This document shows, in pieces, positions 1-64,000 of a stretch of 64,000 bases of DNA. The stretch covers positions 766,927 through 830,926 of the forward strand of contig OY282361.1 of assembly GCA_958295645.1 (NCBI GenBank), in the 5' to 3' direction. The stretch comes from Longimicrobiales bacterium (GTDB lineage: Bacteria > Gemmatimonadota > Gemmatimonadetes > Longimicrobiales > Gaopeijiaceae). The translations under genes and the position numbers were made by a program. Position 1 is the stretch's first letter. Each line of letters opens with the position of its first letter. The notes under the pieces were generated by a model. The model had not been told where the DNA came from and made no database searches. It saw only the letters and a program-made list of their open reading frames with translations.

Positions 1-2
1 GG

Positions 3-914
3 GCCGGATTCGTGTGGATCAAGGAAATCCTTTGGCCGACCTTCGAACGCATCGACAAGCTTCAGGAGTCGGCGGGCGGCATCTCCGGATTGCCGACGGG
101 CTTCGTGGACCTCGATCAGATGACCACCGGACTGCAGCCCGGCGATCTCGTCGTCGTCGCGGGCCGCCCGTCCATGGGCAAGACGTCGTGGGTGCTCAAC
201 GTGTCGCAGTCGGTCGCTCTCAACCAAGCCACGCCCGTGGCGATCTTCAGCTTGGAGATGTCCAAGGAGCAGCTTGTTCAGCGATTCCTTTGCGCCGAAG
301 GACGGGTGGACGCCCAGAGACTGCGGCGCGGCCTCCTGTCGCCGGACGAGTACCAGCGCCTCGGGAGGGCGTCGGGGCGTCTCAACACGGCGCCCATTTG
401 GATCGACGACTCGGCCACGTCCAACGTGCTCGAGATGAAGGCGAAAGCGCGGCGCCTCAAGTCGGAATCCGACCTCGGTCTGATCGTGGTCGACTACATG
501 CAGCTGATGTCGTCGTCCAGCGGAAGGAGCGACGGCAGGGTGCAGGAGATCAGCGAGATATCGAGGGGTCTCAAGGCGATGGCGAGGGAGATCGGCGTCC
601 CGCTGATCGCGCTCAGCCAGCTCAGCCGCGCCCCGGAGCAGCGCACGGATCGCCGTCCCCAGCTGTCGGATCTCAGGGACAGCGGGTCCATCGAGCAGGA
701 CGCCGACTTGGTGATGTTCCTCTACCGTCCCGAGTACTACGACGGTCCGGCCGACAAGGACGGGAACTCGCTCGTGGGCAAGGCCGAGCTGATTCTGTCG
801 AAGCAGCGCAACGGCCCCACGGGCAAGATCGACCTGTTCTTCCACAAGGAATTCACGCGCTTCGACTCGGTGGCGCCGGAGCGAGAACGCGAGAGCGGGG
901 AAGGCGGGCATTGA
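3..914 (+). CDS. dnaB: Replicative DNA helicase DnaB, C-terminal part (5' end outside window)
   Basis: RecA-like C-terminal domain of the hexameric replicative helicase, which unwinds DNA ahead of the replisome using ATP. The reading frame is open to the left edge, so the N-terminal domain lies outside the window; the GTG at position 12 is an internal codon, not a start. Visible are the linker and entry motif (GLPTGFVDLD), Walker A GRPSMGKT, a Walker B region ending LIVVDYMQLM, the SQLSR motif and the Arg-finger region with KQRNGPTG. The TGA stop overlaps the TTG start of ispD. No intein is visible in the part present. Confidence 0.95.
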   Translation, partial: AGFVWIKEILWPTFERIDKLQESAGGISGLPTGFVDLDQMTTGLQPGDLVVVAGRPSMGKTSWVLNVSQSVALNQATPVAIFSLEMSKEQLVQRFLCAEGRVDAQRLRRGLLSPDEYQRLGRASGRLNTAPIWIDDSATSNVLEMKAKARRLKSESDLGLIVVDYMQLMSSSSGRSDGRVQEISEISRGLKAMAREIGVPLIALSQLSRAPEQRTDRRPQLSDLRDSGSIEQDADLVMFLYRPEYYDGPADKDGNSLVGKAELILSKQRNGPTGKIDLFFHKEFTRFDSVAPERERESGEGGH

Positions 915-1609
915 GCGGGAGCGGCGTCGTCGTGCTGGTGCCGGCGGCCGGTTCGGGCGAGAGGATGGGCGGCGCGCACAAGCCGTTCCTCCGGATCGGC
1001 GGGCGAACGGTGCTGGAGTTGGCGCTGGAACGCTTCCTGGCCAGGCCGGAGGTGACGGAGGTGGTCGTCGCGATGCCGGCCGGGCTCCTGGAGCCGGAGG
1101 CGGCGGAGGTGGCGGCGGTTCAGGGTCTGGACTCGCGGATTTGCGTGGTCGAGGGCGGGGCCAGCCGCTTCGACTCCGTGGCCTGCGCGTTTGCGGCCGT
1201 TCGGTCGGAGGCGCAGGTGGTGGCGGTCCACGACGGTGCGCGCCCCTTTCCGCCAGCCGAAGCCGTCGAGGCCTGCATCCGGGCGGCGGCGGGCGGCTCG
1301 GTCGCGGCCGTGGGGACTCCGATTGCCGACACGCTCAAGCGGGTGGACGAGCGCGGTCTTGTCGCCGAGACGATTCCGAGGGCCTCGCTGTGGCGCGCCC
1401 AGACGCCGCAGATGTTTCCGCGGGAGGTCTTCGCCCGCGGGGTGGCGCATTGCCGGGCGGCAGGAGCTTCGCCCACGGACGACGCGGCCATGGCCGAAGC
1501 CGTGGGCGCCCCCGTGCAGATGGTGGCCGCCTCCTCCGCCAACCTCAAGATCACGCTCCCGGACGACGTGCGGGTGGCGGAGTGCCTGCGGCGTTCGGGA
1601 CTCGCGTGA
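911..1609 (+). CDS. ispD: 2-C-methyl-D-erythritol 4-phosphate cytidylyltransferase IspD
   Basis: Transfers CMP from CTP to methylerythritol phosphate in the non-mevalonate isoprenoid pathway; cytosolic. 232 aa, normal for the family. The nucleotide-binding motif is PAAGSGERMG followed by a conserved Lys (HKPF). The substrate region RASLWRAQTPQMF carries the conserved Arg, and NLKITLPDD the C-terminal Lys. The TTG at 911 overlaps the dnaB stop (TTGA) and places the motif at the usual distance; the in-frame GTG at 932 is an alternative start. Upstream in-frame codons belong to the dnaB region and are not part of the gene. ispF, often adjacent or fused, is not here. It overlaps the next gene at GTGA, which suggests translational coupling. 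Confidence 0.93.
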   Translation: MSGSGVVVLVPAAGSGERMGGAHKPFLRIGGRTVLELALERFLARPEVTEVVVAMPAGLLEPEAAEVAAVQGLDSRICVVEGGASRFDSVACAFAAVRSEAQVVAVHDGARPFPPAEAVEACIRAAAGGSVAAVGTPIADTLKRVDERGLVAETIPRASLWRAQTPQMFPREVFARGVAHCRAAGASPTDDAAMAEAVGAPVQMVAASSANLKITLPDDVRVAECLRRSGLA

Positions 1610-2754
1610 CCGGCCCGGCGCTTGGCGGAGGTCTGGCCGACTGTGCGCGTCGGTTGCGGGCGGGCGAGTTGGCGGTGCACCCGGCCGAGACCGTGTACGG
1701 CTTCGGGGGGACTCTGGAACGGCGTCCGCTGGAGGCGTTGCGGGCGTTGAAGGGACGGCAGTCCGGCGGGTTCGTCGTCCTGATCCCGGCCCTGGAGAGC
1801 GCGGAGCCGCTTCTGGGAGATGCCGGCCGCCTGCTGGCGCGGGCCTTCTGGCCGGGCCCGCTGACGCTCGTGGCCGACGATCCGGCCGGTTGCTTTCCCG
1901 CGGGAGCCAAGGCGCCGGACGGGTCGGTGGCGTTGAGGGTTCCCGGGCGGGAGGACACTCTGGCTTTGCTGCGGGAGGTCGGCGCGCCGCTGACGTCGAC
2001 GTCGGCCAACGCTCCGGGCGGACGCCCGGCGGTCACGGCGGCCGAGGCGCTTGCGACGGCTCGCGGACTGGGACACGAGCTGGCGGTCCTCGACGGCGGC
2101 CGCCTGCCGGGTGGGCGCTCGTCCACCTTGGTCCGGGCCGGGCCGGGGCCTCCGCTGCTGCTGCGCCGCGGCCAAGTGGCCGAGCGCGACTTGGCGCGGG
2201 CGCTCGGCGGCGAGATCGTTGTCTCCGAGGACGCCCCCGGCCCGGCGCCCTTCGTGATCACGTTCGTCTGCACGGGCAACACGTGCCGCTCTCCGATGGC
2301 CGAGGCCATCGCCCGCAGGGCCGTCGAGCGCGGAGGCGTTTCCGGCATTGAAGTGCGGTCGGCCGGCGTGGCGGCGGGGCTGGGAGCGCCGGCGAGCGAG
2401 GGAGCGCGGCGGGCTGCCGCGGAGGCCGGGCTGGACTTGGCGCGGCACCGCAGCACGCCTCTGTCCCGCGAGATGGTGCAGTCGTCCAGCCTGATCCTGT
2501 GCATGGGACGCAGCCACGCGGACCAAGTCGAGGCCCTGGGGGGCGGCGACCGTTGCAGGCTGCTGAGGGAGATGGCGGCCGACACGAGCCGGGCCGGCGG
2601 GAGGCCTTCGACGGGCGAGACGGGCTTGGCTGGCCGAACCGCCGAGGTGGCGGATCCGTTCGGTGGCGGCGACGACCTCTACAGGGAGACGTTCTTGGAG
2701 TTGGAGGAGGCCGTGGAGGCGGTCTTGGGCGGGCTGGCGCGCGACCGTGGGTAG
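1606..2754 (+). CDS. Fusion protein: Sua5/YrdC threonylcarbamoyl-AMP synthase + low-molecular-weight phosphatase
   Basis: 382 aa with two enzyme domains. Residues about 1-200 match Sua5/YciO/YrdC, which makes threonylcarbamoyl-AMP for tRNA t6A37: HPAETVYGFGG, LKGRQ, FWPGPLTLV and TSTSAN are visible. Residues about 218-380 match the low-molecular-weight phosphatase family: the P-loop CTGNTCRSP begins at Cys222 and the general-acid DP lies in VADPFGG. Thr at the fifth P-loop position (C-T-G-N-T) is the residue reported for protein-arginine phosphatases of the YwlE type. In Bacillus the two functions are separate neighbouring genes (ywlC, ywlE); here they are one reading frame without a stop. 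The GTG start overlaps the ispD stop. Which phosphatase substrate is used is inference. Confidence 0.88.
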   Translation: MTGPALGGGLADCARRLRAGELAVHPAETVYGFGGTLERRPLEALRALKGRQSGGFVVLIPALESAEPLLGDAGRLLARAFWPGPLTLVADDPAGCFPAGAKAPDGSVALRVPGREDTLALLREVGAPLTSTSANAPGGRPAVTAAEALATARGLGHELAVLDGGRLPGGRSSTLVRAGPGPPLLLRRGQVAERDLARALGGEIVVSEDAPGPAPFVITFVCTGNTCRSPMAEAIARRAVERGGVSGIEVRSAGVAAGLGAPASEGARRAAAEAGLDLARHRSTPLSREMVQSSSLILCMGRSHADQVEALGGGDRCRLLREMAADTSRAGGRPSTGETGLAGRTAEVADPFGGGDDLYRETFLELEEAVEAVLGGLARDRG

Positions 2755-3568
2755 CCATGGCGCCGTGGGCCGCCGCGTGTACGCCATCCTCGGCGATCCC
2801 GTCTCGCACAGCCTCTCGCCGGCCATCCACAACGCGGCCTTTCGGGCGGCGGGGCGGAAGGCGCGGTACGAGGCGCGAGCCGTGTCCGCTTCCGAATGCG
2901 GGACGACGCTGCGCCGGCTTGCGCTCCGCGGCGGCGGCGGCAACGTCACCGTGCCGCACAAGGAGCGGGCCCTGCCGTTCCTGGATCGGCGGACGGAAGC
3001 GGTCGCCGCGACGGGCGCCTGCAACACGTTCTGGGCGGAGGACGGCGCGGTCTGGGGCGACAACACCGACGTGGCCGGATTCCAGACCGTGTGGCGCGAG
3101 GCGACGGCGGGCCGGGCTGGGCCTCTCGACGTGCTCGTTCTGGGCGCGGGGGGCGCGGCTCGGGCGGTCGTCGCGGCGCTGCTCGGGGATCGCCGGACGG
3201 GACGCATCGGCCTCTGGAACCGCACTCCCGAGCGAGCCCGCGCCGTGGTGCGCCACTTCGGCAGCCCCTGCGCCGTGGCGCTGGCGGACTGGCGGTCGAG
3301 CGGGGCGGACGCGCTGGTCAATGCGACTTCCGCGGGCATGAACGGCGGACCTGCGCCCGTCGACCTGCGACTCCTGGCCCAGCCTCCGGGCGCAGTCTTG
3401 GATCTCGTGTACGGCCGCGAGTCCACCGCGCTGGTGCGGCAAGCGAAGGGCATGGGCGTGGCCGCCACCGACGGCCGGCAGATGCTCCTGCGGCAAGCGG
3501 AGGCGTCCTACGAGCGCTGGTTTGGGGAGCCGCCTCCGCAGGGAGTCATGCGTTGCGCGCTCGGGTAG
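2747..3568 (+). CDS. aroE: Shikimate dehydrogenase AroE
   Basis: NADPH-dependent reduction of 3-dehydroshikimate to shikimate in aromatic amino-acid synthesis. 273 aa, normal length. The N-terminal substrate domain has GDPVSHSLSP, NVTVPHK (catalytic Lys) and GDNTDVAGF (catalytic Asp). The NADP domain carries GAGGAARAV and NRTPERA; NATSAGM and DGRQMLLRQA follow. The GTG at 2747 overlaps the end of the previous gene; the GTG at 2765 (VGRRVYAILG) is an equally good start by alignment. Its 3' end overlaps the comF start by 16 nt. Confidence 0.93.
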   Translation: MGSHGAVGRRVYAILGDPVSHSLSPAIHNAAFRAAGRKARYEARAVSASECGTTLRRLALRGGGGNVTVPHKERALPFLDRRTEAVAATGACNTFWAEDGAVWGDNTDVAGFQTVWREATAGRAGPLDVLVLGAGGAARAVVAALLGDRRTGRIGLWNRTPERARAVVRHFGSPCAVALADWRSSGADALVNATSAGMNGGPAPVDLRLLAQPPGAVLDLVYGRESTALVRQAKGMGVAATDGRQMLLRQAEASYERWFGEPPPQGVMRCALG

Positions 3569-4413
3569 CGGTCTTGGGCAGCCGCGGCTCCGCGGCCGAC
3601 CGGTCGGCGACCGAAGCGACAGGGCGCCTCTCGCCGGGTCGGCTGGCGGGAAGCGTCGCGGCGTTGCTGGAATTCTTGTTGCCCGCGGCCTGCGCAGCCT
3701 GCGGCGGCTCGGTGGAGGAAGCGGCCGGATCGGGGCCCGTCTGCCGGAACTGCCGTCTGGCGCTTCCCGCCGTCCCGTTGCCGGTGTGCGATCGTTGCGG
3801 CGCCCCCTCGGGAACCGGCCGTGCGCCCGCCTGTCTGGAATGCGCCGACTGGCCCGGCGGGTTGCGCGGCGCCCGTGCGGCCTGTCTCCTGGAGTCGCCC
3901 GCCCGCGAACTGGTGCACGCGCTCAAGTACCAAGGTTGGCGCGGCGCCGGCCTCTTCATGGGCGAGGAAATGGCGAAGCGGGCCGGTCCGGCCGTCCGCG
4001 AGGCGGACTGCGTGGCGCCCGTGCCCACGGCCGCGCGCAACATGCGGCGCCGGGGCTACAATCAGGCCCGGGTGATCGCCGGGGCGCTCGCGGACGCCCT
4101 CGACGTCCCCCTCGCGGACTGCCTCGAACGGCGCCGCCAGGAGGGCACGCAAACCGCCTTGAACCCAGCCCAGCGCAAGGCTAACGTGAGTAGTGCGTTC
4201 GCGCTCGCTCCGGGCGGAGGCGCCGCGGTCGAGGGACGCCAAGTCGTGCTGGTCGACGACGTGCTCACGACGGGCGCCACGGTGCTGGCCGCCTTCAGGG
4301 CGATGGCGCCGGCAGCCCCCGTCGGCGTGTTCGCGTATGCGTTCGCGCGCACGGTTCCCCTGTCCGCCGCCTCGGACTCCGGCGACGAACCTTCCCTTCC
4401 AGAGCTGAGGTAA
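3553..4413 (+). CDS. comF: ComF family phosphoribosyltransferase-like protein
   Basis: 286 aa. ComF proteins are linked to DNA uptake and processing in naturally competent bacteria; the biochemical role is not settled. Two N-terminal zinc-ribbon-like pairs are visible (CAACGG...CRNC and CDRCG...CLEC), then a PRTase-type domain with the PRPP motif VVLVDDVLTTGAT and the typical RRGYNQA segment. The TTG at 3553 overlaps aroE; other in-frame TTG codons (for example 3574) are possible, and the first about 30 residues are not conserved family sequence. It is followed 3 nt later by gapA. Confidence 0.85.
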   Translation: MRARVAVLGSRGSAADRSATEATGRLSPGRLAGSVAALLEFLLPAACAACGGSVEEAAGSGPVCRNCRLALPAVPLPVCDRCGAPSGTGRAPACLECADWPGGLRGARAACLLESPARELVHALKYQGWRGAGLFMGEEMAKRAGPAVREADCVAPVPTAARNMRRRGYNQARVIAGALADALDVPLADCLERRRQEGTQTALNPAQRKANVSSAFALAPGGGAAVEGRQVVLVDDVLTTGATVLAAFRAMAPAAPVGVFAYAFARTVPLSAASDSGDEPSLPELR

Positions 4414-4416
4414 GAC

Positions 4417-5427
4417 ATGAAGATCCGAGTTGCCGTCAACGGATTCGGGCGCATCGGCCGCAACGTCGTGCGCGCGGCCAAGCGCTCCGGCGCTCCGTTC
4501 GACTTCGTCGCCGTCAACGACTTGGCCGGCAGCGAGACGCTCGCGCATCTCCTCAAGCACGACTCCGTCCACGGCCGTTATCCGGGGTCCGTGGAAGCGG
4601 CGGAGGGGAGCTTGGTCGTGGACGGCGACATGATCCGCGTCCTCTCGGAGCGCGATCCGGCCAAGTTGCCATGGGGCGACTTGGGGGTGGACGTCGTGGT
4701 GGAGGCGACGGGCCTCTTCCGAAGCCGAGACCAAGCCGGCAAGCACCTCGAGGCCGGAGCCCGAAAGGTCGTGATTTCGGCGCCCGCCAAGGATGAAGAC
4801 GTCACCATCGTCTTCGGCGTCAACCACGACCGCTACGACCCGGATCGGCATCACGTCATTTCCAACGCAAGCTGCACGACGAACTGCCTGGCGCCCGTCG
4901 CCAAGGTCTTGTCGAGCGAGTTCGGGTTCGTGCGCGGCCTCATGACCACGATCCACTCCTACACGGGCGGCCAAGCCATCCTCGACGCGCCGCACAAGGA
5001 CCTGCGCCGGGGACGGGCGGCCGCGATGAGCATGATTCCGACCACTACGGGCGCAGCGCGCGCCATCGGCCTAGTGTTGCCGGAGCTGCAAGGCAAGCTG
5101 GACGGAATGGCCATTCGCGTGCCGACGCCGAACGTGTCGCTGGTGGACCTCGTGGCCGAAGTCGAGCGTCCAGCGACGGCCGAGGCCGTCAACGACGCCT
5201 TTCGGGCGGCCGCCGGGGCCGGCTTGGCGGGCGTGCTGGAGGTCGAGGACGCGCCCCTCGTCTCGGTGGACTTCACGGGCGCCGCCGCCAGTTCGGTGGT
5301 CGACGCTCCGAGCACCTCCGTCATGGACGACCGGATGGTGAAGGTCTTGTCCTGGTACGACAACGAGTGGGGATACTCGGCCAGGGTGGTGGACTTGGCC
5401 GGGTACGTCGGCGGCCTGCTCTCCTGA
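4417..5427 (+). CDS. gapA: Glyceraldehyde-3-phosphate dehydrogenase, type I
   Basis: 336 aa glycolytic NAD-dependent enzyme producing 1,3-bisphosphoglycerate. Rossmann motif VNGFGRIGR at residues 6-14, catalytic [25 protein letters not shown] and the C-terminal [10 protein letters not shown] are all present. The ATG is preceded by GAGGTAAG, an acceptable ribosome site. It forms a gapA-pgk-tpiA run with tight spacing, so triose-phosphate metabolism is probably co-expressed. Confidence 0.96.
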
Positions 5428-5447
5428 CAGCGCCGGGGAGGCCGCCG

Positions 5448-6689
5448 CTGCATCCGAAGAAGGGCCTGGACGACCTCCCGGTCGCCGCGTTGCCGGGAGC
5501 CACCGTCCTCCTGCGCGCCGACTTCAACGTTCCCGTGTCCAGCGGGGAAGTGGCGGACGACACTCGCATCCGGCGCACATTGCCGACTATCCGGCGCCTT
5601 GTCCGTGCGGGAGCGCGCGTGGCCGTCTTGTCGCACCTAGGGCGCCCCCGGGGCGAGCCCGATCCCGGCCTGACCTTGGCGCCGGTTGCACGCCGTCTGT
5701 CGGAGTTGCTGGGACGGCCGCGCGATGCGGTTCGCTTCGTTCGCCACGCCTCCGGCGAACCTGCCGCGGCCGCGGTCGCAAGGCTCGCGGTCGGCGAAGT
5801 GCTGCTCCTCGAGAACACCCGCTTCCTGCCGGGAGAGGCCGCCAACGCGCGATCCCTCGCGAGGGAGTGGGCCTCCTGGGCCGACCACTTCGTCACGGAG
5901 GCCTTCGGCACGGCCCACCGGGCCCACGCTTCCACGGACGCGCTCCCCCGCGCCGTGCGCGACAAGGGCGGCGAGGCCGTCGCCGGCGAGCTCGTGGAGC
6001 GCGAGATCGCCTGCCTGGGCCGCGCCCTGGACGAGCCGGCCCGGCCTTTCGTGGCAGTGCTCGGCGGAGCCAAGATCTCGGACAAGATCGAGTTGGTCGA
6101 GGCTCTCTTGGGCCGCGCGGACGTGCTGCTGGCCGGGGGCGCCATGGCCAACGTGTTCCTGCGCGCCCTGGGGCTGGAGACGGGTACTTCGCTTGTGGAG
6201 GACGGGGCGGTGGACGTGGCGCGACGGCTCCTGGACATGGCCGGGCCGCGTCTGTCGCTTCCCGTGGACTGCGTGGTGGCCGGACGGGTCGAGCCGGGCG
6301 CCGAGACACGGGTCGCTCCGCGGACGGAAGTCGGCGCCGGCGAGGCCATTGTCGACATCGGACCCACCACGGCGGAGCTGTACGGCCGCCGCATCGCCGA
6401 GGCGGGGACGGTCGTGTGGAACGGCCCCATGGGCGTGTTCGAGATGGACGGCTTCGGGGCCGGAACGACCAAGGTGGGCTTGGCGGCCGCCTCTGCCGCG
6501 GCCCGAGGGGCGACCGCGATCGTAGGAGGAGGAGACTCGGCGGCCGCGGCGAAGTTCGCAGGCGTGGCCGACCGCGTCACGCACGTGTCCACGGGCGGCG
6601 GGGCCGCGCTCGAGTTCTTGGCCTGCAAGGAGATGCCGGGGCTCGCCGCGCTGTCCGACCGATCCCCTTCGGCGGAGGTGGCGCGATGA
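5448..6689 (+). CDS. pgk: Phosphoglycerate kinase, probable CTG start
   Basis: Transfers phosphate between 1,3-bisphosphoglycerate and ADP. 413 aa from the proposed start. Motifs: LLRADFNVP, SHLGRPRG, LLENTRF, GGAKISDKI, the ATP-domain WNGPMGVFE and STGGGAALEFL. No ATG or GTG lies in frame where the family begins. The CTG at 5448 gives LHPKKGLDDL, matching the usual N-terminus, and sits 6 nt after a strong GGGGAGG at 5435-5441, so a rare CTG start is the best reading. The TTG at 5490 would remove the first helix. Ends overlapping tpiA (ATGA). Confidence 0.93.
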   Translation: MHPKKGLDDLPVAALPGATVLLRADFNVPVSSGEVADDTRIRRTLPTIRRLVRAGARVAVLSHLGRPRGEPDPGLTLAPVARRLSELLGRPRDAVRFVRHASGEPAAAAVARLAVGEVLLLENTRFLPGEAANARSLAREWASWADHFVTEAFGTAHRAHASTDALPRAVRDKGGEAVAGELVEREIACLGRALDEPARPFVAVLGGAKISDKIELVEALLGRADVLLAGGAMANVFLRALGLETGTSLVEDGAVDVARRLLDMAGPRLSLPVDCVVAGRVEPGAETRVAPRTEVGAGEAIVDIGPTTAELYGRRIAEAGTVVWNGPMGVFEMDGFGAGTTKVGLAAASAAARGATAIVGGGDSAAAAKFAGVADRVTHVSTGGGAALEFLACKEMPGLAALSDRSPSAEVAR

Positions 6690-7486
6690 ATCAACGTCCG
6701 GTGGTAGAACCCGGCGCGGCCGGGGCGGCCGAGGCGGGCCCAGGGCCTGGGACAGGCGCCCTGCGCCGCCCGATCGTGGCGGCCAACTGGAAGATGAACT
6801 TGGGTCCTTCGAGGGCGGCCGCCTTCTTCGCGGCGTTTCGGCTTGGCCCGAACGTGAGCCGGGTGCGGTTGCAGTTCTTCGTGCCCGCGGTCTCCTTGGC
6901 CGCGGCGAGGACCGCGGCGAAGGTCGCGGCCGAATTCGGCATCCAGAACGTCCATTGGGAGCGCGAGGGCGCCTTGACCGGCGAGACCTCGGCCGAGATG
7001 GCCCGAGAGGCGGGGGTAGCGTTGGCCCTGGTCGGGCACTCCGAGCGCCGCCATGTCTTCGGGGAGACGGACGCCGAAGTGGCGCGCAAGACGCGGGCCG
7101 TGTCGCGAGCCGGCCTGACGCCCGTCGTCTGCGTGGGCGAACGCCTGGAGGAGCGCCGCGCGGGACGCTTGGAAGAGGTCCTCCGCCGGCAAGTGGGCGC
7201 CTTCGTCGGCGCGCTGGCAGGCGCGAAGGAGTGGATGGTCGCCTACGAGCCCGTCTGGGCGATCGGCACCGGTGAAACGGCCACGCCGCAGGACGCGTTC
7301 GAGGCACACGAGATCGTCCGCGCGGCATTGGGGGAGGCCGGCCCCGGCCCGATCCTCTACGGCGGCAGCGTCAAGCCGGGCAACGCCGCCGAACTCCTGG
7401 GCGTCCACGGCGTCGACGGCGTTCTCGTGGGCGGAGCGAGCCTGGATCCGGCCGAGTTCGCCGGAATCGTCGCGGCCGCGACCTGA
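6686..7486 (+). CDS. tpiA: Triosephosphate isomerase
   Basis: Interconverts glyceraldehyde 3-phosphate and dihydroxyacetone phosphate. 266 aa, with about 25 extra non-conserved N-terminal residues before VAANWKMN. Catalytic His in GHSERR, catalytic Glu in AYEPVWAIGTG and the phosphate loop YGGSVKPGN are present. The ATG overlaps the pgk stop. A start nearer IVAANWKMN is possible but no codon there is better placed. Confidence 0.95.
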   Translation: MNQRPVVEPGAAGAAEAGPGPGTGALRRPIVAANWKMNLGPSRAAAFFAAFRLGPNVSRVRLQFFVPAVSLAAARTAAKVAAEFGIQNVHWEREGALTGETSAEMAREAGVALALVGHSERRHVFGETDAEVARKTRAVSRAGLTPVVCVGERLEERRAGRLEEVLRRQVGAFVGALAGAKEWMVAYEPVWAIGTGETATPQDAFEAHEIVRAALGEAGPGPILYGGSVKPGNAAELLGVHGVDGVLVGGASLDPAEFAGIVAAAT

Positions 7487-7507
7487 CCGGCGGCCCAACG
7501 ACGACCT

Positions 7508-7676
7508 GGAGACGCGCTGGCTTCAAGGCCCGGCCGCCTGGGGACGCACCGACTTGGACGCCCGGCCCGGCCGCCTGGAGACCTGCCGACCCTAGCCCAG
7601 CGGCCCGGAGACCCGCCGGCTTTGAGGCCCGGCCCAGCGGCCCGGAGACGCACCGGCTTGGAAGCCCGGCCCAGCC
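7508..7676 (+). repeat. Degenerate tandem repeat, five copies of about 30-37 bp, between tpiA and secG
   Basis: Five consecutive units begin with GGAGAC or GGGGAC at 7508, 7540, 7577, 7607 and 7644 and end near CCCGGCC(G/C)(C/A)(C/G). Unit lengths are 32, 37, 30, 37 and about 33 bp. The array lies in the 300 bp gap between tpiA and secG (7487-7786), which otherwise holds only the secG promoter candidate. Irregular length and divergence suggest an old minisatellite. The frames through it are not supported as genes. Confidence 0.8.
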
Positions 7677-7690
7677 CTCGGCTCCGCGAA

Positions 7691-7719
7691 TTGACATGCC
7701 GTCCCGTTTCGGGCATGTT
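7691..7719 (+). promoter_or_regulatory. Candidate secG promoter with an embedded inverted repeat
   Basis: A perfect TTGACA at 7691-7696 is followed after 17 bp by CATGTT at 7714-7719, about 68 bp upstream of the secG ATG. Overlapping the spacer, ACATGCC at 7694 pairs with GGCATGT at 7712-7718 (7 bp arms, 11 nt apart), so a regulator site or mRNA hairpin is possible. Confidence 0.45.
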
Positions 7720-7786
7720 CCAACCTTCCCGGGGCCGCCCGCCGCTTGCGCCGCGCCATCCCGCTGACCGCATACTTCGAGAGCAA

Positions 7787-8218
7787 ATGTACGGATTCCT
7801 GTTGGCCCTTCTGGTACTGGACGGAGTCTTCCTGGCCGTCGTGATCCTGCTTCAAGCCGGCAAGGGCGGGGGGCTGGCCGCGGTGGGAGGAGGCGCGGCG
7901 GCGACCGAGGTGCTAGGCGGCCGCCAGGCGACGACCCTCTTGACGCGCGCGACCTGGGTCGCCGGAGCGGCCTTCATGGTCATCGCGCTGATCCTGGCGA
8001 TTCTTTCCTCGCGCAACGAACTGCCGACGTCGGTGCTGGAAGGCGTGGGAGCCCCTGCTTCCGTGGCGCCGGAGCCGATCTTGGGAGGCGGGGGGGCCGC
8101 GAGCGACGGGTTGCTCCTTCCCGGCGCCGGCGACGAGCCGTCCGACCCGTCTGCGGGCGCCGGCGACGATCCGCCGGACGAGGGCTCGGAAGGGCCGCCG
8201 CCGGGCCCGACCGGATAA
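7787..8218 (+). CDS. secG: Preprotein translocase subunit SecG
   Basis: Accessory subunit of the SecYEG channel in the inner membrane. 143 aa: two hydrophobic segments (about residues 3-23 and 52-72) flank the conserved LLQAGKGGGLA...GGAAATEVLGGRQATT loop. The C-terminal half after about residue 75 is Gly/Pro/Asp-rich and low complexity, making the protein longer than the usual 70-110 aa. Start at the ATG at 7787; the open frame upstream runs through the repeat patch and is not conserved. Follows the glycolytic genes, an arrangement common in bacteria (tpiA-secG). Confidence 0.92.
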   Translation: MYGFLLALLVLDGVFLAVVILLQAGKGGGLAAVGGGAAATEVLGGRQATTLLTRATWVAGAAFMVIALILAILSSRNELPTSVLEGVGAPASVAPEPILGGGGAASDGLLLPGAGDEPSDPSAGAGDDPPDEGSEGPPPGPTG

Positions 8219-8246
8219 GGCCCCCGGCGCCCAAGGCTGCGCGACG

Positions 8247-9356
8247 TTGCCACCGGCGGGGGAAGAGACTTTCGTCGCTGGCGCGCTGTCGGCGCGCGAT
8301 GCGGAGGACATGCTCTACTGCGGCTTCCAGGCCGGCGCGTTGGAAGGCGCCGTGCGGGACTTGGTCCAAACCGGAGCGCTCGCTCGCGATTTTGCGGCCT
8401 TTCGCGTCGACCGGCGCGCCGTCGTCGTCGCCTGCGCCATGCGGACTCCGCCCAGCGGAGGCGACATCTGCTGCCCGGGTCCGCTTTCGCCTGGGCCGGC
8501 GCTGGCTTTCGGCGCGACTCCGCTCGAGTTCTTGCGATGCGCCGCCGGCAAGGGCACCTCTCCCGCCTCGGCGCGCGCGGGCGGACGCAGCTGGACCGAC
8601 GTGCGCAGAGGGTTGGTGGCTTGCGAAGGTCCGGCGGGCGGCATGACCCAGGTGATGGCCGGAGTGGCCTTCGCGTTTCAGCGCAGGGGCCAGTCGAGGG
8701 CAGCGCTGGTGTTCGAAGACCGGAGGGCCGTCGAGACCGGCCGCTGGCACGAGGGAATGAGCTTCGCTACCGCGCTGCGAGTCCCCTTGATCGTCGTGCT
8801 GGCCTCCGTGCCGGGTGCGCAAGCGAGCGCCTTCGACCCCGCCGCGGCCGCCGCCAACTACGGACTCGAGGCGGTCTCGCTGGCTGGAGAGCCGTTGTCG
8901 CGAGTCCACGAGCGGGTCGCAGCGGCGCGGCGGCGGGCGGTGGAAGGCGGGGGACCGTCTCTGCTGGATCTTGGCCCGCGGCATGTGGACGACGAGTGGA
9001 ACGAGACACAGTTGGCCGAATGGCCCGGCGGCGGCCAGGTCGCGAGGCGCCGCGCCGAAAAAGCGGCCGTGGCGGCCGTGCAGAGCGCCGTGGCCAGGCT
9101 GGCCGCAGAGCCCGCCCCGCAGAGCGCCGACGCGCTCGCTTCCGCGCTGTCCGACGCCCCAATGCTCCCGCACTGGACGCGGGACGATCCCCCGAACCCC
9201 GGCGCCCGCAGGCCGGCTCTTGCCGGGCACGAGCGGTTCGGGGAGTCCCGCCGTCCGGAGCCGCCGAACCCCGGCGACGGCACGCACGCCATCGTCGGCG
9301 AGCCCGGCTCAGGCCACATCCGCCCGAGCCTTCCCGATCCGCCAGATGCCGACTGA
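8247..9356 (+). CDS. E1-alpha-like subunit of a 2-oxoacid dehydrogenase, degenerate thiamine-diphosphate motif
   Basis: 369 aa, TTG start. Overall pattern matches the alpha subunit of heterotetrameric pyruvate or branched-chain 2-oxoacid dehydrogenase E1: an N-terminal LYCGFQAGALEGAVRDL helix, a GPAGGMTQVMAGVAFA stretch like the usual QxPxAxGxA region, a HEGMSFATALRVPLIVV stretch, and GGGPSLLDL near the end. The cofactor motif is altered: the expected GDG reads EDR (157-159) and the expected Asn pair about 28 residues later reads AS (186-187). The last about 60 residues are Pro/Arg-rich. It overlaps the E1-beta gene by 11 nt, so it is probably co-translated. Probably catalytically impaired or structural; a genuine E1-alpha may lie elsewhere. 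Confidence 0.7.
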   Translation: MPPAGEETFVAGALSARDAEDMLYCGFQAGALEGAVRDLVQTGALARDFAAFRVDRRAVVVACAMRTPPSGGDICCPGPLSPGPALAFGATPLEFLRCAAGKGTSPASARAGGRSWTDVRRGLVACEGPAGGMTQVMAGVAFAFQRRGQSRAALVFEDRRAVETGRWHEGMSFATALRVPLIVVLASVPGAQASAFDPAAAAANYGLEAVSLAGEPLSRVHERVAAARRRAVEGGGPSLLDLGPRHVDDEWNETQLAEWPGGGQVARRRAEKAAVAAVQSAVARLAAEPAPQSADALASALSDAPMLPHWTRDDPPNPGARRPALAGHERFGESRRPEPPNPGDGTHAIVGEPGSGHIRPSLPDPPDAD

Positions 9357-10434
9357 CGCGCCGCCCGAGCCCGCCCAGCAGCCCGGAGGCGCCGGAGAGG
9401 CGCAACCGGCCGCTCGGACGGCGCCGCCCGAGCAGGTTGCCCGCACGCGCATGGGCCAGCCCGCGACCTTCCTCGAAGCCGTCAGCGAGGCCCTCTGGGA
9501 AGAGATGGAGCGGGACGAGCGAGTGTTCCTCCTGGGCGAGGACATCGGTGCGTACGGCGGCGCCTTCAAGCTCACGAAGGGGTTCCTGGAGCGGTTCGGT
9601 CCCCTCCGGGTGGTGGACACGCCGATCGCGGAAGGCGGATTCACGGGAGCGGCCGCCGGCGCAGCGCACATGGGCCTCCGGCCCGTCGTCGAGATGCAGT
9701 TCATGGACTTCATCTCGCCCGCCTACGACGTCCTCACCAACTACGTGGCCACGTCGCTCTACCGGGGCGCCGGGCCGTTGCCCTTGGTGGTGCGCGGGCC
9801 GGTCGGAGGCGGTGCCCGAGCGGGCCCGTTTCACTCGCAGAACGTCGAGATGGCCTTCTTCCACACGCCGGGACTGAAGATCGTCTATCCTTCGACCCCG
9901 CGAGACGCCAAGGGCCTGCTCAAGAGCGCCATTCGCGACGACAATCCCGTGATCTTCGAGGAGCACAAGGGCCTGTACCGCGCCCCCCGGTTCCGGGAAC
10001 TCCTGCCTGCCGAGGACTATGCGATTCCGCTCGGCAAGGCCCGCGTGGCGCTCGAAGGCGACGACCTCACCATCGTCACGTACGGGCTCATGGTGCACCG
10101 CTGCCTCGAAGCGGCGGACGCGCTGGCCCGGGACGGCATACGGGCCGAGGTGATCGACTTGCGCACGCTGCTGCCGATGGACGAAGACGCCGTCGTCGCT
10201 TCGGTCCGCAAGACGTCGAAGCTGCTGATCGTCCACGAGGACACGCGAACCGGCGGCATCGCCGGGGAGATTGCGATCCGCATGAACGAGCGGGCGTTCG
10301 AATGGCTGGACGGTCCGATCCTGCGGGTCGCCGCCATCGACTCGCCCGTGCCGTTCGCCGCGCCGCTGGAGGACTATTTCCTGCCCTCCGTCGGCGATGT
10401 GACCGCAGCCGGACGTTATCTTCACAAGTATTGA
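9346..10434 (+). CDS. 2-oxoacid dehydrogenase E1 component, beta subunit
   Basis: 362 aa subunit that with E1-alpha decarboxylates pyruvate or a branched-chain 2-oxoacid and acylates the lipoyl group of E2. Family motifs intact: FLLGEDIG, RVVDTPIAEGGFTGAAAGAA, the cofactor-contacting Glu in RPVVEMQFMDF, and RGPVGGGARAGPFHSQ with the active-site His. The first about 35 residues are Pro/Ala-rich. ATG at 9346 within the end of the preceding gene. PDH or BCKDH specificity cannot be decided from sequence. Confidence 0.9.
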   Translation: MPTDAPPEPAQQPGGAGEAQPAARTAPPEQVARTRMGQPATFLEAVSEALWEEMERDERVFLLGEDIGAYGGAFKLTKGFLERFGPLRVVDTPIAEGGFTGAAAGAAHMGLRPVVEMQFMDFISPAYDVLTNYVATSLYRGAGPLPLVVRGPVGGGARAGPFHSQNVEMAFFHTPGLKIVYPSTPRDAKGLLKSAIRDDNPVIFEEHKGLYRAPRFRELLPAEDYAIPLGKARVALEGDDLTIVTYGLMVHRCLEAADALARDGIRAEVIDLRTLLPMDEDAVVASVRKTSKLLIVHEDTRTGGIAGEIAIRMNERAFEWLDGPILRVAAIDSPVPFAAPLEDYFLPSVGDVTAAGRYLHKY

Positions 10435-10525
10435 CGCCTTGGCCCAGCCGCCGCGCCGGCTCGGAGCGCCGCCGACTGGAGGTTGCGCACAGCGCCGGAC
10501 TACCGCCCCAGAGGGAGAAGCGCAC

Positions 10526-11923
10526 GTGTCTCGTATCGAAGTTCCGATGCCCCAAATGGGCGAGTCGATCGCGGAGGGAACCGTCTCCAAGTGGCTGAAG
10601 AAGCCCGGCGAGGTCGTCGAACGCGACGAACCCGTCCTGGAGATTTCGACGGACAAGGTCGACGCCGAGATCCCGTCGCCGGCCGCCGGCACGCTCGCGG
10701 AGATATTGGTAGCCGAGGGAGAGACCGTCGAGGTCGGAGCGATCGTGGCCTACATCGAGAGCGGCGTGGGGGCGCAGGACGCGCAGCCGGCCGGCCCCGA
10801 GACGCCAAGCGCAACAGGGGACGGAGCGGGTCCCGCACCCCACACTGCGCCTAGGGCCGAGCCCTCGCCCGTGCCCGAACCCGCCGCCTCCGCCGATCGC
10901 CCCGCGGCCCCGGAGAGCCGCGAGCAACGCCTGCGCACGAAGTCCACGCCGGTCGTCCGGCGCATCGCCGAGGAGGCGGCCGTGGACGTCGCCATGGTCG
11001 CCGGCACCGGCCACCTCGGCAGGGTCACCAAGCAGGACATCCTGTCCTACATCGACGACGGCGGAACTGCTCCCGCGACCCCCTCCGCGCCGACCCCTCC
11101 GCCTGCGCCCGTCGCCTCCGCGCAACCGCCGCAACCCGCTCCGTCCTTCGCGCCTTCGCCGGACTCGTTGTGGGAGCGCTTCCACGACGAGGTCGAGCAC
11201 CCCGTGTTCCCGGTTCGCGAGGGCGACCGCGTCGAAACGATGGACAAGATGCGCCGCCTCACCGCCCGCCACATGGTGCTGGCCAAGCGCATCGCGCCCC
11301 ACGTCCACTCCTTCATCGAAGTCGACTTCTCGGCGGTGGATCGCATCCGCAGGCAGAACCGGGAGCATTGGGCCGCGCAGGGCGCCCGCGTTTCCTACAC
11401 CGCGTTCGTGGCCTGGGCCTGCGCCCGCGTCCTCCGCGACTTCCCGTCGATCAACGCCACGGTCTCGGGCAACGGCGTCATCTACCGCGGCTCGGTGAAC
11501 CTGGGCATGGCCGTGGACCTCGATCCCGGCTTGATCGTCCCCGTCGTCCACGATGCGGGCAACCTGAGCCTGGCCGGAATCGGCAAGCAGATCGTGGACG
11601 TCGCGGAGAGAGCGCGCGCGCGTCGGCTCGCCCCGCAGGAGATTCAGGGCGGCACCTTCACGATCACCAACCCCGGCGTGCTGGGCACCATCGTCGGGAT
11701 GCCGGTCATCCCCAAGGGGACGGCGGCGATTCTCGGCACCGGCGCGATCGAGAAGCGCGTGGTCGTGCTGGCCGACCCGAAGAGCGGGGAAGACGTCATG
11801 GCGATTCGGAAGCGCGCCTACTTCTCGCTCGGTTACGACCACCGGCTCGTGGACGGCGCGGACGCGGCCCGTTTCCTTGCGCAGCTGAAGGCGTTGCTGG
11901 AGGACTTCCCGGCGGAGGCGTGA
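10526..11923 (+). CDS. Dihydrolipoyl acyltransferase, E2 component
   Basis: 465 aa core enzyme. Order: one lipoyl domain (about residues 1-78; lipoyl Lys in STDKVDAEIPSP), a Pro/Ala linker, a peripheral subunit-binding domain (about 135-173, VVRRIAEEAAV...GRVTKQDIL), a second Pro-rich linker, and the catalytic domain from about 220 ending in the YDHRLVDGADAARF active-site motif. The GTG at 10526 follows GAGGGAGAAG by 5 nt; the open frame further upstream is ignored. No E3 (lpd) lies beside it, so E3 is probably shared from elsewhere. A TATCTT at the end of the E1-beta gene (about 10416) could be a secondary promoter. Confidence 0.93.
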   Translation: MSRIEVPMPQMGESIAEGTVSKWLKKPGEVVERDEPVLEISTDKVDAEIPSPAAGTLAEILVAEGETVEVGAIVAYIESGVGAQDAQPAGPETPSATGDGAGPAPHTAPRAEPSPVPEPAASADRPAAPESREQRLRTKSTPVVRRIAEEAAVDVAMVAGTGHLGRVTKQDILSYIDDGGTAPATPSAPTPPPAPVASAQPPQPAPSFAPSPDSLWERFHDEVEHPVFPVREGDRVETMDKMRRLTARHMVLAKRIAPHVHSFIEVDFSAVDRIRRQNREHWAAQGARVSYTAFVAWACARVLRDFPSINATVSGNGVIYRGSVNLGMAVDLDPGLIVPVVHDAGNLSLAGIGKQIVDVAERARARRLAPQEIQGGTFTITNPGVLGTIVGMPVIPKGTAAILGTGAIEKRVVVLADPKSGEDVMAIRKRAYFSLGYDHRLVDGADAARFLAQLKALLEDFPAEA

Positions 11924-11934
11924 AGGGAGACGCC

Positions 11935-12765
11935 GTGGCGAGGACGGCGACGACTGCCGGAGCGCCAAGGGCGCGATCGGCGCGGACGGCTCCAGCGGCA
12001 GACGCAACGGACGCGGCCCCGGCGGTGGATTGGCCCGAGCGCACCCTGGCGGTGCGGCGACTAGGCCGAGTCGAGTACGGCGAGGCTCTCGCCTTGCAGG
12101 CCCGTCTGGTCCAGCAGCGTCGGCGCGGAGACATCCCCGACACGTTGTTGCTCTTGGAGCACTCCCACGTCGTCACCCTGGGTTCGTCGGCCCGCGACGA
12201 GCACGTCCTGCTGTCCCGCGACGAGCTGGCGGGACGTGGCATCGGCCTCTACAGGGCGGGGCGCGGCGGCGACGTCACCTATCACGGGCCCGGCCAGCTG
12301 GTGGGCTACCCGGTTCTGGACCTGAAGCCCGACCGCAGGGACCTGCACGCCTATCTGCGCAGCATCGAGGGCGTGCTGCTGCGTGCGCTGGCCGCCTTCG
12401 GCCTGGAGGGGCGGCGGGACACCAGCGCCACCGGCGTCTGGGTGAACGAGGCCAAGGTGGCGGCGATCGGCGTGCGCGTGTCCTCCGGCTGGATTTCGTC
12501 CCACGGCTTCGCGCTCAACGCGAACACCGACCTCTCCTACTTCTCGGCCATCGTTCCGTGCGGCCTCGCGGGCCGGCCCGTGACCAGCCTCAGCCAGTTG
12601 CTGGGTCGGGACTTGGCTCCTGCCGACGCAGCGGACGCCGTGGCGGCGGCCGTGGTCGCGGAGTTCGGCTACGGCGCGGCGAACGACTGCGGCGCCGACG
12701 GTAGCCGCCGCCACACGCGCGCCGTGTCGCGCGCCGGTGCGGCCACCGTCTCCCTCTCCGCATGA
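11935..12765 (+). CDS. lipB: Octanoyl-[ACP]:protein octanoyltransferase LipB
   Basis: Transfers octanoyl from acyl carrier protein to the lipoyl domain of E2 and similar proteins, the first step of lipoate assembly; its position right after E2 fits. 276 aa. Motifs: RGGDVTYHGPGQLVGYP, the catalytic Lys in AKVAAIGVR, SHGFALNANTDLSYF and the catalytic Cys in IVPCG. The GTG at 11935 follows AAGGGAGA; the GTG at 11920, overlapping the E2 stop, is an alternative. The first about 30 residues and last about 30 residues are low complexity and not part of the fold. Confidence 0.93.
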   Translation: MARTATTAGAPRARSARTAPAADATDAAPAVDWPERTLAVRRLGRVEYGEALALQARLVQQRRRGDIPDTLLLLEHSHVVTLGSSARDEHVLLSRDELAGRGIGLYRAGRGGDVTYHGPGQLVGYPVLDLKPDRRDLHAYLRSIEGVLLRALAAFGLEGRRDTSATGVWVNEAKVAAIGVRVSSGWISSHGFALNANTDLSYFSAIVPCGLAGRPVTSLSQLLGRDLAPADAADAVAAAVVAEFGYGAANDCGADGSRRHTRAVSRAGAATVSLSA

Positions 12766-12773
12766 ACCAAGAC

Positions 12774-12801
12774 GGCAGCCGCGGCCGGCCTGCGGCTTGC
12801 C
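12774..12801. terminator. Candidate hairpin between convergent lipB and rnhA
   Basis: GGCAGCCGC at 12774-12782 can pair with GCGGCTTGCC at 12792-12801 (nine pairs, one bulged T). It occupies the 38 bp gap between two converging genes. No T-run follows, so it may only help Rho or protect mRNA ends. Confidence 0.35.
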
Positions 12802-12803
12802 GG

Positions 12804-13388
12804 CTAGCCCGAGGCGCGTTCCGGCGGAGGCAAGAACTCGTCGAAGTCCAGGAAGCGTCCGCGCGCGCCGCGTTGCTTGTGCAGCCAGGATCGAAACTCC
12901 GAGGGCACGAGGCCGTCCGAGGAGGTCTGCTCGCGGGCGGCCCGCGTGGCCAAGTGATCGACGTATTCGTTGCGGGGGTTGCCCGCATGGCCCTTGACCC
13001 AATGCCACTGCACTTGGCGCCCCAGGAGCACGGCGTCCAGCCTGCGCCACATCTCCAGGTTCTCGATCGGGCCGCCCTTGCGCTTCCACCCGCGCCTCTT
13101 CCAGGCCGGCATCCACGTCGAGGCGCCTTGCACCAAGTACTGCGAGTCCGAGACGAAAGTCGCGTGGTGCGGCTGGCGGAGCGCTTGCAGGGACACGATC
13201 GCGATTTCCAGGGCCATGCGGTTGTTGGTCGTGTCGGCTGCGGACAACCACAGCTCCTTTCGCAACCACGACTCGCCAGTCCACGCTTCCAGCAGTGCCC
13301 CCGCGCCACCGGGACGGCGCTGGCCGGCGAACTGGTTGCCCAAGCAGGACTCGTCGGCGTGGATGTAGACTTCCGGTGTTGACGTCAT
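12804..13388 (-). CDS. rnhA: Ribonuclease HI with atypical catalytic residue
   Basis: Cleaves RNA in RNA:DNA hybrids; cytosolic. 194 aa, about 40 residues longer than E. coli RNase HI at the C-terminus. The fold signature is clear: ADESCLGN (Asp12), TTNNRMALE, VSDSQYL (Asp81), the basic-protrusion-like KRRGWKRKG, and WVKGHAGNPRNEYVD (His134, Asp144). The position of catalytic Glu48 of E. coli (NNRMEL) is Ala59 here, with a Glu two residues later (Glu61). The ATG follows AGAGG by 5 nt. A TATCTT element lies 42 bp upstream. Stand-alone gene, divergent from carA. Confidence 0.88.
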   Translation of the reverse strand: MTSTPEVYIHADESCLGNQFAGQRRPGGAGALLEAWTGESWLRKELWLSAADTTNNRMALEIAIVSLQALRQPHHATFVSDSQYLVQGASTWMPAWKRRGWKRKGGPIENLEMWRRLDAVLLGRQVQWHWVKGHAGNPRNEYVDHLATRAAREQTSSDGLVPSEFRSWLHKQRGARGRFLDFDEFLPPPERASG

Positions 13389-13429
13389 GCGTGCCTCTGG
13401 CCGGTTGGGCGGACGCTAAGCAGACATGA

Positions 13430-13435
13430 AAGATA
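13430..13435 (-). promoter_or_regulatory. Candidate -10 element of rnhA (TATCTT)
   Basis: TATCTT on the minus strand, 42 bp upstream of the rnhA ATG, in the 97 bp divergent rnhA/carA gap. No convincing -35 is seen. It is listed because the same hexamer recurs at similar distance upstream of other transcription units here. Confidence 0.3.
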
Positions 13436-13447
13436 CGGCGGTCTCCC

Positions 13448-13476
13448 TTGTCCACGACCCCCGACTTCGGTAGGCT
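13448..13476 (+). promoter_or_regulatory. Candidate carA promoter, possibly giving a leaderless mRNA
   Basis: TTGTCC at 13448-13453 and TAGGCT at 13471-13476 are separated by 17 bp. The -10-like hexamer ends 9 bp before the carA ATG and no ribosome site precedes that ATG, so transcription could begin at or next to the start codon. Confidence 0.35.
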
Positions 13477-13485
13477 GAACTCGCA

Positions 13486-14658
13486 ATGACGCCCGCCTAT
13501 CTCCTGCTCGAAGACGGCCGCCGCTTCGACGGCGCCGTGCTGGGCGCTCCCGGCGTCGCGGTCGGCGAGGTCGTGTTCAACACGGCGATGACCGGATACC
13601 AGGAGGTCCTCACGGATCCGTCCTACTCCGGCCAGCTCGTCGCGATGACATGCCCGCTGATCGGCAACTACGGGACGAACGCCGAAGACCCCGAGTCGGC
13701 CCGGCCCCAGGTCGGCGGCTTCGTGGTGCGGGAAGCGGCGCGCGCTCCGAGTTCGTGGCGGAGCCGGGAGACGCTGGAGGAATACTTGGCGCGGCACGGC
13801 GTCGTGGGGATTCGCGAAGTGGACACCCGCAGCCTGACGCGCCACATACGCTCGCGGGGCGCGATGCGCGGCGGGATCGCCGGGGCGGACACGGACCCGG
13901 GCGAACTCATGGCCCGCGTGCTGGCGCACCCGAAGATGGAGGACCTGGACTTGGCCTGCGGCGTCTCGACGGAGGAGCCGTACGAGAGCCGGCCCGAGCA
14001 CGGCTCCGCCCGCCACGTCGTGGCTTTCGACTTCGGGGTCAAGGACAACTCGGTGCGGATGCTGGCCCAGCGGGGATGCCGCGTCACCGTGGCGCCCGCC
14101 GGCACGACCGCGCAGGAGGCGCTGGCGATGGAACCCGACGGCCTCTTCCTGTCCAACGGGCCGGGCGACCCGGCGGCTTTGGAGCAGGCCGTGGCGACCG
14201 TTCGCGAACTTGCCGCCGCCGGCCTGCCGGTCTTCGGCATATGCCTGGGGCACCAGCTGATCGCGCGCGCCTTCGGCGGGGCCACGTTCAAGTTGCCCTT
14301 CGGCCACCACGGCGCCAACCATCCGGTGCGCAACCACGACAGGGGAACGGTCGAGATCACCTCGCAGAACCACGGGTTCGCCGTCCAAGCGGGGCATGGC
14401 GACGCCGTCGCGGGCGCCCCCGAGCTGCGCGTCACCCACACGAACCTCTACGACGGCACCGTGGCCGGCGTCGCGCACCGCTCGTTGCCGGTGCTGGGCG
14501 TCCAGTATCACCCCGAAGCCGCTCCCGGACCTCACGACAGCCACTATCTCTTCGACGACTTCGTGGCGCTCATGGACGGCCGCCCCGCCAGCGTCCGCCA
14601 CGACCCTCCGGCAGCGTCGCAACGCCTTGACGCCCCGGGCTCGGTTCGGCTTATTTAG
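13486..14658 (+). CDS. carA: Carbamoyl-phosphate synthase, small (glutaminase) subunit
   Basis: Hydrolyses glutamine and channels ammonia to CarB for carbamoyl phosphate (arginine and pyrimidine synthesis). 390 aa. The N-terminal CarA domain has GEVVFNTAMTGYQE; the class I glutaminase domain has the nucleophile in FGICLGHQL and the His-Glu pair in QYHPEA. The start is supported by alignment and no longer frame exists. carB is not in the neighbourhood; the next gene encodes an HU-like protein. A short Pro/Arg-rich C-terminal tail is present. Confidence 0.95.
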   Translation: MTPAYLLLEDGRRFDGAVLGAPGVAVGEVVFNTAMTGYQEVLTDPSYSGQLVAMTCPLIGNYGTNAEDPESARPQVGGFVVREAARAPSSWRSRETLEEYLARHGVVGIREVDTRSLTRHIRSRGAMRGGIAGADTDPGELMARVLAHPKMEDLDLACGVSTEEPYESRPEHGSARHVVAFDFGVKDNSVRMLAQRGCRVTVAPAGTTAQEALAMEPDGLFLSNGPGDPAALEQAVATVRELAAAGLPVFGICLGHQLIARAFGGATFKLPFGHHGANHPVRNHDRGTVEITSQNHGFAVQAGHGDAVAGAPELRVTHTNLYDGTVAGVAHRSLPVLGVQYHPEAAPGPHDSHYLFDDFVALMDGRPASVRHDPPAASQRLDAPGSVRLI

Positions 14659-14722
14659 GCTTCGATCCGCCGGGCCGTCCGGCAAGCCACGTGCCTCGGA
14701 GCCAAAAGGGAGGAAGTGGACG

Positions 14723-15097
14723 ATGACGAAGGCGGACATCGTGGACCAAGTTGCGACTGCCATCGGACCCGGGCTGAGCCGCAACGAGTGCGCCCTCGTC
14801 GTGGACGGCTTCCTCAACGCGGTCAAGCAGGCCCTGGCGCGCGGAGAGAACATCGAGATCCGCCGGTTCGGCACGTTCAAGGTGCGGGAGCGCAAGCCGC
14901 GCCGGGCTCGCAATCCGCGCACCGGCGAGACCGTCGAAGTGCCGGCCCGCACCGTTCCCGTGTTCAAGGCGTCGGACCATTTTCGGCGCAAGGTGGAGCA
15001 GTTGCGCCCCGCGCAGGGGACGTCCTACTCCTCGCGCGACAAGCCCTACGTCACCTTCTCGGTACCCGACTCCTCCACGCCGGCCCGTCCAGGGTAG
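14723..15097 (+). CDS. HU/IHF family DNA-binding protein
   Basis: 124 aa nucleoid protein that bends DNA as a dimer. The first about 92 residues match the family (MTKADIVDQVA, IEIRRFGTFKVRER, RNPRTGETVEVPA, VPVFKASDHFR). The C-terminal about 30 residues (from GTSYSSRD onwards) are an extension not found in minimal HU. Good ribosome site AAAGGGAGGA at 14705-14714. TTGACG at 14627 with TATTTA at 14652 (19 bp spacing) could act as a promoter inside the end of carA. Whether HU- or IHF-like cannot be settled from sequence. Confidence 0.92.
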   Translation: MTKADIVDQVATAIGPGLSRNECALVVDGFLNAVKQALARGENIEIRRFGTFKVRERKPRRARNPRTGETVEVPARTVPVFKASDHFRRKVEQLRPAQGTSYSSRDKPYVTFSVPDSSTPARPG

Positions 15098-15113
15098 GCC
15101 GGCCCTGCGCCCC

Positions 15114-15356
15114 GTGCGCGTCTCCGTTCTGCTCTTCGCGATCTACCGGGAACTGGCCGGAACGGGGAACCTCGACGTGTCGCTCCCGGAACGATCCGAC
15201 GTGCGCGCGCTTCTGGCGGCGTTGCGCGGGCGGGGCCGACTCTCGGCTCTTCCCGCCGAGGTGTCTGTGGCGGTCAACCGCCAGTACGCGGAGCCGGGGA
15301 CGATCCTGGCCGACGGCGACGAAGTGGCGTTGATTCCGCCGGTCTCGGGAGGGTGA
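15114..15356 (+). CDS. moaD: Molybdopterin synthase sulfur-carrier subunit MoaD
   Basis: 80 aa ubiquitin-like protein ending in the required Gly-Gly (PPVSGG), whose thiocarboxylate donates sulfur to precursor Z. GTG start. The core LFAIYRELAG and AVNRQYAEPGTILADGDEVALIPP match the family. Overlaps moaE at GTGA, as expected for two subunits of one heterotetramer. Confidence 0.92.
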   Translation: MRVSVLLFAIYRELAGTGNLDVSLPERSDVRALLAALRGRGRLSALPAEVSVAVNRQYAEPGTILADGDEVALIPPVSGG

Positions 15357-15856
15357 CGGTGGCCTGGAGCGACGTCGGATTCGGCGAGATCGCGCCCGCG
15401 GTCGTGCTGGAGCGAGTCGGCGCCGGCGGCCACGGCGCCGTCAATCTGTTCCTGGGCGTCGTGCGCGACAGCAACGAGGGCCGGCCCGTGTCGGGCATGG
15501 AATACGAGGCCTACGAGGCCATGGCCCGCGAACAGCTGGCCGCCATCGTGGCGGAGGCGGAGAGGGCCTTGCGCGGAGGCGGCCGCGTGGCGGCGGTGCA
15601 CAGGTTGGGGGACTTGAAGGTGGGCGAGACGAGCGTGGCGGTGGCGGTCTCCACACCTCACCGGGCGGCCGCGTTCGAGGCGGCCCGCAGGGTGATGGAG
15701 GAGATCAAGGTTCGCTTGCCCGTGTGGAAGAGGGAGCGCTACTTGGACGGTTCGCCGGAGTGGCTCGGCGGCCAGGCGCCGCCCGTGGGCGCCGGAGGCG
15801 ACCGGACACGCGAAGACCGGCACGCCCGCGTCGGCCCGGCCGGCCCGGAGGCGTAG
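15353..15856 (+). CDS. moaE: Molybdopterin synthase catalytic subunit MoaE
   Basis: 167 aa. Converts cyclic pyranopterin monophosphate to molybdopterin with MoaD. Family motifs: FLGVVRDSNEGR, MEYEAYEAMA, VHRLGDLKVGE, STPHRAAAFEA and the catalytic Lys region EEIKVRLPVWKRE. The last about 30 residues are low complexity. GTG start overlapping the moaD stop. Confidence 0.93.
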   Translation: MTVAWSDVGFGEIAPAVVLERVGAGGHGAVNLFLGVVRDSNEGRPVSGMEYEAYEAMAREQLAAIVAEAERALRGGGRVAAVHRLGDLKVGETSVAVAVSTPHRAAAFEAARRVMEEIKVRLPVWKRERYLDGSPEWLGGQAPPVGAGGDRTREDRHARVGPAGPEA

Positions 15857-15865
15857 AGCGGCCCC

Positions 15866-16948
15866 GTGAGGCTTGGCATGGCGACGCCGGTTGCGGGAAT
15901 CGCGCCCGTCGCGGGAGGGCCGTTCGTGGCGGGAATCGCCGATGCCGCGGGGGGCGCCGCCGGAGCCATGGTGGACGGCTTCGGACGACGCGTCGAGTAC
16001 CTTCGCATCTCGGTCACCGACAAGTGCAACCTTCGGTGCGTGTACTGCATGCCCGAGGAGGGACTGCACTGGCTGCGCCGCGACGAGATACTCAGCTACG
16101 AGGAGATTGCAGAGGTGGTCCGCGTCATGGCCGGCATGGGGTTGCGCCGGCTTCGCCTCACGGGCGGCGAGCCGCTGGTGCGAAAGGACTTGGCCCGCTT
16201 GGCGTCGCTCCTGTCGGCCGTCGAAGGGATCGAGGACATAGCTCTCTCGACGAACGCGGTGCTCCTGGCCCCCGTGGCGCAGATCCTGCGCGAGGCCGGG
16301 GTCTCGCGGGTCAACATCTCGCTGGATTCCCTGAAGCCGGAACGGGCCGACGAAATGGCCCGCCGGCCCGGCACGCTCGCCAGGGCGCTCGAGGGTTTGG
16401 ACGCCGCTCTGGAGGCGGGCTTCGACCCCGTCAAGATCAACGTGGTCCTGGTGCGGGGAGTGAACGACGACGAGGTGCCCGCCTTCGCCGAGCTCGCCCG
16501 AACCCGGCCCCTGCACGTGCGCTTCATCGAGATCATGCCGACCGAGTCCAACCTGGACCTCAGCGCGGACAACTTCCTCTCCTGCGACGAAGCGCTCGCG
16601 GCCATCTCGGCCGTGGACGAACTGCGTCCGGTGCCCGGCCCTCCCGGCAACGGCCCCGCAACCTACTTCGCGCAGCCCGGCGCGCTGGGGACCATCGGCG
16701 CCATCACTCCGATGAGCCACAACTTCTGCGATCGCTGCAATCGCATGCGCCTCACCGCCGACGGGCATCTGCGGCCCTGCCTCTTCGGCGACCTCCAGAC
16801 CCCGTTGCGCGACGCTCTCCGGCGAGGCGAGGACCTTCGTCCGCTCGTCGCCGAGACCCTTCGGATCAAGCCCGAGCGCCACATGCTGGTGCAGGGATCG
16901 TCGGTGGGGTCCGGCGGCCTTGTAGCTTTGTCCCAGACCGGGGGCTGA
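15866..16948 (+). CDS. moaA: GTP 3',8-cyclase MoaA (radical SAM)
   Basis: First step of molybdenum-cofactor synthesis: rearranges GTP using S-adenosylmethionine. 360 aa. N-terminal radical-SAM cluster CNLRCVYC, then [20 protein letters not shown] and VNISLDSL. The C-terminal second cluster is [18 protein letters not shown], and the protein ends in the conserved Gly-Gly. The first about 34 residues are an Ala/Gly-rich stretch with an internal VAGIA repeat; the family begins near [13 protein letters not shown] (ATG at 15968), so the true start may be 15878 or 15968. moaC and mogA are not in the window. Confidence 0.92.
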
Positions 16949-17027
16949 CGCTCCCATTCACGCCGGCTGGATCGTTGGGCTCGCGGCGCGGACCGGCGGC
17001 CCCGGCCCGAGAGAAAGGGAAGACCAG

Positions 17028-17960
17028 ATGGCCAAGAAGATCACGGTGATCGGCGCTGGACATGTCGGCGAAGTCTGCGCGCAGCGTCTCGCCGAACAGG
17101 AGCTGTGCGAGGAAGTCGTCCTGATCGACATCGTCGAGGGCATCCCTCAGGGGAAGGGACTCGACCAGTGGCAGAGCGCGCCCGTGGAAGGGTTCGACAC
17201 GCGGGTCTCCGGATCGAACGGCTACGGCCCCGCCGAGGGATCGGATCTCTTCATCGTGACCGCCGGGATCGCGCGCAAGCCGGGCATGAGCCGGGACGAC
17301 CTGCTTCGCACCAACGCGGGCATCGTGCGCTCGGTGGGGCGGGAGATCGCCCGGGTCGCGCCCGAGGCGGTGGTGATCGTCGTCTCCAACCCGCTCGACG
17401 TGATGGCCGGCGTGATGAAGGAGGCCACCGGATTCCCCCGCGAACGAGTGGTCGGCATGGCCGGCGTCCTGGACACGGCTCGCTTCCGCGCCTTCATCGC
17501 CATGGAGCTTGACGTAAGCGTCCAGGACATCCAGGCGCTCGTGCTGGGCGGGCACGGCGACACGATGGTGCCCTTGGCCTCGTACGCGTCGGTGAGCGGG
17601 ATCCCTCTGACGCAGCTGATGGAGCCGGATCGCCTGCAGGCCGTCGTTCAGCGGACTCGGGACGGCGGCGCCGAGATCGTGGCTCACCTCAAGACCGGCA
17701 GCGCCTACTACGCGCCCTCCGCCGCCGCCGTGCAGATGGCCGCGGCCATCGTCAGGAACCAGCGCCGCATCCTGCCCGCGGCCGCCTACCTGGAGGGCGA
17801 GTACGGCCAGGAGGGCATCTACCTGGGCGTGCCCTGCAAGCTGGGCGCCGGCGGAATCCTCGAAATCGTCCAGGTCGACCTGACGGAGGGCGAGCAGGCG
17901 GCGCTGGCCAAGAGCGCGGATCACGTGCGCGCCACGAAGGCGGCGCTGGCGGAAGACTAA
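17028..17960 (+). CDS. mdh: Malate dehydrogenase, LDH-like type
   Basis: Oxidises malate to oxaloacetate with NAD in the TCA cycle. 310 aa. Rossmann motif [22 protein letters not shown] with substrate Arg, VVSNPLDVM, and the catalytic His in [11 protein letters not shown]. Ribosome site GAGAAAGGG about 12 nt upstream of the ATG. Belongs to the Mdh group related to lactate dehydrogenase; the catalytic-loop Arg pattern favours malate over lactate. Converges on dcd with a 30 bp gap. Confidence 0.94.
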
Positions 17961-17990
17961 CCCGGCCGGCCTGCTGCGGCGAAGGACCGG

Positions 17991-18545
17991 TTACAGCCGC
18001 GGCAGCGCCACCCCCTTTTGGTCCTGGTACTTGCCCTTGCGGTCGGCATAGGTGACTTCCGGCGTCTCGTCTCCCTGGAAGAAGACCAGTTGGGCTATGC
18101 CTTCGCCCCCGTAGATGCGGGCGGGCAACGGCGTCGTGTTCGAGATCTCCAGGGTCAGATAGCCCTCCCAGCCCGGCTCCAGCGGCGTCACGTTGACGAT
18201 GATGCCGCAGCGGGCGTAGGTGCTCTTGCCCACGCACAGCACGAGCACGTCCGGCGGGACCCGAAACCGCTCGACCGTCCGAGCCAGCGCGAACGAATTG
18301 GGAGGGATGATGCACTCGCTCCCGTTCACGTCCACGAAGGACCGCTCGTCGAACGCCTTCGGGTCCACGACCAAGTTGTGAACGTTCGTGAAGACCTTGA
18401 ACTCGGGAGCGACGCGGATGTCGTAGCCGAACGAGGAGAGGCCGTACGAGATGCTGCCGTTGCGCACCTGGCCCGCCTCGAAGGGCTCGATCATCCGGCG
18501 CTCCCGGGCCATCCGGCGGATCCAGCGGTCGCTCTTGACGGGCAT
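17991..18545 (-). CDS. dcd: dCTP deaminase
   Basis: Deaminates dCTP to dUTP on the route to thymidylate; homotrimer. 184 aa. Motifs [36 protein letters not shown] (catalytic Ser and Arg region) and [12 protein letters not shown] (catalytic Glu) are present. The ATG at 18545 gives the normal [13 protein letters not shown] start; the longer open frame upstream is not conserved. The last residues ([13 protein letters not shown]) fit monofunctional deaminases; a bifunctional dUTPase form is not excluded. Confidence 0.94.
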
Positions 18546-18604
18546 GGAGGAGTTGCGAAGAAGAGGGGTGGGGGACGGACGGCCGTTGCCGGAAGACGAC
18601 GGGC

Positions 18605-18634
18605 AAGATAGCCGCGCGGCCCGCGTGTCGCCAA
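18605..18634 (-). promoter_or_regulatory. Candidate dcd promoter
   Basis: On the minus strand TTGGCG (18634-18629) and TATCTT (18610-18605) are 18 bp apart, about 60 bp upstream of the dcd start. The context GGCTATCTT is the same as at two other candidate promoters in this window. Confidence 0.4.
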
Positions 18635-18829
18635 GCGACGCGGACGAGGGCGCACTGCGGGCAGGCGGCGAAGCGTCGCCCGACCAGTACGCCGATCGGC
18701 GCGGACGAGGGTTCGCCTGCACTTGGGCGATCTGCGCAACCGTGGGCGTCCTGCGTTCCGGCGCCCCTCCGCGGTCTCCTTCAGCGGAGTCGAGCCAGCT
18801 CGATCGGTGGCTCGGTGGGCACTTCAAAC

Positions 18830-18912
18830 AAGTCACGTCTGTTTATGTAGACAAAAACAAACATTAATGACAAAAATGTATACGAAATACAACGTCTTCA
18901 GGACAAATATTG
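18830..18912. other. AT-rich patch in the dcd/nuoA divergent gap
   Basis: About 80 bp with conspicuous A and T runs (for example ACAAAAACAAAC, TTAATGACAAAAATG) in otherwise very GC-rich DNA. It lies in the 617 bp gap between dcd and nuoA (18546-19162). No gene with support is seen here. It could be an upstream activating or nucleoid-protein binding region, or a second promoter (weak ATGACA at 18867 and TACAAC at 18888, 15 bp apart). The rest of the gap holds promoter candidates for dcd and nuoA only. Confidence 0.5.
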
Positions 18913-19026
18913 GATGCCAAGCACCACCAAGGAAACCATGGCGAGTCCCGCCGACGTTGGCCCGTGCCAAGCCGCACCGCGGGCGAAAGCAGATCGACGG
19001 TGCCTAGCCGCCGGCGGCCGCCGACC

Positions 19027-19055
19027 TTGAGCTTCGGCGCCGCCTGCCGTATCTT
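19027..19055 (+). promoter_or_regulatory. Candidate promoter of the nuo operon
   Basis: TTGAGC at 19027-19032 and TATCTT at 19050-19055 are 17 bp apart, 108 bp upstream of the nuoA ATG. The hexamer is followed by CTTGGCC, as at the enoyl-CoA hydratase gene starting at 50311. This is the best promoter candidate for the 14-gene operon. Confidence 0.5.
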
Positions 19056-19162
19056 CTTGGCCGTAGGGCTCGTGAAAGAATTCACAAGCGGGGGTCGGCG
19101 AGCAGGGGGCCGGCCGGCGCCGCCGGGTCGTGCGCTTGGCGGCGGCATGGAGCGATCATCAG

Positions 19163-19519
19163 ATGGCGACATCCTACATTCCGCTCCTGATCATCCTGGG
19201 CGTGTCGGTGGTCAACGCGGTCGGCATGGCCGTGGCCTCCCACGTGCTCAACCCCAGCCGTCCGACGCCCCAGAAGGCCATGCCGTACGAGTCGGGCATG
19301 ATTCCGTTGGGCGACACGCGGGCGCGGTTCTCGATCAAGTTCTACATGGTCGCCATCAGCTTCATCGTCTTCGACCTGGAGGCGATTTTTCTGATCCCGT
19401 GGGCCGTGCGGATGCGCGAGCTGGGCTGGGGACCGTTCGTGGCCGTGTTCCTCTTCGTGGTCGTGCTCGCCGTTGGACTGGCGTACGAATGGAAGAAAGG
19501 GGGCTTGGAATGGGACTAG
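19163..19519 (+). CDS. nuoA: NADH-quinone oxidoreductase subunit A
   Basis: 118 aa membrane subunit of complex I with three hydrophobic helices. Conserved PYESGM...[28 protein letters not shown] is present. ATG at 19163; the upstream frame is not conserved. First gene of a complete nuoA-N operon; nuoB starts inside its last codons. Confidence 0.95.
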
Positions 19520-20163
19520 ACCGCCCGGGCGTCCTGGGGGCCGGCACGCCGGCCTTCTTGACCACCAAGCTGGACTTCGTGGTCAACTGGGCGCGGCGCA
19601 ACTCGCTCTGGCCGATGCCGTTCGGAACCGCCTGCTGCGCGATCGAGATGATGGCTTCGGCGGCCAGCAACTACGACTTGGCGCGCTTCGGCATGGAGCG
19701 GATGTCGTTCAGCCCGCGGCAGGCCGACGTGCTGATCTGCGCGGGTCGCGTGCCCTACAAGCTCGCGCCGGTTCTGCGCCGCATCTGGGATCAGATGATG
19801 CAGCCCAAGTGGTGCATCTCGATGGGCGCGTGCGCCTCTTCGGGCGGCGTCTTCGACGTGTATTCGATGGTGCAGGGGATCGACACGATCGTGCCCGTGG
19901 ACGTCTACATCCCCGGGTGCCCGCCGCGCCCGGAGGCGTTGATCTACGGCCTCATGATGGTCCAGGAGAAGATACGCGGCGAGAGCTTGACCCGGCACGC
20001 GGAACTGCGGGCCGAAGAGCCGTCGGCGGCCGGCCGGCCGCGCGCGGACGAGCAGGAGGTCGTCGACCTGACCGGGCCCTTCGGAAACTCGACGCAGCAG
20101 AACCGCTTGAGCGGGAGCGTCGAGACCAGCGCCGTGGGCCGTCCCGCCGACCGGCTGCCTTGA
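19510..20163 (+). CDS. nuoB: NADH-quinone oxidoreductase subunit B
   Basis: 217 aa peripheral subunit carrying the terminal cluster N2, which passes electrons to quinone. Ligand Cys residues are in [20 protein letters not shown] and [11 protein letters not shown]. The C-terminal about 50 residues after IRGESLTRH are a hydrophilic extension. ATG overlaps the end of nuoA. Confidence 0.96.
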
Positions 20164-20173
20164 GGTTCGCGCG

Positions 20174-20884
20174 TTGACGGCCGGCCGCTCCTCGGAAGCC
20201 AATGGGTCCTCGAGCGCCAACGGGTTCGACTTCGGCGCCGTGGCGAAGGGTCCGGTTTCGTCCTCCAGCGCTTCGCGGACGCCTTCCGAGAGCGCGAGCG
20301 GCGTTCCGCGCAATCCGTCCGTCTCCGCGCTGCGCGGCCAGTTCGGCGACGCCGTGCTGCGAAGCCAAGTCAACGCGGGCGACCAGGACGTCGTGTACGT
20401 CGAGCCGGAGCGCATCTTGGACGTCCTGCGCTGGCTCCGGGAGACGCCGGAGGAGCACTACGACCATCTCGCCGACGTCACCGCGGTGGACTACGGAGGC
20501 GGCCACCCTTTGGAGGTCGTGTACCAGCTTTGGTCCATCCCGCACCGCAGGGCGCTCCGCCTCAAGTGCGAGCTCCCGCTTCCGTCGCTGGAAATCGACA
20601 GCGCCACCGCGATCTGGACGGGCGCCGACTGGCTCGAGCGCGAGGTGTACGACATGTTCGGCGTGCGCTTCCGGGGGCATCCCAACCTGCGCCGCATTCT
20701 GATGCCGGACAACTACGCCGAGGGCCATCCCCTGCGGAAGGACTTCCCGCTGCGGGGCCGGTTCTCCCGCGCCGAGCAGACCCGCCGGGCTCTGTCCCAG
20801 GAGCCGGAGGACTACTACGCTCCCGGCGAACTCGCGAACCGGACGCCGCAGACCGCGGACGACACGGAAGGCGGCGCAGCCTGA
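20174..20884 (+). CDS. nuoC: NADH-quinone oxidoreductase subunit C
   Basis: 236 aa, separate from nuoD (fused in E. coli). Core: HYDHLADVTAVDY, WSIPHRRALRLKC, TGADWLEREVYDMFGVRFRGHP and DNYAEGHPLRKDFPL. The first about 50 residues are Ser/Ala-rich and variable; TTG start at 20174, so a later start is possible. TGA overlaps the nuoD ATG. Confidence 0.93.
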   Translation: MTAGRSSEANGSSSANGFDFGAVAKGPVSSSSASRTPSESASGVPRNPSVSALRGQFGDAVLRSQVNAGDQDVVYVEPERILDVLRWLRETPEEHYDHLADVTAVDYGGGHPLEVVYQLWSIPHRRALRLKCELPLPSLEIDSATAIWTGADWLEREVYDMFGVRFRGHPNLRRILMPDNYAEGHPLRKDFPLRGRFSRAEQTRRALSQEPEDYYAPGELANRTPQTADDTEGGAA

Positions 20885-22161
20885 TGGCGGTGCGAACCGT
20901 GGAGTTCGACGCGGCTCGAAACCCCGAGATGGGACCGGGCGGGACGCTCGTCGCGAGCCCCGGGGCACCCTTCGACGCCCCGGAGCCCCGCTGGGACTCC
21001 GAGACCATGCTCGTCAACGTGGGCCCGCAGCACCCTGCCACCCACGGAGTGCTGCGACTGATAGTGGAGCTGGACGGCGAGACGGTGGTCAAGGTCGTGC
21101 CCCGGCTCGGCTACCTCCACTCGTCCTTCGAGAAGCTGGGCGAATACCGGTCGTGGAACCAGATCGTGCCGCTCACCGACCGGATGGACTATCTCGCGCC
21201 GCTCATCTACAACTGCGCCTACGTCATGGCGGTCGAGAAGCTGATGGGCATCGAGGTCACCGACCGGTGCCGCGTCGCGCGCGTGATCTGCATGGAGATG
21301 GATCGCATCTTCTCGCACCTGCTCTGGCTGGGCACCTGGTCCATCGACGTGGGCGCCTTCACCCCGTTCCTCTACGCCTTCCAGCAACGCGAGAAGGTGT
21401 ACAAGCTGCACGAGGCGCTGACCGGCGCCCGCATCACGACCTCCGCGACGCGCATCGGCGGGATGATGGCCGACCTGCCCGAAGGGTGGACGCGGGGCGT
21501 GCGGGAGTTCGCGGACAACCTGCCGGCCACGCTCGACGAGATCGACGGACTGCTGACCTGCAACGCCATCCACGTCGGGCGCACCCAGGGAATCGGCGCG
21601 ATCTCGGCGGACGACGCGGTGGCCCACGGTCTGACGGGGGCCAACCTGCGCGCGAGCGGCGTCCCCTACGACGTGCGCAAGGACCGGCCCTACTACGACT
21701 ACGAGAACTACGACTTCGAAGTCCCCATCGGATGCCATGGCGATTGCTACGACCGCTACTTGGTGCGCATGGAGGAGATGCGCCAGAGTCTGCGCATCCT
21801 GCACCAAGCCCTGGACGGTCTTCCGGCCGGCCCCATGGACGTGGACGATCCGCGCGTCAGCCTGCCCTCCAAGACGGACTGCATGTCCGACATGGAGTCG
21901 ATGATCCACCACTTCAAGCTGGTCACCGACGGCATTCCGGCGCCCGCCGAGGACTGTTGGTTCTCGGTCGAAGGATCGAAGGGCGAGCTCGGGATGTACG
22001 TGGTCGGCGACGGGGGGCCGAAGCCGGTGCGCTGGCGCATTCGCCCGCCCTCGCTCGTCAACCTGTCCGCGATCCCGGCGCTGGCGGAAGGCCACCTGAT
22101 GGCCGACCTGATCGTCATCAACGCGAGCCTGGACATCGTCCTGGGCGAGATCGACCGGTGA
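20884..22161 (+). CDS. nuoD: NADH-quinone oxidoreductase subunit D
   Basis: 425 aa subunit forming the quinone-binding cavity with NuoB. Motifs NVGPQHPATHGVLRL, GYLHSSFEKLGE, RIFSHLLWLG, RPYYDYENYDFEVP, and the C-terminal SLVNLSAIPALAEGHLMAD. The conserved His in PQHPATHG, part of the quinone site, is present. ATGA overlap with nuoC and GTGA overlap with nuoE indicate coupling. Confidence 0.97.
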   Translation: MAVRTVEFDAARNPEMGPGGTLVASPGAPFDAPEPRWDSETMLVNVGPQHPATHGVLRLIVELDGETVVKVVPRLGYLHSSFEKLGEYRSWNQIVPLTDRMDYLAPLIYNCAYVMAVEKLMGIEVTDRCRVARVICMEMDRIFSHLLWLGTWSIDVGAFTPFLYAFQQREKVYKLHEALTGARITTSATRIGGMMADLPEGWTRGVREFADNLPATLDEIDGLLTCNAIHVGRTQGIGAISADDAVAHGLTGANLRASGVPYDVRKDRPYYDYENYDFEVPIGCHGDCYDRYLVRMEEMRQSLRILHQALDGLPAGPMDVDDPRVSLPSKTDCMSDMESMIHHFKLVTDGIPAPAEDCWFSVEGSKGELGMYVVGDGGPKPVRWRIRPPSLVNLSAIPALAEGHLMADLIVINASLDIVLGEIDR

Positions 22162-22826
22162 GCGAAGCCCCCTTCCGCAATCCGGGATGGGCCGGCAACA
22201 CGGGCGAGTTCGACTTGGCCGAGGCGGACGTGCGGGGCGTCGTCGCCTCGGACGGGCCGCCCGCCGACGGGGGCCATCCCAGCGTCGCCCCGAGCCTGCC
22301 GTACATGCTTGCGGCCAAGGATCCGGCCGCGCCGTTGTTCGAAGGCCCGCACCTGGAGCGCTTCGAGAAGATCAAGAGCCGCTATCCCACAGCACGCGCC
22401 GCCCTGCTGCCTGCGCTCAACCTGGCCCAGGAACTGCGCGGCTTCCTCTCGCCCGAGACGATGGACGAGGTGGCGGCCCTGCTCGGGCTCAGCAACGCCT
22501 ACGTGCGCGGCGTGGCGACCTTCTACACGATGTACAACAAGCGGCCCGTGGGACGCTTTCTCGTGCAAGTGTGCACCAACATCTCCTGCAACCTCCGGGG
22601 CGCCGAGGACGTGCTGGCCGCCTTCCTGGCGCACGCCGGCACGGAGCTGGGCGAGACCTCGGAGGACGGGACCTTCACGGTGGTGGAGGCCGAGTGCTTG
22701 GCCGCCTGCGGATTTCCGACCTGCGTCCAGATCAATTCGCGCTACTTCGAGGACGTGGGACCGGCGGACGTGCCCGGCATCGTCGACCGCCTCCAGGGCG
22801 AGCTGCAGAGCGGCGCCGCGGTGTGA
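22158..22826 (+). CDS. nuoE: NADH-quinone oxidoreductase subunit E
   Basis: 222 aa subunit carrying the 2Fe-2S cluster N1a of the NADH-dehydrogenase module. Ligands: VCTNISCNLRG and AECLAACGFPTC. The first about 55 residues before LPYMLAAKDPAAP are an extension. GTG start overlaps the nuoD stop. Confidence 0.95.
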   Translation: MSEAPFRNPGWAGNTGEFDLAEADVRGVVASDGPPADGGHPSVAPSLPYMLAAKDPAAPLFEGPHLERFEKIKSRYPTARAALLPALNLAQELRGFLSPETMDEVAALLGLSNAYVRGVATFYTMYNKRPVGRFLVQVCTNISCNLRGAEDVLAAFLAHAGTELGETSEDGTFTVVEAECLAACGFPTCVQINSRYFEDVGPADVPGIVDRLQGELQSGAAV

Positions 22827-22835
22827 GAGGCTGAC

Positions 22836-24134
22836 GTGGCGTATCCCTACCGGCACGACCGCGAAGTGCGGGTCATGAGCGAGGCGTTCGGCGATCCTGC
22901 CGCCCGCACGCTCGAGGGATGGAAGGCCCGGGGCGGCTACCAGGGAATCGCGCGGGCGCTCGAGATCGGACGGGCCGCGACAGTGGACGAGGTGAAGGCG
23001 TCCGGGCTCCGAGGCCGGGGCGGCGCGGGCTTCCCGACGGGCGTGAAGTGGTCGTTCATGCCCCGCGAACAGAACCCGGGGCGGCCCCACTACCTGCTTT
23101 GCAACGCCGACGAGTCCGAGCCGGGCACCTTCAAGGATCGGGAAATCATTCGCTGGACGCCGCACCAGCTCGTCGAAGGATGCCTGATCGGAGCGTACGC
23201 CATCGGCGCGGCCCATTGCTACATCTACCTGCGCGGCGAGTTCTTCGAGGCCACGGGCGTGCTGGCCCAGGCGCTCGAAGAAGCCTACGCGGCGGGCCTG
23301 GCCGGCCCGGACGTGCTCGGCTCGGGCGTGCAGATCGACCTGACGCTGCATGTGGGCGCGGGCGCGTACATCTGCGGCGAGGAGACCGGCCTGATGAATT
23401 CGCTGGAAGGCCGCAGGGGCGAGCCCCGCATCAAGCCGCCGTTCCCCGCCGCTGCCGGGGCGTTCGGCATGCCCACGACCATCAACAACGTGGAGACGCT
23501 GGCCGCAGTGCCCGGCATCCTGCGCCACGGCGGGGAGTGGTACCGCCAGTGGGGCACCGAGAAGAGCCCTGGCACCAAGCTGTTCTGCGTGTCCGGCCAC
23601 GTGAGCCGGCCCGGCAACTACGAGCTGCCGTTGGGGTTCCCCATGATGGACCTGATCGAAGACGTCTGCGGGGGGATTCCGGGCGGCAAGGCGCTCAAGG
23701 CGGTCATTCCGGGCGGCAGCTCGGTGCCGATCATGAGCGCCGACGAGTGCGAGTCCTGCGAACTCTGCTACGAGGGCGTGGCCGCCGCCGGGTCGATGCT
23801 CGGCTGCGCGTCGGTGATAGTGATGGACGAGACCGCCGACATCGTGAAGCAGGTGCGGCGGATGGCGGACTTCTACGCTCACGAGTCCTGCGGTCAGTGC
23901 ACGCCGTGCCGTGAAGGGACGGCCTGGGCCAGCCGCATCCTCCGCCGGATCGAGGAGGGACGCGGCAAGCCGGACGACCTGGACACGCTCCTCCAGATTT
24001 CGGACCAAATGACGGGCACCACCATCTGCGTCCTGTCCGACTCGTTGGCGGCGCCCATCGTTTCTGCCATCGAGAAGTTCCGCGACGAGTTCCTCGCCCT
24101 GATCCGCCGCGGCGAAAGGGTGGGGGCCGCGTGA
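22836..24134 (+). CDS. nuoF: NADH-quinone oxidoreductase subunit F
   Basis: 432 aa; binds NADH, FMN and cluster N3. Glycine-rich loop SGLRGRGGAGFPTG, NADESEPGTFKDR, ICGEETGLMNSLEG, and the cluster motif ESCGQCTPCREG. GTG start at 22836; the ATG at 22875 is an alternative. Confidence 0.96.
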   Translation: MAYPYRHDREVRVMSEAFGDPAARTLEGWKARGGYQGIARALEIGRAATVDEVKASGLRGRGGAGFPTGVKWSFMPREQNPGRPHYLLCNADESEPGTFKDREIIRWTPHQLVEGCLIGAYAIGAAHCYIYLRGEFFEATGVLAQALEEAYAAGLAGPDVLGSGVQIDLTLHVGAGAYICGEETGLMNSLEGRRGEPRIKPPFPAAAGAFGMPTTINNVETLAAVPGILRHGGEWYRQWGTEKSPGTKLFCVSGHVSRPGNYELPLGFPMMDLIEDVCGGIPGGKALKAVIPGGSSVPIMSADECESCELCYEGVAAAGSMLGCASVIVMDETADIVKQVRRMADFYAHESCGQCTPCREGTAWASRILRRIEEGRGKPDDLDTLLQISDQMTGTTICVLSDSLAAPIVSAIEKFRDEFLALIRRGERVGAA

Positions 24135-24152
24135 AGCGCGCGAGGAGGCGCA

Positions 24153-25784
24153 ATGCCCGATAACGGACGCTCGCCCGCCGGCGCGGCCACGGTCACGCTG
24201 ACGATAGACGACCGCGAGGTCACCGTGCCGAAGGGCACGTCGTTGCTCGAGGCCGCCGCCCTGCAGGGAACGGCGCTGCCCCACTACTGCTACCATCCCG
24301 GCCTGTCGGCGCCGGCGCAGTGCCGCATCTGCCTAGTCGAGGTGGAAGGGGCGCCGAAGCTGCAACCGTCCTGCGTCACCATGGCCCAGGACGGCCAAGT
24401 CGTGAAGACGGACAGCCCCGAAGCGCTCAAGATGCGCAAGGGCGTGCTGGAGTTCTACCTGGTCAACCACCCGCTGGACTGCCCGATCTGCGACATGTCG
24501 GGCGAATGCAAGCTTCAGGACTACGTGTTCGCCGAGGGACGCGAGCACGGACGGGGAAGGGAACCCAAGCGCGTCTTCGGGCGCGACGACTTCGGCGGCG
24601 ACGTGCTGTACTACGGGGATCGTTGCGTGATGTGCACGCGGTGCGTGCGGTTCATGGACGAAGTGGCCCGCGACTCGCGCCTGACGGTTGTGGAACGCGG
24701 GAGTCGGGCCGTCATCGACACGTTCTTCGACGAAGGCTTGGAGGGAGCGTCGTTCGCGGGCAACGTGGTGGACATCTGCCCCGTCGGCGCGCTCGTGTCG
24801 AAGGACTTCCTGCACAAGGCGAGGGCTTGGGACCTGGACAGCACGCCGTCGGTGTGTCCCGGGTGCAGCCAAGGGTGCAACATCGAACTGCACACGCGCG
24901 ACAACTTGGTTCAGCGCCTCAAGCCTCGCGAGAACGCCGAGGTCAACGGGCACTGGATGTGCGATTTCGGCCGGGCGAACTACGAGGGACTGAACCGGGG
25001 CGGCCGTCTGGAGGCTCCGGCGGCCGGGCGCGGCGCGAAGAGACGGCCGGCCGGATGGGACGAGGCGCTCGGACAGCTCTTCGCGCGGCTCCAGGCGGCC
25101 GCCGGGGCGGACGTGAAGATCGTGGGCTCGGCGGAATGGTCGTGCGAGGGGTTGGCGGCGCTTGCCGCGGTGGGAGCGGAGACGGGAGAGGTGTCGGCGC
25201 GGGTCTTCCGGTCGCGGTGCGCCGCCGACGAGGATCGGCTTCCCGGCTTCCCGGCGCTTGCGCGCAGGCGCGACTTGGCGCCGAACGTGGACGGCGCGCG
25301 CACGCTCGGCTTCTCGCGGGTCGGCGGCGAGGACGCGGCCGGCGGGCTGGAGGAGGTCGCCGCTCACGACGGGGTCCTCTTCGTGCTGGGCGACGATCTG
25401 GCGGACCAGGAGGCGGCCTTCGGCGAGGCGGCGAGCCTGTTCGTCTACATGGGCGCGCACGGGTCGGAGGCGGCCGCGAACGCCGACTTCGTGCTGCCGG
25501 TGACGACGTTCGCCGAACAGGAGGGCACGTTCGTCAACGTGCAGCAGCGCGTGCAGCGGTTCTGGCCGGGACTGAGGGCGCCGGGCGAGGCAAGGCCCGC
25601 TTGGCTGGTGCTGGGGGCGCTGCTGGCGGCTCTGCGGGGCGGGGAGGCGGCCCCGGCGAGCGCGGCGGCGGCGTTCTCCTGGTTGGCCGGCGAGCGCGCG
25701 GCCTTTGCCGGCCTGTCCTACGAGGGGCTGGGCGCCGAGGGGGCTCCGCTGGCGGCCCCGGCCGGAGGGAACGGGGCGGCGTGA
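24153..25784 (+). CDS. nuoG: NADH-quinone oxidoreductase subunit G, short form
   Basis: 543 aa. N-terminal 2Fe-2S domain (PHYCYHPGLSAPAQCRICLVE), His-Cys 4Fe-4S region (HPLDCPICDMSGECKLQD), a CVMCTRCVRFMDE cluster, and a further CPGCSQGCNIE site with a downstream Cys in HWMCDFGRANYEG. The molybdopterin-oxidoreductase-like C-terminal domain is short compared with the about 900 aa E. coli protein and about 780 aa Thermus protein; ANADFVLPVTTFAEQEGTFVN is its recognisable part. Gly/Ala-rich last 60 residues. Short forms occur in several phyla. Confidence 0.93.
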   Translation: MPDNGRSPAGAATVTLTIDDREVTVPKGTSLLEAAALQGTALPHYCYHPGLSAPAQCRICLVEVEGAPKLQPSCVTMAQDGQVVKTDSPEALKMRKGVLEFYLVNHPLDCPICDMSGECKLQDYVFAEGREHGRGREPKRVFGRDDFGGDVLYYGDRCVMCTRCVRFMDEVARDSRLTVVERGSRAVIDTFFDEGLEGASFAGNVVDICPVGALVSKDFLHKARAWDLDSTPSVCPGCSQGCNIELHTRDNLVQRLKPRENAEVNGHWMCDFGRANYEGLNRGGRLEAPAAGRGAKRRPAGWDEALGQLFARLQAAAGADVKIVGSAEWSCEGLAALAAVGAETGEVSARVFRSRCAADEDRLPGFPALARRRDLAPNVDGARTLGFSRVGGEDAAGGLEEVAAHDGVLFVLGDDLADQEAAFGEAASLFVYMGAHGSEAAANADFVLPVTTFAEQEGTFVNVQQRVQRFWPGLRAPGEARPAWLVLGALLAALRGGEAAPASAAAAFSWLAGERAAFAGLSYEGLGAEGAPLAAPAGGNGAA

Positions 25785-27058
25785 CCCCCATCGAGCCTGG
25801 GTTCTGGTTCGTGGCCGCCGGCGCCGCGAAGGTGCTGGCCGTGTTCTCGATCGTCATGGTGGCGGTGGCGTACATGACGCTCGCCGAGCGACGCGTGTCG
25901 GCCTTCATCCAGGACCGGCTGGGACCCAACCGCGTGGGGCGCTTCGGATGGCTTCAGCCGATCGCGGACGGGATCAAGAACATCCTCAAGGAAGAGACCA
26001 TGCCGGGGACGGCGTCCAGGTTCTACTTCCTTCTCGGTCCGGCCCTGGCCATCATTCCGGCGACGGCCACGTTCGCGGTGATTCCATTCGCCGCGCCGTT
26101 GCCCACGCCCAAGGGCGCCGTGGACATGGTCGTGGCCGACGTTCCCGTGGGCATCCTGTACATCCTGGCGTTGTCTTCGCTGGCCGTGTACGGGCTCGTG
26201 CTGGCCGGTTGGGCGTCCAACAACAAGTACGCTTTCCTGGGAGGACTGCGGGCGTCGGCCCAGATGATCTCCTACGAAGTCGCCTTGGGACTCAGCCTGA
26301 TCGCGGTGCTCATGATGACGGGCAACGTGACCCTCACGGAAGTGGTGCGGCAGCAGCAGGAGCTCGGCTTGTGGTTCGTGCTTCCGCTCTCTCTGGCTTT
26401 CGTCTTCTTCGTGGTCTCGGCCTTTGCGGAGACCAACCGACTGCCGTTCGACATGCCCGAGGCCGAGTCGGAGCTGATCACCGGATACCACACCGAGTAC
26501 TCCGCGATGAAGTTCTCGATGTTCTTCATCGCGGAATACGCTCACGTGCTGACCGCTTCGGCGCTCATGGCCACGCTCTTCTTCGGGGGCTGGGACGTCC
26601 CGTTCTGGAAGGGCGACAACATGTTCTGGCACGACGGCGCCCTGATTCGCGGCTTCGACGAGGCGGGTGCCCCGGTTCTCGCGGCGCCGAGCCTGTGGAT
26701 CACCCTCGCCACGCTGGCGTCCTTCGCGGCCAAGACCGCGTTCTTCGTCTTTCTCTTCATCTGGGTGCGCTGGACGCTGCCCCGCTTCCGCTACGACCAA
26801 GTCATGCACTTGGGCTGGAAGGTGATGCTGCCGGCGGCGCTGGGTTACGTCGTGCTGATGGCGGGGACCATGCTCGTGCTCGCCCAGCTGGGCGTGGAGT
26901 TCGGCCTTCGGTACGGGCTGGCCCTCACGGGCGTGAGCGGGCTGGCCACCCTGGCGTTCTTCTTCTTCCTGGATCGCGATCGCATCGTCGGAGGCGCGCA
27001 CGCGAAGCGAAAGTTCTCCTCAGGCCGCTTGGCGTCCGCCGCGGCGTCCAACGACTAG
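25781..27058 (+). CDS. nuoH: NADH-quinone oxidoreductase subunit H
   Basis: 425 aa, about eight to nine membrane helices; links the quinone site to the proton channels. Motifs LAERRVSAFIQDRLGPNRVG, LQPIADGIKNILKE, SAFAETNRLPFDMPEAESELI TGYHTEYS (split here for length) and RWTLPRFRYDQVM. GTG start overlaps the nuoG stop. Confidence 0.96.
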   Translation: MTPIEPGFWFVAAGAAKVLAVFSIVMVAVAYMTLAERRVSAFIQDRLGPNRVGRFGWLQPIADGIKNILKEETMPGTASRFYFLLGPALAIIPATATFAVIPFAAPLPTPKGAVDMVVADVPVGILYILALSSLAVYGLVLAGWASNNKYAFLGGLRASAQMISYEVALGLSLIAVLMMTGNVTLTEVVRQQQELGLWFVLPLSLAFVFFVVSAFAETNRLPFDMPEAESELITGYHTEYSAMKFSMFFIAEYAHVLTASALMATLFFGGWDVPFWKGDNMFWHDGALIRGFDEAGAPVLAAPSLWITLATLASFAAKTAFFVFLFIWVRWTLPRFRYDQVMHLGWKVMLPAALGYVVLMAGTMLVLAQLGVEFGLRYGLALTGVSGLATLAFFFFLDRDRIVGGAHAKRKFSSGRLASAAASND

Positions 27059-27079
27059 AGACACGGGAGCGGCAAGGCA

Positions 27080-27580
27080 ATGGCGATATCGGTCAAGGTG
27101 ATGAAGCGTCCGGAGGCCGGGCGCACCTCCTACATGCGGGCGACTCTCAAGGGGATGAGCCTCACGTTCAAGCACTTGGTGCGACCACAGGCGGCGACCC
27201 TGGAATACCCGGAAGAGCAACCGGACCTGCATCCGCGCTGGCGGGGCACGCACCGCATGGAGGTTCACGCGGACGGCAGGCCCAAGTGCGTCGCATGCGG
27301 CCTGTGCCCGACGGTCTGCCCGGCGAACTGCATTCGTCTCGTCGGAGGGGAGGACGACCAGGGCGTCCGCTATCCGATCGTCTACGAGATCGACGAGTTT
27401 CGGTGCATCTTCTGCGGCATGTGCCAGGAGGTGTGTCCCGTCGAGGCGATTCACGTGGGGCACCACTTCGAGAACGCCGAGTACGAGCGCGACCGCTTCG
27501 TCTACGACCTGGACCGCCTGATGGACCAGGACCATTCGACCACGTTGCTCTGGGACCCTTCGGACCGGCGCTCGGAATGA
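27080..27580 (+). CDS. nuoI: NADH-quinone oxidoreductase subunit I
   Basis: 166 aa ferredoxin-like subunit with clusters N6a and N6b: [12 protein letters not shown] and [12 protein letters not shown]. The N-terminal helix [11 protein letters not shown] is typical. ATG after a 21 nt gap from nuoH; overlaps nuoJ by 4 nt. Confidence 0.96.
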
Positions 27581-28116
27581 CCGACGTCCTCTTCGTGCTG
27601 TTCGCCGTGGTCGCCCTGGGAGGAGCGGCCGGGGTCGTCTTGGGACGCAGCCCCGTGGCCAGCCTGCTGTTCATGGTGGCCACGCTGGCGAGCGTCGCGG
27701 GGATCTTCGTGCTCTTGGAGGCGCACTTTCTGGCCGCCGTCCAAGTGATGGTCTACGCGGGGGCGATCATGGTGTTGTTCCTGTTCGTCATCATGTTGCT
27801 CAACCTGGGCCACGACTACCGCGCGGACCTCAAGTTCGGGCTGTGGTCGTTGCTGGCGTTGTCGGTGTCGGGGCTGACGGGGGGACTGTTGTGGACGTTC
27901 TTGGCCGACCCCGTCCCTGCCGGGGCGCTCGGCGGGGCGGCGGCCTCGGCGATCGACGCGGCCGTGGCGGAGAAGGGAGCGGTGGGCGCGATTGCAGACC
28001 CCCTGTTCACCGACTACGTGGTCGCCTTCGAGCTCACGGGCTTGCTCCTGCTGGTCGCCATCGTGGCCGCGGTCGTCCTGGCGAAGCCGCGCTCCGGGGA
28101 GGAGCAGGAATGCTGA
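27577..28116 (+). CDS. nuoJ: NADH-quinone oxidoreductase subunit J
   Basis: 179 aa, five predicted membrane helices. The pi-bulge helix region [22 protein letters not shown] is conserved. ATG within ATGA overlapping nuoI. Confidence 0.94.
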
Positions 28117-28403
28117 CGTACGCTCTGCCTCTGAGCGCGGCGCTCTTCGCGATCGGCACGCTGGGCGTGGTGGTGCGGCGCAACGCCATCGTGATGTTCC
28201 TGTGCATCGAGCTGCAGCTCAACGCGGTCAACTTGGCTTTTGTGGCCCTCTCCCGGCAGGTGGGCATCGAGGGCCAGCTGTTCGTCTTCTTCGTGATGAC
28301 CGTGGCCGCGGCGGAAGCTGCGGTGGGCCTGGCGATCATCATCGCCGTCTTCCGCCACCAACGGACCGTGCAAGTGGACCGATTCAACCTGTTGAGATGG
28401 TGA
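28110..28403 (+). CDS. nuoK: NADH-quinone oxidoreductase subunit K
   Basis: 97 aa, three helices; conserved membrane Glu residues in [14 protein letters not shown] and [11 protein letters not shown]. The ATG overlaps the end of nuoJ by 7 nt. Normal length. Confidence 0.95.
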
Positions 28404-28407
28404 CTCG

Positions 28408-30639
28408 GTGACCAGTCTCTCTCGCATCCTCGGTGCAATGCCGTCTTCCTCCTCCTCCGGCGCGACGGCCCCGTTTGCGGATCCGGCGTCCTCGGCGCTC
28501 TCCGAAGCGGCCGCTCTCCCGGTGCAGCAGGCGGCGGTCTGGGAGCCGTTCCTGCCGTGGATGGTGGTCCTGTTGCCCCTTCTGGGCTTCGTCGCGAACG
28601 GACTTCTGGCTTTGGTCTCGGCCACGCGGTCGGCGGCCGCAGTGCGAGCGGGCGGGACGGAGGACTCTCTCTCCCTGGACGGAGGCCGGCCGCGCACGCA
28701 CCGGTGGCCCACGTACATAGGTCCCGGCGTGATGATCGCCGCCTTCCTCCTGGCCATCGTCAACTTCGCGGGAATGCTGGGCGCCGACCTGCACGAGCCG
28801 GTGGTGGCCGGCCCCTACTGGACTTGGCTCGCCACCTCTTCGCTCCGGATCGACGTGGCGCTCCACCTCGACCAGCTGTCGATGATCATGATGCTGGTCG
28901 TGACCGGAGTCGGCTCGCTGATCCACGTCTTCAGCGTCGGCTACATGCGCGACGATCCCGGCTACCCGCGCTACTTCGCCTACCTCAACCTGTTCGTCTT
29001 CTTCATGCTCGTGCTGGTGCTGGGCGCCGGGTACCCCTTGATGTTCGTGGGATGGGAAGGGGTCGGCCTCTGCAGCTATCTGCTGATCGGCTACTGGTTT
29101 GCCGACCGCGAGAAGGCCGACGCGGGAAAGAAGGCGTTCATCGTCAACCGCATCGGCGACTTCGGATTCCTGCTGGCGATGTTCCTGCTGTTCGACAACA
29201 TTGGCGCCCTGGACTTCGTCTCCGTCTTCGAGGGCGCGGAGGCGGCGTTCTCCGACAACCGAGCCCTGGTGACGACGGCGACTCTGCTGTTCATGCTCGG
29301 CGCGGCCGGCAAGAGCGCGCAGGTGCCCCTGCACGTCTGGCTGCCGGACGCAATGGCCGGCCCCACGCCCGTCTCGGCGCTGATTCACGCCGCGACCATG
29401 GTGACCGCCGGCGTCTACGTGATCGCGCGCTCGTCGGCGCTGTTCGCGCTCGCGCCCGCCAGCCAAGCCGTGGTGGCCGGGATCGGGGCGCTGACCGCGC
29501 TACTGGCCGCCACCATCGCCCTGCGGCAGTACGACATCAAGAAAGTGCTGGCGTACTCGACGGTGTCGCAGCTCGGCTTCATGTTCCTGGCGGCCGGCGT
29601 GGGGGCCTATACCGCGGCCGTCTTCCACCTTGTCACGCACGCCTTCTTCAAGGCTCTGCTGTTCCTGGGCGCCGGCGCGGTCATCCACTCCCTGCACCAC
29701 GCCTTCCACGAGACGGGGAGCAAGGCGGACGCTCAGGACATGCGCAACATGGGCGGGCTCCGCGCCAAGATGCCGGTCACCTGGGCGGTGATGGGGATTG
29801 CCACGCTGGCGATTGCGGGCGTCTGGCCCCTGGCCGGCTTCTTCTCCAAGGACGAGATCATCTGGTACGCGGGCGCTTGGGCGGGCGCGCCGGGCAACGC
29901 CAACGGCTCTTGGTACGTGGTCTTCTGGGTCGTCGCGCTTGCCACTGCCTTGCTGACGGCCTTCTACATGACCCGGCTGATGGTCATGACCTTCCACGGG
30001 CGCTCCCGCCTGGGCGATGCCGAGCAGCGCCATGTGCACGACTCGCCCTGGGTGATGCGGGCGCCGCTGATCGTCCTCGCGGTTCTTTCGGTCGCGGGCG
30101 GCCTGCTCAACGTGCCGGAGTCGTTGCGCGTGCTCGTCTTCGGCGCCGCGCCCTTCGAGTGGCTGCATCACTGGCTGGAACCGGTCACGCACGCGGCCGC
30201 CGAGATTCAGGTCGCGGGGATGGGAGAGGCCGCGCATCAATCGCCGGTGGGCGGCGGCGAATTGACCTGGGCCTTGATCTCGACGGTCGCGGCGCTGGCC
30301 GTGGTCGGGGGCGCGTTCGCCGTGCTGCGCAAGCGCCTCTACCGGACGGCGGCCGAGGACGCGGATCCGCGAACCGGGCTCGCGCTCGCCCTGGAACGAA
30401 AGTGGTACTTCGACGAGGCCTACGACCGCGCGGTGGTGCGGCCCGTGCTCGCTCTTTCGCGCTGGTGCTGGAAAATCGTCGACGGGATCGTAATCGACGG
30501 TTTCGTCAATCTCGCCGCCGCCCTGGCGCGCTTGGCCGGATGGACGACGAGCCTCTTCCATACGGGCCAGGTCAACACCTACGCCTTCGTGCTGGCGCTG
30601 GGCGTGCTCGCTGTGCTCGGGGCGGTGTACCTGCCATGA
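28408..30639 (+). CDS. nuoL: NADH-quinone oxidoreductase subunit L
   Basis: 743 aa antiporter-like proton-pumping subunit with the long lateral helix. Motifs: GWEGVGLCSYLLIGYW, GKSAQVPLHVWLPDAMAGPTP, HAATMVTAGVYV and PLAGFFSKDEI. The first about 45 residues before FLPWMVVLLPLLGF are a Ser/Ala-rich extension; the GTG at 28408 or ATG at 28438 could start. Overlaps nuoM. Confidence 0.96.
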   Translation: MTSLSRILGAMPSSSSSGATAPFADPASSALSEAAALPVQQAAVWEPFLPWMVVLLPLLGFVANGLLALVSATRSAAAVRAGGTEDSLSLDGGRPRTHRWPTYIGPGVMIAAFLLAIVNFAGMLGADLHEPVVAGPYWTWLATSSLRIDVALHLDQLSMIMMLVVTGVGSLIHVFSVGYMRDDPGYPRYFAYLNLFVFFMLVLVLGAGYPLMFVGWEGVGLCSYLLIGYWFADREKADAGKKAFIVNRIGDFGFLLAMFLLFDNIGALDFVSVFEGAEAAFSDNRALVTTATLLFMLGAAGKSAQVPLHVWLPDAMAGPTPVSALIHAATMVTAGVYVIARSSALFALAPASQAVVAGIGALTALLAATIALRQYDIKKVLAYSTVSQLGFMFLAAGVGAYTAAVFHLVTHAFFKALLFLGAGAVIHSLHHAFHETGSKADAQDMRNMGGLRAKMPVTWAVMGIATLAIAGVWPLAGFFSKDEIIWYAGAWAGAPGNANGSWYVVFWVVALATALLTAFYMTRLMVMTFHGRSRLGDAEQRHVHDSPWVMRAPLIVLAVLSVAGGLLNVPESLRVLVFGAAPFEWLHHWLEPVTHAAAEIQVAGMGEAAHQSPVGGGELTWALISTVAALAVVGGAFAVLRKRLYRTAAEDADPRTGLALALERKWYFDEAYDRAVVRPVLALSRWCWKIVDGIVIDGFVNLAAALARLAGWTTSLFHTGQVNTYAFVLALGVLAVLGAVYLP

Positions 30640-32378
30640 CGTCCTTGCTCGCCTCCGTCGCCTACGAGACGTGGATCCTGCACTTCCTCGTTCTGGGGCC
30701 GGTCGCCGGCATGATTCACGTGCTGGCCTCCCCCGCCGAACGCGCCAAGCGGATCGCGCTCGGCTGGTCCGTGGCGGTCTTCGCGGCCAGCACCGGCCTC
30801 TGGTGGGCCTTCGAGCCCGGGGCCGGCTTCGCGTTCCGTTTCGCGACGCCGTGGATTTCGCTGTGGGGCGTGGAATACGCCTTGGGCCTGGACGGCATCT
30901 CCCTGTTCATGGTGCTGCTCTCCACGCTGACGACGCCGGTCGTCGTCCTCGCGTCGTTCAGGTACGTCGCGACGCGCCAGAAGGCGTTCTACGCGCTGGT
31001 GATGCTGCTGGCCGCGGGCGTCTCGGGCGTTTTCTTGGCGACGGACGTCTTCCTGTTCTACGTGTTCTTCGAGCTCACGCTGGTGCCGATGTACTTCATC
31101 GTCGGCATCTGGGGCGGGGAGCGGCGCATCTACGCGGCCGTCAAGTTCTTCCTCTACACGGCGCTGGGGTCGTTGCTCATGCTGGTCGCGATCCTCTACG
31201 TGTACTTCAGCGCCGGGACCGGCTCCTTCAGCTACGAGGCGTTCCTGGCGGCGGATCTGACTCTGACGGAGCAACTGTGGCTGTTCGCGGCCTTCGCGGC
31301 GGCCTTCGCCATCAAGGTGCCCGTCTTCCCGCTGCACACCTGGCTTCCCGACGCACACGTCGAGGCCCCCACTCCCGGCTCGGTCGTGCTTGCGGCGGTG
31401 CTGCTGAAGATCGGCGCGTACGGATTCCTGCGGTTCCTTCTCCCGCTCTTCCCGGATGCGGTCCAGCACCCGGCGGTCACGGCCACGATGCTGGCTCTGG
31501 GCACCGCGGGCATCGTCTACGCGGCATGGGTCGCCGCAGTGCAGCCCGACGCCAAGAAGCTGGTGGCCTACACGTCGGTGGCGCACATGGGATTCGTCGT
31601 CGTCGGAGTGTTCGCGTTGACCGTCAACGGCCTCCAGGGCGGCCTCATGGTGATGCTGAGCCACGGCGTCTCCACGGGCGCGCTCTTCCTTCTGCTGGGG
31701 ATGATGTACGAACGGCGCCACACGCGCCGCATCGAAGACTTCGGCGGCTTGGCGCGAGTGGCCCCGCTGTTCTCCACGGCCTTCGTGATCACGGCGCTGG
31801 CCTCCATTGGGCTTCCCGGAACGAGCGGGTTCGTCGGCGAGTTCCTCGCCCTGCTGGGCCTGTTCGAGAGGCACCCGGTCGTGGCGGCGGTGGCCGCGAC
31901 CGGAGTGATCTTCGCCGCCTACTACATGCTCCCGATGGTGCAGAAGATCCTCTTCAACGAGTTGGACAAGCCGGAGAACCGTTCTTTCCCCGACCTCTCG
32001 CGGCGAGAGGCGGTGGTCCTGGCGCCTCTCGTGGCCCTGATGATCTGGGTCGGCGTGCATCCAGCGCCTTTCCTGGAGCGCATGGGCCCGAGCGTGGAAG
32101 CCGTGCTGGAGCAGGTGGACCGTGACGCGGGCGTGTTGTTGGAGGCGGTGGAGCCGGGCGTCGGCGCCGCGCTGGAGCAGGTGGAGCCGGGTACGGGCGC
32201 CGTGCTGGAGCAGGTGAGCCAGAGCGCGATTGGCGCCGTCTCGCCCCCTCCCGCCTCGGACGACATCGCGCGGGCGGCGGAGCGCGACGCAACCGCCACC
32301 GGGAACACCGGGCAGGCGAGCAGGGGGGCCGCGGAGCCGGGGGCGGGCGGGCGAGAGACGCCGGAGCGTCGGCCATGA
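30636..32378 (+). CDS. nuoM: NADH-quinone oxidoreductase subunit M, with repetitive C-terminal tail
   Basis: 580 aa antiporter-like subunit. Pump residues are in FYVFFELTLVPMYF (Glu) and AFAIKVPVFPLHTWLPDAH (Lys). The family core ends at about residue 485 (MIWVGVHPAPFLERMG). After it comes a roughly 95-residue tail starting with four 11-residue units (LEQVDRDAGVL, LEAVEPGVGAA, LEQVEPGTGAV, LEQVSQSAIGA) and then an Ala/Gly/Arg-rich stretch. The tail is unusual for NuoM. ATGA overlaps on both sides. Confidence 0.95.
   Translation: MTSLLASVAYETWILHFLVLGPVAGMIHVLASPAERAKRIALGWSVAVFAASTGLWWAFEPGAGFAFRFATPWISLWGVEYALGLDGISLFMVLLSTLTTPVVVLASFRYVATRQKAFYALVMLLAAGVSGVFLATDVFLFYVFFELTLVPMYFIVGIWGGERRIYAAVKFFLYTALGSLLMLVAILYVYFSAGTGSFSYEAFLAADLTLTEQLWLFAAFAAAFAIKVPVFPLHTWLPDAHVEAPTPGSVVLAAVLLKIGAYGFLRFLLPLFPDAVQHPAVTATMLALGTAGIVYAAWVAAVQPDAKKLVAYTSVAHMGFVVVGVFALTVNGLQGGLMVMLSHGVSTGALFLLLGMMYERRHTRRIEDFGGLARVAPLFSTAFVITALASIGLPGTSGFVGEFLALLGLFERHPVVAAVAATGVIFAAYYMLPMVQKILFNELDKPENRSFPDLSRREAVVLAPLVALMIWVGVHPAPFLERMGPSVEAVLEQVDRDAGVLLEAVEPGVGAALEQVEPGTGAVLEQVSQSAIGAVSPPPASDDIARAAERDATATGNTGQASRGAAEPGAGGRETPERRP
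32106..32237 (+). repeat. Four 33 bp tandem repeats encoding an 11-residue unit in nuoM
   Basis: Units begin at 32106, 32139, 32172 and 32205 with CTGGAG or TTGGAG; spacing is exactly 33 bp, in frame. They encode LE(Q/A)V followed by a 7-residue Gly/Glu/Pro segment. An 11-residue period is compatible with amphipathic helix or hendecad packing. Confidence 0.9.
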
Positions 32379-33874
32379 CGCTCGACTACTCGTCCAGCTT
32401 CCACTACCTGGTCGCGCTGCTGCCGGAATGCGTGCTGTTCGTCGGCGGCATGGGGGTGCTGCTCGCGGGCGTGTCCAAGACGGACGAGCAGCGGCGGCCG
32501 GAACTGGGATGGCTCGCCCTGGCCGTGCTTGCGGCGGCGGCAGTGGCGAACGGCTGGCTGTATTCGGTGAGCGAGAGCGGGGCCACCGCCATGATCGCGG
32601 TGGACAAGTTCCGCCTCTTCGCCAACTGGGTGTTCATCGTGGGAGCCGCGTTGACCATTGCGATTTCGCTCGCCTACGTCTCCCGGCAACGGCTCCAGGC
32701 CGCCGAATACTATGCGCTGATCGCCTTCGCCACGGTCGGCATGATGGTCGTGGCCGCCTCTCGCGATCTGATGATCGTGTTCCTGGGCATGGAGACGGTG
32801 TCGATCGCGGTCTACGCGCTGGCCGCATTCAACCGCCGCGACCCGCGATCGGCCGAAGCGGGACTCAAGTACTTCCTCTTGGGCGCCTTCGCCAGCGGTT
32901 TCCTGTTGTTCGGCATTGCGCTGATCTACGGGGCGGCGGGGAGCACCAACCTGCAAGCCATCGCGGTCGCGGTGCAGGACGGCGCGGCCGCCGGCGGCCT
33001 GATGATCCCCGGCATGGCGCTGCTGGTGACGGGCTTCGCCTTCAAGGTGTCGGCCGTGCCGTTCCACATGTGGACGCCGGACGCGTACGAAGGCGCTCCC
33101 ACACCCGTGACGGCCTACATGGCCTCGGCGGTCAAGGCGGCCGCTTTCGTTGCCTTCGCACGAATCCTGTTCGTGGGATTGGACGGGGTCTACGACCAGT
33201 GGTTCCCCATCCTTTGGTGGATCGCGGCCGCCACGATGGTGGTCGGCAACTTGGTGGCCGTCGTCCAGTCCAGCATCAAGCGCATGTTGGCGTACTCGTC
33301 CATCGCGCACGGAGGCTATCTGCTGGTTGCCTTGGTGGCCGCCAACGACGCGGCCGCGGCCGGCCTCTTGTTCTATCTGTTCGTCTACACGGTGACGACC
33401 GTCGGCGCGTTTGCGGTGGTTGTGACGGTCGGCCGGCAGTCGGAAAGGGACACGGCGATCGAGAAGTACGCCGGATACGGATGGCGCAGGCCGGTCCTGG
33501 GCACGCTGATGACCTTGTTCCTGTTGTCTCTCGCCGGCTTTCCGGGAACGGGCGGGTTCATGGCCAAGTTCTACGTGCTGCAGGGCGCCGCGGAGGCGCA
33601 CCTGTGGTGGCTGCTCGTGGTCCTGGTCCTCACTACCTTGGTCTCCTACTGGTACTACCTGCGCGTAGCGTGGTTCATGTGGATGAAGGAGGCTCCGGAA
33701 GGCGCGGTTCACCGCGTGGGAGGCGCGACGCCGTTCGCGATCTACGTCGTCCTGCTCGTCTGCGGCGGCATCGTCCTGGCGACGGGACTGTTGCCGGGCG
33801 CCGCGATCGACTTGGCGCAGGGGTCGGTGGAGGGCCTACGCCACTGGGTGGCGGGGACGGCGCCCGCGCACTGA
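32375..33874 (+). CDS. nuoN: NADH-quinone oxidoreductase subunit N
   Basis: 499 aa, last gene of the complex I operon. Antiporter-like: FLGMETVSIAVYALAAF, TGFAFKVSAVPFHMWTPDAYEGAPTP (Lys and Pro-rich loop), MLAYSSIAHGGYLL and SLAGFPGTGGFMAKF. ATG overlaps the nuoM stop. Converges with the peptidase gene across 77 bp with no clear terminator. Confidence 0.96.
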   Translation: MTLDYSSSFHYLVALLPECVLFVGGMGVLLAGVSKTDEQRRPELGWLALAVLAAAAVANGWLYSVSESGATAMIAVDKFRLFANWVFIVGAALTIAISLAYVSRQRLQAAEYYALIAFATVGMMVVAASRDLMIVFLGMETVSIAVYALAAFNRRDPRSAEAGLKYFLLGAFASGFLLFGIALIYGAAGSTNLQAIAVAVQDGAAAGGLMIPGMALLVTGFAFKVSAVPFHMWTPDAYEGAPTPVTAYMASAVKAAAFVAFARILFVGLDGVYDQWFPILWWIAAATMVVGNLVAVVQSSIKRMLAYSSIAHGGYLLVALVAANDAAAAGLLFYLFVYTVTTVGAFAVVVTVGRQSERDTAIEKYAGYGWRRPVLGTLMTLFLLSLAGFPGTGGFMAKFYVLQGAAEAHLWWLLVVLVLTTLVSYWYYLRVAWFMWMKEAPEGAVHRVGGATPFAIYVVLLVCGGIVLATGLLPGAAIDLAQGSVEGLRHWVAGTAPAH

Positions 33875-33951
33875 CGGCGCCGACGCCCCCCGGCTGACGC
33901 CCTCGCCGCCAACGCCGCCCCAGCGGGAGCCGTCCCCTCGCCGCCGCCCGT

Positions 33952-36537
33952 CTATCCCTTCGGCTTCTCCACCTGCAGCTCCACGATGTCGGGGCTCCAG
34001 CGGTCGTCGCCCAGCAGGTGCTTGACGAAATACTCGGCGCGCAGCCAGTACCAATAGTCGCTCATGTTGCCGAACCCGTGACGCTGCCCCGGAAAGATGA
34101 AGAAGTCGAAGCGCTTGTTGGCGCGAATCAGCGCCTCCGCCATGCGGAAGGTGCCCGCGTGGTGCACGTTGTTGTCGATGTCGCCCGTGGTCAGCAGCAG
34201 GCGCCCCTTTAGGTTCGCGGCCAAGTCCGAGTTGCGATCGATGTCGTATTCGAACCCCGTCACGGCGCCGGTGGAGTCCGTCACTTCCTTCACGCCGTCG
34301 TGTTTCTCCGACCAATTGAGGTTGTACACGTCGTTGTTGTGATTGCCGGCCGACGACACCGCCACCTTGAAGAAGTCCGGATACACCAGCATCGCCGCGG
34401 TCGACATGAAGCCGCCGCCGGAGTGCCCGTAGATGCCCACCCGGTCCAAGTCGATGAAGTCGTGGCGGTCGGCCAGCTGCTCGATGGCCGCCTTCTTGTC
34501 GGCCAAGCCGTAGTCGCGGAGGTTGCCGTAGCCGTAGTTGTGGTACCACTTCGACCGGTCCGGGTGCCCGCCCCGGTTGCCCACCGTGACCACGACGAAG
34601 CCGAACTGCGCCAGCCCCTGCTCGTACGGGTTGAGCGAGAAGGACTTGGCCACCGACTCCGTCTGGGGACCCGGATAGACGTATGCGACGATCGGGTAGG
34701 TCTTGGTGGAATCGAAGTCGTAGGGGCGGTACATGACCCCGTACAGATCCGTCACGCCGTCGGCCGACTTTACCGTGTACGGCTCCGGAAAATCGTATCC
34801 CGCCGCGCGCAACTGCGACAGGTCGGCTTCCTCCAGGTCCATGATCTTGCGTCCCCGGGCGTCATGGAGCGCGGAGGTGGGCGTCGCGTCGACCCGGGAG
34901 TAGTTGTCCACGAAGTAACGCGCCGACTCCGAGACTTCGCTTCTGTGATCGGAGTTGCCGGGGTTGAGCAGCGCAAGGCCGGCGCCGTCGAGTCCCACGC
35001 GGTACGTGTGCATGTAGTAGGGGTCTTCGCCGTCTTCGCGGCCGTTGGCGCGAAACAGGACGTAGCCGCCTTCCTCGTTCAAGCCCGTGATCGCGTCCAC
35101 GTGCCACGGCCCTTCGGTCAGCCGGGCCTTTGCAACGCCGTCCGGCCCATAGCGGTACAAGTGCGCCCACCCGTCCCGTTCCGACCACCAGATCAGGTCG
35201 CCGTTCGCCAGCCGTCGCGGCGTCTGGTGCTCCACGTACGTGTTGAGGCGCTCCTCGACGACCACCGTGGTCTCGCCCGTGGCCGGGTTCGCTCTCACGA
35301 CGTCCACGCGGTGCTGGTCGCGGCTGCGGCGCCAGTAGTAGAGTTCGTCGGGACGATCCGAGAGCCACTTGACGATGCGAATCTCGTCGGGTCCGCCGAA
35401 GCGGCCCGAGGGGTCGGAGAACACACCCATCCGCTGGTCCTTCCATGGGTCGGCGGCGATTTCCCGAACCTCGCGGGACTCCATGTCGAGCGCCCACAGA
35501 CTGGTCTGGGAGACGTTCTCTTCGCCGGGCATCTCGTACTTGTAGCTCTCGAGCTGCGGACGCTTGTTGCCCACCGCGTGCACGACCCACAGTTCGCCGA
35601 CTTCCCGGCGATCCCGGCGAGTCAGGGCGAAGTAGCGCGAATCGTGCGACCAGCTGACGCCTGGCCACTGGCGCTTGGAGAACTCCTTCTCGGTCTCCTC
35701 GTCGTGCCTGCCTCTTCCCTGGGAGCCGAAGGCGAAGTCCTTCACCCCGTCGGTCGTCAGCTGAATCTCTTCGACTTCCACCTCCTCTTCGGCGTCGTCG
35801 GCCTCGTCTCCGGACTTGCCGCGGCGCGCTTCGAGGATCTTCTCGTACTCTTCCCAACTCATCATCCAGAGGTTGAACTCCCGCGAAAACACGACCCAGG
35901 CCGTGTCCGGAGAGACGCTGGCCCAGTCCGCGTGATTGTCGGGCGCTTCGTAGTCCTCGATCTCCTGAACCGTCCGAGTCGCCACGTCGTAGGTGAAGTG
36001 ATGGACTTTCTTGCGGGTGCGAGAGCGCTCTTCGCCGTCCTGCTCGTCCTCTTCCTCGTCTTCCATTTCGTCGTCTTCCTGCTCCTCTTCCTCCTCCACT
36101 TCTTCGTCCTGCGACGACGTCACGTCGAACTGAAGCGTGTTGGCGTCCGTGAAGCGAATGGCGCGAATGGGCAGGTGCTTGGCGTCCCAGGGGTCGCGCG
36201 TGATGCGTGTGAGTTCGGCGGCGATGCGATCGTTGTCGAATATCTCGGTCTTGGCGCCGCGCGCCGGGTCCACGACGTAGAAGCGCTTGCCGTCCGAAGT
36301 CTCCCACTCGTACCAGAAGCGGTCCGAACCCTTGATCCAGCGCGGCGCAATCCGCAACGAGTGCGCCATATCGCGGATCTTGTACGGCGCGAAGCGTGCC
36401 GCCATCTCGTAGTTGGCAGGCCCCTCCCCGTCCTGGGCGAGCGCCTCCCCGCTCGGCGCCGCCGCGAGGAAGCCAGCCAGCAGGGCTAGGGGAGAGAGGG
36501 TCGTCCGGCCGCATCTGAAGCGGTTTCGAAGCGTCAT
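33952..36537 (-). CDS. Secreted S9B dipeptidyl-peptidase IV-like serine peptidase
   Basis: 861 aa. An N-terminal signal peptide (ATG at 36537; RNRFRCGRTTLSPLALLAGF, cleavage near ALAQ) suggests export. Beta-propeller about residues 60-590 (DPP4 N-terminal domain), then an alpha/beta-hydrolase domain with Ser in GHSGGGF (about 705), Asp in TGDIDNN (about 789) and His in GQRHGF (about 819). Typical substrates are X-Pro or X-Ala dipeptides from proteins or peptides. Odd features are a strongly acidic insertion at about residues 140-170, almost all Glu and Asp, and a second one at about 240-257. Single gene; no matching peptide transporter in the window. Confidence 0.92.
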   Translation of the reverse strand: MTLRNRFRCGRTTLSPLALLAGFLAAAPSGEALAQDGEGPANYEMAARFAPYKIRDMAHSLRIAPRWIKGSDRFWYEWETSDGKRFYVVDPARGAKTEIFDNDRIAAELTRITRDPWDAKHLPIRAIRFTDANTLQFDVTSSQDEEVEEEEEQEDDEMEDEEEDEQDGEERSRTRKKVHHFTYDVATRTVQEIEDYEAPDNHADWASVSPDTAWVVFSREFNLWMMSWEEYEKILEARRGKSGDEADDAEEEVEVEEIQLTTDGVKDFAFGSQGRGRHDEETEKEFSKRQWPGVSWSHDSRYFALTRRDRREVGELWVVHAVGNKRPQLESYKYEMPGEENVSQTSLWALDMESREVREIAADPWKDQRMGVFSDPSGRFGGPDEIRIVKWLSDRPDELYYWRRSRDQHRVDVVRANPATGETTVVVEERLNTYVEHQTPRRLANGDLIWWSERDGWAHLYRYGPDGVAKARLTEGPWHVDAITGLNEEGGYVLFRANGREDGEDPYYMHTYRVGLDGAGLALLNPGNSDHRSEVSESARYFVDNYSRVDATPTSALHDARGRKIMDLEEADLSQLRAAGYDFPEPYTVKSADGVTDLYGVMYRPYDFDSTKTYPIVAYVYPGPQTESVAKSFSLNPYEQGLAQFGFVVVTVGNRGGHPDRSKWYHNYGYGNLRDYGLADKKAAIEQLADRHDFIDLDRVGIYGHSGGGFMSTAAMLVYPDFFKVAVSSAGNHNNDVYNLNWSEKHDGVKEVTDSTGAVTGFEYDIDRNSDLAANLKGRLLLTTGDIDNNVHHAGTFRMAEALIRANKRFDFFIFPGQRHGFGNMSDYWYWLRAEYFVKHLLGDDRWSPDIVELQVEKPKG

Positions 36538-36671
36538 CCAGCGATCTCCTGCAAGTGGGTCGTCGGGCATTGGGGGTTGCAAGTGTAGCCGCCGGGCGTG
36601 GATGCCGCTACCAGCGACGGGCGCCCATCGCGCCATGTAGCCGCCCGCCGTTCGGCGCGTTATTGCATGGC

Positions 36672-38174
36672 GTGAATCCCCAACCCTCTGCTCGCGTCGT
36701 TGCGGCGGCCCGAGCCGTCCTCAAGGAACGCTTCGGTTTCGACGCCTTTCGACCCGGCCAGGAAAAGCTGATCGAGGGGACGCTCTCGGGGCGCGACGCG
36801 CTGGGCGTCCTGCCCACGGGCGGCGGCAAGACGCTCTGCTTTCAGCTGCCGGCCTTTCTCCTGGAGGGTCTCGTCGTGGTCGCGAGTCCGTTGCTTTCGC
36901 TGATGCAGGACCAGGTCTTCCGGGCGCGCCAGCTGGGTCTCCGGGCCGCGTCCCTCACCTCGCAGGACGCCAAGGAATCGCAACGGCGCACCGAACAGGC
37001 GATTCGCGAGCGGCGGCTCGACCTGTTGTTCTGCTCGCCCGAGCGCCTGGAGGCGGTCCGCCTCGCGACCCTGCTCGCCTCGGCGCGGACGGCGTTGCTC
37101 GTTGTGGACGAAGCGCACTGCATTTCCGAATGGGGACACGACTTCCGGCCTGCCTTCCGCCGCATCGGGCGCCTTCGAGCCGCGGCCGCCGGCGCCCCCG
37201 TGCTGGCCGTGACCGCCACGGCCACGCCGGCCGTAAGGGACGACATCGCCCGCGTCTGCCGCATGGACGACCCGCTCCGGATCACGACGTCGTTCGACCG
37301 CCCGAACATTCGCTGGCTCGCGGTTCGCGCAGGCGCAGGCGTGGAACGGGTGCGCGCCGTGGCGCGTTGCATACGCAGGCTGCCGGACATCGCGGACCAG
37401 GCCGTGATCGTGTACGCGCCCACCAGGCGCGCGGTGGCGGCGGTTCGGCGGGCGCTGGCCGGCTACGGGATCGCGGGAGACGCCTATCACGCCGCATTGC
37501 CTGCCGAAGAGCGCCAGGCGGTCCAGGAGCGCTTCATGTCGCGGGAGTGCAACTTGGTGGTCGCCACCTGCGCCTTCGGCATGGGCATCGACCGCGGCGA
37601 TGTGCGGGCGGTCTTCCACTACGCCTTTCCGGGGTCGTTGGAGAGCTACTACCAAGAGGCCGGGCGGGCGGGCAGGGACGGCGCTCCGTCCTTGGCGCTG
37701 GGCTTCGTCAACCCTCTCGACTGGGCGATTCCCGAGGCGTTCCTGGAGAAGTCGTTCCCGCGCCCGCGGGCCGTGCTCCGGTTCCTCGCGAAGGTCGCGT
37801 CCATGGGGTCGTCGGCGGCGGCCGAGACACGGTCGCTTCTGGGACCGGGCGACGCTCACGCGACGCTCCTACGCTGGGCTGGGCGCTCCGGCGCGCTGCG
37901 CCTCGATCCCGCCCTCGAGGCTTGGCTGGCCGACGGGGAAGGCGAGGCGCCCCCGTCCCCGTCCGCCACGCCGTTGGCCGCGCTCACCGGGCGGCCTCCC
38001 GACCTCGGCTCCCTGCAGGCCGCCCGCAAGCAGGCCCAGGAGCGGTTGCGCGCCATGCAGCGATACTGCCACGGGCGAAAGTGCCGAAGGGCCGTCCTCC
38101 TGCGTTATCTTGGAGAAGAGGTCGCGTGGCGTTCATGCGGTTCCTGCGACCGTTGCGAGTCTCGCCGGAGCTGA
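36672..38174 (+). CDS. RecQ family ATP-dependent DNA helicase, short form
   Basis: 500 aa 3'-5' DNA helicase. Motif I PTGGGKT, motif II DEAH, FDRPNIRW, and the arginine-rich YYQEAGRAGRDG motif VI. A C-terminal zinc-binding segment CHGRKCRRAVLLRYLGE followed by CGSCDRC is present; there is no HRDC domain and the winged-helix region is reduced. GTG at 36672 chosen by alignment (TTG at 36663 possible). 47 bp separate it from the acyl-CoA dehydrogenase. Confidence 0.9.
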   Translation: MNPQPSARVVAAARAVLKERFGFDAFRPGQEKLIEGTLSGRDALGVLPTGGGKTLCFQLPAFLLEGLVVVASPLLSLMQDQVFRARQLGLRAASLTSQDAKESQRRTEQAIRERRLDLLFCSPERLEAVRLATLLASARTALLVVDEAHCISEWGHDFRPAFRRIGRLRAAAAGAPVLAVTATATPAVRDDIARVCRMDDPLRITTSFDRPNIRWLAVRAGAGVERVRAVARCIRRLPDIADQAVIVYAPTRRAVAAVRRALAGYGIAGDAYHAALPAEERQAVQERFMSRECNLVVATCAFGMGIDRGDVRAVFHYAFPGSLESYYQEAGRAGRDGAPSLALGFVNPLDWAIPEAFLEKSFPRPRAVLRFLAKVASMGSSAAAETRSLLGPGDAHATLLRWAGRSGALRLDPALEAWLADGEGEAPPSPSATPLAALTGRPPDLGSLQAARKQAQERLRAMQRYCHGRKCRRAVLLRYLGEEVAWRSCGSCDRCESRRS

Positions 38175-38221
38175 AGAGGCGTCGGGCGCTCGTTCCTCCC
38201 TTTCCTTGCGCGGGCCCCGCG

Positions 38222-39550
38222 ATGCATCCGTTCATGGACTCCAGCCATCTCGCCTTGCAGGCCGCCGTGCGCGACTACGCGCTCGAATCCGTCGCACCGG
38301 TCGCTCGCGAGCTGGACGAAACGGCCCGCTTTCCCTGGGACAACGTCCGCGCGATGGGCGAACGCGGCTGGCTGGGCGTCCCCGTCCCCGAAGAGTTCGG
38401 CGGCATGGGCCTCGACTACCTGTCCTACGTGGTGGTCGTCGAAGAGCTGGCCAAGCACGACGCGAGCCACGCCATCACGGTCGCGGCCCACACGACCCTG
38501 GGGATCGCGCCGATCGTGGCGTTCGGCAGCGAAGAGCAGAGGCGCCGCTTCGTTCCCTTTCTCGCCTCCGGCCAGGTGCTCGGCGGCTTCGGGTTGACCG
38601 AGCCGGAGGCGGGCTCGGATTCGTCGGGGACCCGGACCCGCGCCGTGGCGGAGAACGGCGGCTACCGGATCGACGGCGGCAAGATCTTCATCACCCACGC
38701 GGGGGTGGGCGAGATATTCGTGGTCGCGGCCTCCACCGATCCGTCCAAGGGCGCGCGCGGGATCACCAACTTCGTCGTCTGCAAGCCGACCACCGCGATG
38801 GAGGAGGCCAGGCGCACTGGAGTCGGCCATCGCCCGGAGCTGCCGTACACGCCTGGCGTGACGGCCGGCAAGAAGGAGGACAAGCTGGGCTGGCGGGCCT
38901 CGGACACGCGGGAGCTGCGGTTCGACGGCGCGTGGGTGCGCGAAGATCAGCGGCTCGGCGAAGAGGGGCAGGGCTTCGCCAACTTCATGCGCACCCTGGA
39001 CGCGGGCAGGATCGGGATTGCGGCGCTGTCGCTGGGGATCGCCCAGGGCGCCTTGGCCTGCGCGGTCGGCTATGCTGCCCGCCGTCGGCAGTTCGGACGG
39101 CCTGTGTGGGACTTCCAGGAGGTGCAGTTCGGCTTGGCGGGCTTGGCCGCCGAGATCGAGGCCGCGCGCCATCTCACCTATCACGCGGCTTGGCTCAAGG
39201 AACGCGGGGCCGCCTTCGCCAAGGAGGCGGCGATGGCCAAGCTGGTCGCCTCCGAACTGGCGACGAAGACCGCCCGTGCCGCCGTGCAGTTCATGGGTGG
39301 CGCGGGGTACACGGCCGACTATCCCGCCGAGCGGATGTTGCGCGACGCCAAGGCCTGCGAGATCGGCGAAGGGACCAGCGAGATTCAGAAGATGGTGATT
39401 GGCCGGCATCTCGCCGAAGAGTTCAAGGCGGTTCCCGAGGAATTCGGGACGGCCGCCCGCGAGCGCAAATCGGTCCCCCGCGAATTAGGGACGGCCGCCC
39501 GCGAGCGTGAGCCGGCTCTTCGCGAGTTCGGGACGGCCGCCGAGGCGTGA
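38222..39550 (+). CDS. Acyl-CoA dehydrogenase with a repeated C-terminal tail
   Basis: 442 aa FAD enzyme for the first step of fatty-acid beta-oxidation. Motifs FGLTEPEAGSDSSGTRT, the Arg in AARRRQFGRP, QFMGGAGYTADYPAERMLRDAK and the catalytic Glu in IGEGTSEIQ. The normal protein ends near VIGRHLAEEF. It is followed by about 2.7 copies of a 14-residue unit (VPEEFGTAARERKS, VPRELGTAAREREP, ALREFGTAAEA). The ATG at 38234 is an alternative start. Substrate chain length unknown. Confidence 0.94.
   Translation: MHPFMDSSHLALQAAVRDYALESVAPVARELDETARFPWDNVRAMGERGWLGVPVPEEFGGMGLDYLSYVVVVEELAKHDASHAITVAAHTTLGIAPIVAFGSEEQRRRFVPFLASGQVLGGFGLTEPEAGSDSSGTRTRAVAENGGYRIDGGKIFITHAGVGEIFVVAASTDPSKGARGITNFVVCKPTTAMEEARRTGVGHRPELPYTPGVTAGKKEDKLGWRASDTRELRFDGAWVREDQRLGEEGQGFANFMRTLDAGRIGIAALSLGIAQGALACAVGYAARRRQFGRPVWDFQEVQFGLAGLAAEIEAARHLTYHAAWLKERGAAFAKEAAMAKLVASELATKTARAAVQFMGGAGYTADYPAERMLRDAKACEIGEGTSEIQKMVIGRHLAEEFKAVPEEFGTAARERKSVPRELGTAAREREPALREFGTAAEA
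39431..39550 (+). repeat. 42 bp tandem repeat at the 3' end of the acyl-CoA dehydrogenase gene
   Basis: Two full units (39431-39472, 39473-39514) and a 36 bp partial unit (39515-39550) share GAATTCGGGACGGCCGCC-like cores. Exactly in frame, so it lengthens the protein by about 40 residues directly before the stop. Confidence 0.9.
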
Positions 39551-39581
39551 TCTAGGGCCGCCGGGCGGGAAGCTCTCCAAC

Positions 39582-41099
39582 GTGAAACGCGAAATACTGG
39601 TCAGCGTCTCGGGCGGCGAAGCCTGGGTGGCGCTGAAGGAAGACGGCGCTCTCGCCGAGACCATGTTCGAGCGGCCGGGCCCCGGCCGGCTTGTCGGCGA
39701 CGTGTTTTTGGGCCGGGTGGAGGCCGTCCTTCCCGGCATCCAAGCTTCGTTCGTGGACATCGGCCAGGAGAAGGCCGCGTTTCTCCACGCCTCGGACGTG
39801 GTTCGCGAAGAGGCGCAAGAATCCGGCGACGGACGCTCGGGGCGCCGCAACCGCGAGACGGCTCCGATCCAAGAGGCCGTCCAGCGGGGCCAGTCCATGC
39901 TGGTGCAGGTCACCAAGGAGCCCATTTCCACGAAGGGTCCGCGCGTGACCGCCGAGATATCGCTCGCCGGCCGTTTCCTCGTCTACCTGCCCCAGTCCGG
40001 CCACGTGGGCGTGAGCCGCAAGATCGGCGAGCGGGCAGAACGGGCGCGCCTGCGACGGATGGCCAAGGCTGTCGTGCAGGACGGGCAGGGCGGGCTCATC
40101 GTGCGGACGGCGGGCGAAGAGCTGTCCGAACGGAGGCTCGCGGACGAGTACCGCCAGCTCCAGGAGCGTTGGGACGGCATCCTCCGCAGGGCTGCGTCCT
40201 CCGAACCGCCCGCTCTCGTCCACGAAGAGGCGAAGCTGGTGTCGGGCATCGTCCGCGACCTCTTCACGGACAAGTTCGACGCTTTCACGATCGACGACCG
40301 GGACACGCACAAGGACATCGTCGAGTACGTGCGCGCCTTCGCCCCCGAGTTGCTGGACCGTGTCCATCTCTACAACGGCGGCACGCCGCTGTTCGATCAT
40401 GCGGGCGTCAACGAGGCGCTCCGGCGCGCCGTGCGCCGCAAGGTGGACCTGCCGACCGGCGGACACGTCGTCATCGAGCAAACGGAGGCGCTGGTGTCGG
40501 TGGACGTGAACACCGGACGCTTCACGGGCAAGAAGAAGAGCCCCGAGGACACGATCCTGAAGACGAACCTGGAGGCGGCGCGGGAGGTCGCGACCCAGTT
40601 GCGCGTGCGCGATGCGGGCGGGATCATCGTGATCGACTTCATCGACATGGAGTCGGAGGAGCACCAGGATGCGGTGCTGCGCGAGTTGCGGGACCGGCTG
40701 ACGCGGGACCGCGCGCGAACGCGCACGTTCGGGATGTCCGCCCTGGGGCTCGTCGAGATGACGCGCCAGCGCGTGCGGCCTTCGTTGCTCCACGCGCTCA
40801 CCGAACCGTGCAACGAGTGCGGCGGGGACGGCCGCGTGGCGGTCGCGGCCACCGTGCTCCGCGACATCGAACGCTCCGTGCGCAGGGCTGGCGCCTCGGG
40901 CGAGTCGCAGATTCTGGCAAAGGTGCACCCGCGCGTGGCGCTGCACGCCCTGGAGACCGAGCCCGGCTACGTGCAGGCGCTGGGCAAGCGCGCGGGCCTC
41001 CGCATGGACATGCTGGACGATCCCTTGCTGCGCATGGGCGACTTCCGGCTCCTGTCGGGGCGAGCCGAGATCGACGTGACGGAGAAGTACTGCAGGTAG
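39582..41099 (+). CDS. rng: Ribonuclease E/G family endoribonuclease (RNase G-like)
   Basis: 505 aa. S1-like RNA-binding region (LVGDVFLGRVEAVLPGIQASFVDIG), catalytic DNase-I-like subdomain with the Mg-binding Asp residues in LVSVDVNTGRFTG and IIVIDFIDM, and a zinc-link Cys pair in CNECGGDG. No long RNase E-type C-terminal scaffold. GTG at 39582 gives MKREILVSV; the longer frame from 39507 overlaps the preceding gene and is not conserved. The order rng-rplU-rpmA is seen widely. Confidence 0.93.
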   Translation: MKREILVSVSGGEAWVALKEDGALAETMFERPGPGRLVGDVFLGRVEAVLPGIQASFVDIGQEKAAFLHASDVVREEAQESGDGRSGRRNRETAPIQEAVQRGQSMLVQVTKEPISTKGPRVTAEISLAGRFLVYLPQSGHVGVSRKIGERAERARLRRMAKAVVQDGQGGLIVRTAGEELSERRLADEYRQLQERWDGILRRAASSEPPALVHEEAKLVSGIVRDLFTDKFDAFTIDDRDTHKDIVEYVRAFAPELLDRVHLYNGGTPLFDHAGVNEALRRAVRRKVDLPTGGHVVIEQTEALVSVDVNTGRFTGKKKSPEDTILKTNLEAAREVATQLRVRDAGGIIVIDFIDMESEEHQDAVLRELRDRLTRDRARTRTFGMSALGLVEMTRQRVRPSLLHALTEPCNECGGDGRVAVAATVLRDIERSVRRAGASGESQILAKVHPRVALHALETEPGYVQALGKRAGLRMDMLDDPLLRMGDFRLLSGRAEIDVTEKYCR

Positions 41100-41150
41100 G
41101 TTCGCTTGGCGCCGGTAGAGGACGCCGTGCCGGCGCGGGAGGGTCGGGAA

Positions 41151-41178
41151 TTGACTCTGCTGGCGGACCTGCTAACTT
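41151..41178 (+). promoter_or_regulatory. Candidate rplU-rpmA promoter
   Basis: TTGACT at 41151-41156 and TAACTT at 41173-41178, 16 bp apart, 67 bp upstream of the rplU ATG. The -10-like hexamer is followed by CTTGGGC, resembling the nuo and 50311 sites. It would allow L21/L27 expression apart from rng. Confidence 0.45.
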
Positions 41179-41244
41179 CTTGGGCTGGGCATTTTCGGCG
41201 GCGACGCCGGGCGGAACGAATCGCAAGGGAAGGCCTCAAGGCAC

Positions 41245-41556
41245 ATGTTCGCGGTCTTCAGGACGGGTGGAAAGCAATTCCGGGCTGAGCCGGGGACGAC
41301 GCTCCGGGTGCCGGTTCTCGACGCGGAGCCGGGCGCCACGGTGACGTTCGAAGACGTCTTGCTGGCGTCGGAGGGCGACCGCGTGTCGGTGGGAGCGCCG
41401 CTGGTGAAGGGCGCCACGGTGACCGCGGAGGTGCTGGCCCAGGACCGGACCAAGAAGTTGATCGTGTTCAAGCGGAAGCGTCGCAAGGGCTTTCGCCGAA
41501 AGCAGGGTCACCGACAGGGCTTCACGGTCGTGCGCGTCGCGGACATCGCGGTCTGA
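41245..41556 (+). CDS. rplU: 50S ribosomal protein L21
   Basis: 103 aa. Typical [22 protein letters not shown] start and [19 protein letters not shown] end. AAGGGAAGG ribosome site upstream. Followed after 13 nt by rpmA. Confidence 0.97.
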
Positions 41557-41569
41557 CGAGGGGAACGAA

Positions 41570-41827
41570 ATGGCTCACAAGAAAGGCGTGGGGTCGTCCA
41601 GAAACGGCCGCGACAGCAATCCCAAGCGACTAGGCGTGAAGCGCTACGGCGGCCAGCGCGTGCTGGCGGGCGCGATCCTCGTGCGCCAGCGGGGCACCAA
41701 GTTCCATCCCGGCAACGGGGTCGGGCGCGGCAGGGACGACACGCTCTTCGCCACGGTGGACGGCTTCGTCAAGTTCGAGAATCTACGCCGTCGCAACGTG
41801 ATTTCCGTGTACGCGGAGCGCACGTAG
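41570..41827 (+). CDS. rpmA: 50S ribosomal protein L27
   Basis: 85 aa. [25 protein letters not shown] and [19 protein letters not shown] are diagnostic (split from longer conserved text). No N-terminal prepeptide of the Firmicutes type. obgE, often next, is absent; the following gene is convergent. Confidence 0.97.
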
Positions 41828-41857
41828 GGTCGCGCAGGTCAGCGTCTCTCCGGGTGC

Positions 41858-41946
41858 GTCTGCTCCTCGCGCGCCCAGGCGACGACAGACGCGCGAGAGC
41901 CGCTACGGGCGCCCTGGGGTCTGCTCCTCGCGTGCCCAGGCGATGA
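41858..41946. repeat. 28 bp direct repeat at and beyond the 3' end of the chorismate mutase gene
   Basis: Copies at 41858-41885 and 41919-41946 share GTCTGCTCCTCGCG and GCCCAGGCGA with two mismatches, 61 bp apart. The second copy lies in the coding sequence (encoding AWAREEQT on the minus strand), the first lies downstream of the stop. This looks like a small duplication of the gene end. Confidence 0.85.
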
Positions 41947-42220
41947 TCTTCCACACGAGGTCGCGCACGAGCTCTTCCTCCACGCCAGCGGCCCGCGCCA
42001 TCTCGGCGGCACGGCGCACGACGGCGGCCTCTCTAGGCGGATCCGTGACCGGCAGGCCCAGTTGCCGCTTGAGGTCTCCGATGGCCTGCACCAGCGTTCG
42101 CCTGCGGCTGATGACGCCCACCAAGTCCTTGTCGCAGTCCATGATTTCGTCGCGCAGGCGGGCAAGCGCGGCCCGTGCCTCCACGCCCGCCTCCGCCGAA
42201 CCTGCCGTCTCGTCAGACAT
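41903..42220 (-). CDS. Chorismate mutase, AroQ class
   Basis: 105 aa all-helical enzyme converting chorismate to prephenate for Phe/Tyr synthesis. Pattern LRDEIMDCDKDLVGVISRRR, a conserved Lys in GDLKRQ, and PPREAAVVRRA match AroQ. Monofunctional, no signal peptide. ATG overlaps the last 8 nt of the symporter gene, so it is likely co-transcribed with it although the functions are unrelated. Confidence 0.88.
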   Translation of the reverse strand: MSDETAGSAEAGVEARAALARLRDEIMDCDKDLVGVISRRRTLVQAIGDLKRQLGLPVTDPPREAAVVRRAAEMARAAGVEEELVRDLVWKIIAWAREEQTPGRP

Positions 42221-43673
42221 CGACGAACTTCTCCACGTGACCAGCGTCCTGCGGCTTGCCGGCCAGGCTCGCGATCGCCAGCACCGGGAGATGCACGAGC
42301 AGTCCCAAGATTCCCTCGTGCACGCCGAAGGGCTTGAGCGCCGGATTCAGAAAGAAGAACACGGCGGTGCTCGCACCGGCGACGAGACCCCATAGGACGC
42401 CCGCGGTGGTCGCCCGCCTCCAGTACAAGGCCGCCAGCACCGCGGGCATGAACTGGCAGACGATGCCGTAGGAAGCCAGCAAGAGGTCGACGAGCGAAGC
42501 GTTCTCCTCCAGGGCCAGTGCGTAGGCCAGCGCGCCCACGCCCACGACCAGAAACCGCATCAGCAGGCGCTGCGCCTTGTCCGACAGCTTCCTGAAGGGC
42601 TGCACGCCGTCCTCGACGACCACGGAGGCTCCAGCGTGCAGCAAGGCGTCCCCGGTGGACATCGAGGCCGACAGCGCGCCGGCGCAGAACAACCCGACGA
42701 CGAGAGCCGGCAGCTCGGTGCGCACCACCAGGAACGGCAGCACGACGTCCGCCGACGGGGGCGCCTCCGGGAAGAGGACACCGGCGAATCCGATGAGGAA
42801 GACGGGAATCAGGAACAACTGAAAGGTGGGGAAGAGGACGACGGTTCGCCGGATCGTGCGGTCGTCCTTGGCCGTGAACGCCTTCATGAAGAGGTGCGGC
42901 AGCATGGTGAATCCGATCGCGCTCACGAGGATGGCGGTCGAATACGCGCCCCAAGTCCACGGAGCGCCGGCGCCGTCGAGTCCAGGAAACGACAGCAACT
43001 CGGGCCGCTCCGACAGGATTTGCTCGAACATGGGTCCGACTCCGCCGTAGAGCTTGCTCGGCAGATAGAGCCCAAGGGTCCAGGCGATCGCCAACATGAA
43101 GATCCCCTGGAAGGCGTTCGTCCATCCCACCGCCGAGACGCCGCGCGCCAGCACGTAGACCATGACGACCCCGTACGCCACCGCCGCTCCCGCCCAGAGC
43201 GGAATGCGCCCGTCGGTCACGGCCTCGATCACGATGCCCGCGCCCCTGATCTGGATCGTCACGTAGGGCACGAAGGCCGCCAGCGTCAACGCCGCCATGA
43301 GCGCCGACAGCCCGCGCGACGGAAACCGGCCGGTCAGCAGCTGAGCCTGCGTAACGAAGCCGAACCGCCGCCCCAAAGCCGCCACCTTGGGTCCGACGGT
43401 GTACCACGGAGCCATGCCCAGAACGCCGTACGAAAGAATGTAGAAGGCAGCCGCGCCCCGCGAATACGCCCATCCCGGCCCACCCAGGAAGGCGAAGGCG
43501 GAGAACACCGACGCCCCCGTGATGAAGTACATGACCACCAGGCCGAAGTCGCGGTCGCCCGCCACGTATCCCTGCACGCTCTTGGAGGCCCGTCGGCCGG
43601 CCAGCAGCCCCACGGCCAGCGTCGCGGCCAAGTAGGCGGCGATGACCAGGGTTATGAGCGTGAACTTATCCAT
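42213..43673 (-). CDS. Sodium:solute symporter (SSS family)
   Basis: 486 aa, about 13 predicted membrane helices. MDKFTLITLVIAAYLAATLAVG start, then ASKSVQGYVAGDRDFG, SAFAFLGGPGWAYSRGA and the SSS signature-like GLFCAGALSASMSTGDALLHAG. The substrate cannot be told; organic acids or amino acids are usual for this branch. ATG at 43673 sits inside the end of the upstream DUF3311-like gene. The pair is typical of a symporter with a small membrane partner. Confidence 0.92.
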   Translation of the reverse strand: MDKFTLITLVIAAYLAATLAVGLLAGRRASKSVQGYVAGDRDFGLVVMYFITGASVFSAFAFLGGPGWAYSRGAAAFYILSYGVLGMAPWYTVGPKVAALGRRFGFVTQAQLLTGRFPSRGLSALMAALTLAAFVPYVTIQIRGAGIVIEAVTDGRIPLWAGAAVAYGVVMVYVLARGVSAVGWTNAFQGIFMLAIAWTLGLYLPSKLYGGVGPMFEQILSERPELLSFPGLDGAGAPWTWGAYSTAILVSAIGFTMLPHLFMKAFTAKDDRTIRRTVVLFPTFQLFLIPVFLIGFAGVLFPEAPPSADVVLPFLVVRTELPALVVGLFCAGALSASMSTGDALLHAGASVVVEDGVQPFRKLSDKAQRLLMRFLVVGVGALAYALALEENASLVDLLLASYGIVCQFMPAVLAALYWRRATTAGVLWGLVAGASTAVFFFLNPALKPFGVHEGILGLLVHLPVLAIASLAGKPQDAGHVEKFVDV

Positions 43674-43950
43674 GCATGGACTTGGACTGGGATGCTGCTT
43701 CGGGCGGCGACTCGCCTTCCAAGCGGCTCCTGCGGGCCTGGCGGGCGCCGGTGCGCTCGCGGGCCGCGTCCATGCGCCAGAACAGGAACAGGCTGCCGAG
43801 CAGCCAAGCCGCCACCCAGGCCATCTGGCGGGGCAGACCGAGCACAAAGGGGTCCGGCGTGTTCACGAGCGTCTGGCCGGGCCACGTGACGGCCGCCGCG
43901 AACAGCAGGTGGTAAGCCCAGGCGATCCGGCCCCACGTCCTGAACGGCAT
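43666..43950 (-). CDS. DUF3311-like small membrane protein
   Basis: 94 aa with two hydrophobic segments (about residues 9-25 and 41-58) and the PDPFVLGLPRQMAWVAAWLL pattern typical of small partners of SSS symporters. The cytoplasmic tail is basic. Stop overlaps the symporter start by 8 nt. Function unknown; likely a stability or coupling partner. The DUF assignment is by pattern only. Confidence 0.7.
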   Translation of the reverse strand: MPFRTWGRIAWAYHLLFAAAVTWPGQTLVNTPDPFVLGLPRQMAWVAAWLLGSLFLFWRMDAARERTGARQARRSRLEGESPPEAASQSKSMHG

Positions 43951-43987
43951 CTTGGCCTCTTTCGCGCGGGTGTGTGGTGAACCTAGC

Positions 43988-44212
43988 CTAGCCTACTTCC
44001 GCGTGAGCGCTCCACTTCTCGAAGGACTGGCCGGACGCCGGCAAGCGGATGTCGATGGTCTTTCGAGGCGCGACGTCGACCGGCCGGGTCGGGCCAAGCT
44101 CCGTGCCGTTGGAGAGGTGGGCCACGGCGCAGGCAGCCAGCGCCACGGCGAGCAGGAGGCCGACGCTCGCCAACGAACGGCAACTCCGGCTGAGGCGTTG
44201 GCCGGTCTCCAC
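43988..44212 (-). CDS. Truncated lipoprotein paralogue (internal deletion)
   Basis: 74 aa, GTG start. Signal peptide with a lipobox LAAC (Cys28), then immediately HLSNGTELGPTRPVDVAP and a segment ending SFEKWSAHAEVG. These match the second half of the domain of its upstream neighbour (HLSNGVELGPTTPGDLAP ... FETWSAHAEFG). The linker and first domain half are missing, as is the acidic tail. It begins 3 nt after the neighbour's stop. Probably a decayed tandem duplicate; whether it is still made is unknown. Confidence 0.6.
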   Translation of the reverse strand: METGQRLSRSCRSLASVGLLLAVALAACAVAHLSNGTELGPTRPVDVAPRKTIDIRLPASGQSFEKWSAHAEVG

Positions 44213-44215
44213 GGG

Positions 44216-44761
44216 TCAGTCCTTGCCCTCGTGCTCGCCCTGCTTCTTGCCTTCGCCCGATTCCTCCTCGTTGCCGGATTCGCCGGACTCCCGTCCTTCG
44301 TGCTCGTCGTCTTCTCCGTCGTGTTCGCCTTCGGCTCCGCCGAATTCGGCGTGGGCGCTCCATGTCTCGAAGGCATCGTCGGAGGCCTCCAGGACCACCT
44401 CGCGACTCTCGCCGGGAGCCAAGTCGCCCGGGGTCGTCGGCCCAAGTTCGACGCCGTTGGACAAGTGGACCTCCACACGCACGCTCGTCAGTGGTTCCGC
44501 GCCGACGTTCTCCACCGTGCCCGTGAAGGCGTTGGCCTGTTCGTCGTAGGCGAGCATCAAGCGCGACCCGGCGTGCTCGTGGTCGTAGGTCTCGTCCTTG
44601 GCCAGCTGCTCGGCCGATTCCTCCGCGCCGTCGGGCGCCGCGAGTTCGGCCTCGCCGGCCTCCGCGGACTCTTCGACGTACGCGTCGTCGCCGTCGCCGG
44701 ACGGGCCGCAGGCGACCAGGAGGCATGCCGTCGCCGACAGGAGTCTCGTGCTTCTCGTCAT
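44216..44761 (-). CDS. Lipoprotein with FxLYD-like domain and acidic tail
   Basis: 181 aa. Lipobox LVAC (Cys18) after a short signal peptide; an acidic linker (about 19-62); a small beta-sandwich-like domain (about 66-141: AFTGTVENVGAEPLTSVRVEV, LAPGESREVVLEA) resembling FxLYD/DUF3426-type extracellular domains; a Glu/Gly/His-rich tail from about 145. GGAGA lies 8 nt before the ATG. Function unknown; the charged tail could bind metal ions or polymer. The downstream gene is a shortened copy. Confidence 0.75.
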   Translation of the reverse strand: MTRSTRLLSATACLLVACGPSGDGDDAYVEESAEAGEAELAAPDGAEESAEQLAKDETYDHEHAGSRLMLAYDEQANAFTGTVENVGAEPLTSVRVEVHLSNGVELGPTTPGDLAPGESREVVLEASDDAFETWSAHAEFGGAEGEHDGEDDEHEGRESGESGNEEESGEGKKQGEHEGKD

Positions 44762-44812
44762 CTTGATTTCTCCGTTCGTGGTGGTGGTTCCTCGGACGCC
44801 GATGCGCTTGCC

Positions 44813-44840
44813 AAGATAGCCGCTTGCGCCGCAAGGTCAA
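44813..44840 (-). promoter_or_regulatory. Candidate promoter of the lipoprotein genes
   Basis: Minus strand TTGACC (44840-44835) and TATCTT (44818-44813), 16 bp apart, about 52 bp upstream of the ATG at 44761. The sequence context is GGCTATCTTGG. Confidence 0.5.
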
Positions 44841-44927
44841 TGAACGAGGGTCTTCGTACCTGGGCAAGGGGACTGACGCCGGACAGCCGAGCAGTCGCCG
44901 TGCGACCGGGTCAAGGAGAGGGTGGAG

Positions 44928-45719
44928 CTAGCCGCCACCGCGCCGACGCTTCTCGACGAACGCCCTGACGCCCTCCTGGCCGTCGTCGGAGGCGAAGGCC
45001 TCGAGGAACAGCTCCTTCTCCAGCGCGAGGCCGGCAGACAGGGGACGTTCGCCGGCTTCGAGCACGGCCTTCTTGACGAGCCGCAGCGCCACGGGGCTCC
45101 AGCGGGCCATTCGCGTCGCGACTTCGCGAGCTTTCTCGAGATGATCGCCCTCGTCCACCAAGAACTCGATCAAGCCGATGCGGTGGGCCTCCTCGGCATC
45201 GACGAGGTCGCCGGAGAGGCCGAGACGGAGGGCCTGGCCGGGTCCCACCAAGCGGGCGAGGCGCTGCGTGCCACCGGCGCCTGGGATAAGGCCGAGGCGG
45301 ATCTCGAACTGGCCGAACCGGGCGGTGGCGTCGGCGACTCGGACGTCGCAGGCGAGCGCGAGTTCGGCGCCGCCCCCAATGCAGAAGCCGTGGACGGCGC
45401 AGACCACGGGCTTCGGAAACTCGGCGAGCGCCTCGTACACGCGTCGCCTGTCGTATACGGCGCGTTGCTCCTCGGGCGTGCGAGAGGCGAACTCGTTCAC
45501 GTCGGCGCCCGCCACGAAGGCGTCGCCCGCGCCGTGGAGGATGGCGACCTTCACGTCGTCGCGGGCGGCCAAGGCGTCGAAGGCGTCCGCGAGGGCTTGA
45601 CGCACGGCCTCGTTCAAGGCGTTCAGCTTCTCGGGGCGGTTGATCTCCACCTCGCCGACGGCGTTGCGCACGGAAACCCGCACGGTGCGGGAATCGGAGA
45701 GTTGTGGCGCCGAATTCAA
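44928..45719 (-). CDS. Enoyl-CoA hydratase/isomerase (crotonase family), first copy
   Basis: 263 aa, TTG start. Crotonase fold with the oxyanion-hole and catalytic Glu residues in CIGGGAELALACD and FGQFEIRLGLIPGAGGTQRL. Hydrates 2-enoyl-CoA esters. Overlaps the upstream dehydrogenase gene by 4 nt. Last gene of the cluster that begins at 47936. Confidence 0.92.
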   Translation of the reverse strand: MNSAPQLSDSRTVRVSVRNAVGEVEINRPEKLNALNEAVRQALADAFDALAARDDVKVAILHGAGDAFVAGADVNEFASRTPEEQRAVYDRRRVYEALAEFPKPVVCAVHGFCIGGGAELALACDVRVADATARFGQFEIRLGLIPGAGGTQRLARLVGPGQALRLGLSGDLVDAEEAHRIGLIEFLVDEGDHLEKAREVATRMARWSPVALRLVKKAVLEAGERPLSAGLALEKELFLEAFASDDGQEGVRAFVEKRRRGGG

Positions 45720-46738
45720 GAAAGGCCGCGCGACGCGGTCGCCGTGCCGCTCCTAGTCGGGGACTTGCGGTCTCCCGCCGCGGACTTGCCGCTCCAGTCG
45801 TAGAATCCGCGGCCGGACTTCTTGCCGAGCTTGCCTTCGGCGACCATGCGCTCCAGCAGGGCGGGGGGACGGAAGGCCTCCGAGCTCAGTGTCTCGTGCA
45901 GGTGGCGTGCGATGCCCAAGCGCACGTCCAGCCCCACCAAGTCGGTCACCTTGAGCGGTCCCATCGGGTGACGGTAGCCGAGTTCCATGGCCTTGTCGAT
46001 GTCGGGGGGCGACGCCACGCCGGCTTCGACCATGCGAATCGCCTCGAGCCCCAGCGCCACGCCCAGGCGGGAGGACGCGAAGCCGGGCGAATCGGCGACC
46101 ACGATGGGCTCCTTGCCGAGGTCCCGCACGAACTCCAGGCAGCGTTCCAACGTCTCGACGCCGGTCTTGGGGCCTTCGACGACTTCGACGAGGGCCATCA
46201 GGTGGACGGGGTTGAAGAAGTGAAGACCGAGAAACCGATCCGGCGAGGGCAGTCCGTCCGCCATCGCGCCGACCGAAAGCGACGACGTATTGGTAGCCAG
46301 AACCGCCTTCGACGGCGTTGCCGGGGCGACCGAGCCGACGGCCTCGGCGACCGACCGCAACACCGCCGTCTTCAGCTCCATCGATTCGGGAACGGCCTCG
46401 ATCACCAAGTCGGCCTCCTGCACGGCCTCCTCCAGCCGGCGCGCGGCCCGGAGGCGGGACAGCGCGGCCTCGCGGGCGGCTTCCGCCACCTTGCCCAGGG
46501 CCACGCCCTTGTCCAGCGTGGCGGCGATGCGCACCATGCCGCGCCGCAGCTCCGCCTCGCCGGCGTCGTGGAGCGCGGTCGGGTACCCGGCCATGGCGGC
46601 CGCCTGGGCGATGCCATGGCCCATCGTCCCCGCGCCCACTACGGCGACGCGGGAGAAGGGCCGGCCGAATGGGCGCGCGGCTCCTGACGGGCGGGCGGGA
46701 GCGGTCTCCCGCGCGGAGTCCCGCGACGCCGCCGACAC
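45716..46738 (-). CDS. 3-hydroxyacyl-CoA dehydrogenase (PaaH/HBD type)
   Basis: 340 aa, GTG start. NAD motif VVGAGTMGHGIAQAAAMAG, catalytic His in GLHFFNPVHLM, NTSSLSV and the C-terminal DLVGLDVRLGIARHL. Single-function (no hydratase fusion). Between thiolase (1 nt gap) and hydratase (overlap), so one operon for the last three steps of beta-oxidation or for phenylacetate lower-pathway intermediates. About 20 extra N-terminal and C-terminal residues are low complexity. Confidence 0.93.
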   Translation of the reverse strand: MSAASRDSARETAPARPSGAARPFGRPFSRVAVVGAGTMGHGIAQAAAMAGYPTALHDAGEAELRRGMVRIAATLDKGVALGKVAEAAREAALSRLRAARRLEEAVQEADLVIEAVPESMELKTAVLRSVAEAVGSVAPATPSKAVLATNTSSLSVGAMADGLPSPDRFLGLHFFNPVHLMALVEVVEGPKTGVETLERCLEFVRDLGKEPIVVADSPGFASSRLGVALGLEAIRMVEAGVASPPDIDKAMELGYRHPMGPLKVTDLVGLDVRLGIARHLHETLSSEAFRPPALLERMVAEGKLGKKSGRGFYDWSGKSAAGDRKSPTRSGTATASRGLS

Positions 46739-46739
46739 G

Positions 46740-47936
46740 TCAGGCCCTCTCGATCACGGTGGCGATGCCCTGGCCGACGCCGACGCACATCGTCGCCAGG
46801 CCCAGCGTCGCGTCGCGGCGGCGCATCTCGTGCGCCAGGGTCGCCAGAATGCGGGCGCCGGAGCAGCCGATCGGGTGCCCCAGAGCGATCGCGCCGCCGT
46901 TGACGTTGACCGCGCCGGGATTCAGGCCGAGTTCGCGAATGCACGGAATCGCTTGCGCAGCGAAGGCCTCGTTGACTTCGGCGAGGGCCAAGTCTCCCGC
47001 GACCACGCCCGCCCGCTCCATGCATCGCCGCGACGCGGGCACCGGGCCGATGCCCATGCGCGCCGGGTCCACTCCGGCGACCGCGCAGGCCCGGATCGAC
47101 GCCATCGGCTCCAGGCCGAGCGAGGCGGCCTTGCGGGCCTCGACCACGAGCAGGGCCGCGGCGCCGTCGTTGATGCCGGAGGAGTTGCCGGCGGTAACCG
47201 TTCCGTCCTTCGCGAACACGGGACGAAGTCCGGCCAGCGACTCCGGCGCGACGCCGGGCCGGGGGTGCTCGTCCTCCTCCACCGTCACCGGCCCGCCCCG
47301 GCGGCGAGGCACGCTCACGGGCACCGTTTCGGCGGCGAAGCGGCCTTCCGCCACCGCCTTCGCCGCCTTGCGCTGGCTGTCCAAGGCGAAGGCGTCCTGA
47401 TCCTCCCGCGACACTCCGAACTCCTGCGCCACCGTCTCCGCGGTCTCTCCCAGGCTCGCCGTCCAGGCGCCGGGAAAGCGCGGGTTCGGAAACCGCCAGC
47501 CCAGAACCGTGTCCGCGACCCCCGGGACGCCGCGCGCGTAGCCTCGTTCGGGCTTGAGCATGACGATCGGCGCACGGCTCATGGACTCGACGCCGCCTGC
47601 CACGAACACGTCTCCCTCTCCGGCGCGGATCGCGTGAAAGGCGCTGCACACGGCCTGCATTCCCGAGCCGCAAAGGCGGTTCACCGTCTGGCCCGGCCTC
47701 TCCACCGGCAGTCCGGCGCGGAGCAGGGCCATCCGCGCCACGTTGCGGTTGTCTTCGCCCGCTTGGTTCGCGCAGCCGAAGATCACGTCGTCCACCAGCT
47801 CCGGCGGCAGCCCGCTGCGCGCCACTAGGGCCTCGATCACGACGGCCGCCAAGTCGTCCGGGCGAACCCGCGCCAATGCGCCGCCGTGTCGTCCGATGGG
47901 CGTGCGGACGGCCTCCACGATCCAGGCCTCTCTCAT
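46740..47936 (-). CDS. Acetyl-CoA acyltransferase (thiolase)
   Basis: 398 aa. Nucleophile Cys in NRLCGSGMQAV, NEAFAAQ, and the C-terminal HPIGCSGAR and CVGVGQG motifs. The sequence style (IVEAVRTPIGRHGGALA) is closest to beta-ketoadipyl-CoA/acyl-CoA thiolases of the PcaF/PaaJ/FadA group; exact substrate undetermined. First gene of the thiolase-dehydrogenase-hydratase run; 78 bp gap from the aldehyde dehydrogenase. Confidence 0.93.
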   Translation of the reverse strand: MREAWIVEAVRTPIGRHGGALARVRPDDLAAVVIEALVARSGLPPELVDDVIFGCANQAGEDNRNVARMALLRAGLPVERPGQTVNRLCGSGMQAVCSAFHAIRAGEGDVFVAGGVESMSRAPIVMLKPERGYARGVPGVADTVLGWRFPNPRFPGAWTASLGETAETVAQEFGVSREDQDAFALDSQRKAAKAVAEGRFAAETVPVSVPRRRGGPVTVEEDEHPRPGVAPESLAGLRPVFAKDGTVTAGNSSGINDGAAALLVVEARKAASLGLEPMASIRACAVAGVDPARMGIGPVPASRRCMERAGVVAGDLALAEVNEAFAAQAIPCIRELGLNPGAVNVNGGAIALGHPIGCSGARILATLAHEMRRRDATLGLATMCVGVGQGIATVIERA

Positions 47937-48014
47937 GGCGCCGCCGTTATCCTGGGCGCCGTTTCCGGAGCGCCGTCGCCTCCGGAGCCGGCATCTCGAC
48001 GACCGCCTCCACCG

Positions 48015-49505
48015 CTAGCCGTCCAGGGCCACCCATACGCTCTTGACGCGCGTGTACTTCTCCAGGGCAGTGCGGAAGCCGAGGTCGCGCCCGAAGCCGC
48101 TCTCCTTGCATCCCCCGAACGGCGAGGCCGGCGCGTACTGGTTGTAGGTGTTCACCCAGACCGTGCCCGCGTCGATGGCGGCGGCCATTCGGTGCGCCTT
48201 GCCGACGTCGCGCGTCCAGACGCCCGCGGCCAACCCGTAGCAGGAGTCGTTGGCCTTGGCGATGGCGTCGTCCACGTCCCGGAACGGAATCACCGCCGCC
48301 ACCGGCCCGAATATCTCCTCGCGCGCGATGGACATCGCCGGCTCGACGCCAGAAAAAACCGTCGCGTTCACGAAGTTGCCTTGCCCGTTCACCGTCACCC
48401 TGTCCCCGCCCGCCTCGAGGCGCGCCCCCTCGCGGCGTCCCGCCTCGATGTAGCCCATCACCCGGTCCAGCTGCGCCTCGCTGACGACCGCGCCCAGCCG
48501 CGTCTTCGGATCCATCGGATCGCCCGCCGGCATTTGCTTCGCGCGCGCCGCCAGCCCCGCCACGAAGTCGTCGTGCACCGAATCCTCCACGAGAATGCGG
48601 CTGCCGGCCGCGCAGACCTCTCCCTTCCCGTAGAACACGCCCATGGAGGCGCCCCTCACCGCCTGCTTCAGGTCGGCATCGGCAAAGACCACGTTGGGCG
48701 ACTTGCCCCCGAGCTCCAGCGAGACCGGCTTCAGCGTCGCCGAAGCCTCGCGCATCACGCGGCGCCCAACCGCCGTGGAGCCCGTGAACGAGATCGCGTC
48801 CACGCCCGCGTGCCTCACCAGCGCCGCGCCCGCCGTCTCGCCGAAACCCGGCACCACGTTCAGGACCCCGGCCGGAAACCCCGCCTGGGCCGCCAACTCG
48901 CCGAAGCGAAGCGCCGTCAGCGGCGTCTGCTCCGCGGGCTTGAGAACCACCGTGTTTCCGCAGGCGAGCGCCGGTGCCACCTTCCAGGCCGCCATGGACA
49001 GCGGGAAGTTCCACGGAATGATCGCCCCCACGACGCCCAGCGGCTCCCGCAGAGCGTAGTTGAGGAAAGGACCCTGCACGGGGATCACGTCCCCCTGAAC
49101 CTTGTCGGCCAGCCCTGCGTAGTACCGCAACGTTCGGACCACCGAGGGCAGGTCCACCCGCCGCGCCTCGAAGTAGGGCTTGCCGTTGTCCCGTGTCTCG
49201 AGCCGCGCCAGCTCGTCCGCGTGACTCTCGACCAACTCCGAGAGCTTCCACAGCAGGCGCGACCGCTCCTGGGGATCCATTCGGCGCCAACGATCGTCGG
49301 CAAAGGCCGTCCGGGCCGCTTCGACGGCGCAGTCCACGTCCTCCGGACCCGCCTCGGCCACCTCCGCCAGCGTCTTGCCCGTCGCAGGGTTCGTCGACTC
49401 GAACGTCCCGCCCGCCCGGGCGTCGCACCAGGCGCCGCCGATCCACAGGCGGGTGCGGAGGGGCTCCGCGTCCGCGGCCTTCGTCGCGTCGGTCCCCTCC
49501 GCCAC
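48015..49505 (-). CDS. NAD(P)-dependent aldehyde dehydrogenase
   Basis: 496 aa, GTG start. IIPWNFPLSMAAWKVAPAL, the NAD-binding Glu region LELGGKSPNVVF and catalytic Cys in GKGEVCAAGSR, with the C-terminal EIFGPVAAVIPF and NQYAPASPFGGCKESG. Closest in pattern to class 1/2 aldehyde and betaine-aldehyde dehydrogenases. 5 nt after the upstream hydratase gene. The cluster suggests oxidation of an aldehyde to a carboxylate that enters CoA-dependent degradation; inference. Confidence 0.92.
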   Translation of the reverse strand: MAEGTDATKAADAEPLRTRLWIGGAWCDARAGGTFESTNPATGKTLAEVAEAGPEDVDCAVEAARTAFADDRWRRMDPQERSRLLWKLSELVESHADELARLETRDNGKPYFEARRVDLPSVVRTLRYYAGLADKVQGDVIPVQGPFLNYALREPLGVVGAIIPWNFPLSMAAWKVAPALACGNTVVLKPAEQTPLTALRFGELAAQAGFPAGVLNVVPGFGETAGAALVRHAGVDAISFTGSTAVGRRVMREASATLKPVSLELGGKSPNVVFADADLKQAVRGASMGVFYGKGEVCAAGSRILVEDSVHDDFVAGLAARAKQMPAGDPMDPKTRLGAVVSEAQLDRVMGYIEAGRREGARLEAGGDRVTVNGQGNFVNATVFSGVEPAMSIAREEIFGPVAAVIPFRDVDDAIAKANDSCYGLAAGVWTRDVGKAHRMAAAIDAGTVWVNTYNQYAPASPFGGCKESGFGRDLGFRTALEKYTRVKSVWVALDG

Positions 49506-49510
49506 GCGCC

Positions 49511-50311
49511 TCAGCCGCCCTGGAACTCGGGCCTGCGCTTCTCCACGTAGGCGCTCAGCCCCTCGCGGGCGTCCTCGCTGGCGAAGAGCTGCTGCTGCAG
49601 CTCGCGTTCCAACGCCAGCGCCGCTTCGAACGAGAGGTCGGCGCCCGTCTGCACGGAGCGCTTGATGGCGCCCACCGCCTTCGCCGCCATGCGAGGGGGA
49701 CAGAACCCCCGCGCGTACTCGACGACGCGTTCCATGAATTCGGGGTGCGTCTCCGTCTCCCAGACCTCGTTGACGATGCCCATCTCCAAGGCACGGTCGA
49801 ACCCGAAGGTGCGGCCGCCTGCCATCAGCTCGATGGACTTGGCTTTGCCCACTAGCCTAGCCAGCCGCTGGGTGCCGCCGGTCCCCGGCAGCACGCCCAG
49901 GTTGACCTCCGGCAGCCCGGTCTTGCCGCGTCCCGCCCTTGCGACGCGAAGGTCGGCGGCCATCGCGATCTCCAGCCCGCCGCCCACCGCGTGGCCGTTG
50001 AGCGCCGCGACGACCAGCTTCGGCGTCTGCTCCAGCCGGTTCAGCGTCTCGTTCGCGTGCAGGCAGAAGTAGTACTTGAACTCGGGCGTCACATCGGCCA
50101 GCATCCCGATGTCGGCCCCGGCGGAGAAGAACTTCTCGCCCTGGCCGGTCACCACGACGACGTGCACGTCTCCGTCGAAGCGCGCCTTCAGGACGGCGTC
50201 GTCGAGCTGGCGCATCATCTCGTGCGTGTACGTGTTCGCGGGCGGATCGTCCAGGGCGAGGACGGCCACGCCGTCGCTGGACTCGTAGTGAACGAGGGCT
50301 TTTCCGGGCAT
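49511..50311 (-). CDS. Enoyl-CoA hydratase/isomerase, second copy
   Basis: 266 aa from the ATG at 50311. Glu residues in AVGGGLEIAMAAD and GLPEVNLGVLPGTGGTQRL are present. N-terminus VHYESSDGVAVLALDDPPAN is typical. First gene of an apparent operon with the aldehyde dehydrogenase. The upstream open frame to 50527 is not conserved. Confidence 0.92.
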   Translation of the reverse strand: MPGKALVHYESSDGVAVLALDDPPANTYTHEMMRQLDDAVLKARFDGDVHVVVVTGQGEKFFSAGADIGMLADVTPEFKYYFCLHANETLNRLEQTPKLVVAALNGHAVGGGLEIAMAADLRVARAGRGKTGLPEVNLGVLPGTGGTQRLARLVGKAKSIELMAGGRTFGFDRALEMGIVNEVWETETHPEFMERVVEYARGFCPPRMAAKAVGAIKRSVQTGADLSFEAALALERELQQQLFASEDAREGLSAYVEKRRPEFQGG

Positions 50312-50346
50312 TGTTGCGCTTGTCTTGGGGGGAGGACGGGGCCAAG

Positions 50347-50352
50347 AAGATA
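50347..50352 (-). promoter_or_regulatory. Candidate -10 element upstream of the second enoyl-CoA hydratase gene
   Basis: TATCTT on the minus strand, 36 bp upstream of the ATG at 50311, followed by CTTGGCC like the nuo site. No clear -35 box. It lies in the 142 bp divergent gap with the NfeD gene. Confidence 0.35.
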
Positions 50353-50453
50353 ACATGGAGCCGCGGACGCTAGATTGTTTGCGGGCGCCGGCGCGTACTT
50401 GTTCATGTCCGGAGCAGCGAAGCAGTTTCGATCTAGCGGGAAGGAGCGGGGCC

Positions 50454-51860
50454 ATGGACGACAAGAGGCGGTGGAATCGAAGCTTGGCCGGGAGGACGGG
50501 CGCGAACGCGGCCGTGGGCGCGAGCACGTTCTTGGCGCTGGCGCTGGTTCAGTTGGCCGTGCAGCTCCCGCTTGCGGCCCAGCAGCCCGTTCTGCGGGTT
50601 CCGGTGAACGGCACCGTCGAGATGGGGCTGGCGCCCTTCATCGAGCGGACGCTGGACGAGGCGGAGGCCGCCGGTGCGCGCGCGGTCGTGTTGGACATCG
50701 AGACCTTCGGCGGACGAGTGGACGCGGCCGAGCGCATCGTGAGCGCGGTGAGCCGGGCCGGCGTGCCGGTCTACTCGTACGTCAACATGCACGCCTATTC
50801 GGCCGGGGCCATGATCGCCCTGGCGGCCGAGCGCGTGTTCATGCGCAACGGGGCGGCGATGGGGGCCGTGACCCCGGTGGACGGGCAGGGCGTCAAGGCC
50901 TCCGAGAAGATCGTGTCGGTGATGCGTGGGCGCATGAGGGCGCTTGCCGAGGCGCGGGGCCTGGATCCGGCGATTGCCGAGGCGATGGTCGACGAGGAGA
51001 TCGAGGTCGAGGGGGTCGTGGAGCGCGGCAAGCTTCTGACGCTCACTGCCGAGGAGGCGGCGGCGCTGGGATACGCGGAGGTGGTGGACGACTGGGCGGG
51101 ACTGGCGGCCGCGCTGGACCTGAGCGACGCGCCGGTCGCCGAGGCGCGGGTCAACTGGGCGGAGCGGCTCGTGCGGTTCTTCACCAATCCGGTGATCGCG
51201 CCCTTCCTGCTGTCGATCGGCTTCCTCGGCCTGATCGTGGAGGTCAAGACGGCGGGCTTCGGCTTGGCGGGGGCGGCGGGGCTGCTCGCGCTGGGGCTCT
51301 TCTTCGGCGCCCACCTGCTCGTGGGGCTGGCGGGCATCGAGAGCCTGATCCTGCTGGGCGCGGGAGTCGTGCTGCTCGCCATCGAGGTCCTCGTGGTGCC
51401 GGGAGTGGGCGTCTTCGGGATCACCGGGGGGCTTGCGCTGGCAGGCGGCATTTTCCTGGCCATGCTGGGCGATCTGCCCGGCGGGGCCGACTTTACCCGG
51501 GCGGCGGGCGTGCTGAGCGCCTCGATACTCCTCTTCCTCGTCAGCGCCTGGGTGCTTCTGCGAACGTTGCCGGGCAACTGGCGTCTTCAGCGCAGCGGCG
51601 TTCTATTGCCCGAGTCCACGGACCGGCGGGACGGCTACACCTCGGCCGACGTGCGGCCGGAACTCGTGGGCGCGGAAGGCGTCGCGATCACCGCGCTCCG
51701 GCCCGCGGGGATGGGGCTGTTCGGCGAAGAGCGGCTCGATGTCGTCTCCGAGAGCGAGTGGATCGAGGAAGGCACCAGGATCCGCGTCCTCAGCGCCGAG
51801 GGCTATCGTCACATCGTGCGCGCCGCCAAGCCCGCCAAGAAGGCATCGAAGTCGAAGTAG
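50454..51860 (+). CDS. Membrane-bound NfeD-family serine protease (ClpP-class + NfeD)
   Basis: 468 aa. N-terminal signal/anchor, a periplasmic ClpP-like serine protease domain (about 45-235; VVLDIETFGGRVDAAE, NMHAYSAGAMIALAAERVFM with candidate nucleophile Ser, a Lys in GVKASEKIVSVM), then membrane helices and a C-terminal OB-fold NfeD domain (about 385-468; LVGAEGVAITALRPAGM...VSESEWIEEGTRIRV). AAGGAG lies 7 nt before the ATG. Such proteins pair with flotillin-like stomatins, and the next gene is floA. It probably cleaves membrane-associated proteins. Confidence 0.93.
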   Translation: MDDKRRWNRSLAGRTGANAAVGASTFLALALVQLAVQLPLAAQQPVLRVPVNGTVEMGLAPFIERTLDEAEAAGARAVVLDIETFGGRVDAAERIVSAVSRAGVPVYSYVNMHAYSAGAMIALAAERVFMRNGAAMGAVTPVDGQGVKASEKIVSVMRGRMRALAEARGLDPAIAEAMVDEEIEVEGVVERGKLLTLTAEEAAALGYAEVVDDWAGLAAALDLSDAPVAEARVNWAERLVRFFTNPVIAPFLLSIGFLGLIVEVKTAGFGLAGAAGLLALGLFFGAHLLVGLAGIESLILLGAGVVLLAIEVLVVPGVGVFGITGGLALAGGIFLAMLGDLPGGADFTRAAGVLSASILLFLVSAWVLLRTLPGNWRLQRSGVLLPESTDRRDGYTSADVRPELVGAEGVAITALRPAGMGLFGEERLDVVSESEWIEEGTRIRVLSAEGYRHIVRAAKPAKKASKSK

Positions 51861-51914
51861 CCGGACCAGGACACTCGAACCAGCGCTTCTCCAGAAGACC
51901 AAGGAACTTTCCCG

Positions 51915-52910
51915 ATGGAAGACCTCGCACTCAACAGCACCATCCTTGTGCTCGCCGCCGTCCTGGTGGCCCTGCTCGTTCTCAGCTGGGCCGTGCCGGT
52001 GCGGCTCTGGATCGAGGCCACGTTCTCCGGTGTGCGCCTGGGCTTGGGCAGCCTGGTGGGGATGCGGCTGCGCAAGGTGAGCCCGCCGGCCGTCGTCCGT
52101 CCGCTGATCGCCTCGACGAAGGCCGGACTGCCGCTCGACGTCTCGCATCTCGAGGCGCACTACTTGGCCGGGGGCGACGTGGACCGCGTGGTGCGGGCGT
52201 TGATCAGCGCGGACAAGGCCACCATCGAGCTGCCCTTCCAGCAGGCGGCGGCGATCGACTTGGCGGGCCGGGACGTCTTCGAGGCCGTGCAGGTGTCGGT
52301 GAATCCGAAGGTGGTGCAGACGCCCCGGGTCGCGGCCATGGCCAAGGACGGCATTCAGTTGATCGCGGTGGCGCGCGTCACGGTTCGGGCGAACATCAAC
52401 CGCCTGGTGGGCGGCGCCGGCGAGGAGACCATCCTGGCGCGGGTCGGGGAAGGCATCGTCTCCACCATCGGGTCCGCCGACTCGCACAAGGCCGTGCTGG
52501 AGAATCCGGACGCGATCTCCAAGACGGTTCTCCAAAAGGGGCTCGACTCGGGGACCGCCTTCGAGATCCTGTCCATCGACATCGCCGACGTGGACGTGGG
52601 CAAGAACATCGGCGCCGAGCTCCAGACCGACCAAGCGGAGGCGGACAAGCGGGTCGCCCAGGCCCGGGCCGAGGAGCGGCGGGCGATGGCGATGGCCCAC
52701 GAACAGGAGATGAAGGCGCGCGTGGAGGAAATGAGGGCGGAAGTCATCGCCGCTGAAGCCAAGATTCCGCTTGCCATGGCCGACGCCTTCCGCAGCGGCA
52801 ATCTCGGCATCATGGACTACGCGAAGTACCGGAACATCGAGTCCGACACGCACATGCGTGAGTCGATCGCCCAGGGGGACGAGGAATCGTCCGACCCCGC
52901 GGCCGTCTAG
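51915..52910 (+). CDS. floA: Flotillin-like protein FloA (SPFH family)
   Basis: 331 aa. N-terminal hairpin membrane anchor (about 8-30), then an SPFH/PHB domain ([55 protein letters not shown]), and an Ala/Glu-rich coiled coil (about 240-300: [20 protein letters not shown]) that mediates oligomer formation in functional membrane microdomains. 54 bp after the NfeD gene, the usual nfeD-floA arrangement. Confidence 0.94.
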
Positions 52911-52930
52911 GCGCGGGGGCGTAGAGCAGC

Positions 52931-53698
52931 ATGGACACCCGCCTCGTCGTTCTGCTGGCGGTCATCGCGCTCCTGCAGTCTCTGTTTGCGAAGAAGAAGG
53001 CGAAGGAACGCGAGGCCGAGGCCGAGCAGGGGCTGGACGCAGTTCCTGAAGGCGGCGGACTTGCGGAGGGCGTTGGCGTGCCTGGAGCGTCGGCTTCCGG
53101 CGGGGACGGGGCGCCGGGCGTCGGCGCTGCGAAGGTTGGGGGCAAGAGAAGCGTCCTCGCGGAACTGTTCGCGGAGATCGAGGCGCAGGCCAAGCGGGAC
53201 TCGCCGTTCCCGGGCGAGGGTTTGCCGCGCGAATCGGCCGAACCGGTTCGTCCGAAGGCGGCCGCGATCCTCTCTTCCGGCGCTCGGCAGCAAGAGGAGT
53301 TGCCGAGCTTCGGCCTGCCCGAGCCGGAGCCCGCTGGGGCCGACCGGCCGGTACCGGCCACGCGACCAGGCGCGCGGCCGAGAGCGCCGCGCGGCCAGCC
53401 CAGTCAGTCGCGCGAGTCCTCGAATTGGGAGCTGGGGTCGGCGGCCTGGCAACCGGTTGACGATCCGCCTCCTCGCCCGGAGCGGCCCTCCTCCGAGCGG
53501 CCGGCCGAGGTCGCCGCGGCTCCGTCCCCTCCGTCTCCTCCCTCCCGTCCGGCGCGTCAGGCCGTTCGGGCCGCGACCGACGGCGGACCGTATGGACTGC
53601 GGACGCGAGAGGGCCTGCAGCGGATCATCGTGGCCCGCGAAGTGCTGGGTCCGCCGTTGGCTCTGAGACGGGGCGGCCAAGAGGCTTCCTGGCAGTAG
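52931..53698 (+). CDS. Unknown membrane-anchored low-complexity protein downstream of floA
   Basis: 255 aa. A single N-terminal hydrophobic segment (VVLLAVIALLQSLF), a basic patch, then a long Ala/Pro/Glu/Arg-rich presumably disordered region. Only two stretches look folded or conserved: SVLAELFAEIEAQAKR (about 75-90) and the C-terminal LRTREGLQRIIVAREVLGPPLALR. 20 bp after floA, so likely part of the same operon. A tail of the LGPPxALR type suggests a conserved peptide motif that could bind a partner. Function not known. Confidence 0.65.
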   Translation: MDTRLVVLLAVIALLQSLFAKKKAKEREAEAEQGLDAVPEGGGLAEGVGVPGASASGGDGAPGVGAAKVGGKRSVLAELFAEIEAQAKRDSPFPGEGLPRESAEPVRPKAAAILSSGARQQEELPSFGLPEPEPAGADRPVPATRPGARPRAPRGQPSQSRESSNWELGSAAWQPVDDPPPRPERPSSERPAEVAAAPSPPSPPSRPARQAVRAATDGGPYGLRTREGLQRIIVAREVLGPPLALRRGGQEASWQ

Positions 53699-53727
53699 CC
53701 CGGAACGACAAGCCTTGCAGGCGAGCA

Positions 53728-53754
53728 CCTGTCGATATCGGCGACAGGGCACCT
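53728..53754 (+). terminator. Candidate Rho-independent terminator after the floA-associated gene
   Basis: CCTGTCG at 53728-53734 pairs with CGACAGG at 53742-53748 (7 bp, loop ATATCGG), followed by GCACCTTTT. The T-run is short and offset by 4-5 nt, so efficiency is uncertain. It would separate the floA operon from the next gene. Confidence 0.4.
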
Positions 53755-53826
53755 TTTGGCCGATAGGCCACTGCTGACGCCCGAGTTGGCTGCACGCAAT
53801 CCTCCAAACAGCAAGGGAGAAGCAGA

Positions 53827-54237
53827 ATGAAGAAGCAGGGCAACGTTGTGCGCGGGTTGTGGGTCATCTTCGTCGTAGCCCTCGTGGCTTTGGTAGTCTT
53901 CAGCGAGCGCAAACCCAACATTCCGACTGATCCAGCACCTGCGCCTGCAGTAGACAGCGAGCCGGAGCTTGATCCGGAACCCGAGCCGGAACTGGTGTCG
54001 AGCGATACCCTGTCTTTGGTCATTGCCGTCAATCACTTGTATGCCATAAGAGAAGAGCTCGGCTTGGTGGCGGTAGGATGTCCGGCCAGCAGCGAAATGG
54101 TGCTGAACTTCCTGGAGTCGCCGGAAGCGAATCCGCGCACTGACATGTCGATACAGTTGCGGATAGACGCGCTTAGGCTAGCAAGCGCTCGCGCCAAGAT
54201 GGTTCGCGCCAAGCAAAAACTGATCTGCGGGCGTTAG
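53827..54237 (+). CDS. Unknown small anchored protein, lower-GC gene
   Basis: 136 aa. N-terminal membrane segment (GLWVIFVVALVALVVF), an acidic/Pro linker (PAPAPAVDSEPELDPEPEPE), then a roughly 75-residue helical C-terminal part with two Cys residues (VAVGCPASS; KLICGR). AAGGGAGA lies 7-14 nt before the ATG. Base composition is visibly lower in GC than neighbours (roughly 55-57 percent by eye) and third codon positions are less GC-biased, so either recently acquired or fast-evolving. No family recognised. Confidence 0.6.
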   Translation: MKKQGNVVRGLWVIFVVALVALVVFSERKPNIPTDPAPAPAVDSEPELDPEPEPELVSSDTLSLVIAVNHLYAIREELGLVAVGCPASSEMVLNFLESPEANPRTDMSIQLRIDALRLASARAKMVRAKQKLICGR

Positions 54238-54317
54238 GTCTCGTCCCGTGAACCTGTGCGACATGTGCGCATCCCGCCGGTTGCTGGTGGATCAACGTCT
54301 CCTCTGTTGCCGACGGG

Positions 54318-57068
54318 TCAACTCGCCGCCATCTTCCGCAACACCGTCTGCAGTATCCCGCCGTTGCGATAGTACTCCACCTCGACGGCCGAGTCGAGAC
54401 GCACTAGGGCCTTGAAGCGCGTGCTCGATCCCCCCGAACCGTCCGAGCCCTCGGGCCGCGACACGGCGACTTCGACAGCGCCCCGAGGCGCCAGCCCGGC
54501 GGCGATGCCGGCGATGTCGTACGTCTCCAGCCCGGTCAGGCCCAGCGACTCCACCCCCTCGCCGTCCTGGAACTGCAGAGGCAGCACCCCCATCCCCACC
54601 AGATTGGAGCGGTGGATGCGCTCGTAGCTCTCGGCGATCACCGCCTTCACGCCCAGCAGCAAAGTCCCCTTGGCCGCCCAGTCCCGGGAGCTTCCCGTGC
54701 CGTATTCGCGGCCTGCGAGCACCACCAGCGGCGTCCCAGCCTCCCGGTAACGGGCCGCCGCCTCGAAGATGGGCGCGACGTCGCCGCTGGGAACGTGAAG
54801 CGTGTAGCCGCCCTCCTTGCCGTCGAGAAGCAGGTTCCTCATGCGCACGTTGGCGAAGGTCCCCCGCATCATCACCTCGTGATTGCCCCGGCGCGACCCG
54901 AAGGTGTTGAAGCGGATCGGGTCCACGCCCCGCTCCCGCAGGTACCGGCCGGCGGGCTCGTCCTTGGGGATGGCGCCGGCCGGCGAGATGTGGTCGGTGG
55001 TGACGGTCTGGCCCAGCAGCGCCAGGACGCGGGCGCCCGACACGTCTTCCAGCGGCGGCGGCTCCGCTCCCATGCCGTCGAAGAAGGGAGGGTTGCGGAT
55101 GTAGGTGGACTCCGCGTCCCAGTCGTACAGGGTGCCTTCCTCGGGCAACGGCAGGGCGCGCCATCGCTCGTCGCCGTCGAACACGCGGCCGTAGCGCTCG
55201 CGGTACATCTGCGGCTTGAGCGATGCGGCCACGGTGTCCCGAACCTGCTCCGGCGACGGCCAGATGTCGGCCAGAAAGACCGGATCGCCGGCAGGGTCCC
55301 GTCCCAGGGGCTCCCGGCGCAGGTCCACGTCGATCCGCCCGGCGAGCGCGAAGGCCACGACCAACATGGGAGAGGCCAAGTAGTTGGCGCGCACCAGCGT
55401 GTGAATCCGCGCCTCGAAGTTGCGGTTGCCCGACAGGATCGAGGCGACGACCAAGCCGTTCCTCGCGACCGCCTCCGCCACGGGCCCGGGCAACGGTCCG
55501 CTGTTGCCGATGCAAGTCGTGCAGCCGTATCCCACCACGTTGAAGCGCAGCTCCTCCAGATACCGCATGAGGCCCGCCGCCTCCAGGTAGTCGGTGACCA
55601 CCTGCGAGCCCGGCGCCATGCTGGTCTTCACCCAGGGCTTGACCTCCAGCCCCAGTTCTCGGGCTCTCTTGGCCATCAGCCCGGCGCCCACCATCACCGA
55701 CGGATTCGACGTGTTCGTGCAGCTGGTGATGGCGGCAACGACGATGGAGCCGTCGCCGATCTCGACCTGTTGTCCGTCCATTTCGATTTGGGCCGTCGCG
55801 CGAGCAGGTGGAGCGACGCCGTTTCCGCTCTTCGGCAGGCCCGAGGGCCGCAGGTTGGGCAGGTCGCGCGGGAAAGCAAGGGCGATGTCGGCGAGTGCGA
55901 TCCGGTCTTGCGGACGCTTCGGCCCCGCCAAGCTGGGCTCGACCGCGGAAAGATCCAGCTCCAACGTGGACGAGTACTCGGGATCGGGCGTGTCGTCGGT
56001 GCGAAAGAGCCCCTGCTCCTTGGCCACGCGCTCGACCCGGGCCACGTGTCCCGGGTTGCGACCGGTGCCGGCCAAGTAGCGCAGGGCTTCGTCGTCCACG
56101 GGAAAGAATCCCACCGTGGCCCCGTACTCGGGCGACATGTTGGCCAGCGTGGCCTTGTCCGGCAGGCTCAGGCCCGACAGTCCGGCTCCGTAGTACTCCA
56201 CGAAGCGGCCCACCACGCCGTGCGCTCTGAGCATCTCGGTCACGCGGAGGACCAAGTCGGTGGCGGTGGTGCCTTCGGAGAGCGCCCCCGTGAACTTCAC
56301 GCCCACGACCTCCGGCAGCAGCATGTGGTACGGCTCCCCGAGAAGCACCGCCTCCGCCTCGATGCCGCCCACGCCCCAGCCCACCACGCCCAGCCCGTTG
56401 ATCATGGTGGTGTGCGAGTCGGTTCCGACCAGCGTGTCGGGGTAGGCCAGGAAGAGGCCGTCGTGCTCCCTCCTGTGCACCACCGCCGCCAGGTACTCCA
56501 GATTGACTTGGTGGACGATTCCAGTGCCCGGCGGAACAACGCGGTAGTTCTCGAAGGCTTCCTGCGCCCACCGAAGCAGCGCGTACCGCTCCCGGTTCCG
56601 CTCGTACTCGCGGGCCACGTTCTTCTCGAAGGCGTGTTCCGTCCCGAAGAAGTCCACCTGCACGGAGTGGTCGATGACCAAGTCGGCGGGGACGAGGGGG
56701 TTGATGCGCTGGGGGTCTCCTCCCATCGCGCGGAGCCCGTCCCGCATGGAGGCCAGGTCCACGATGGCGGGCACGCCGGTGAAGTCCTGAAGCACGACGC
56801 GGGTCGGCATGAAGGGGAAGCCGGGCCGTCGCCCGCCGGGACGCCAAGCCGCAACCGTCTCCACGTCGCCGGGCGTGACGTGGCCGTTCGCGTCGCCGGC
56901 GTTTCGAAGGACGTTCTCCAGCAACACGCGGATGGAGAAGGGCAGCCGGTCCAAGGAGGACAGTACGCCGGCATGCTCCAGCCGGGCGAGGCTGTAGTAG
57001 GACGTGGGACCTTCCGGAAGGTCCAGCGAGGCGAGGGCGCCGAAGGAGTCGGGGGGTCGCTGTGGCAA
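54318..57068 (-). CDS. acnA: Aconitate hydratase A (AcnA type)
   Basis: 916 aa from the proposed TTG at 57068 (LPQRPPDSFGALASL), where the family begins with DSFGA. Isomerises citrate and isocitrate using a 4Fe-4S cluster; ligands are in ITSCTNTSNPS and GYGCTTCIGNSGPLP. LVGTDSHTTMINGLGV and NHEVMMRGTFANVRM are characteristic. An open frame continues to 57245 with ATG at 57221, so up to 59 further residues are possible but not conserved. GGAG lies upstream of the TTG. With citrate synthase and mdh in the window, several TCA enzymes are present but not in one operon. Confidence 0.94.
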   Translation of the reverse strand: MPQRPPDSFGALASLDLPEGPTSYYSLARLEHAGVLSSLDRLPFSIRVLLENVLRNAGDANGHVTPGDVETVAAWRPGGRRPGFPFMPTRVVLQDFTGVPAIVDLASMRDGLRAMGGDPQRINPLVPADLVIDHSVQVDFFGTEHAFEKNVAREYERNRERYALLRWAQEAFENYRVVPPGTGIVHQVNLEYLAAVVHRREHDGLFLAYPDTLVGTDSHTTMINGLGVVGWGVGGIEAEAVLLGEPYHMLLPEVVGVKFTGALSEGTTATDLVLRVTEMLRAHGVVGRFVEYYGAGLSGLSLPDKATLANMSPEYGATVGFFPVDDEALRYLAGTGRNPGHVARVERVAKEQGLFRTDDTPDPEYSSTLELDLSAVEPSLAGPKRPQDRIALADIALAFPRDLPNLRPSGLPKSGNGVAPPARATAQIEMDGQQVEIGDGSIVVAAITSCTNTSNPSVMVGAGLMAKRARELGLEVKPWVKTSMAPGSQVVTDYLEAAGLMRYLEELRFNVVGYGCTTCIGNSGPLPGPVAEAVARNGLVVASILSGNRNFEARIHTLVRANYLASPMLVVAFALAGRIDVDLRREPLGRDPAGDPVFLADIWPSPEQVRDTVAASLKPQMYRERYGRVFDGDERWRALPLPEEGTLYDWDAESTYIRNPPFFDGMGAEPPPLEDVSGARVLALLGQTVTTDHISPAGAIPKDEPAGRYLRERGVDPIRFNTFGSRRGNHEVMMRGTFANVRMRNLLLDGKEGGYTLHVPSGDVAPIFEAAARYREAGTPLVVLAGREYGTGSSRDWAAKGTLLLGVKAVIAESYERIHRSNLVGMGVLPLQFQDGEGVESLGLTGLETYDIAGIAAGLAPRGAVEVAVSRPEGSDGSGGSSTRFKALVRLDSAVEVEYYRNGGILQTVLRKMAAS

Positions 57069-57278
57069 GGGGGTCGGCGTCTCCTGGCGAAGAGGCTGCG
57101 GGAGTCCGGGGGCGTCGCGGGGTGTCGAGGCGTTGCGGGGTCGTGCTCGCGGCCGCTCGTGGAGGGACTTGGCGGCGACGCTCCATCCCTGGCCTTGAAC
57201 CGCGGCGACGCCCACTACCATGGCGACGCCCCGGCCAGAGTTCAAGGCGGCCGGGAGCGGCGGCAGGCCGAGAGCGCT

Positions 57279-57306
57279 TTGCGAATCGGGTCGGATCGGC
57301 TAGGCT
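57279..57306 (+). promoter_or_regulatory. Candidate tRNA-Leu promoter
   Basis: TTGCGA at 57279-57284 and TAGGCT at 57301-57306, 16 bp apart, ending 9 bp before the first tRNA base. TAGGCT is also the -10-like hexamer proposed for carA. 57069-57315 otherwise holds only the acnA leader. Confidence 0.4.
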
Positions 57307-57315
57307 AGTTGCCCA

Positions 57316-57399
57316 GCCGAGGTGGCGGAACCGGTAGACGCGAAGGTCTCAAAAACCTTTGCCCTTGCGGGCGTGAGGGTTCGAGTCCCTCCCTCGGCA
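57316..57399 (+). tRNA. tRNA-Leu (anticodon CAA)
   Basis: 84 nt class II tRNA reading UUG codons. Acceptor stem GCCGAGG (57316-57322) pairs with CCTCGGC (57392-57398), discriminator A at 57399. Anticodon stem AAGGT/ACCTT with loop CTCAAAA places CAA at positions 34-36. Long variable arm GCCC-TTGC-GGGC, T-arm GAGGG-TTCGAGT-CCCTC. The 3' CCA is not encoded. The adjacent minus-strand gene stops 1 nt beyond the 3' end. Confidence 0.97.
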
Positions 57400-58944
57400 C
57401 TAGGCGGGACGGATTGCCGGCGTCGTGCCGGGCCGGTCGGCAGGCCCGGCGCTCGACCTGCTCTCGGGAGAGCGATCCTTTGCCGCCTCCTTCACCGACT
57501 TCAGCACCTCCCGCGTCAGGTCCCACCGGTTGAAGCCCTGGCGGCCGTAGTCCAGGCCGCGGCGGACGATCACGAGATCGTGCGTCGGCACGACGACCAC
57601 GTACTGGCCGCGATTGCCGGCGGTCGAGTAGGCGTCGGATGGAACGTCGGTTCGGTCGTCGGGGACGAGCCACCACTGGCCGCCGTAGAAGGCGCCGCGT
57701 TCCGCCGTGGACGGGGCGGGAGTGCGCACGAAGTCGATCCACTCCTCCGACAGGATGCGCTCGCCGTTCCAGAGGCCGCCGTTCAGGTAGAGGAGGCCGA
57801 AGCGGGCCAAGTCGCGGGCGTTCGTATAGACTTGGCTGCTCAAGATGAAGTCGCCGAACCTGTCCACGCTCAACAGCGTGTTGCGCATTCCGATGCGGTC
57901 CAGGAGTGCCTTGCGGGGGAAGGCCAGGTAGTCGTCGCCGAGAGCCAGCTTCATGGCGTAGACGCCGAGCAGGGTGTCGTAGTTCTCGTAGTCCCAGTTG
58001 CTGCCCGGCCGCCGTATCAGAGCCCGACGGCGCGCGCCCTCGACCGAACTCGCGCCGGCCCAATAGGACATGCCCGAGCCCGTGGCGTACTCCAACCGCC
58101 GGTTGTCCACGGGGTAGAGGCCGCTGGACATGTTGAGGACCTGCCGCAGGGTGACGGCCGACCTGGGATCGGTCTCCGGAGCGGCGGCGCGCGGCAGCCA
58201 GTCGAAGCCCAGCGGAGCGTCCAGATCCAGCCGGCCTTCGTCCGCGAGAATGCCGATCAGGGTCACGGCGATGCTCTTGGCGGTCGACCAAGTGCGCGTG
58301 CGGGTGGACATGTCCACGCCCGGGGCGTACCGCTCGTGAACGATGCGGCCGCCGTGCACGACCAGCAGGCCCAACGTGACCTGCTCCTCCGACTCGCGGT
58401 CGAAAGCCCAGTCGGAGGCGGCTTGGAGGGCTTCCGCGTCCACGCCCGGCGGAAGCGGCGACTCCTGCACCAGGTCGCCGTCGGGCCAAGCGATCGCCGC
58501 CGCGTCGCCCGGCGGCGACGGCATGTCCAGCTGGGGCAAGTGGTCGATGTCGTCCCAGGTCTGGCCGGGCGCCATGATCACGCATCCCAGTCCCTCCCGG
58601 AAGGCGGCCCGCATGACCGGCACGTATCCCGGAGCGCCGACGGCGACGGCCCTTCGCTCCCAGTCCACCTCGTAGTCGCCGCCCTCGGCGGTCCCCGCCG
58701 GCCTGCCCAGCGACCCCTGGACGTAGGCCATTTCCTGTTCGAAGACTTGCTGGAGCGTCCGCTTCGACGTGAACAGCCCGTTGCAAAGGAAGACTGCCTG
58801 CATCCCGCGGCTGATCGTCTCGCGGTTGAAGCGCCAGTAGTCGTAGGCTTCTTCCTGCTGCGCGGTCGCGGCGGCGACGGGGACGGCGGCGGCCGCGGGA
58901 GAGACGGCGACGGCGGCGAGGATCAAGAGGCGGAACGGCTTCAT
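57400..58944 (-). CDS. Exported serine hydrolase (class C beta-lactamase-like)
   Basis: 514 aa. Signal peptide from the ATG at 58944 (LLILAAVAVSPAAAAVPVAA). The beta-lactamase/D-Ala-D-Ala-peptidase-like domain spans about residues 195-490: SxxK motif in WSTAKSIAVTL, Y-x-N in WDYENYDTLLG. The N-terminal about 180 residues form a separate conserved-looking region including GLFTSKRTLQQVFEQE and GCVIMAPGQTWDD, as in esterase or penicillin-binding homologues annotated only as serine hydrolases. True substrate unknown. The stop codon abuts the tRNA-Leu 3' end. Confidence 0.88.
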   Translation of the reverse strand: MKPFRLLILAAVAVSPAAAAVPVAAATAQQEEAYDYWRFNRETISRGMQAVFLCNGLFTSKRTLQQVFEQEMAYVQGSLGRPAGTAEGGDYEVDWERRAVAVGAPGYVPVMRAAFREGLGCVIMAPGQTWDDIDHLPQLDMPSPPGDAAAIAWPDGDLVQESPLPPGVDAEALQAASDWAFDRESEEQVTLGLLVVHGGRIVHERYAPGVDMSTRTRTWSTAKSIAVTLIGILADEGRLDLDAPLGFDWLPRAAAPETDPRSAVTLRQVLNMSSGLYPVDNRRLEYATGSGMSYWAGASSVEGARRRALIRRPGSNWDYENYDTLLGVYAMKLALGDDYLAFPRKALLDRIGMRNTLLSVDRFGDFILSSQVYTNARDLARFGLLYLNGGLWNGERILSEEWIDFVRTPAPSTAERGAFYGGQWWLVPDDRTDVPSDAYSTAGNRGQYVVVVPTHDLVIVRRGLDYGRQGFNRWDLTREVLKSVKEAAKDRSPESRSSAGPADRPGTTPAIRPA

Positions 58945-59087
58945 TGGTGCGACCCTGCTGGTTGAGTGAGACGGACGGACGGCCCTCGTGTCGGCGGACG
59001 ACTCGGCGGCCGTCGAACCGCATCGTACGAGTCCACGGGCCTGGGGGGCAAGGCAGCCGGTTCGGTGGCGCCGTCCGGCGACGGGGC

Positions 59088-59093
59088 TATCTT
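59088..59093 (+). promoter_or_regulatory. Candidate -10 element of the DUF411 gene
   Basis: GGCTATCTT with the hexamer at 59088-59093, 56 bp upstream of the ATG at 59149; no good -35 box. Same hexamer as at other candidates in the window. Confidence 0.3.
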
Positions 59094-59148
59094 CGCAGTG
59101 GCGCCTCGATGGGCGCCCTAGTGTCGCAATCGCAAGGAGGAGGAAATC

Positions 59149-59604
59149 ATGAGCATCAAGCGACTGGCCGCGGTTCTGGTGGCCCTGGGAACGGCGGCGG
59201 CGCTCTGGCCGGAGGCGAGAACGCCCGAGAGCCCGGAGATTCGAGTCTACAAGTCGCCCACCTGCGGCTGTTGCTCCAACTGGGTGGAGCACATGCGGGA
59301 AGCCGGCTTCCGGGTGGTGGCGGAAGACGTGTCGGACATGCGGGCAGTCAAGCGCCGAGAAGGGGTTCCGCTCGACCTGGCTTCCTGCCATACGGCCGTC
59401 GTCGAAGGGTACGTCGTCGAGGGGCACGTGCCCGCCCGCGTCGTCCGGTCCTTCTTGGAAGCGGCGCCTTCGGTGGCGGGGCTGGCCGTCCCCGGGATGC
59501 CGGTGGGGTCGCCGGGAATGGAAGGCGGCAACCCGCAGCCCTACGACGTCGTCGCCTTCGACGGAGCGGGGAACCGGACGGTCTTCGAGCACATCGGGCG
59601 GTAG
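59149..59604 (+). CDS. DUF411 metal-binding family protein
   Basis: 151 aa with an N-terminal signal peptide (about 1-24). The thioredoxin-like domain has IRVYKSPTCGCCSNWVEHM with a CGCC site, MRAVKRREGVP, ASCHTAVVEGYVVEGHVPA, and a C-terminal PGMPVGSPGM segment, all typical of DUF411. Family members are often near copper-resistance genes; none are visible here, so a copper role is inference. AAGGAGGAGG ribosome site. Confidence 0.9.
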   Translation: MSIKRLAAVLVALGTAAALWPEARTPESPEIRVYKSPTCGCCSNWVEHMREAGFRVVAEDVSDMRAVKRREGVPLDLASCHTAVVEGYVVEGHVPARVVRSFLEAAPSVAGLAVPGMPVGSPGMEGGNPQPYDVVAFDGAGNRTVFEHIGR

Positions 59605-59649
59605 CCGGAGGCGCAGTCGGCGGGCGTGTCGCCGCCGCGCTCGGGCCTG

Positions 59650-59676
59650 TTGAAGGCTGCCGGGCGGTGATAGCTT
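59650..59676 (+). promoter_or_regulatory. Candidate gltA promoter
   Basis: TTGAAG at 59650-59655 and TAGCTT at 59671-59676, 15 bp apart, about 70 bp upstream of the gltA ATG. The hexamer fits the TANCTT pattern. Confidence 0.35.
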
Positions 59677-59745
59677 TCAAGGCTGTCGTTGCGCATCCGC
59701 CCGTTCTGCGTCCCCGTCAACCGACCGCCATTCCTCAAGAAGAAA

Positions 59746-61047
59746 ATGCCCGAGAACTCGCCCAGAAGCACGCTGTCCGTCACCGACAACCGCACGGGCA
59801 GGCAGTACGAGCTGGACGTCCTCGACGGAAACGTCGTGCGGGCCATGGACCTGCGGCAGATCAAGGTCTCCGACGGCGACTTCGGGATGATGGCGTACGA
59901 CCCGGGCTTCACGAACACGGCCTTCACGACGAGCCGCGTCACGGACGTGGACGGCGGGCGGGGCGTCCTGGAGTACAGGGGCTACCCGATCGAGCAGCTG
60001 GCCGAGCGATCCACCTTCTTGGAGGTCGCCTACCTGCTCCTCAAGGGGGAGTTGCCGACGCAGGCGCAGCTGGACGGCTTCGTGCGCGGCGTGACCTTCC
60101 ACACCTACGTCCACGAGAACGTCCTGACCCTGATCAAGGGCTTTCGCTACGACGCGCACGCGATGGGCATGATGATATCGCTGGTCGCCGCGCTGTCGAC
60201 GTTCTATCCCGAAGCCAAGGACGTGGACGACGCGGACAGCCGCGCCGCGCAGATCAACCGCTTGGTCGCCAAGATGCCCACGCTGGCCGCGCTGACCTAC
60301 CGGCACCACAGGGGGCTGCCGTACATCTATCCGGAGAACGAACTCTCCTACCCGGCCAACTTCCTGAACATGCTCTTCCGCATCGGCGGGCGGGACTACC
60401 GCCCCAACCCGGTGCTGGAGCGCGCCTTGGACGTTCTCTTCATCCTGCATGCGGATCACGAGCAGAACTGTTCGACCACGGCCATGCGGGTCATCGGGAG
60501 TTCCCGGGCCGACCCCTTCTCGGCCATGGCCGGCGCGATGGCCGCCCTATACGGCCCTCTGCACGGCGGCGCCAACGAGGCCGTGCTGCGGATGCTGTCG
60601 GAGATCGGTCACACAGGGAACATCCCCGCGTTCATGGAGAGCGTCCGCAAGGGCGAACGGCGCCTCATGGGCTTCGGCCACCGCGTCTACAAGGCGTACG
60701 ACCCCCGCGCGTCCATCATCAAGAGGACCGCCGAGGACGTCTTCGCGGTCACCGGACGCAACCCGCTCCTGGACGTGGCGCTCGAACTCGAGAAGATCGC
60801 GTTGCAGGAGGAGTATTTCGTCAAGCGGCACCTGTATCCCAACGTGGACTTCTACTCGGGGCTGATCTACCAAGCCATGGGCTTTCCGGTCGAACTGTTC
60901 CCGGTGCTCTTTGCGATTCCGCGCACGGTGGGATGGCTTGCCCAGTGGGAGGAGATGGTCCAGGACCCGGAGCAGCGGATCGCGCGCCCCAGGCAGGTGT
61001 TCAAGGGGTGCGAGCCGCGCGACTACGTGCCGGTGGAGTCTCGGTGA
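59746..61047 (+). CDS. gltA: Citrate synthase
   Basis: 433 aa. Condenses acetyl-CoA and oxaloacetate to enter the TCA cycle. Catalytic His in LFILHADHEQNCSTTAMR and GPLHGGANE, substrate loop GFGHRVYKAYDPR and the catalytic Asp in NVDFYSG. Length fits the hexameric bacterial type I family. ATG at 59746 gives MPENSPRS; the frame upstream to 59689 lacks conservation. Stop overlaps the small lipoprotein gene. Confidence 0.95.
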   Translation: MPENSPRSTLSVTDNRTGRQYELDVLDGNVVRAMDLRQIKVSDGDFGMMAYDPGFTNTAFTTSRVTDVDGGRGVLEYRGYPIEQLAERSTFLEVAYLLLKGELPTQAQLDGFVRGVTFHTYVHENVLTLIKGFRYDAHAMGMMISLVAALSTFYPEAKDVDDADSRAAQINRLVAKMPTLAALTYRHHRGLPYIYPENELSYPANFLNMLFRIGGRDYRPNPVLERALDVLFILHADHEQNCSTTAMRVIGSSRADPFSAMAGAMAALYGPLHGGANEAVLRMLSEIGHTGNIPAFMESVRKGERRLMGFGHRVYKAYDPRASIIKRTAEDVFAVTGRNPLLDVALELEKIALQEEYFVKRHLYPNVDFYSGLIYQAMGFPVELFPVLFAIPRTVGWLAQWEEMVQDPEQRIARPRQVFKGCEPRDYVPVESR

Positions 61048-61424
61048 AGGCGCAACGCGGTTCGTTCCTGCGGGCGTACGCCGCGGCGGCCGCGCTGGTT
61101 CTTGTGTCGGCCTGCGCGGGGCGCGGCAGCGGGTTTCTGCCGCCCGGGCACGACATGGCGAGCGCCGGCGAGATCGAGATCGTCGTGCGGAACGGCAACT
61201 TCAACCAAGTGACGGTCTACACGGTGCGCGGCGGCGCGCAACGGCGGCTCGGCATCGTCGGCGGCAAGGCCGAGGTCGTCTTCAGAACCGACTGGGATTA
61301 TCCCGAACTTCAGTTGAGGGTCAAGTTCCTGGCCGGGCCCGACTACTTCACGGAGAGGTTGCCGGTCGGCGCGGGCGAGACGCTCGAACTGTTCATCCCG
61401 TCCCGGTCCCTGGCGGCTTCTTGA
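61044..61424 (+). CDS. Small unknown lipoprotein after citrate synthase
   Basis: 126 aa, GTG start overlapping the gltA stop (GTGA). Signal peptide and lipobox-like VSAC (Cys about 26), then a beta-rich domain: EIEIVVRNGNFNQVTVYT, RRLGIVGGKAEVVFRTDW, and a terminal ERLPVGAGETLELFIPS. The pattern resembles a small immunoglobulin-like extracellular fold. No catalytic motif. Its translational coupling to gltA is unexplained by function. Confidence 0.7.
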   Translation: MKAQRGSFLRAYAAAAALVLVSACAGRGSGFLPPGHDMASAGEIEIVVRNGNFNQVTVYTVRGGAQRRLGIVGGKAEVVFRTDWDYPELQLRVKFLAGPDYFTERLPVGAGETLELFIPSRSLAAS

Positions 61425-61578
61425 CCCGGCGCCGGGCCGGGCGCCTCCTCGCCGGCTTCCTCTCTCCCGGCCTCCTCTCTCGTCGCTTCCTTTCTCGTCC
61501 CGCGCCTTCGGCCTTGGCCGTCCCCTGCGCGGCCGTCCCCGGCTTCAGGGTTCGGGCGGGCGCACCGGAACTTGCCCG

Positions 61579-62913
61579 GTGATCCCGCAGCGCTTGATCG
61601 CCAGCAAACGGGCGGGCGAGGAGATCGACCCGGCGGAGTTCCGGTCCTTCTTGGCGGGCTACCTGGACGGCCGAGTCGAGGACAGCCAGATGGCCGCCTT
61701 CCTCATGGCGGTCTGCTTCAACGGCCTGGGGGACAAAGAGCTGGCCGTGCTCGTCGACGCGATGATCCGCTCCGGCGAGAGCCTCGACCGCGACGCCGGA
61801 CCGCCGGGTCCCCGCGTGGACAAGCACTCGACCGGAGGCGTCGGCGACAAGGTCTCGCTCCCCTTGGCGCCCCTGGCGGCGGAAATGGGCATGGTGGTTC
61901 CGATGATCTCGGGCCGCGGCCTGGGGCACACCGGCGGCACGCTGGACAAGCTGGAGTCCATTCCCGGCTTCGAGACCCGCATCTCGCTGGAGCGGTTCCA
62001 CGCCGTCCTCCGCGACACCGGGTGCGCCATGATCGGCCAGACCCGCGAGATCGCGCCGCTGGACCGCCGGCTCTACGCGCTGCGGGACGTGACGGCGACG
62101 GTTGCCTCCCTGCCGCTGATCACCGCCTCGATCATGTCCAAGAAGCTGGCGGAGACCCTGGACGGCTTGGTGCTGGACGTGAAGGTGGGAAGCGGCGCCT
62201 TCCTGTCGTCGGCCGAAGAGGCGCGTGCGCTGGCCGAGGCGATGGTGCGGGTGGGCGCCTCTCGGGGACTGGAGGTGACGGCCGTGCTGTCGGCGATGGA
62301 CCGGCCTCTGGGGCGGGCCGTCGGCCACGGGCTGGAGGTGGAGGAGGCCGTCGAGTGCCTGTCGGGCGGCGGGCCGGAGGACTTGCGCGAACTGACGGTG
62401 GAGCTGGCCGCGGAGATGGCGTTGGCCGGCGGCTTGGCGGCGTCGCTGGACGAGGGACGCGGCGCTGCAGAAGCGCTCTTGGCGTCGGGCGCGGCGCTGG
62501 AGCGCTTCTGCCGGATGGTGAGCGCGCAGGGGGGCGATCCCGGCTTCGTCGCATCCGGCCGGGGATTGCCCGCGGCGCCGCTGCAACGCCCGGTCCTCGC
62601 GGCTCGGGCGGGCGTGGTGGCTGCGGTGGAACCCCGCGAGCTGGGGTATGCGTTGGTCGCCCTGGGCGGCGGCAGAACTCGGCAGGATCAGGAGATCGAT
62701 CCGAGGGCGGGCTTCCGCCTCGAAGTCCAGGTGGGCCAGGAGGTGGAGGAGGGCCGGCCGCTGGCCGTCGTGCATGGGGCGGGCGAAGATCGGATCGCGG
62801 CCGCCGAGAGGGCGGTGGCCGGCGCGTTCCGGATTGCGGAGTCGGCGGATACGGACGGCCTGCCCTTGATCCTGGAGCGGTTGAGCGCGTCCGAGAACTC
62901 GCGCCTCGGTTAG
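61579..62913 (+). CDS. deoA: Thymidine/pyrimidine-nucleoside phosphorylase
   Basis: 444 aa, GTG start. Phosphorolysis of thymidine or other pyrimidine nucleosides for salvage. Motifs VDKHSTGGVGDK, GRGLGHTGGTLDKLESIPG, LYALRDVTATVASLPLI, and the C-terminal flexible domain. Separated from the lipoprotein by 154 bp (61425-61578) that contain a CT-rich run and no recognisable promoter. Specificity between thymidine and uridine phosphorylase not decidable. Confidence 0.92.
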   Translation: MIPQRLIASKRAGEEIDPAEFRSFLAGYLDGRVEDSQMAAFLMAVCFNGLGDKELAVLVDAMIRSGESLDRDAGPPGPRVDKHSTGGVGDKVSLPLAPLAAEMGMVVPMISGRGLGHTGGTLDKLESIPGFETRISLERFHAVLRDTGCAMIGQTREIAPLDRRLYALRDVTATVASLPLITASIMSKKLAETLDGLVLDVKVGSGAFLSSAEEARALAEAMVRVGASRGLEVTAVLSAMDRPLGRAVGHGLEVEEAVECLSGGGPEDLRELTVELAAEMALAGGLAASLDEGRGAAEALLASGAALERFCRMVSAQGGDPGFVASGRGLPAAPLQRPVLAARAGVVAAVEPRELGYALVALGGGRTRQDQEIDPRAGFRLEVQVGQEVEEGRPLAVVHGAGEDRIAAAERAVAGAFRIAESADTDGLPLILERLSASENSRLG

Positions 62914-62972
62914 CTCGGCGGGTCGCGGGGAGACAGCAGCGCGGCGCTGGCGCTTGTCGCGAGGCGCCCGGC

Positions 62973-63224
62973 CTAGGAATCGCTGGCGAACACCTCGTAG
63001 ACGATTCCTTCGCGGGCCAGGGCGGTCTCGAGTTCGGCGGCGGCGCCCGCCTGGATCTTCAGCGCGATCCCGCACTTGGCTTCGGACTGCGGAGGCGCGG
63101 GAACCACCTCGGCGGGGATCGACTGCTCGCGCGCCACGTCCTCCGCCCACATGGCATGGTGGGTCGTCTTGAAGACGAAAGTGCGGGGGCCGGAGTCAGC
63201 TGCAGGTGCGGGTTGGCTCGTCAT
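62973..63224 (-). CDS. DUF3343 family protein
   Basis: 83 aa from the ATG at 63224. TFVFKTTHHAMWAEDVARE and PAPPQSEAKCGIALKIQ with the conserved Cys-Gly match DUF3343, a family proposed to act in sulfur or selenium transfer. The ATGA overlap with the upstream PBP1A gene suggests coupling; the link to peptidoglycan synthesis is unexplained. Confidence 0.8.
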   Translation of the reverse strand: MTSQPAPAADSGPRTFVFKTTHHAMWAEDVAREQSIPAEVVPAPPQSEAKCGIALKIQAGAAAELETALAREGIVYEVFASDS

Positions 63225-64000
63225 CGGGGTTCGCGTGGAAGGGAAGGGGAGGGGGAGGACGGCCCGCTTTCGCGGTCGCAGGCCTTCGTGGGCTCGGTGC
63301 CCGGAAGGTAATGCTCGTCGTAGGCGTCCGAGTCGGGACACCAGCGAGAGGCCAGCGTGCCGGTCTTGCCGTCGATTCGGCGGATGACGACGCCTTCGGG
63401 CCAGGCCCAGCGCATGGGCACCGGCAGGACGGCCTCGCTGCCCGCCTCCGCACCCTCCGCCGAGAGGCTGTCCCCGGCAGGCGCCCCGCCCCCGCCGTCC
63501 CATCCGTAGTAGAGACGTCTCGCGAATTCGCCCCACACCGGCGAGGCGAACCGGCCGCCGGTCGCGCCCTCCACGATAGGAATCGGCTGGTCCATGCCGA
63601 ACCACACCGCCGCCACCAAGTTGGGCGTAAACCCGATGAACCAGATGTCGCTGCCCTCGTTCGTGGTGCCGGTCTTGCCGGCGGCCGGCACTTCACGCGG
63701 CAAGCCCGCGCGCAGGCGCACCCCGGTGTAGCCCGTGCCGCGCGGGTTGTCCACCACGTCCTCCAACAAGGAGACCGTCAGCCGTGCCACGGCGGGATCC
63801 AGCGCCCGCTCCCTTTCGGGCTGGGGCTCCCACAGCGCTTCGCCGTCGGCGCTCTCGACCCGGAGGATGGGGAAGGGCCGCACGCGCTCGCCCAGGGTAG
63901 CCAGCGTGGCGTACGCTTCCAGCATCTGAACCGGGATCACCTCGGCGGCGCCGATGGTGGTGGACGGAAACGGCTCGACTTCGGTTCGGATCCCCAGCCG
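63221..64000 (-). CDS. Penicillin-binding protein 1A, C-terminal part (5' end beyond window)
   Basis: Transpeptidase end of a bifunctional class A penicillin-binding protein. Minus-strand frame open to the right edge, 259 codons visible. The third active-site motif KTGTTNEG is present, with GFTPNLVAAVWFG and the AYATLATLGERVRP helix. The SxxK motif and glycosyltransferase domain lie outside. Ends with a Ser/Pro-rich tail. Confidence 0.88.
   Translation of the reverse strand, partial: RLGIRTEVEPFPSTTIGAAEVIPVQMLEAYATLATLGERVRPFPILRVESADGEALWEPQPERERALDPAVARLTVSLLEDVVDNPRGTGYTGVRLRAGLPREVPAAGKTGTTNEGSDIWFIGFTPNLVAAVWFGMDQPIPIVEGATGGRFASPVWGEFARRLYYGWDGGGGAPAGDSLSAEGAEAGSEAVLPVPMRWAWPEGVVIRRIDGKTGTLASRWCPDSDAYDEHYLPGTEPTKACDRESGPSSPSPSLPREPR

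Follow-up and report, generated by a model that had tools for sequence, protein, structure and literature searches.

A tandem FxLYD-type lipoprotein gene reduced by in-frame deletion in a Longimicrobiales genome: a probable paralogue remnant

In a 64,000-nucleotide stretch of a Longimicrobiales genome (contig OY282361.1; the whole stretch that was analysed is referred to as the window), two lipoprotein genes lie one behind the other, and in the second a signal peptide and lipobox are followed almost directly by the latter half of the domain found in the first. The question raised by this locus is whether the short gene is what a deletion left of a second full-length lipoprotein or a mini-lipoprotein that is still in use, both of which were proposed in an earlier note made from the letters of the DNA alone. 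The evidence leans to a remnant, without settling the matter, and we regard the short gene as probably an ordinary paralogue remnant of an in-frame deletion, persisting as an open frame beside a full copy.

The gene pair

The two genes, and all of the features described for them here, are on the minus strand, with the genes arranged head to tail. Gene A (44216–44761), which starts with ATG, encodes a predicted lipoprotein of 181 aa consisting of a signal peptide, the lipobox LVAC, an acidic linker, one FxLYD-type beta-sandwich domain (44339–44599, corresponding to columns 2–88 of an 88-column family profile built here) and an acidic tail. The stop codon of A is separated by 3 bases (CCC) from the GTG start of gene B (43988–44212, 74 aa), which includes a signal peptide, the lipobox LAAC and a C-terminal half-domain (43991–44122; profile columns 45–88, 62.6 bits) that shares 56 % identity with the second half of the domain in A (E 2e-11). 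Three codons, the deletion junction (44120–44128), lie between the codon for the lipobox Cys (44129–44131) and the H codon (44117–44119) with which HLSNGTELGPT... begins, and the gene finishes with AEVG and a stop codon. Hence, the 74-residue gene reported earlier, with its signal peptide, lipobox and half-domain beginning at HLSNG, is indeed present at these coordinates. When the whole genome was searched using A as the query (E<=1), the matches were A itself and B only, and B as the query gave four weak matches (E 0.04–0.28).

By eye, both A and B appear to have a charged start, a hydrophobic stretch and a lipobox ending in Cys (LVAC and LAAC, respectively). For B, an origin of these features by chance is unlikely, as a rule that was fixed after B had been seen recovered a comparable signal peptide and lipobox from 2 of 20000 sequences obtained by dinucleotide shuffling of the N-terminal DNA of B, and from 51 of the 127905 frames present in the window. 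A ribosome-site-like AAGGA (44213–44224, identified by eye) lies among the final codons of A, at a distance of 7 bases from the GTG of B. A promoter-like TTGACC-16-TATCTT (44813–44840), which is a consensus match only, lies upstream of A and was the single match in a promoter scan of 43600–45000. Gene B would probably be transcribed together with A and use its own ribosome site at the stop codon of A. No RNA families were found in 43400–45200.

A full-domain B in the nearest relative and the size of the loss

The nearest relative found to carry the pair is G025, a Longimicrobiales MAG (same place as public record CATQHQ010000001), in which A and B are in the same order as in the window. The 57 relatives listed are all from genera other than that of the window. 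The B of G025 (L011:1513–1908) includes the whole domain and, like the B of the window, ends with AEVG and a stop codon and has no acidic tail. From the lipobox Cys to HLSNG there are 62 residues in G025 and 3 in the B of the window, which is thus shorter by 59 codons (177 bp). A tree was built from 45 domain sequences, picked from 162 as the nearest to the four A and B domains, and in this tree, which rests on few columns and includes many weak forks, the two Bs are together with support of 89/89, below the tool's mark for strong support, and the two As with 99/92. As the Bs group with one another and the As likewise, and the B of G025 has a whole domain, the B of the window has lost about 59 codons in frame. 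By the same grouping, the two-gene state predates the divergence of these genomes, and the loss is on the window's side. An in-frame deletion should be recognizable from a relative whose B is an orthologue with the full domain, as is the case in G025.

The earlier note had proposed a duplication followed by a deletion. The in-frame deletion is borne out by the full-domain B, and the local duplication is half shown, in that the paralogues predate the G025 split. When A and B of both genomes were forced into one clade the p-AU was 0.233, which neither establishes nor rejects, from the sequences compared, a local duplication that would make A and B each other's closest kin. The acidic tail is absent from B, as had been noted, and was not part of the deletion, because AEVG and a stop codon also end the B of G025. 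Two full-length lipoproteins in a related genome had been put forward as a finding that would count against a deletion; G025 does have two full copies as far as the domains are concerned, yet these represent the state before the deletion and do not refute it. Loss of the segment through an error in assembly or sequencing is very improbable, as a slip of approximately 177 bp that preserves the frame would be unlikely, and the contig is 2.89 Mb long in a genome that is 95.7 % complete.

The position of the loss in the fold was examined using an AlphaFold2 model of the domain of A (27 sequences, mean pLDDT 85.9), which has seven strands (residues 21–26, 29–36, 41–48, 54–63, 75–77, 82–88 and 96–102). 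HLSNG starts at residue 62 of this model, and B thus retains strands 5–7 and two residues of strand 4, with strands 1–3 and most of strand 4 of the predicted seven-strand sandwich lost. A model of B itself (AlphaFold2, 19 sequences, mean pLDDT 57.9, pTM 0.26) was without secondary structure, and the remainder of B is not predicted to fold.

The N-terminal ends of the two Bs are less straightforward to compare. In G025 B, the first possible start codon (ATG, GTG or TTG) in the frame of the domain is a GTG, located nine codons ahead of the lipobox Cys. An upstream ATG is 80 nt from the Cys, compared to 81 nt from the GTG in the window, and is likely to be the start that would be expected, G025 B having no good in-frame start; it is not in the frame of the domain, and the frame it opens stops after 17 codons. 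A first test of N-terminal similarity, using another start point and codon shuffles, was not significant (P 0.38 gapped, 0.07 ungapped). A second test from the upstream ATG gave a DNA score of 54 versus 27.9 ± 6.6 in single-base shuffles (P 0.0004), with milder scoring, a start point picked after the first result and a weak type of shuffle. Because the start point was post hoc and the single-base shuffle weak, the test was repeated with both scorings and other shuffles. The score was reached by 7 of 5000 dinucleotide shuffles with the mild scoring and 29 of 5000 with the stricter scoring, by 21 and 72 of 5000 codon shuffles, respectively, and, on the two scorings, by 1 and 16 of 20000 random segments taken from 22 kb of G025. 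The N-terminal likeness of the two Bs, as measured on their DNA, appears to hold and is modest.

These tests bear on another route by which the parts of B might have been joined, namely that a stray half-domain came to lie behind an unrelated signal peptide, or that A-like copies recombined. Such a route would fit with signal peptides in the two Bs that are only weakly alike, one of the two test approaches having been not significant, and with the undecided question of whether A and B are closest kin (p-AU 0.233, above). However, from the upstream ATG of G025 the N-termini are about equal in length and more alike than shuffles, and the window and G025 have the gene order and the stop in common; we consider the route quite improbable. 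As its upstream ATG is out of frame, the B of G025 looks to be damaged too: translation may start at the GTG, the frame may be broken, or the assembly may contain an error. If the frame is broken, both lineages would be losing B by different routes, which favours dispensability.

On one side the pair is flanked by a gene for a sodium:solute symporter (Pfam PF00474), in front of which is a DUF3311-like gene (below the Pfam cut-off, at 19.2 bits), and on the other side by an enoyl-CoA hydratase-like gene that was named by eye. Eight relatives were searched (E<=1e-60), and the symporter was found in seven and the hydratase-like gene in six, with the two close together in four (G024, G089, G011 and G025). 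In G024, G089 and G011, only a DUF3311-like gene (named by eye in G011) is between them and there is no lipoprotein gene, and the pair in the window (region 43666–45719) looks to have been inserted at a junction that lacks lipoproteins in these three. In G025, approximately 1.4 kb with no match to the window separates the hydratase-like and DUF3311-like genes (L170), and the A-B pair is on its other contig, away from this junction. As A and B are found at different places in the window and in G025, the pair appears to have moved together, by transfer or rearrangement.

Constraint on the remaining half and rarity of half copies

Over the 43 codons shared by the two Bs there are 21 base differences and 7 residue differences, compared to a mean of 13.5 residue differences when the same changes were placed at random (P 0.00055). 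The dN/dS between the Bs is 0.142 (NG86) or 0.045 (YN00), and between the As over the same stretch 0.157 or 0.173, respectively; with one relative, changes from before and after the deletion are inseparable, and the low value may wholly predate the deletion. Against the family profile the half-domain of B scores 121.2, A 121.1 and G025 B 132.2, and the half in B outscores 89 of 161 full copies. Three rare residues in B, namely R in column 12 (2/161), R in column 19 (1/160) and K in column 20 (6/161), hint at relaxation, and such signs are few and weak. The reading frame, signal peptide, lipobox and stop are all intact. Hence, as there is no clear decay in the 43 codons, either the deletion happened recently or constraint on the remnant persists.

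When the B of G025 was used as the query, 37 of 121 family genomes had a match, the window's own genome counted, and among the matches listed only the B of the window begins in the second half of the query. In the phylum, 49 of 395 genomes had a match. Partial matches were found in four of these besides that of the window (L146, L147, L152 and L153), and all four were read and rejected as convergent mini forms. The acidic linker and half-domain of L146 are in different frames, the domain of L152 is split over two frames, L147 matches only profile columns 23–63, and in L153 the half-domain is part of a long open frame where no front half was recognised. Identical short forms, which the earlier note would have taken as an argument for function, were not seen among the 121 family and 395 phylum genomes searched. 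Tandem copies are usual in this FxLYD-type lipoprotein family: among 80 loci from named genomes, the best 80 of 109, two domains are found in separate frames on one strand within 1.5 kb at 17 loci, and a single frame holds two or more domains at 8. Half copies are rare.

Two or three such domains in one frame were also seen in some relatives from the Actinomycetota and Chloroflexota (L047, L053, L058, L078 and L085). The reverse loss occurs in a member of the Poribacteria (L032:4766–5050), where a 95-codon frame covers only the signal peptide and the initial part of the domain. In G011 (L131:2066–4800), two FxLYD-type proteins flank genes that by eye are BlaI-type repressor-like and M56-type membrane peptidase-like, and the spacing of matches in other family genomes suggests the same arrangement. 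A scan of IMG/VR for viral relatives gave none that could be confirmed.

A working mini-lipoprotein, in which the lipid-anchored half-domain acts alone or adds strands to the sandwich of A, is possible. Its positive support is an intact frame, including lipobox and stop, in a remnant without clear decay, and the AAGGA ahead of the GTG would be in keeping with it. However, no second half-domain is among the matches listed from the family genomes, none of the four further partial copies from the phylum is a clean short lipoprotein, AlphaFold2 yields no fold for B, and a full A adjoins, and we consider a working form unlikely. The particular version in which half of an FxLYD sandwich, anchored by lipid and translated from the transcript that also encodes A, serves as a strand donor to A or as its regulator is highly improbable. 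A short form in use would mean that a deletion had given rise to a mini-lipoprotein.

In the reading we prefer, B is the remainder of a second lipoprotein, full-length and from the family of A. A single in-frame deletion (about 177 bp) would have taken the short linker, strands 1–3 and most of strand 4, fusing the signal peptide region at its end to mid-domain sequence, and as the deletion kept the frame, the gene is still open. Its product would be a lipidated piece of 47 residues with three of the seven strands, which is unlikely to fold and likely to be degraded, and with the full copy A alongside the loss of B would be tolerated. The frames, the orthology with the full-domain B of G025, the size of the loss and the strands lost from the model are the parts of this reading that are shown. 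The locus clearly illustrates how a member of a widespread lipoprotein family, in which tandem copies are frequent, can lose half a fold with its frame and membrane anchor still open. For annotation purposes, B should not be labelled as a full FxLYD lipoprotein.

Known families, structures and deletion remnants

Gene A passes the cut-off for NCBIfam NF038353 (FxLYD domain-containing) with 28.1 bits against 23, the B of G025 falls narrowly under it at 21.6 bits, and the B of the window, in which only the second half of the domain is present, has no match at E<=1. In Pfam, the matches of A were under the cut-offs and B had none at E<=1. A PDB sequence search gave no match at E<=1, and Foldseek with the A-domain model found nothing at E<=0.001. 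In a structure comparison the domain of A reached a best Z of 8.1, among ordinary beta sandwiches, and YjhA (3cfu) and a DUF1425 protein (3o0l) were aligned to the model with Z of 7.3 and 7.2, though a Z of about 7 is common among beta sandwiches and other, unlisted families may fit as well. A literature search within one open-licence collection found no description of the FxLYD domain or of truncated lipoproteins.

Paralogue remnants left by in-frame deletion are a general kind. Gene B is like them in having a full-domain orthologue, a single clean in-frame loss and an intact paralogue adjoining it. It differs in that it keeps a signal peptide, a lipobox and a stop, and in that the rest is as yet without clear decay.
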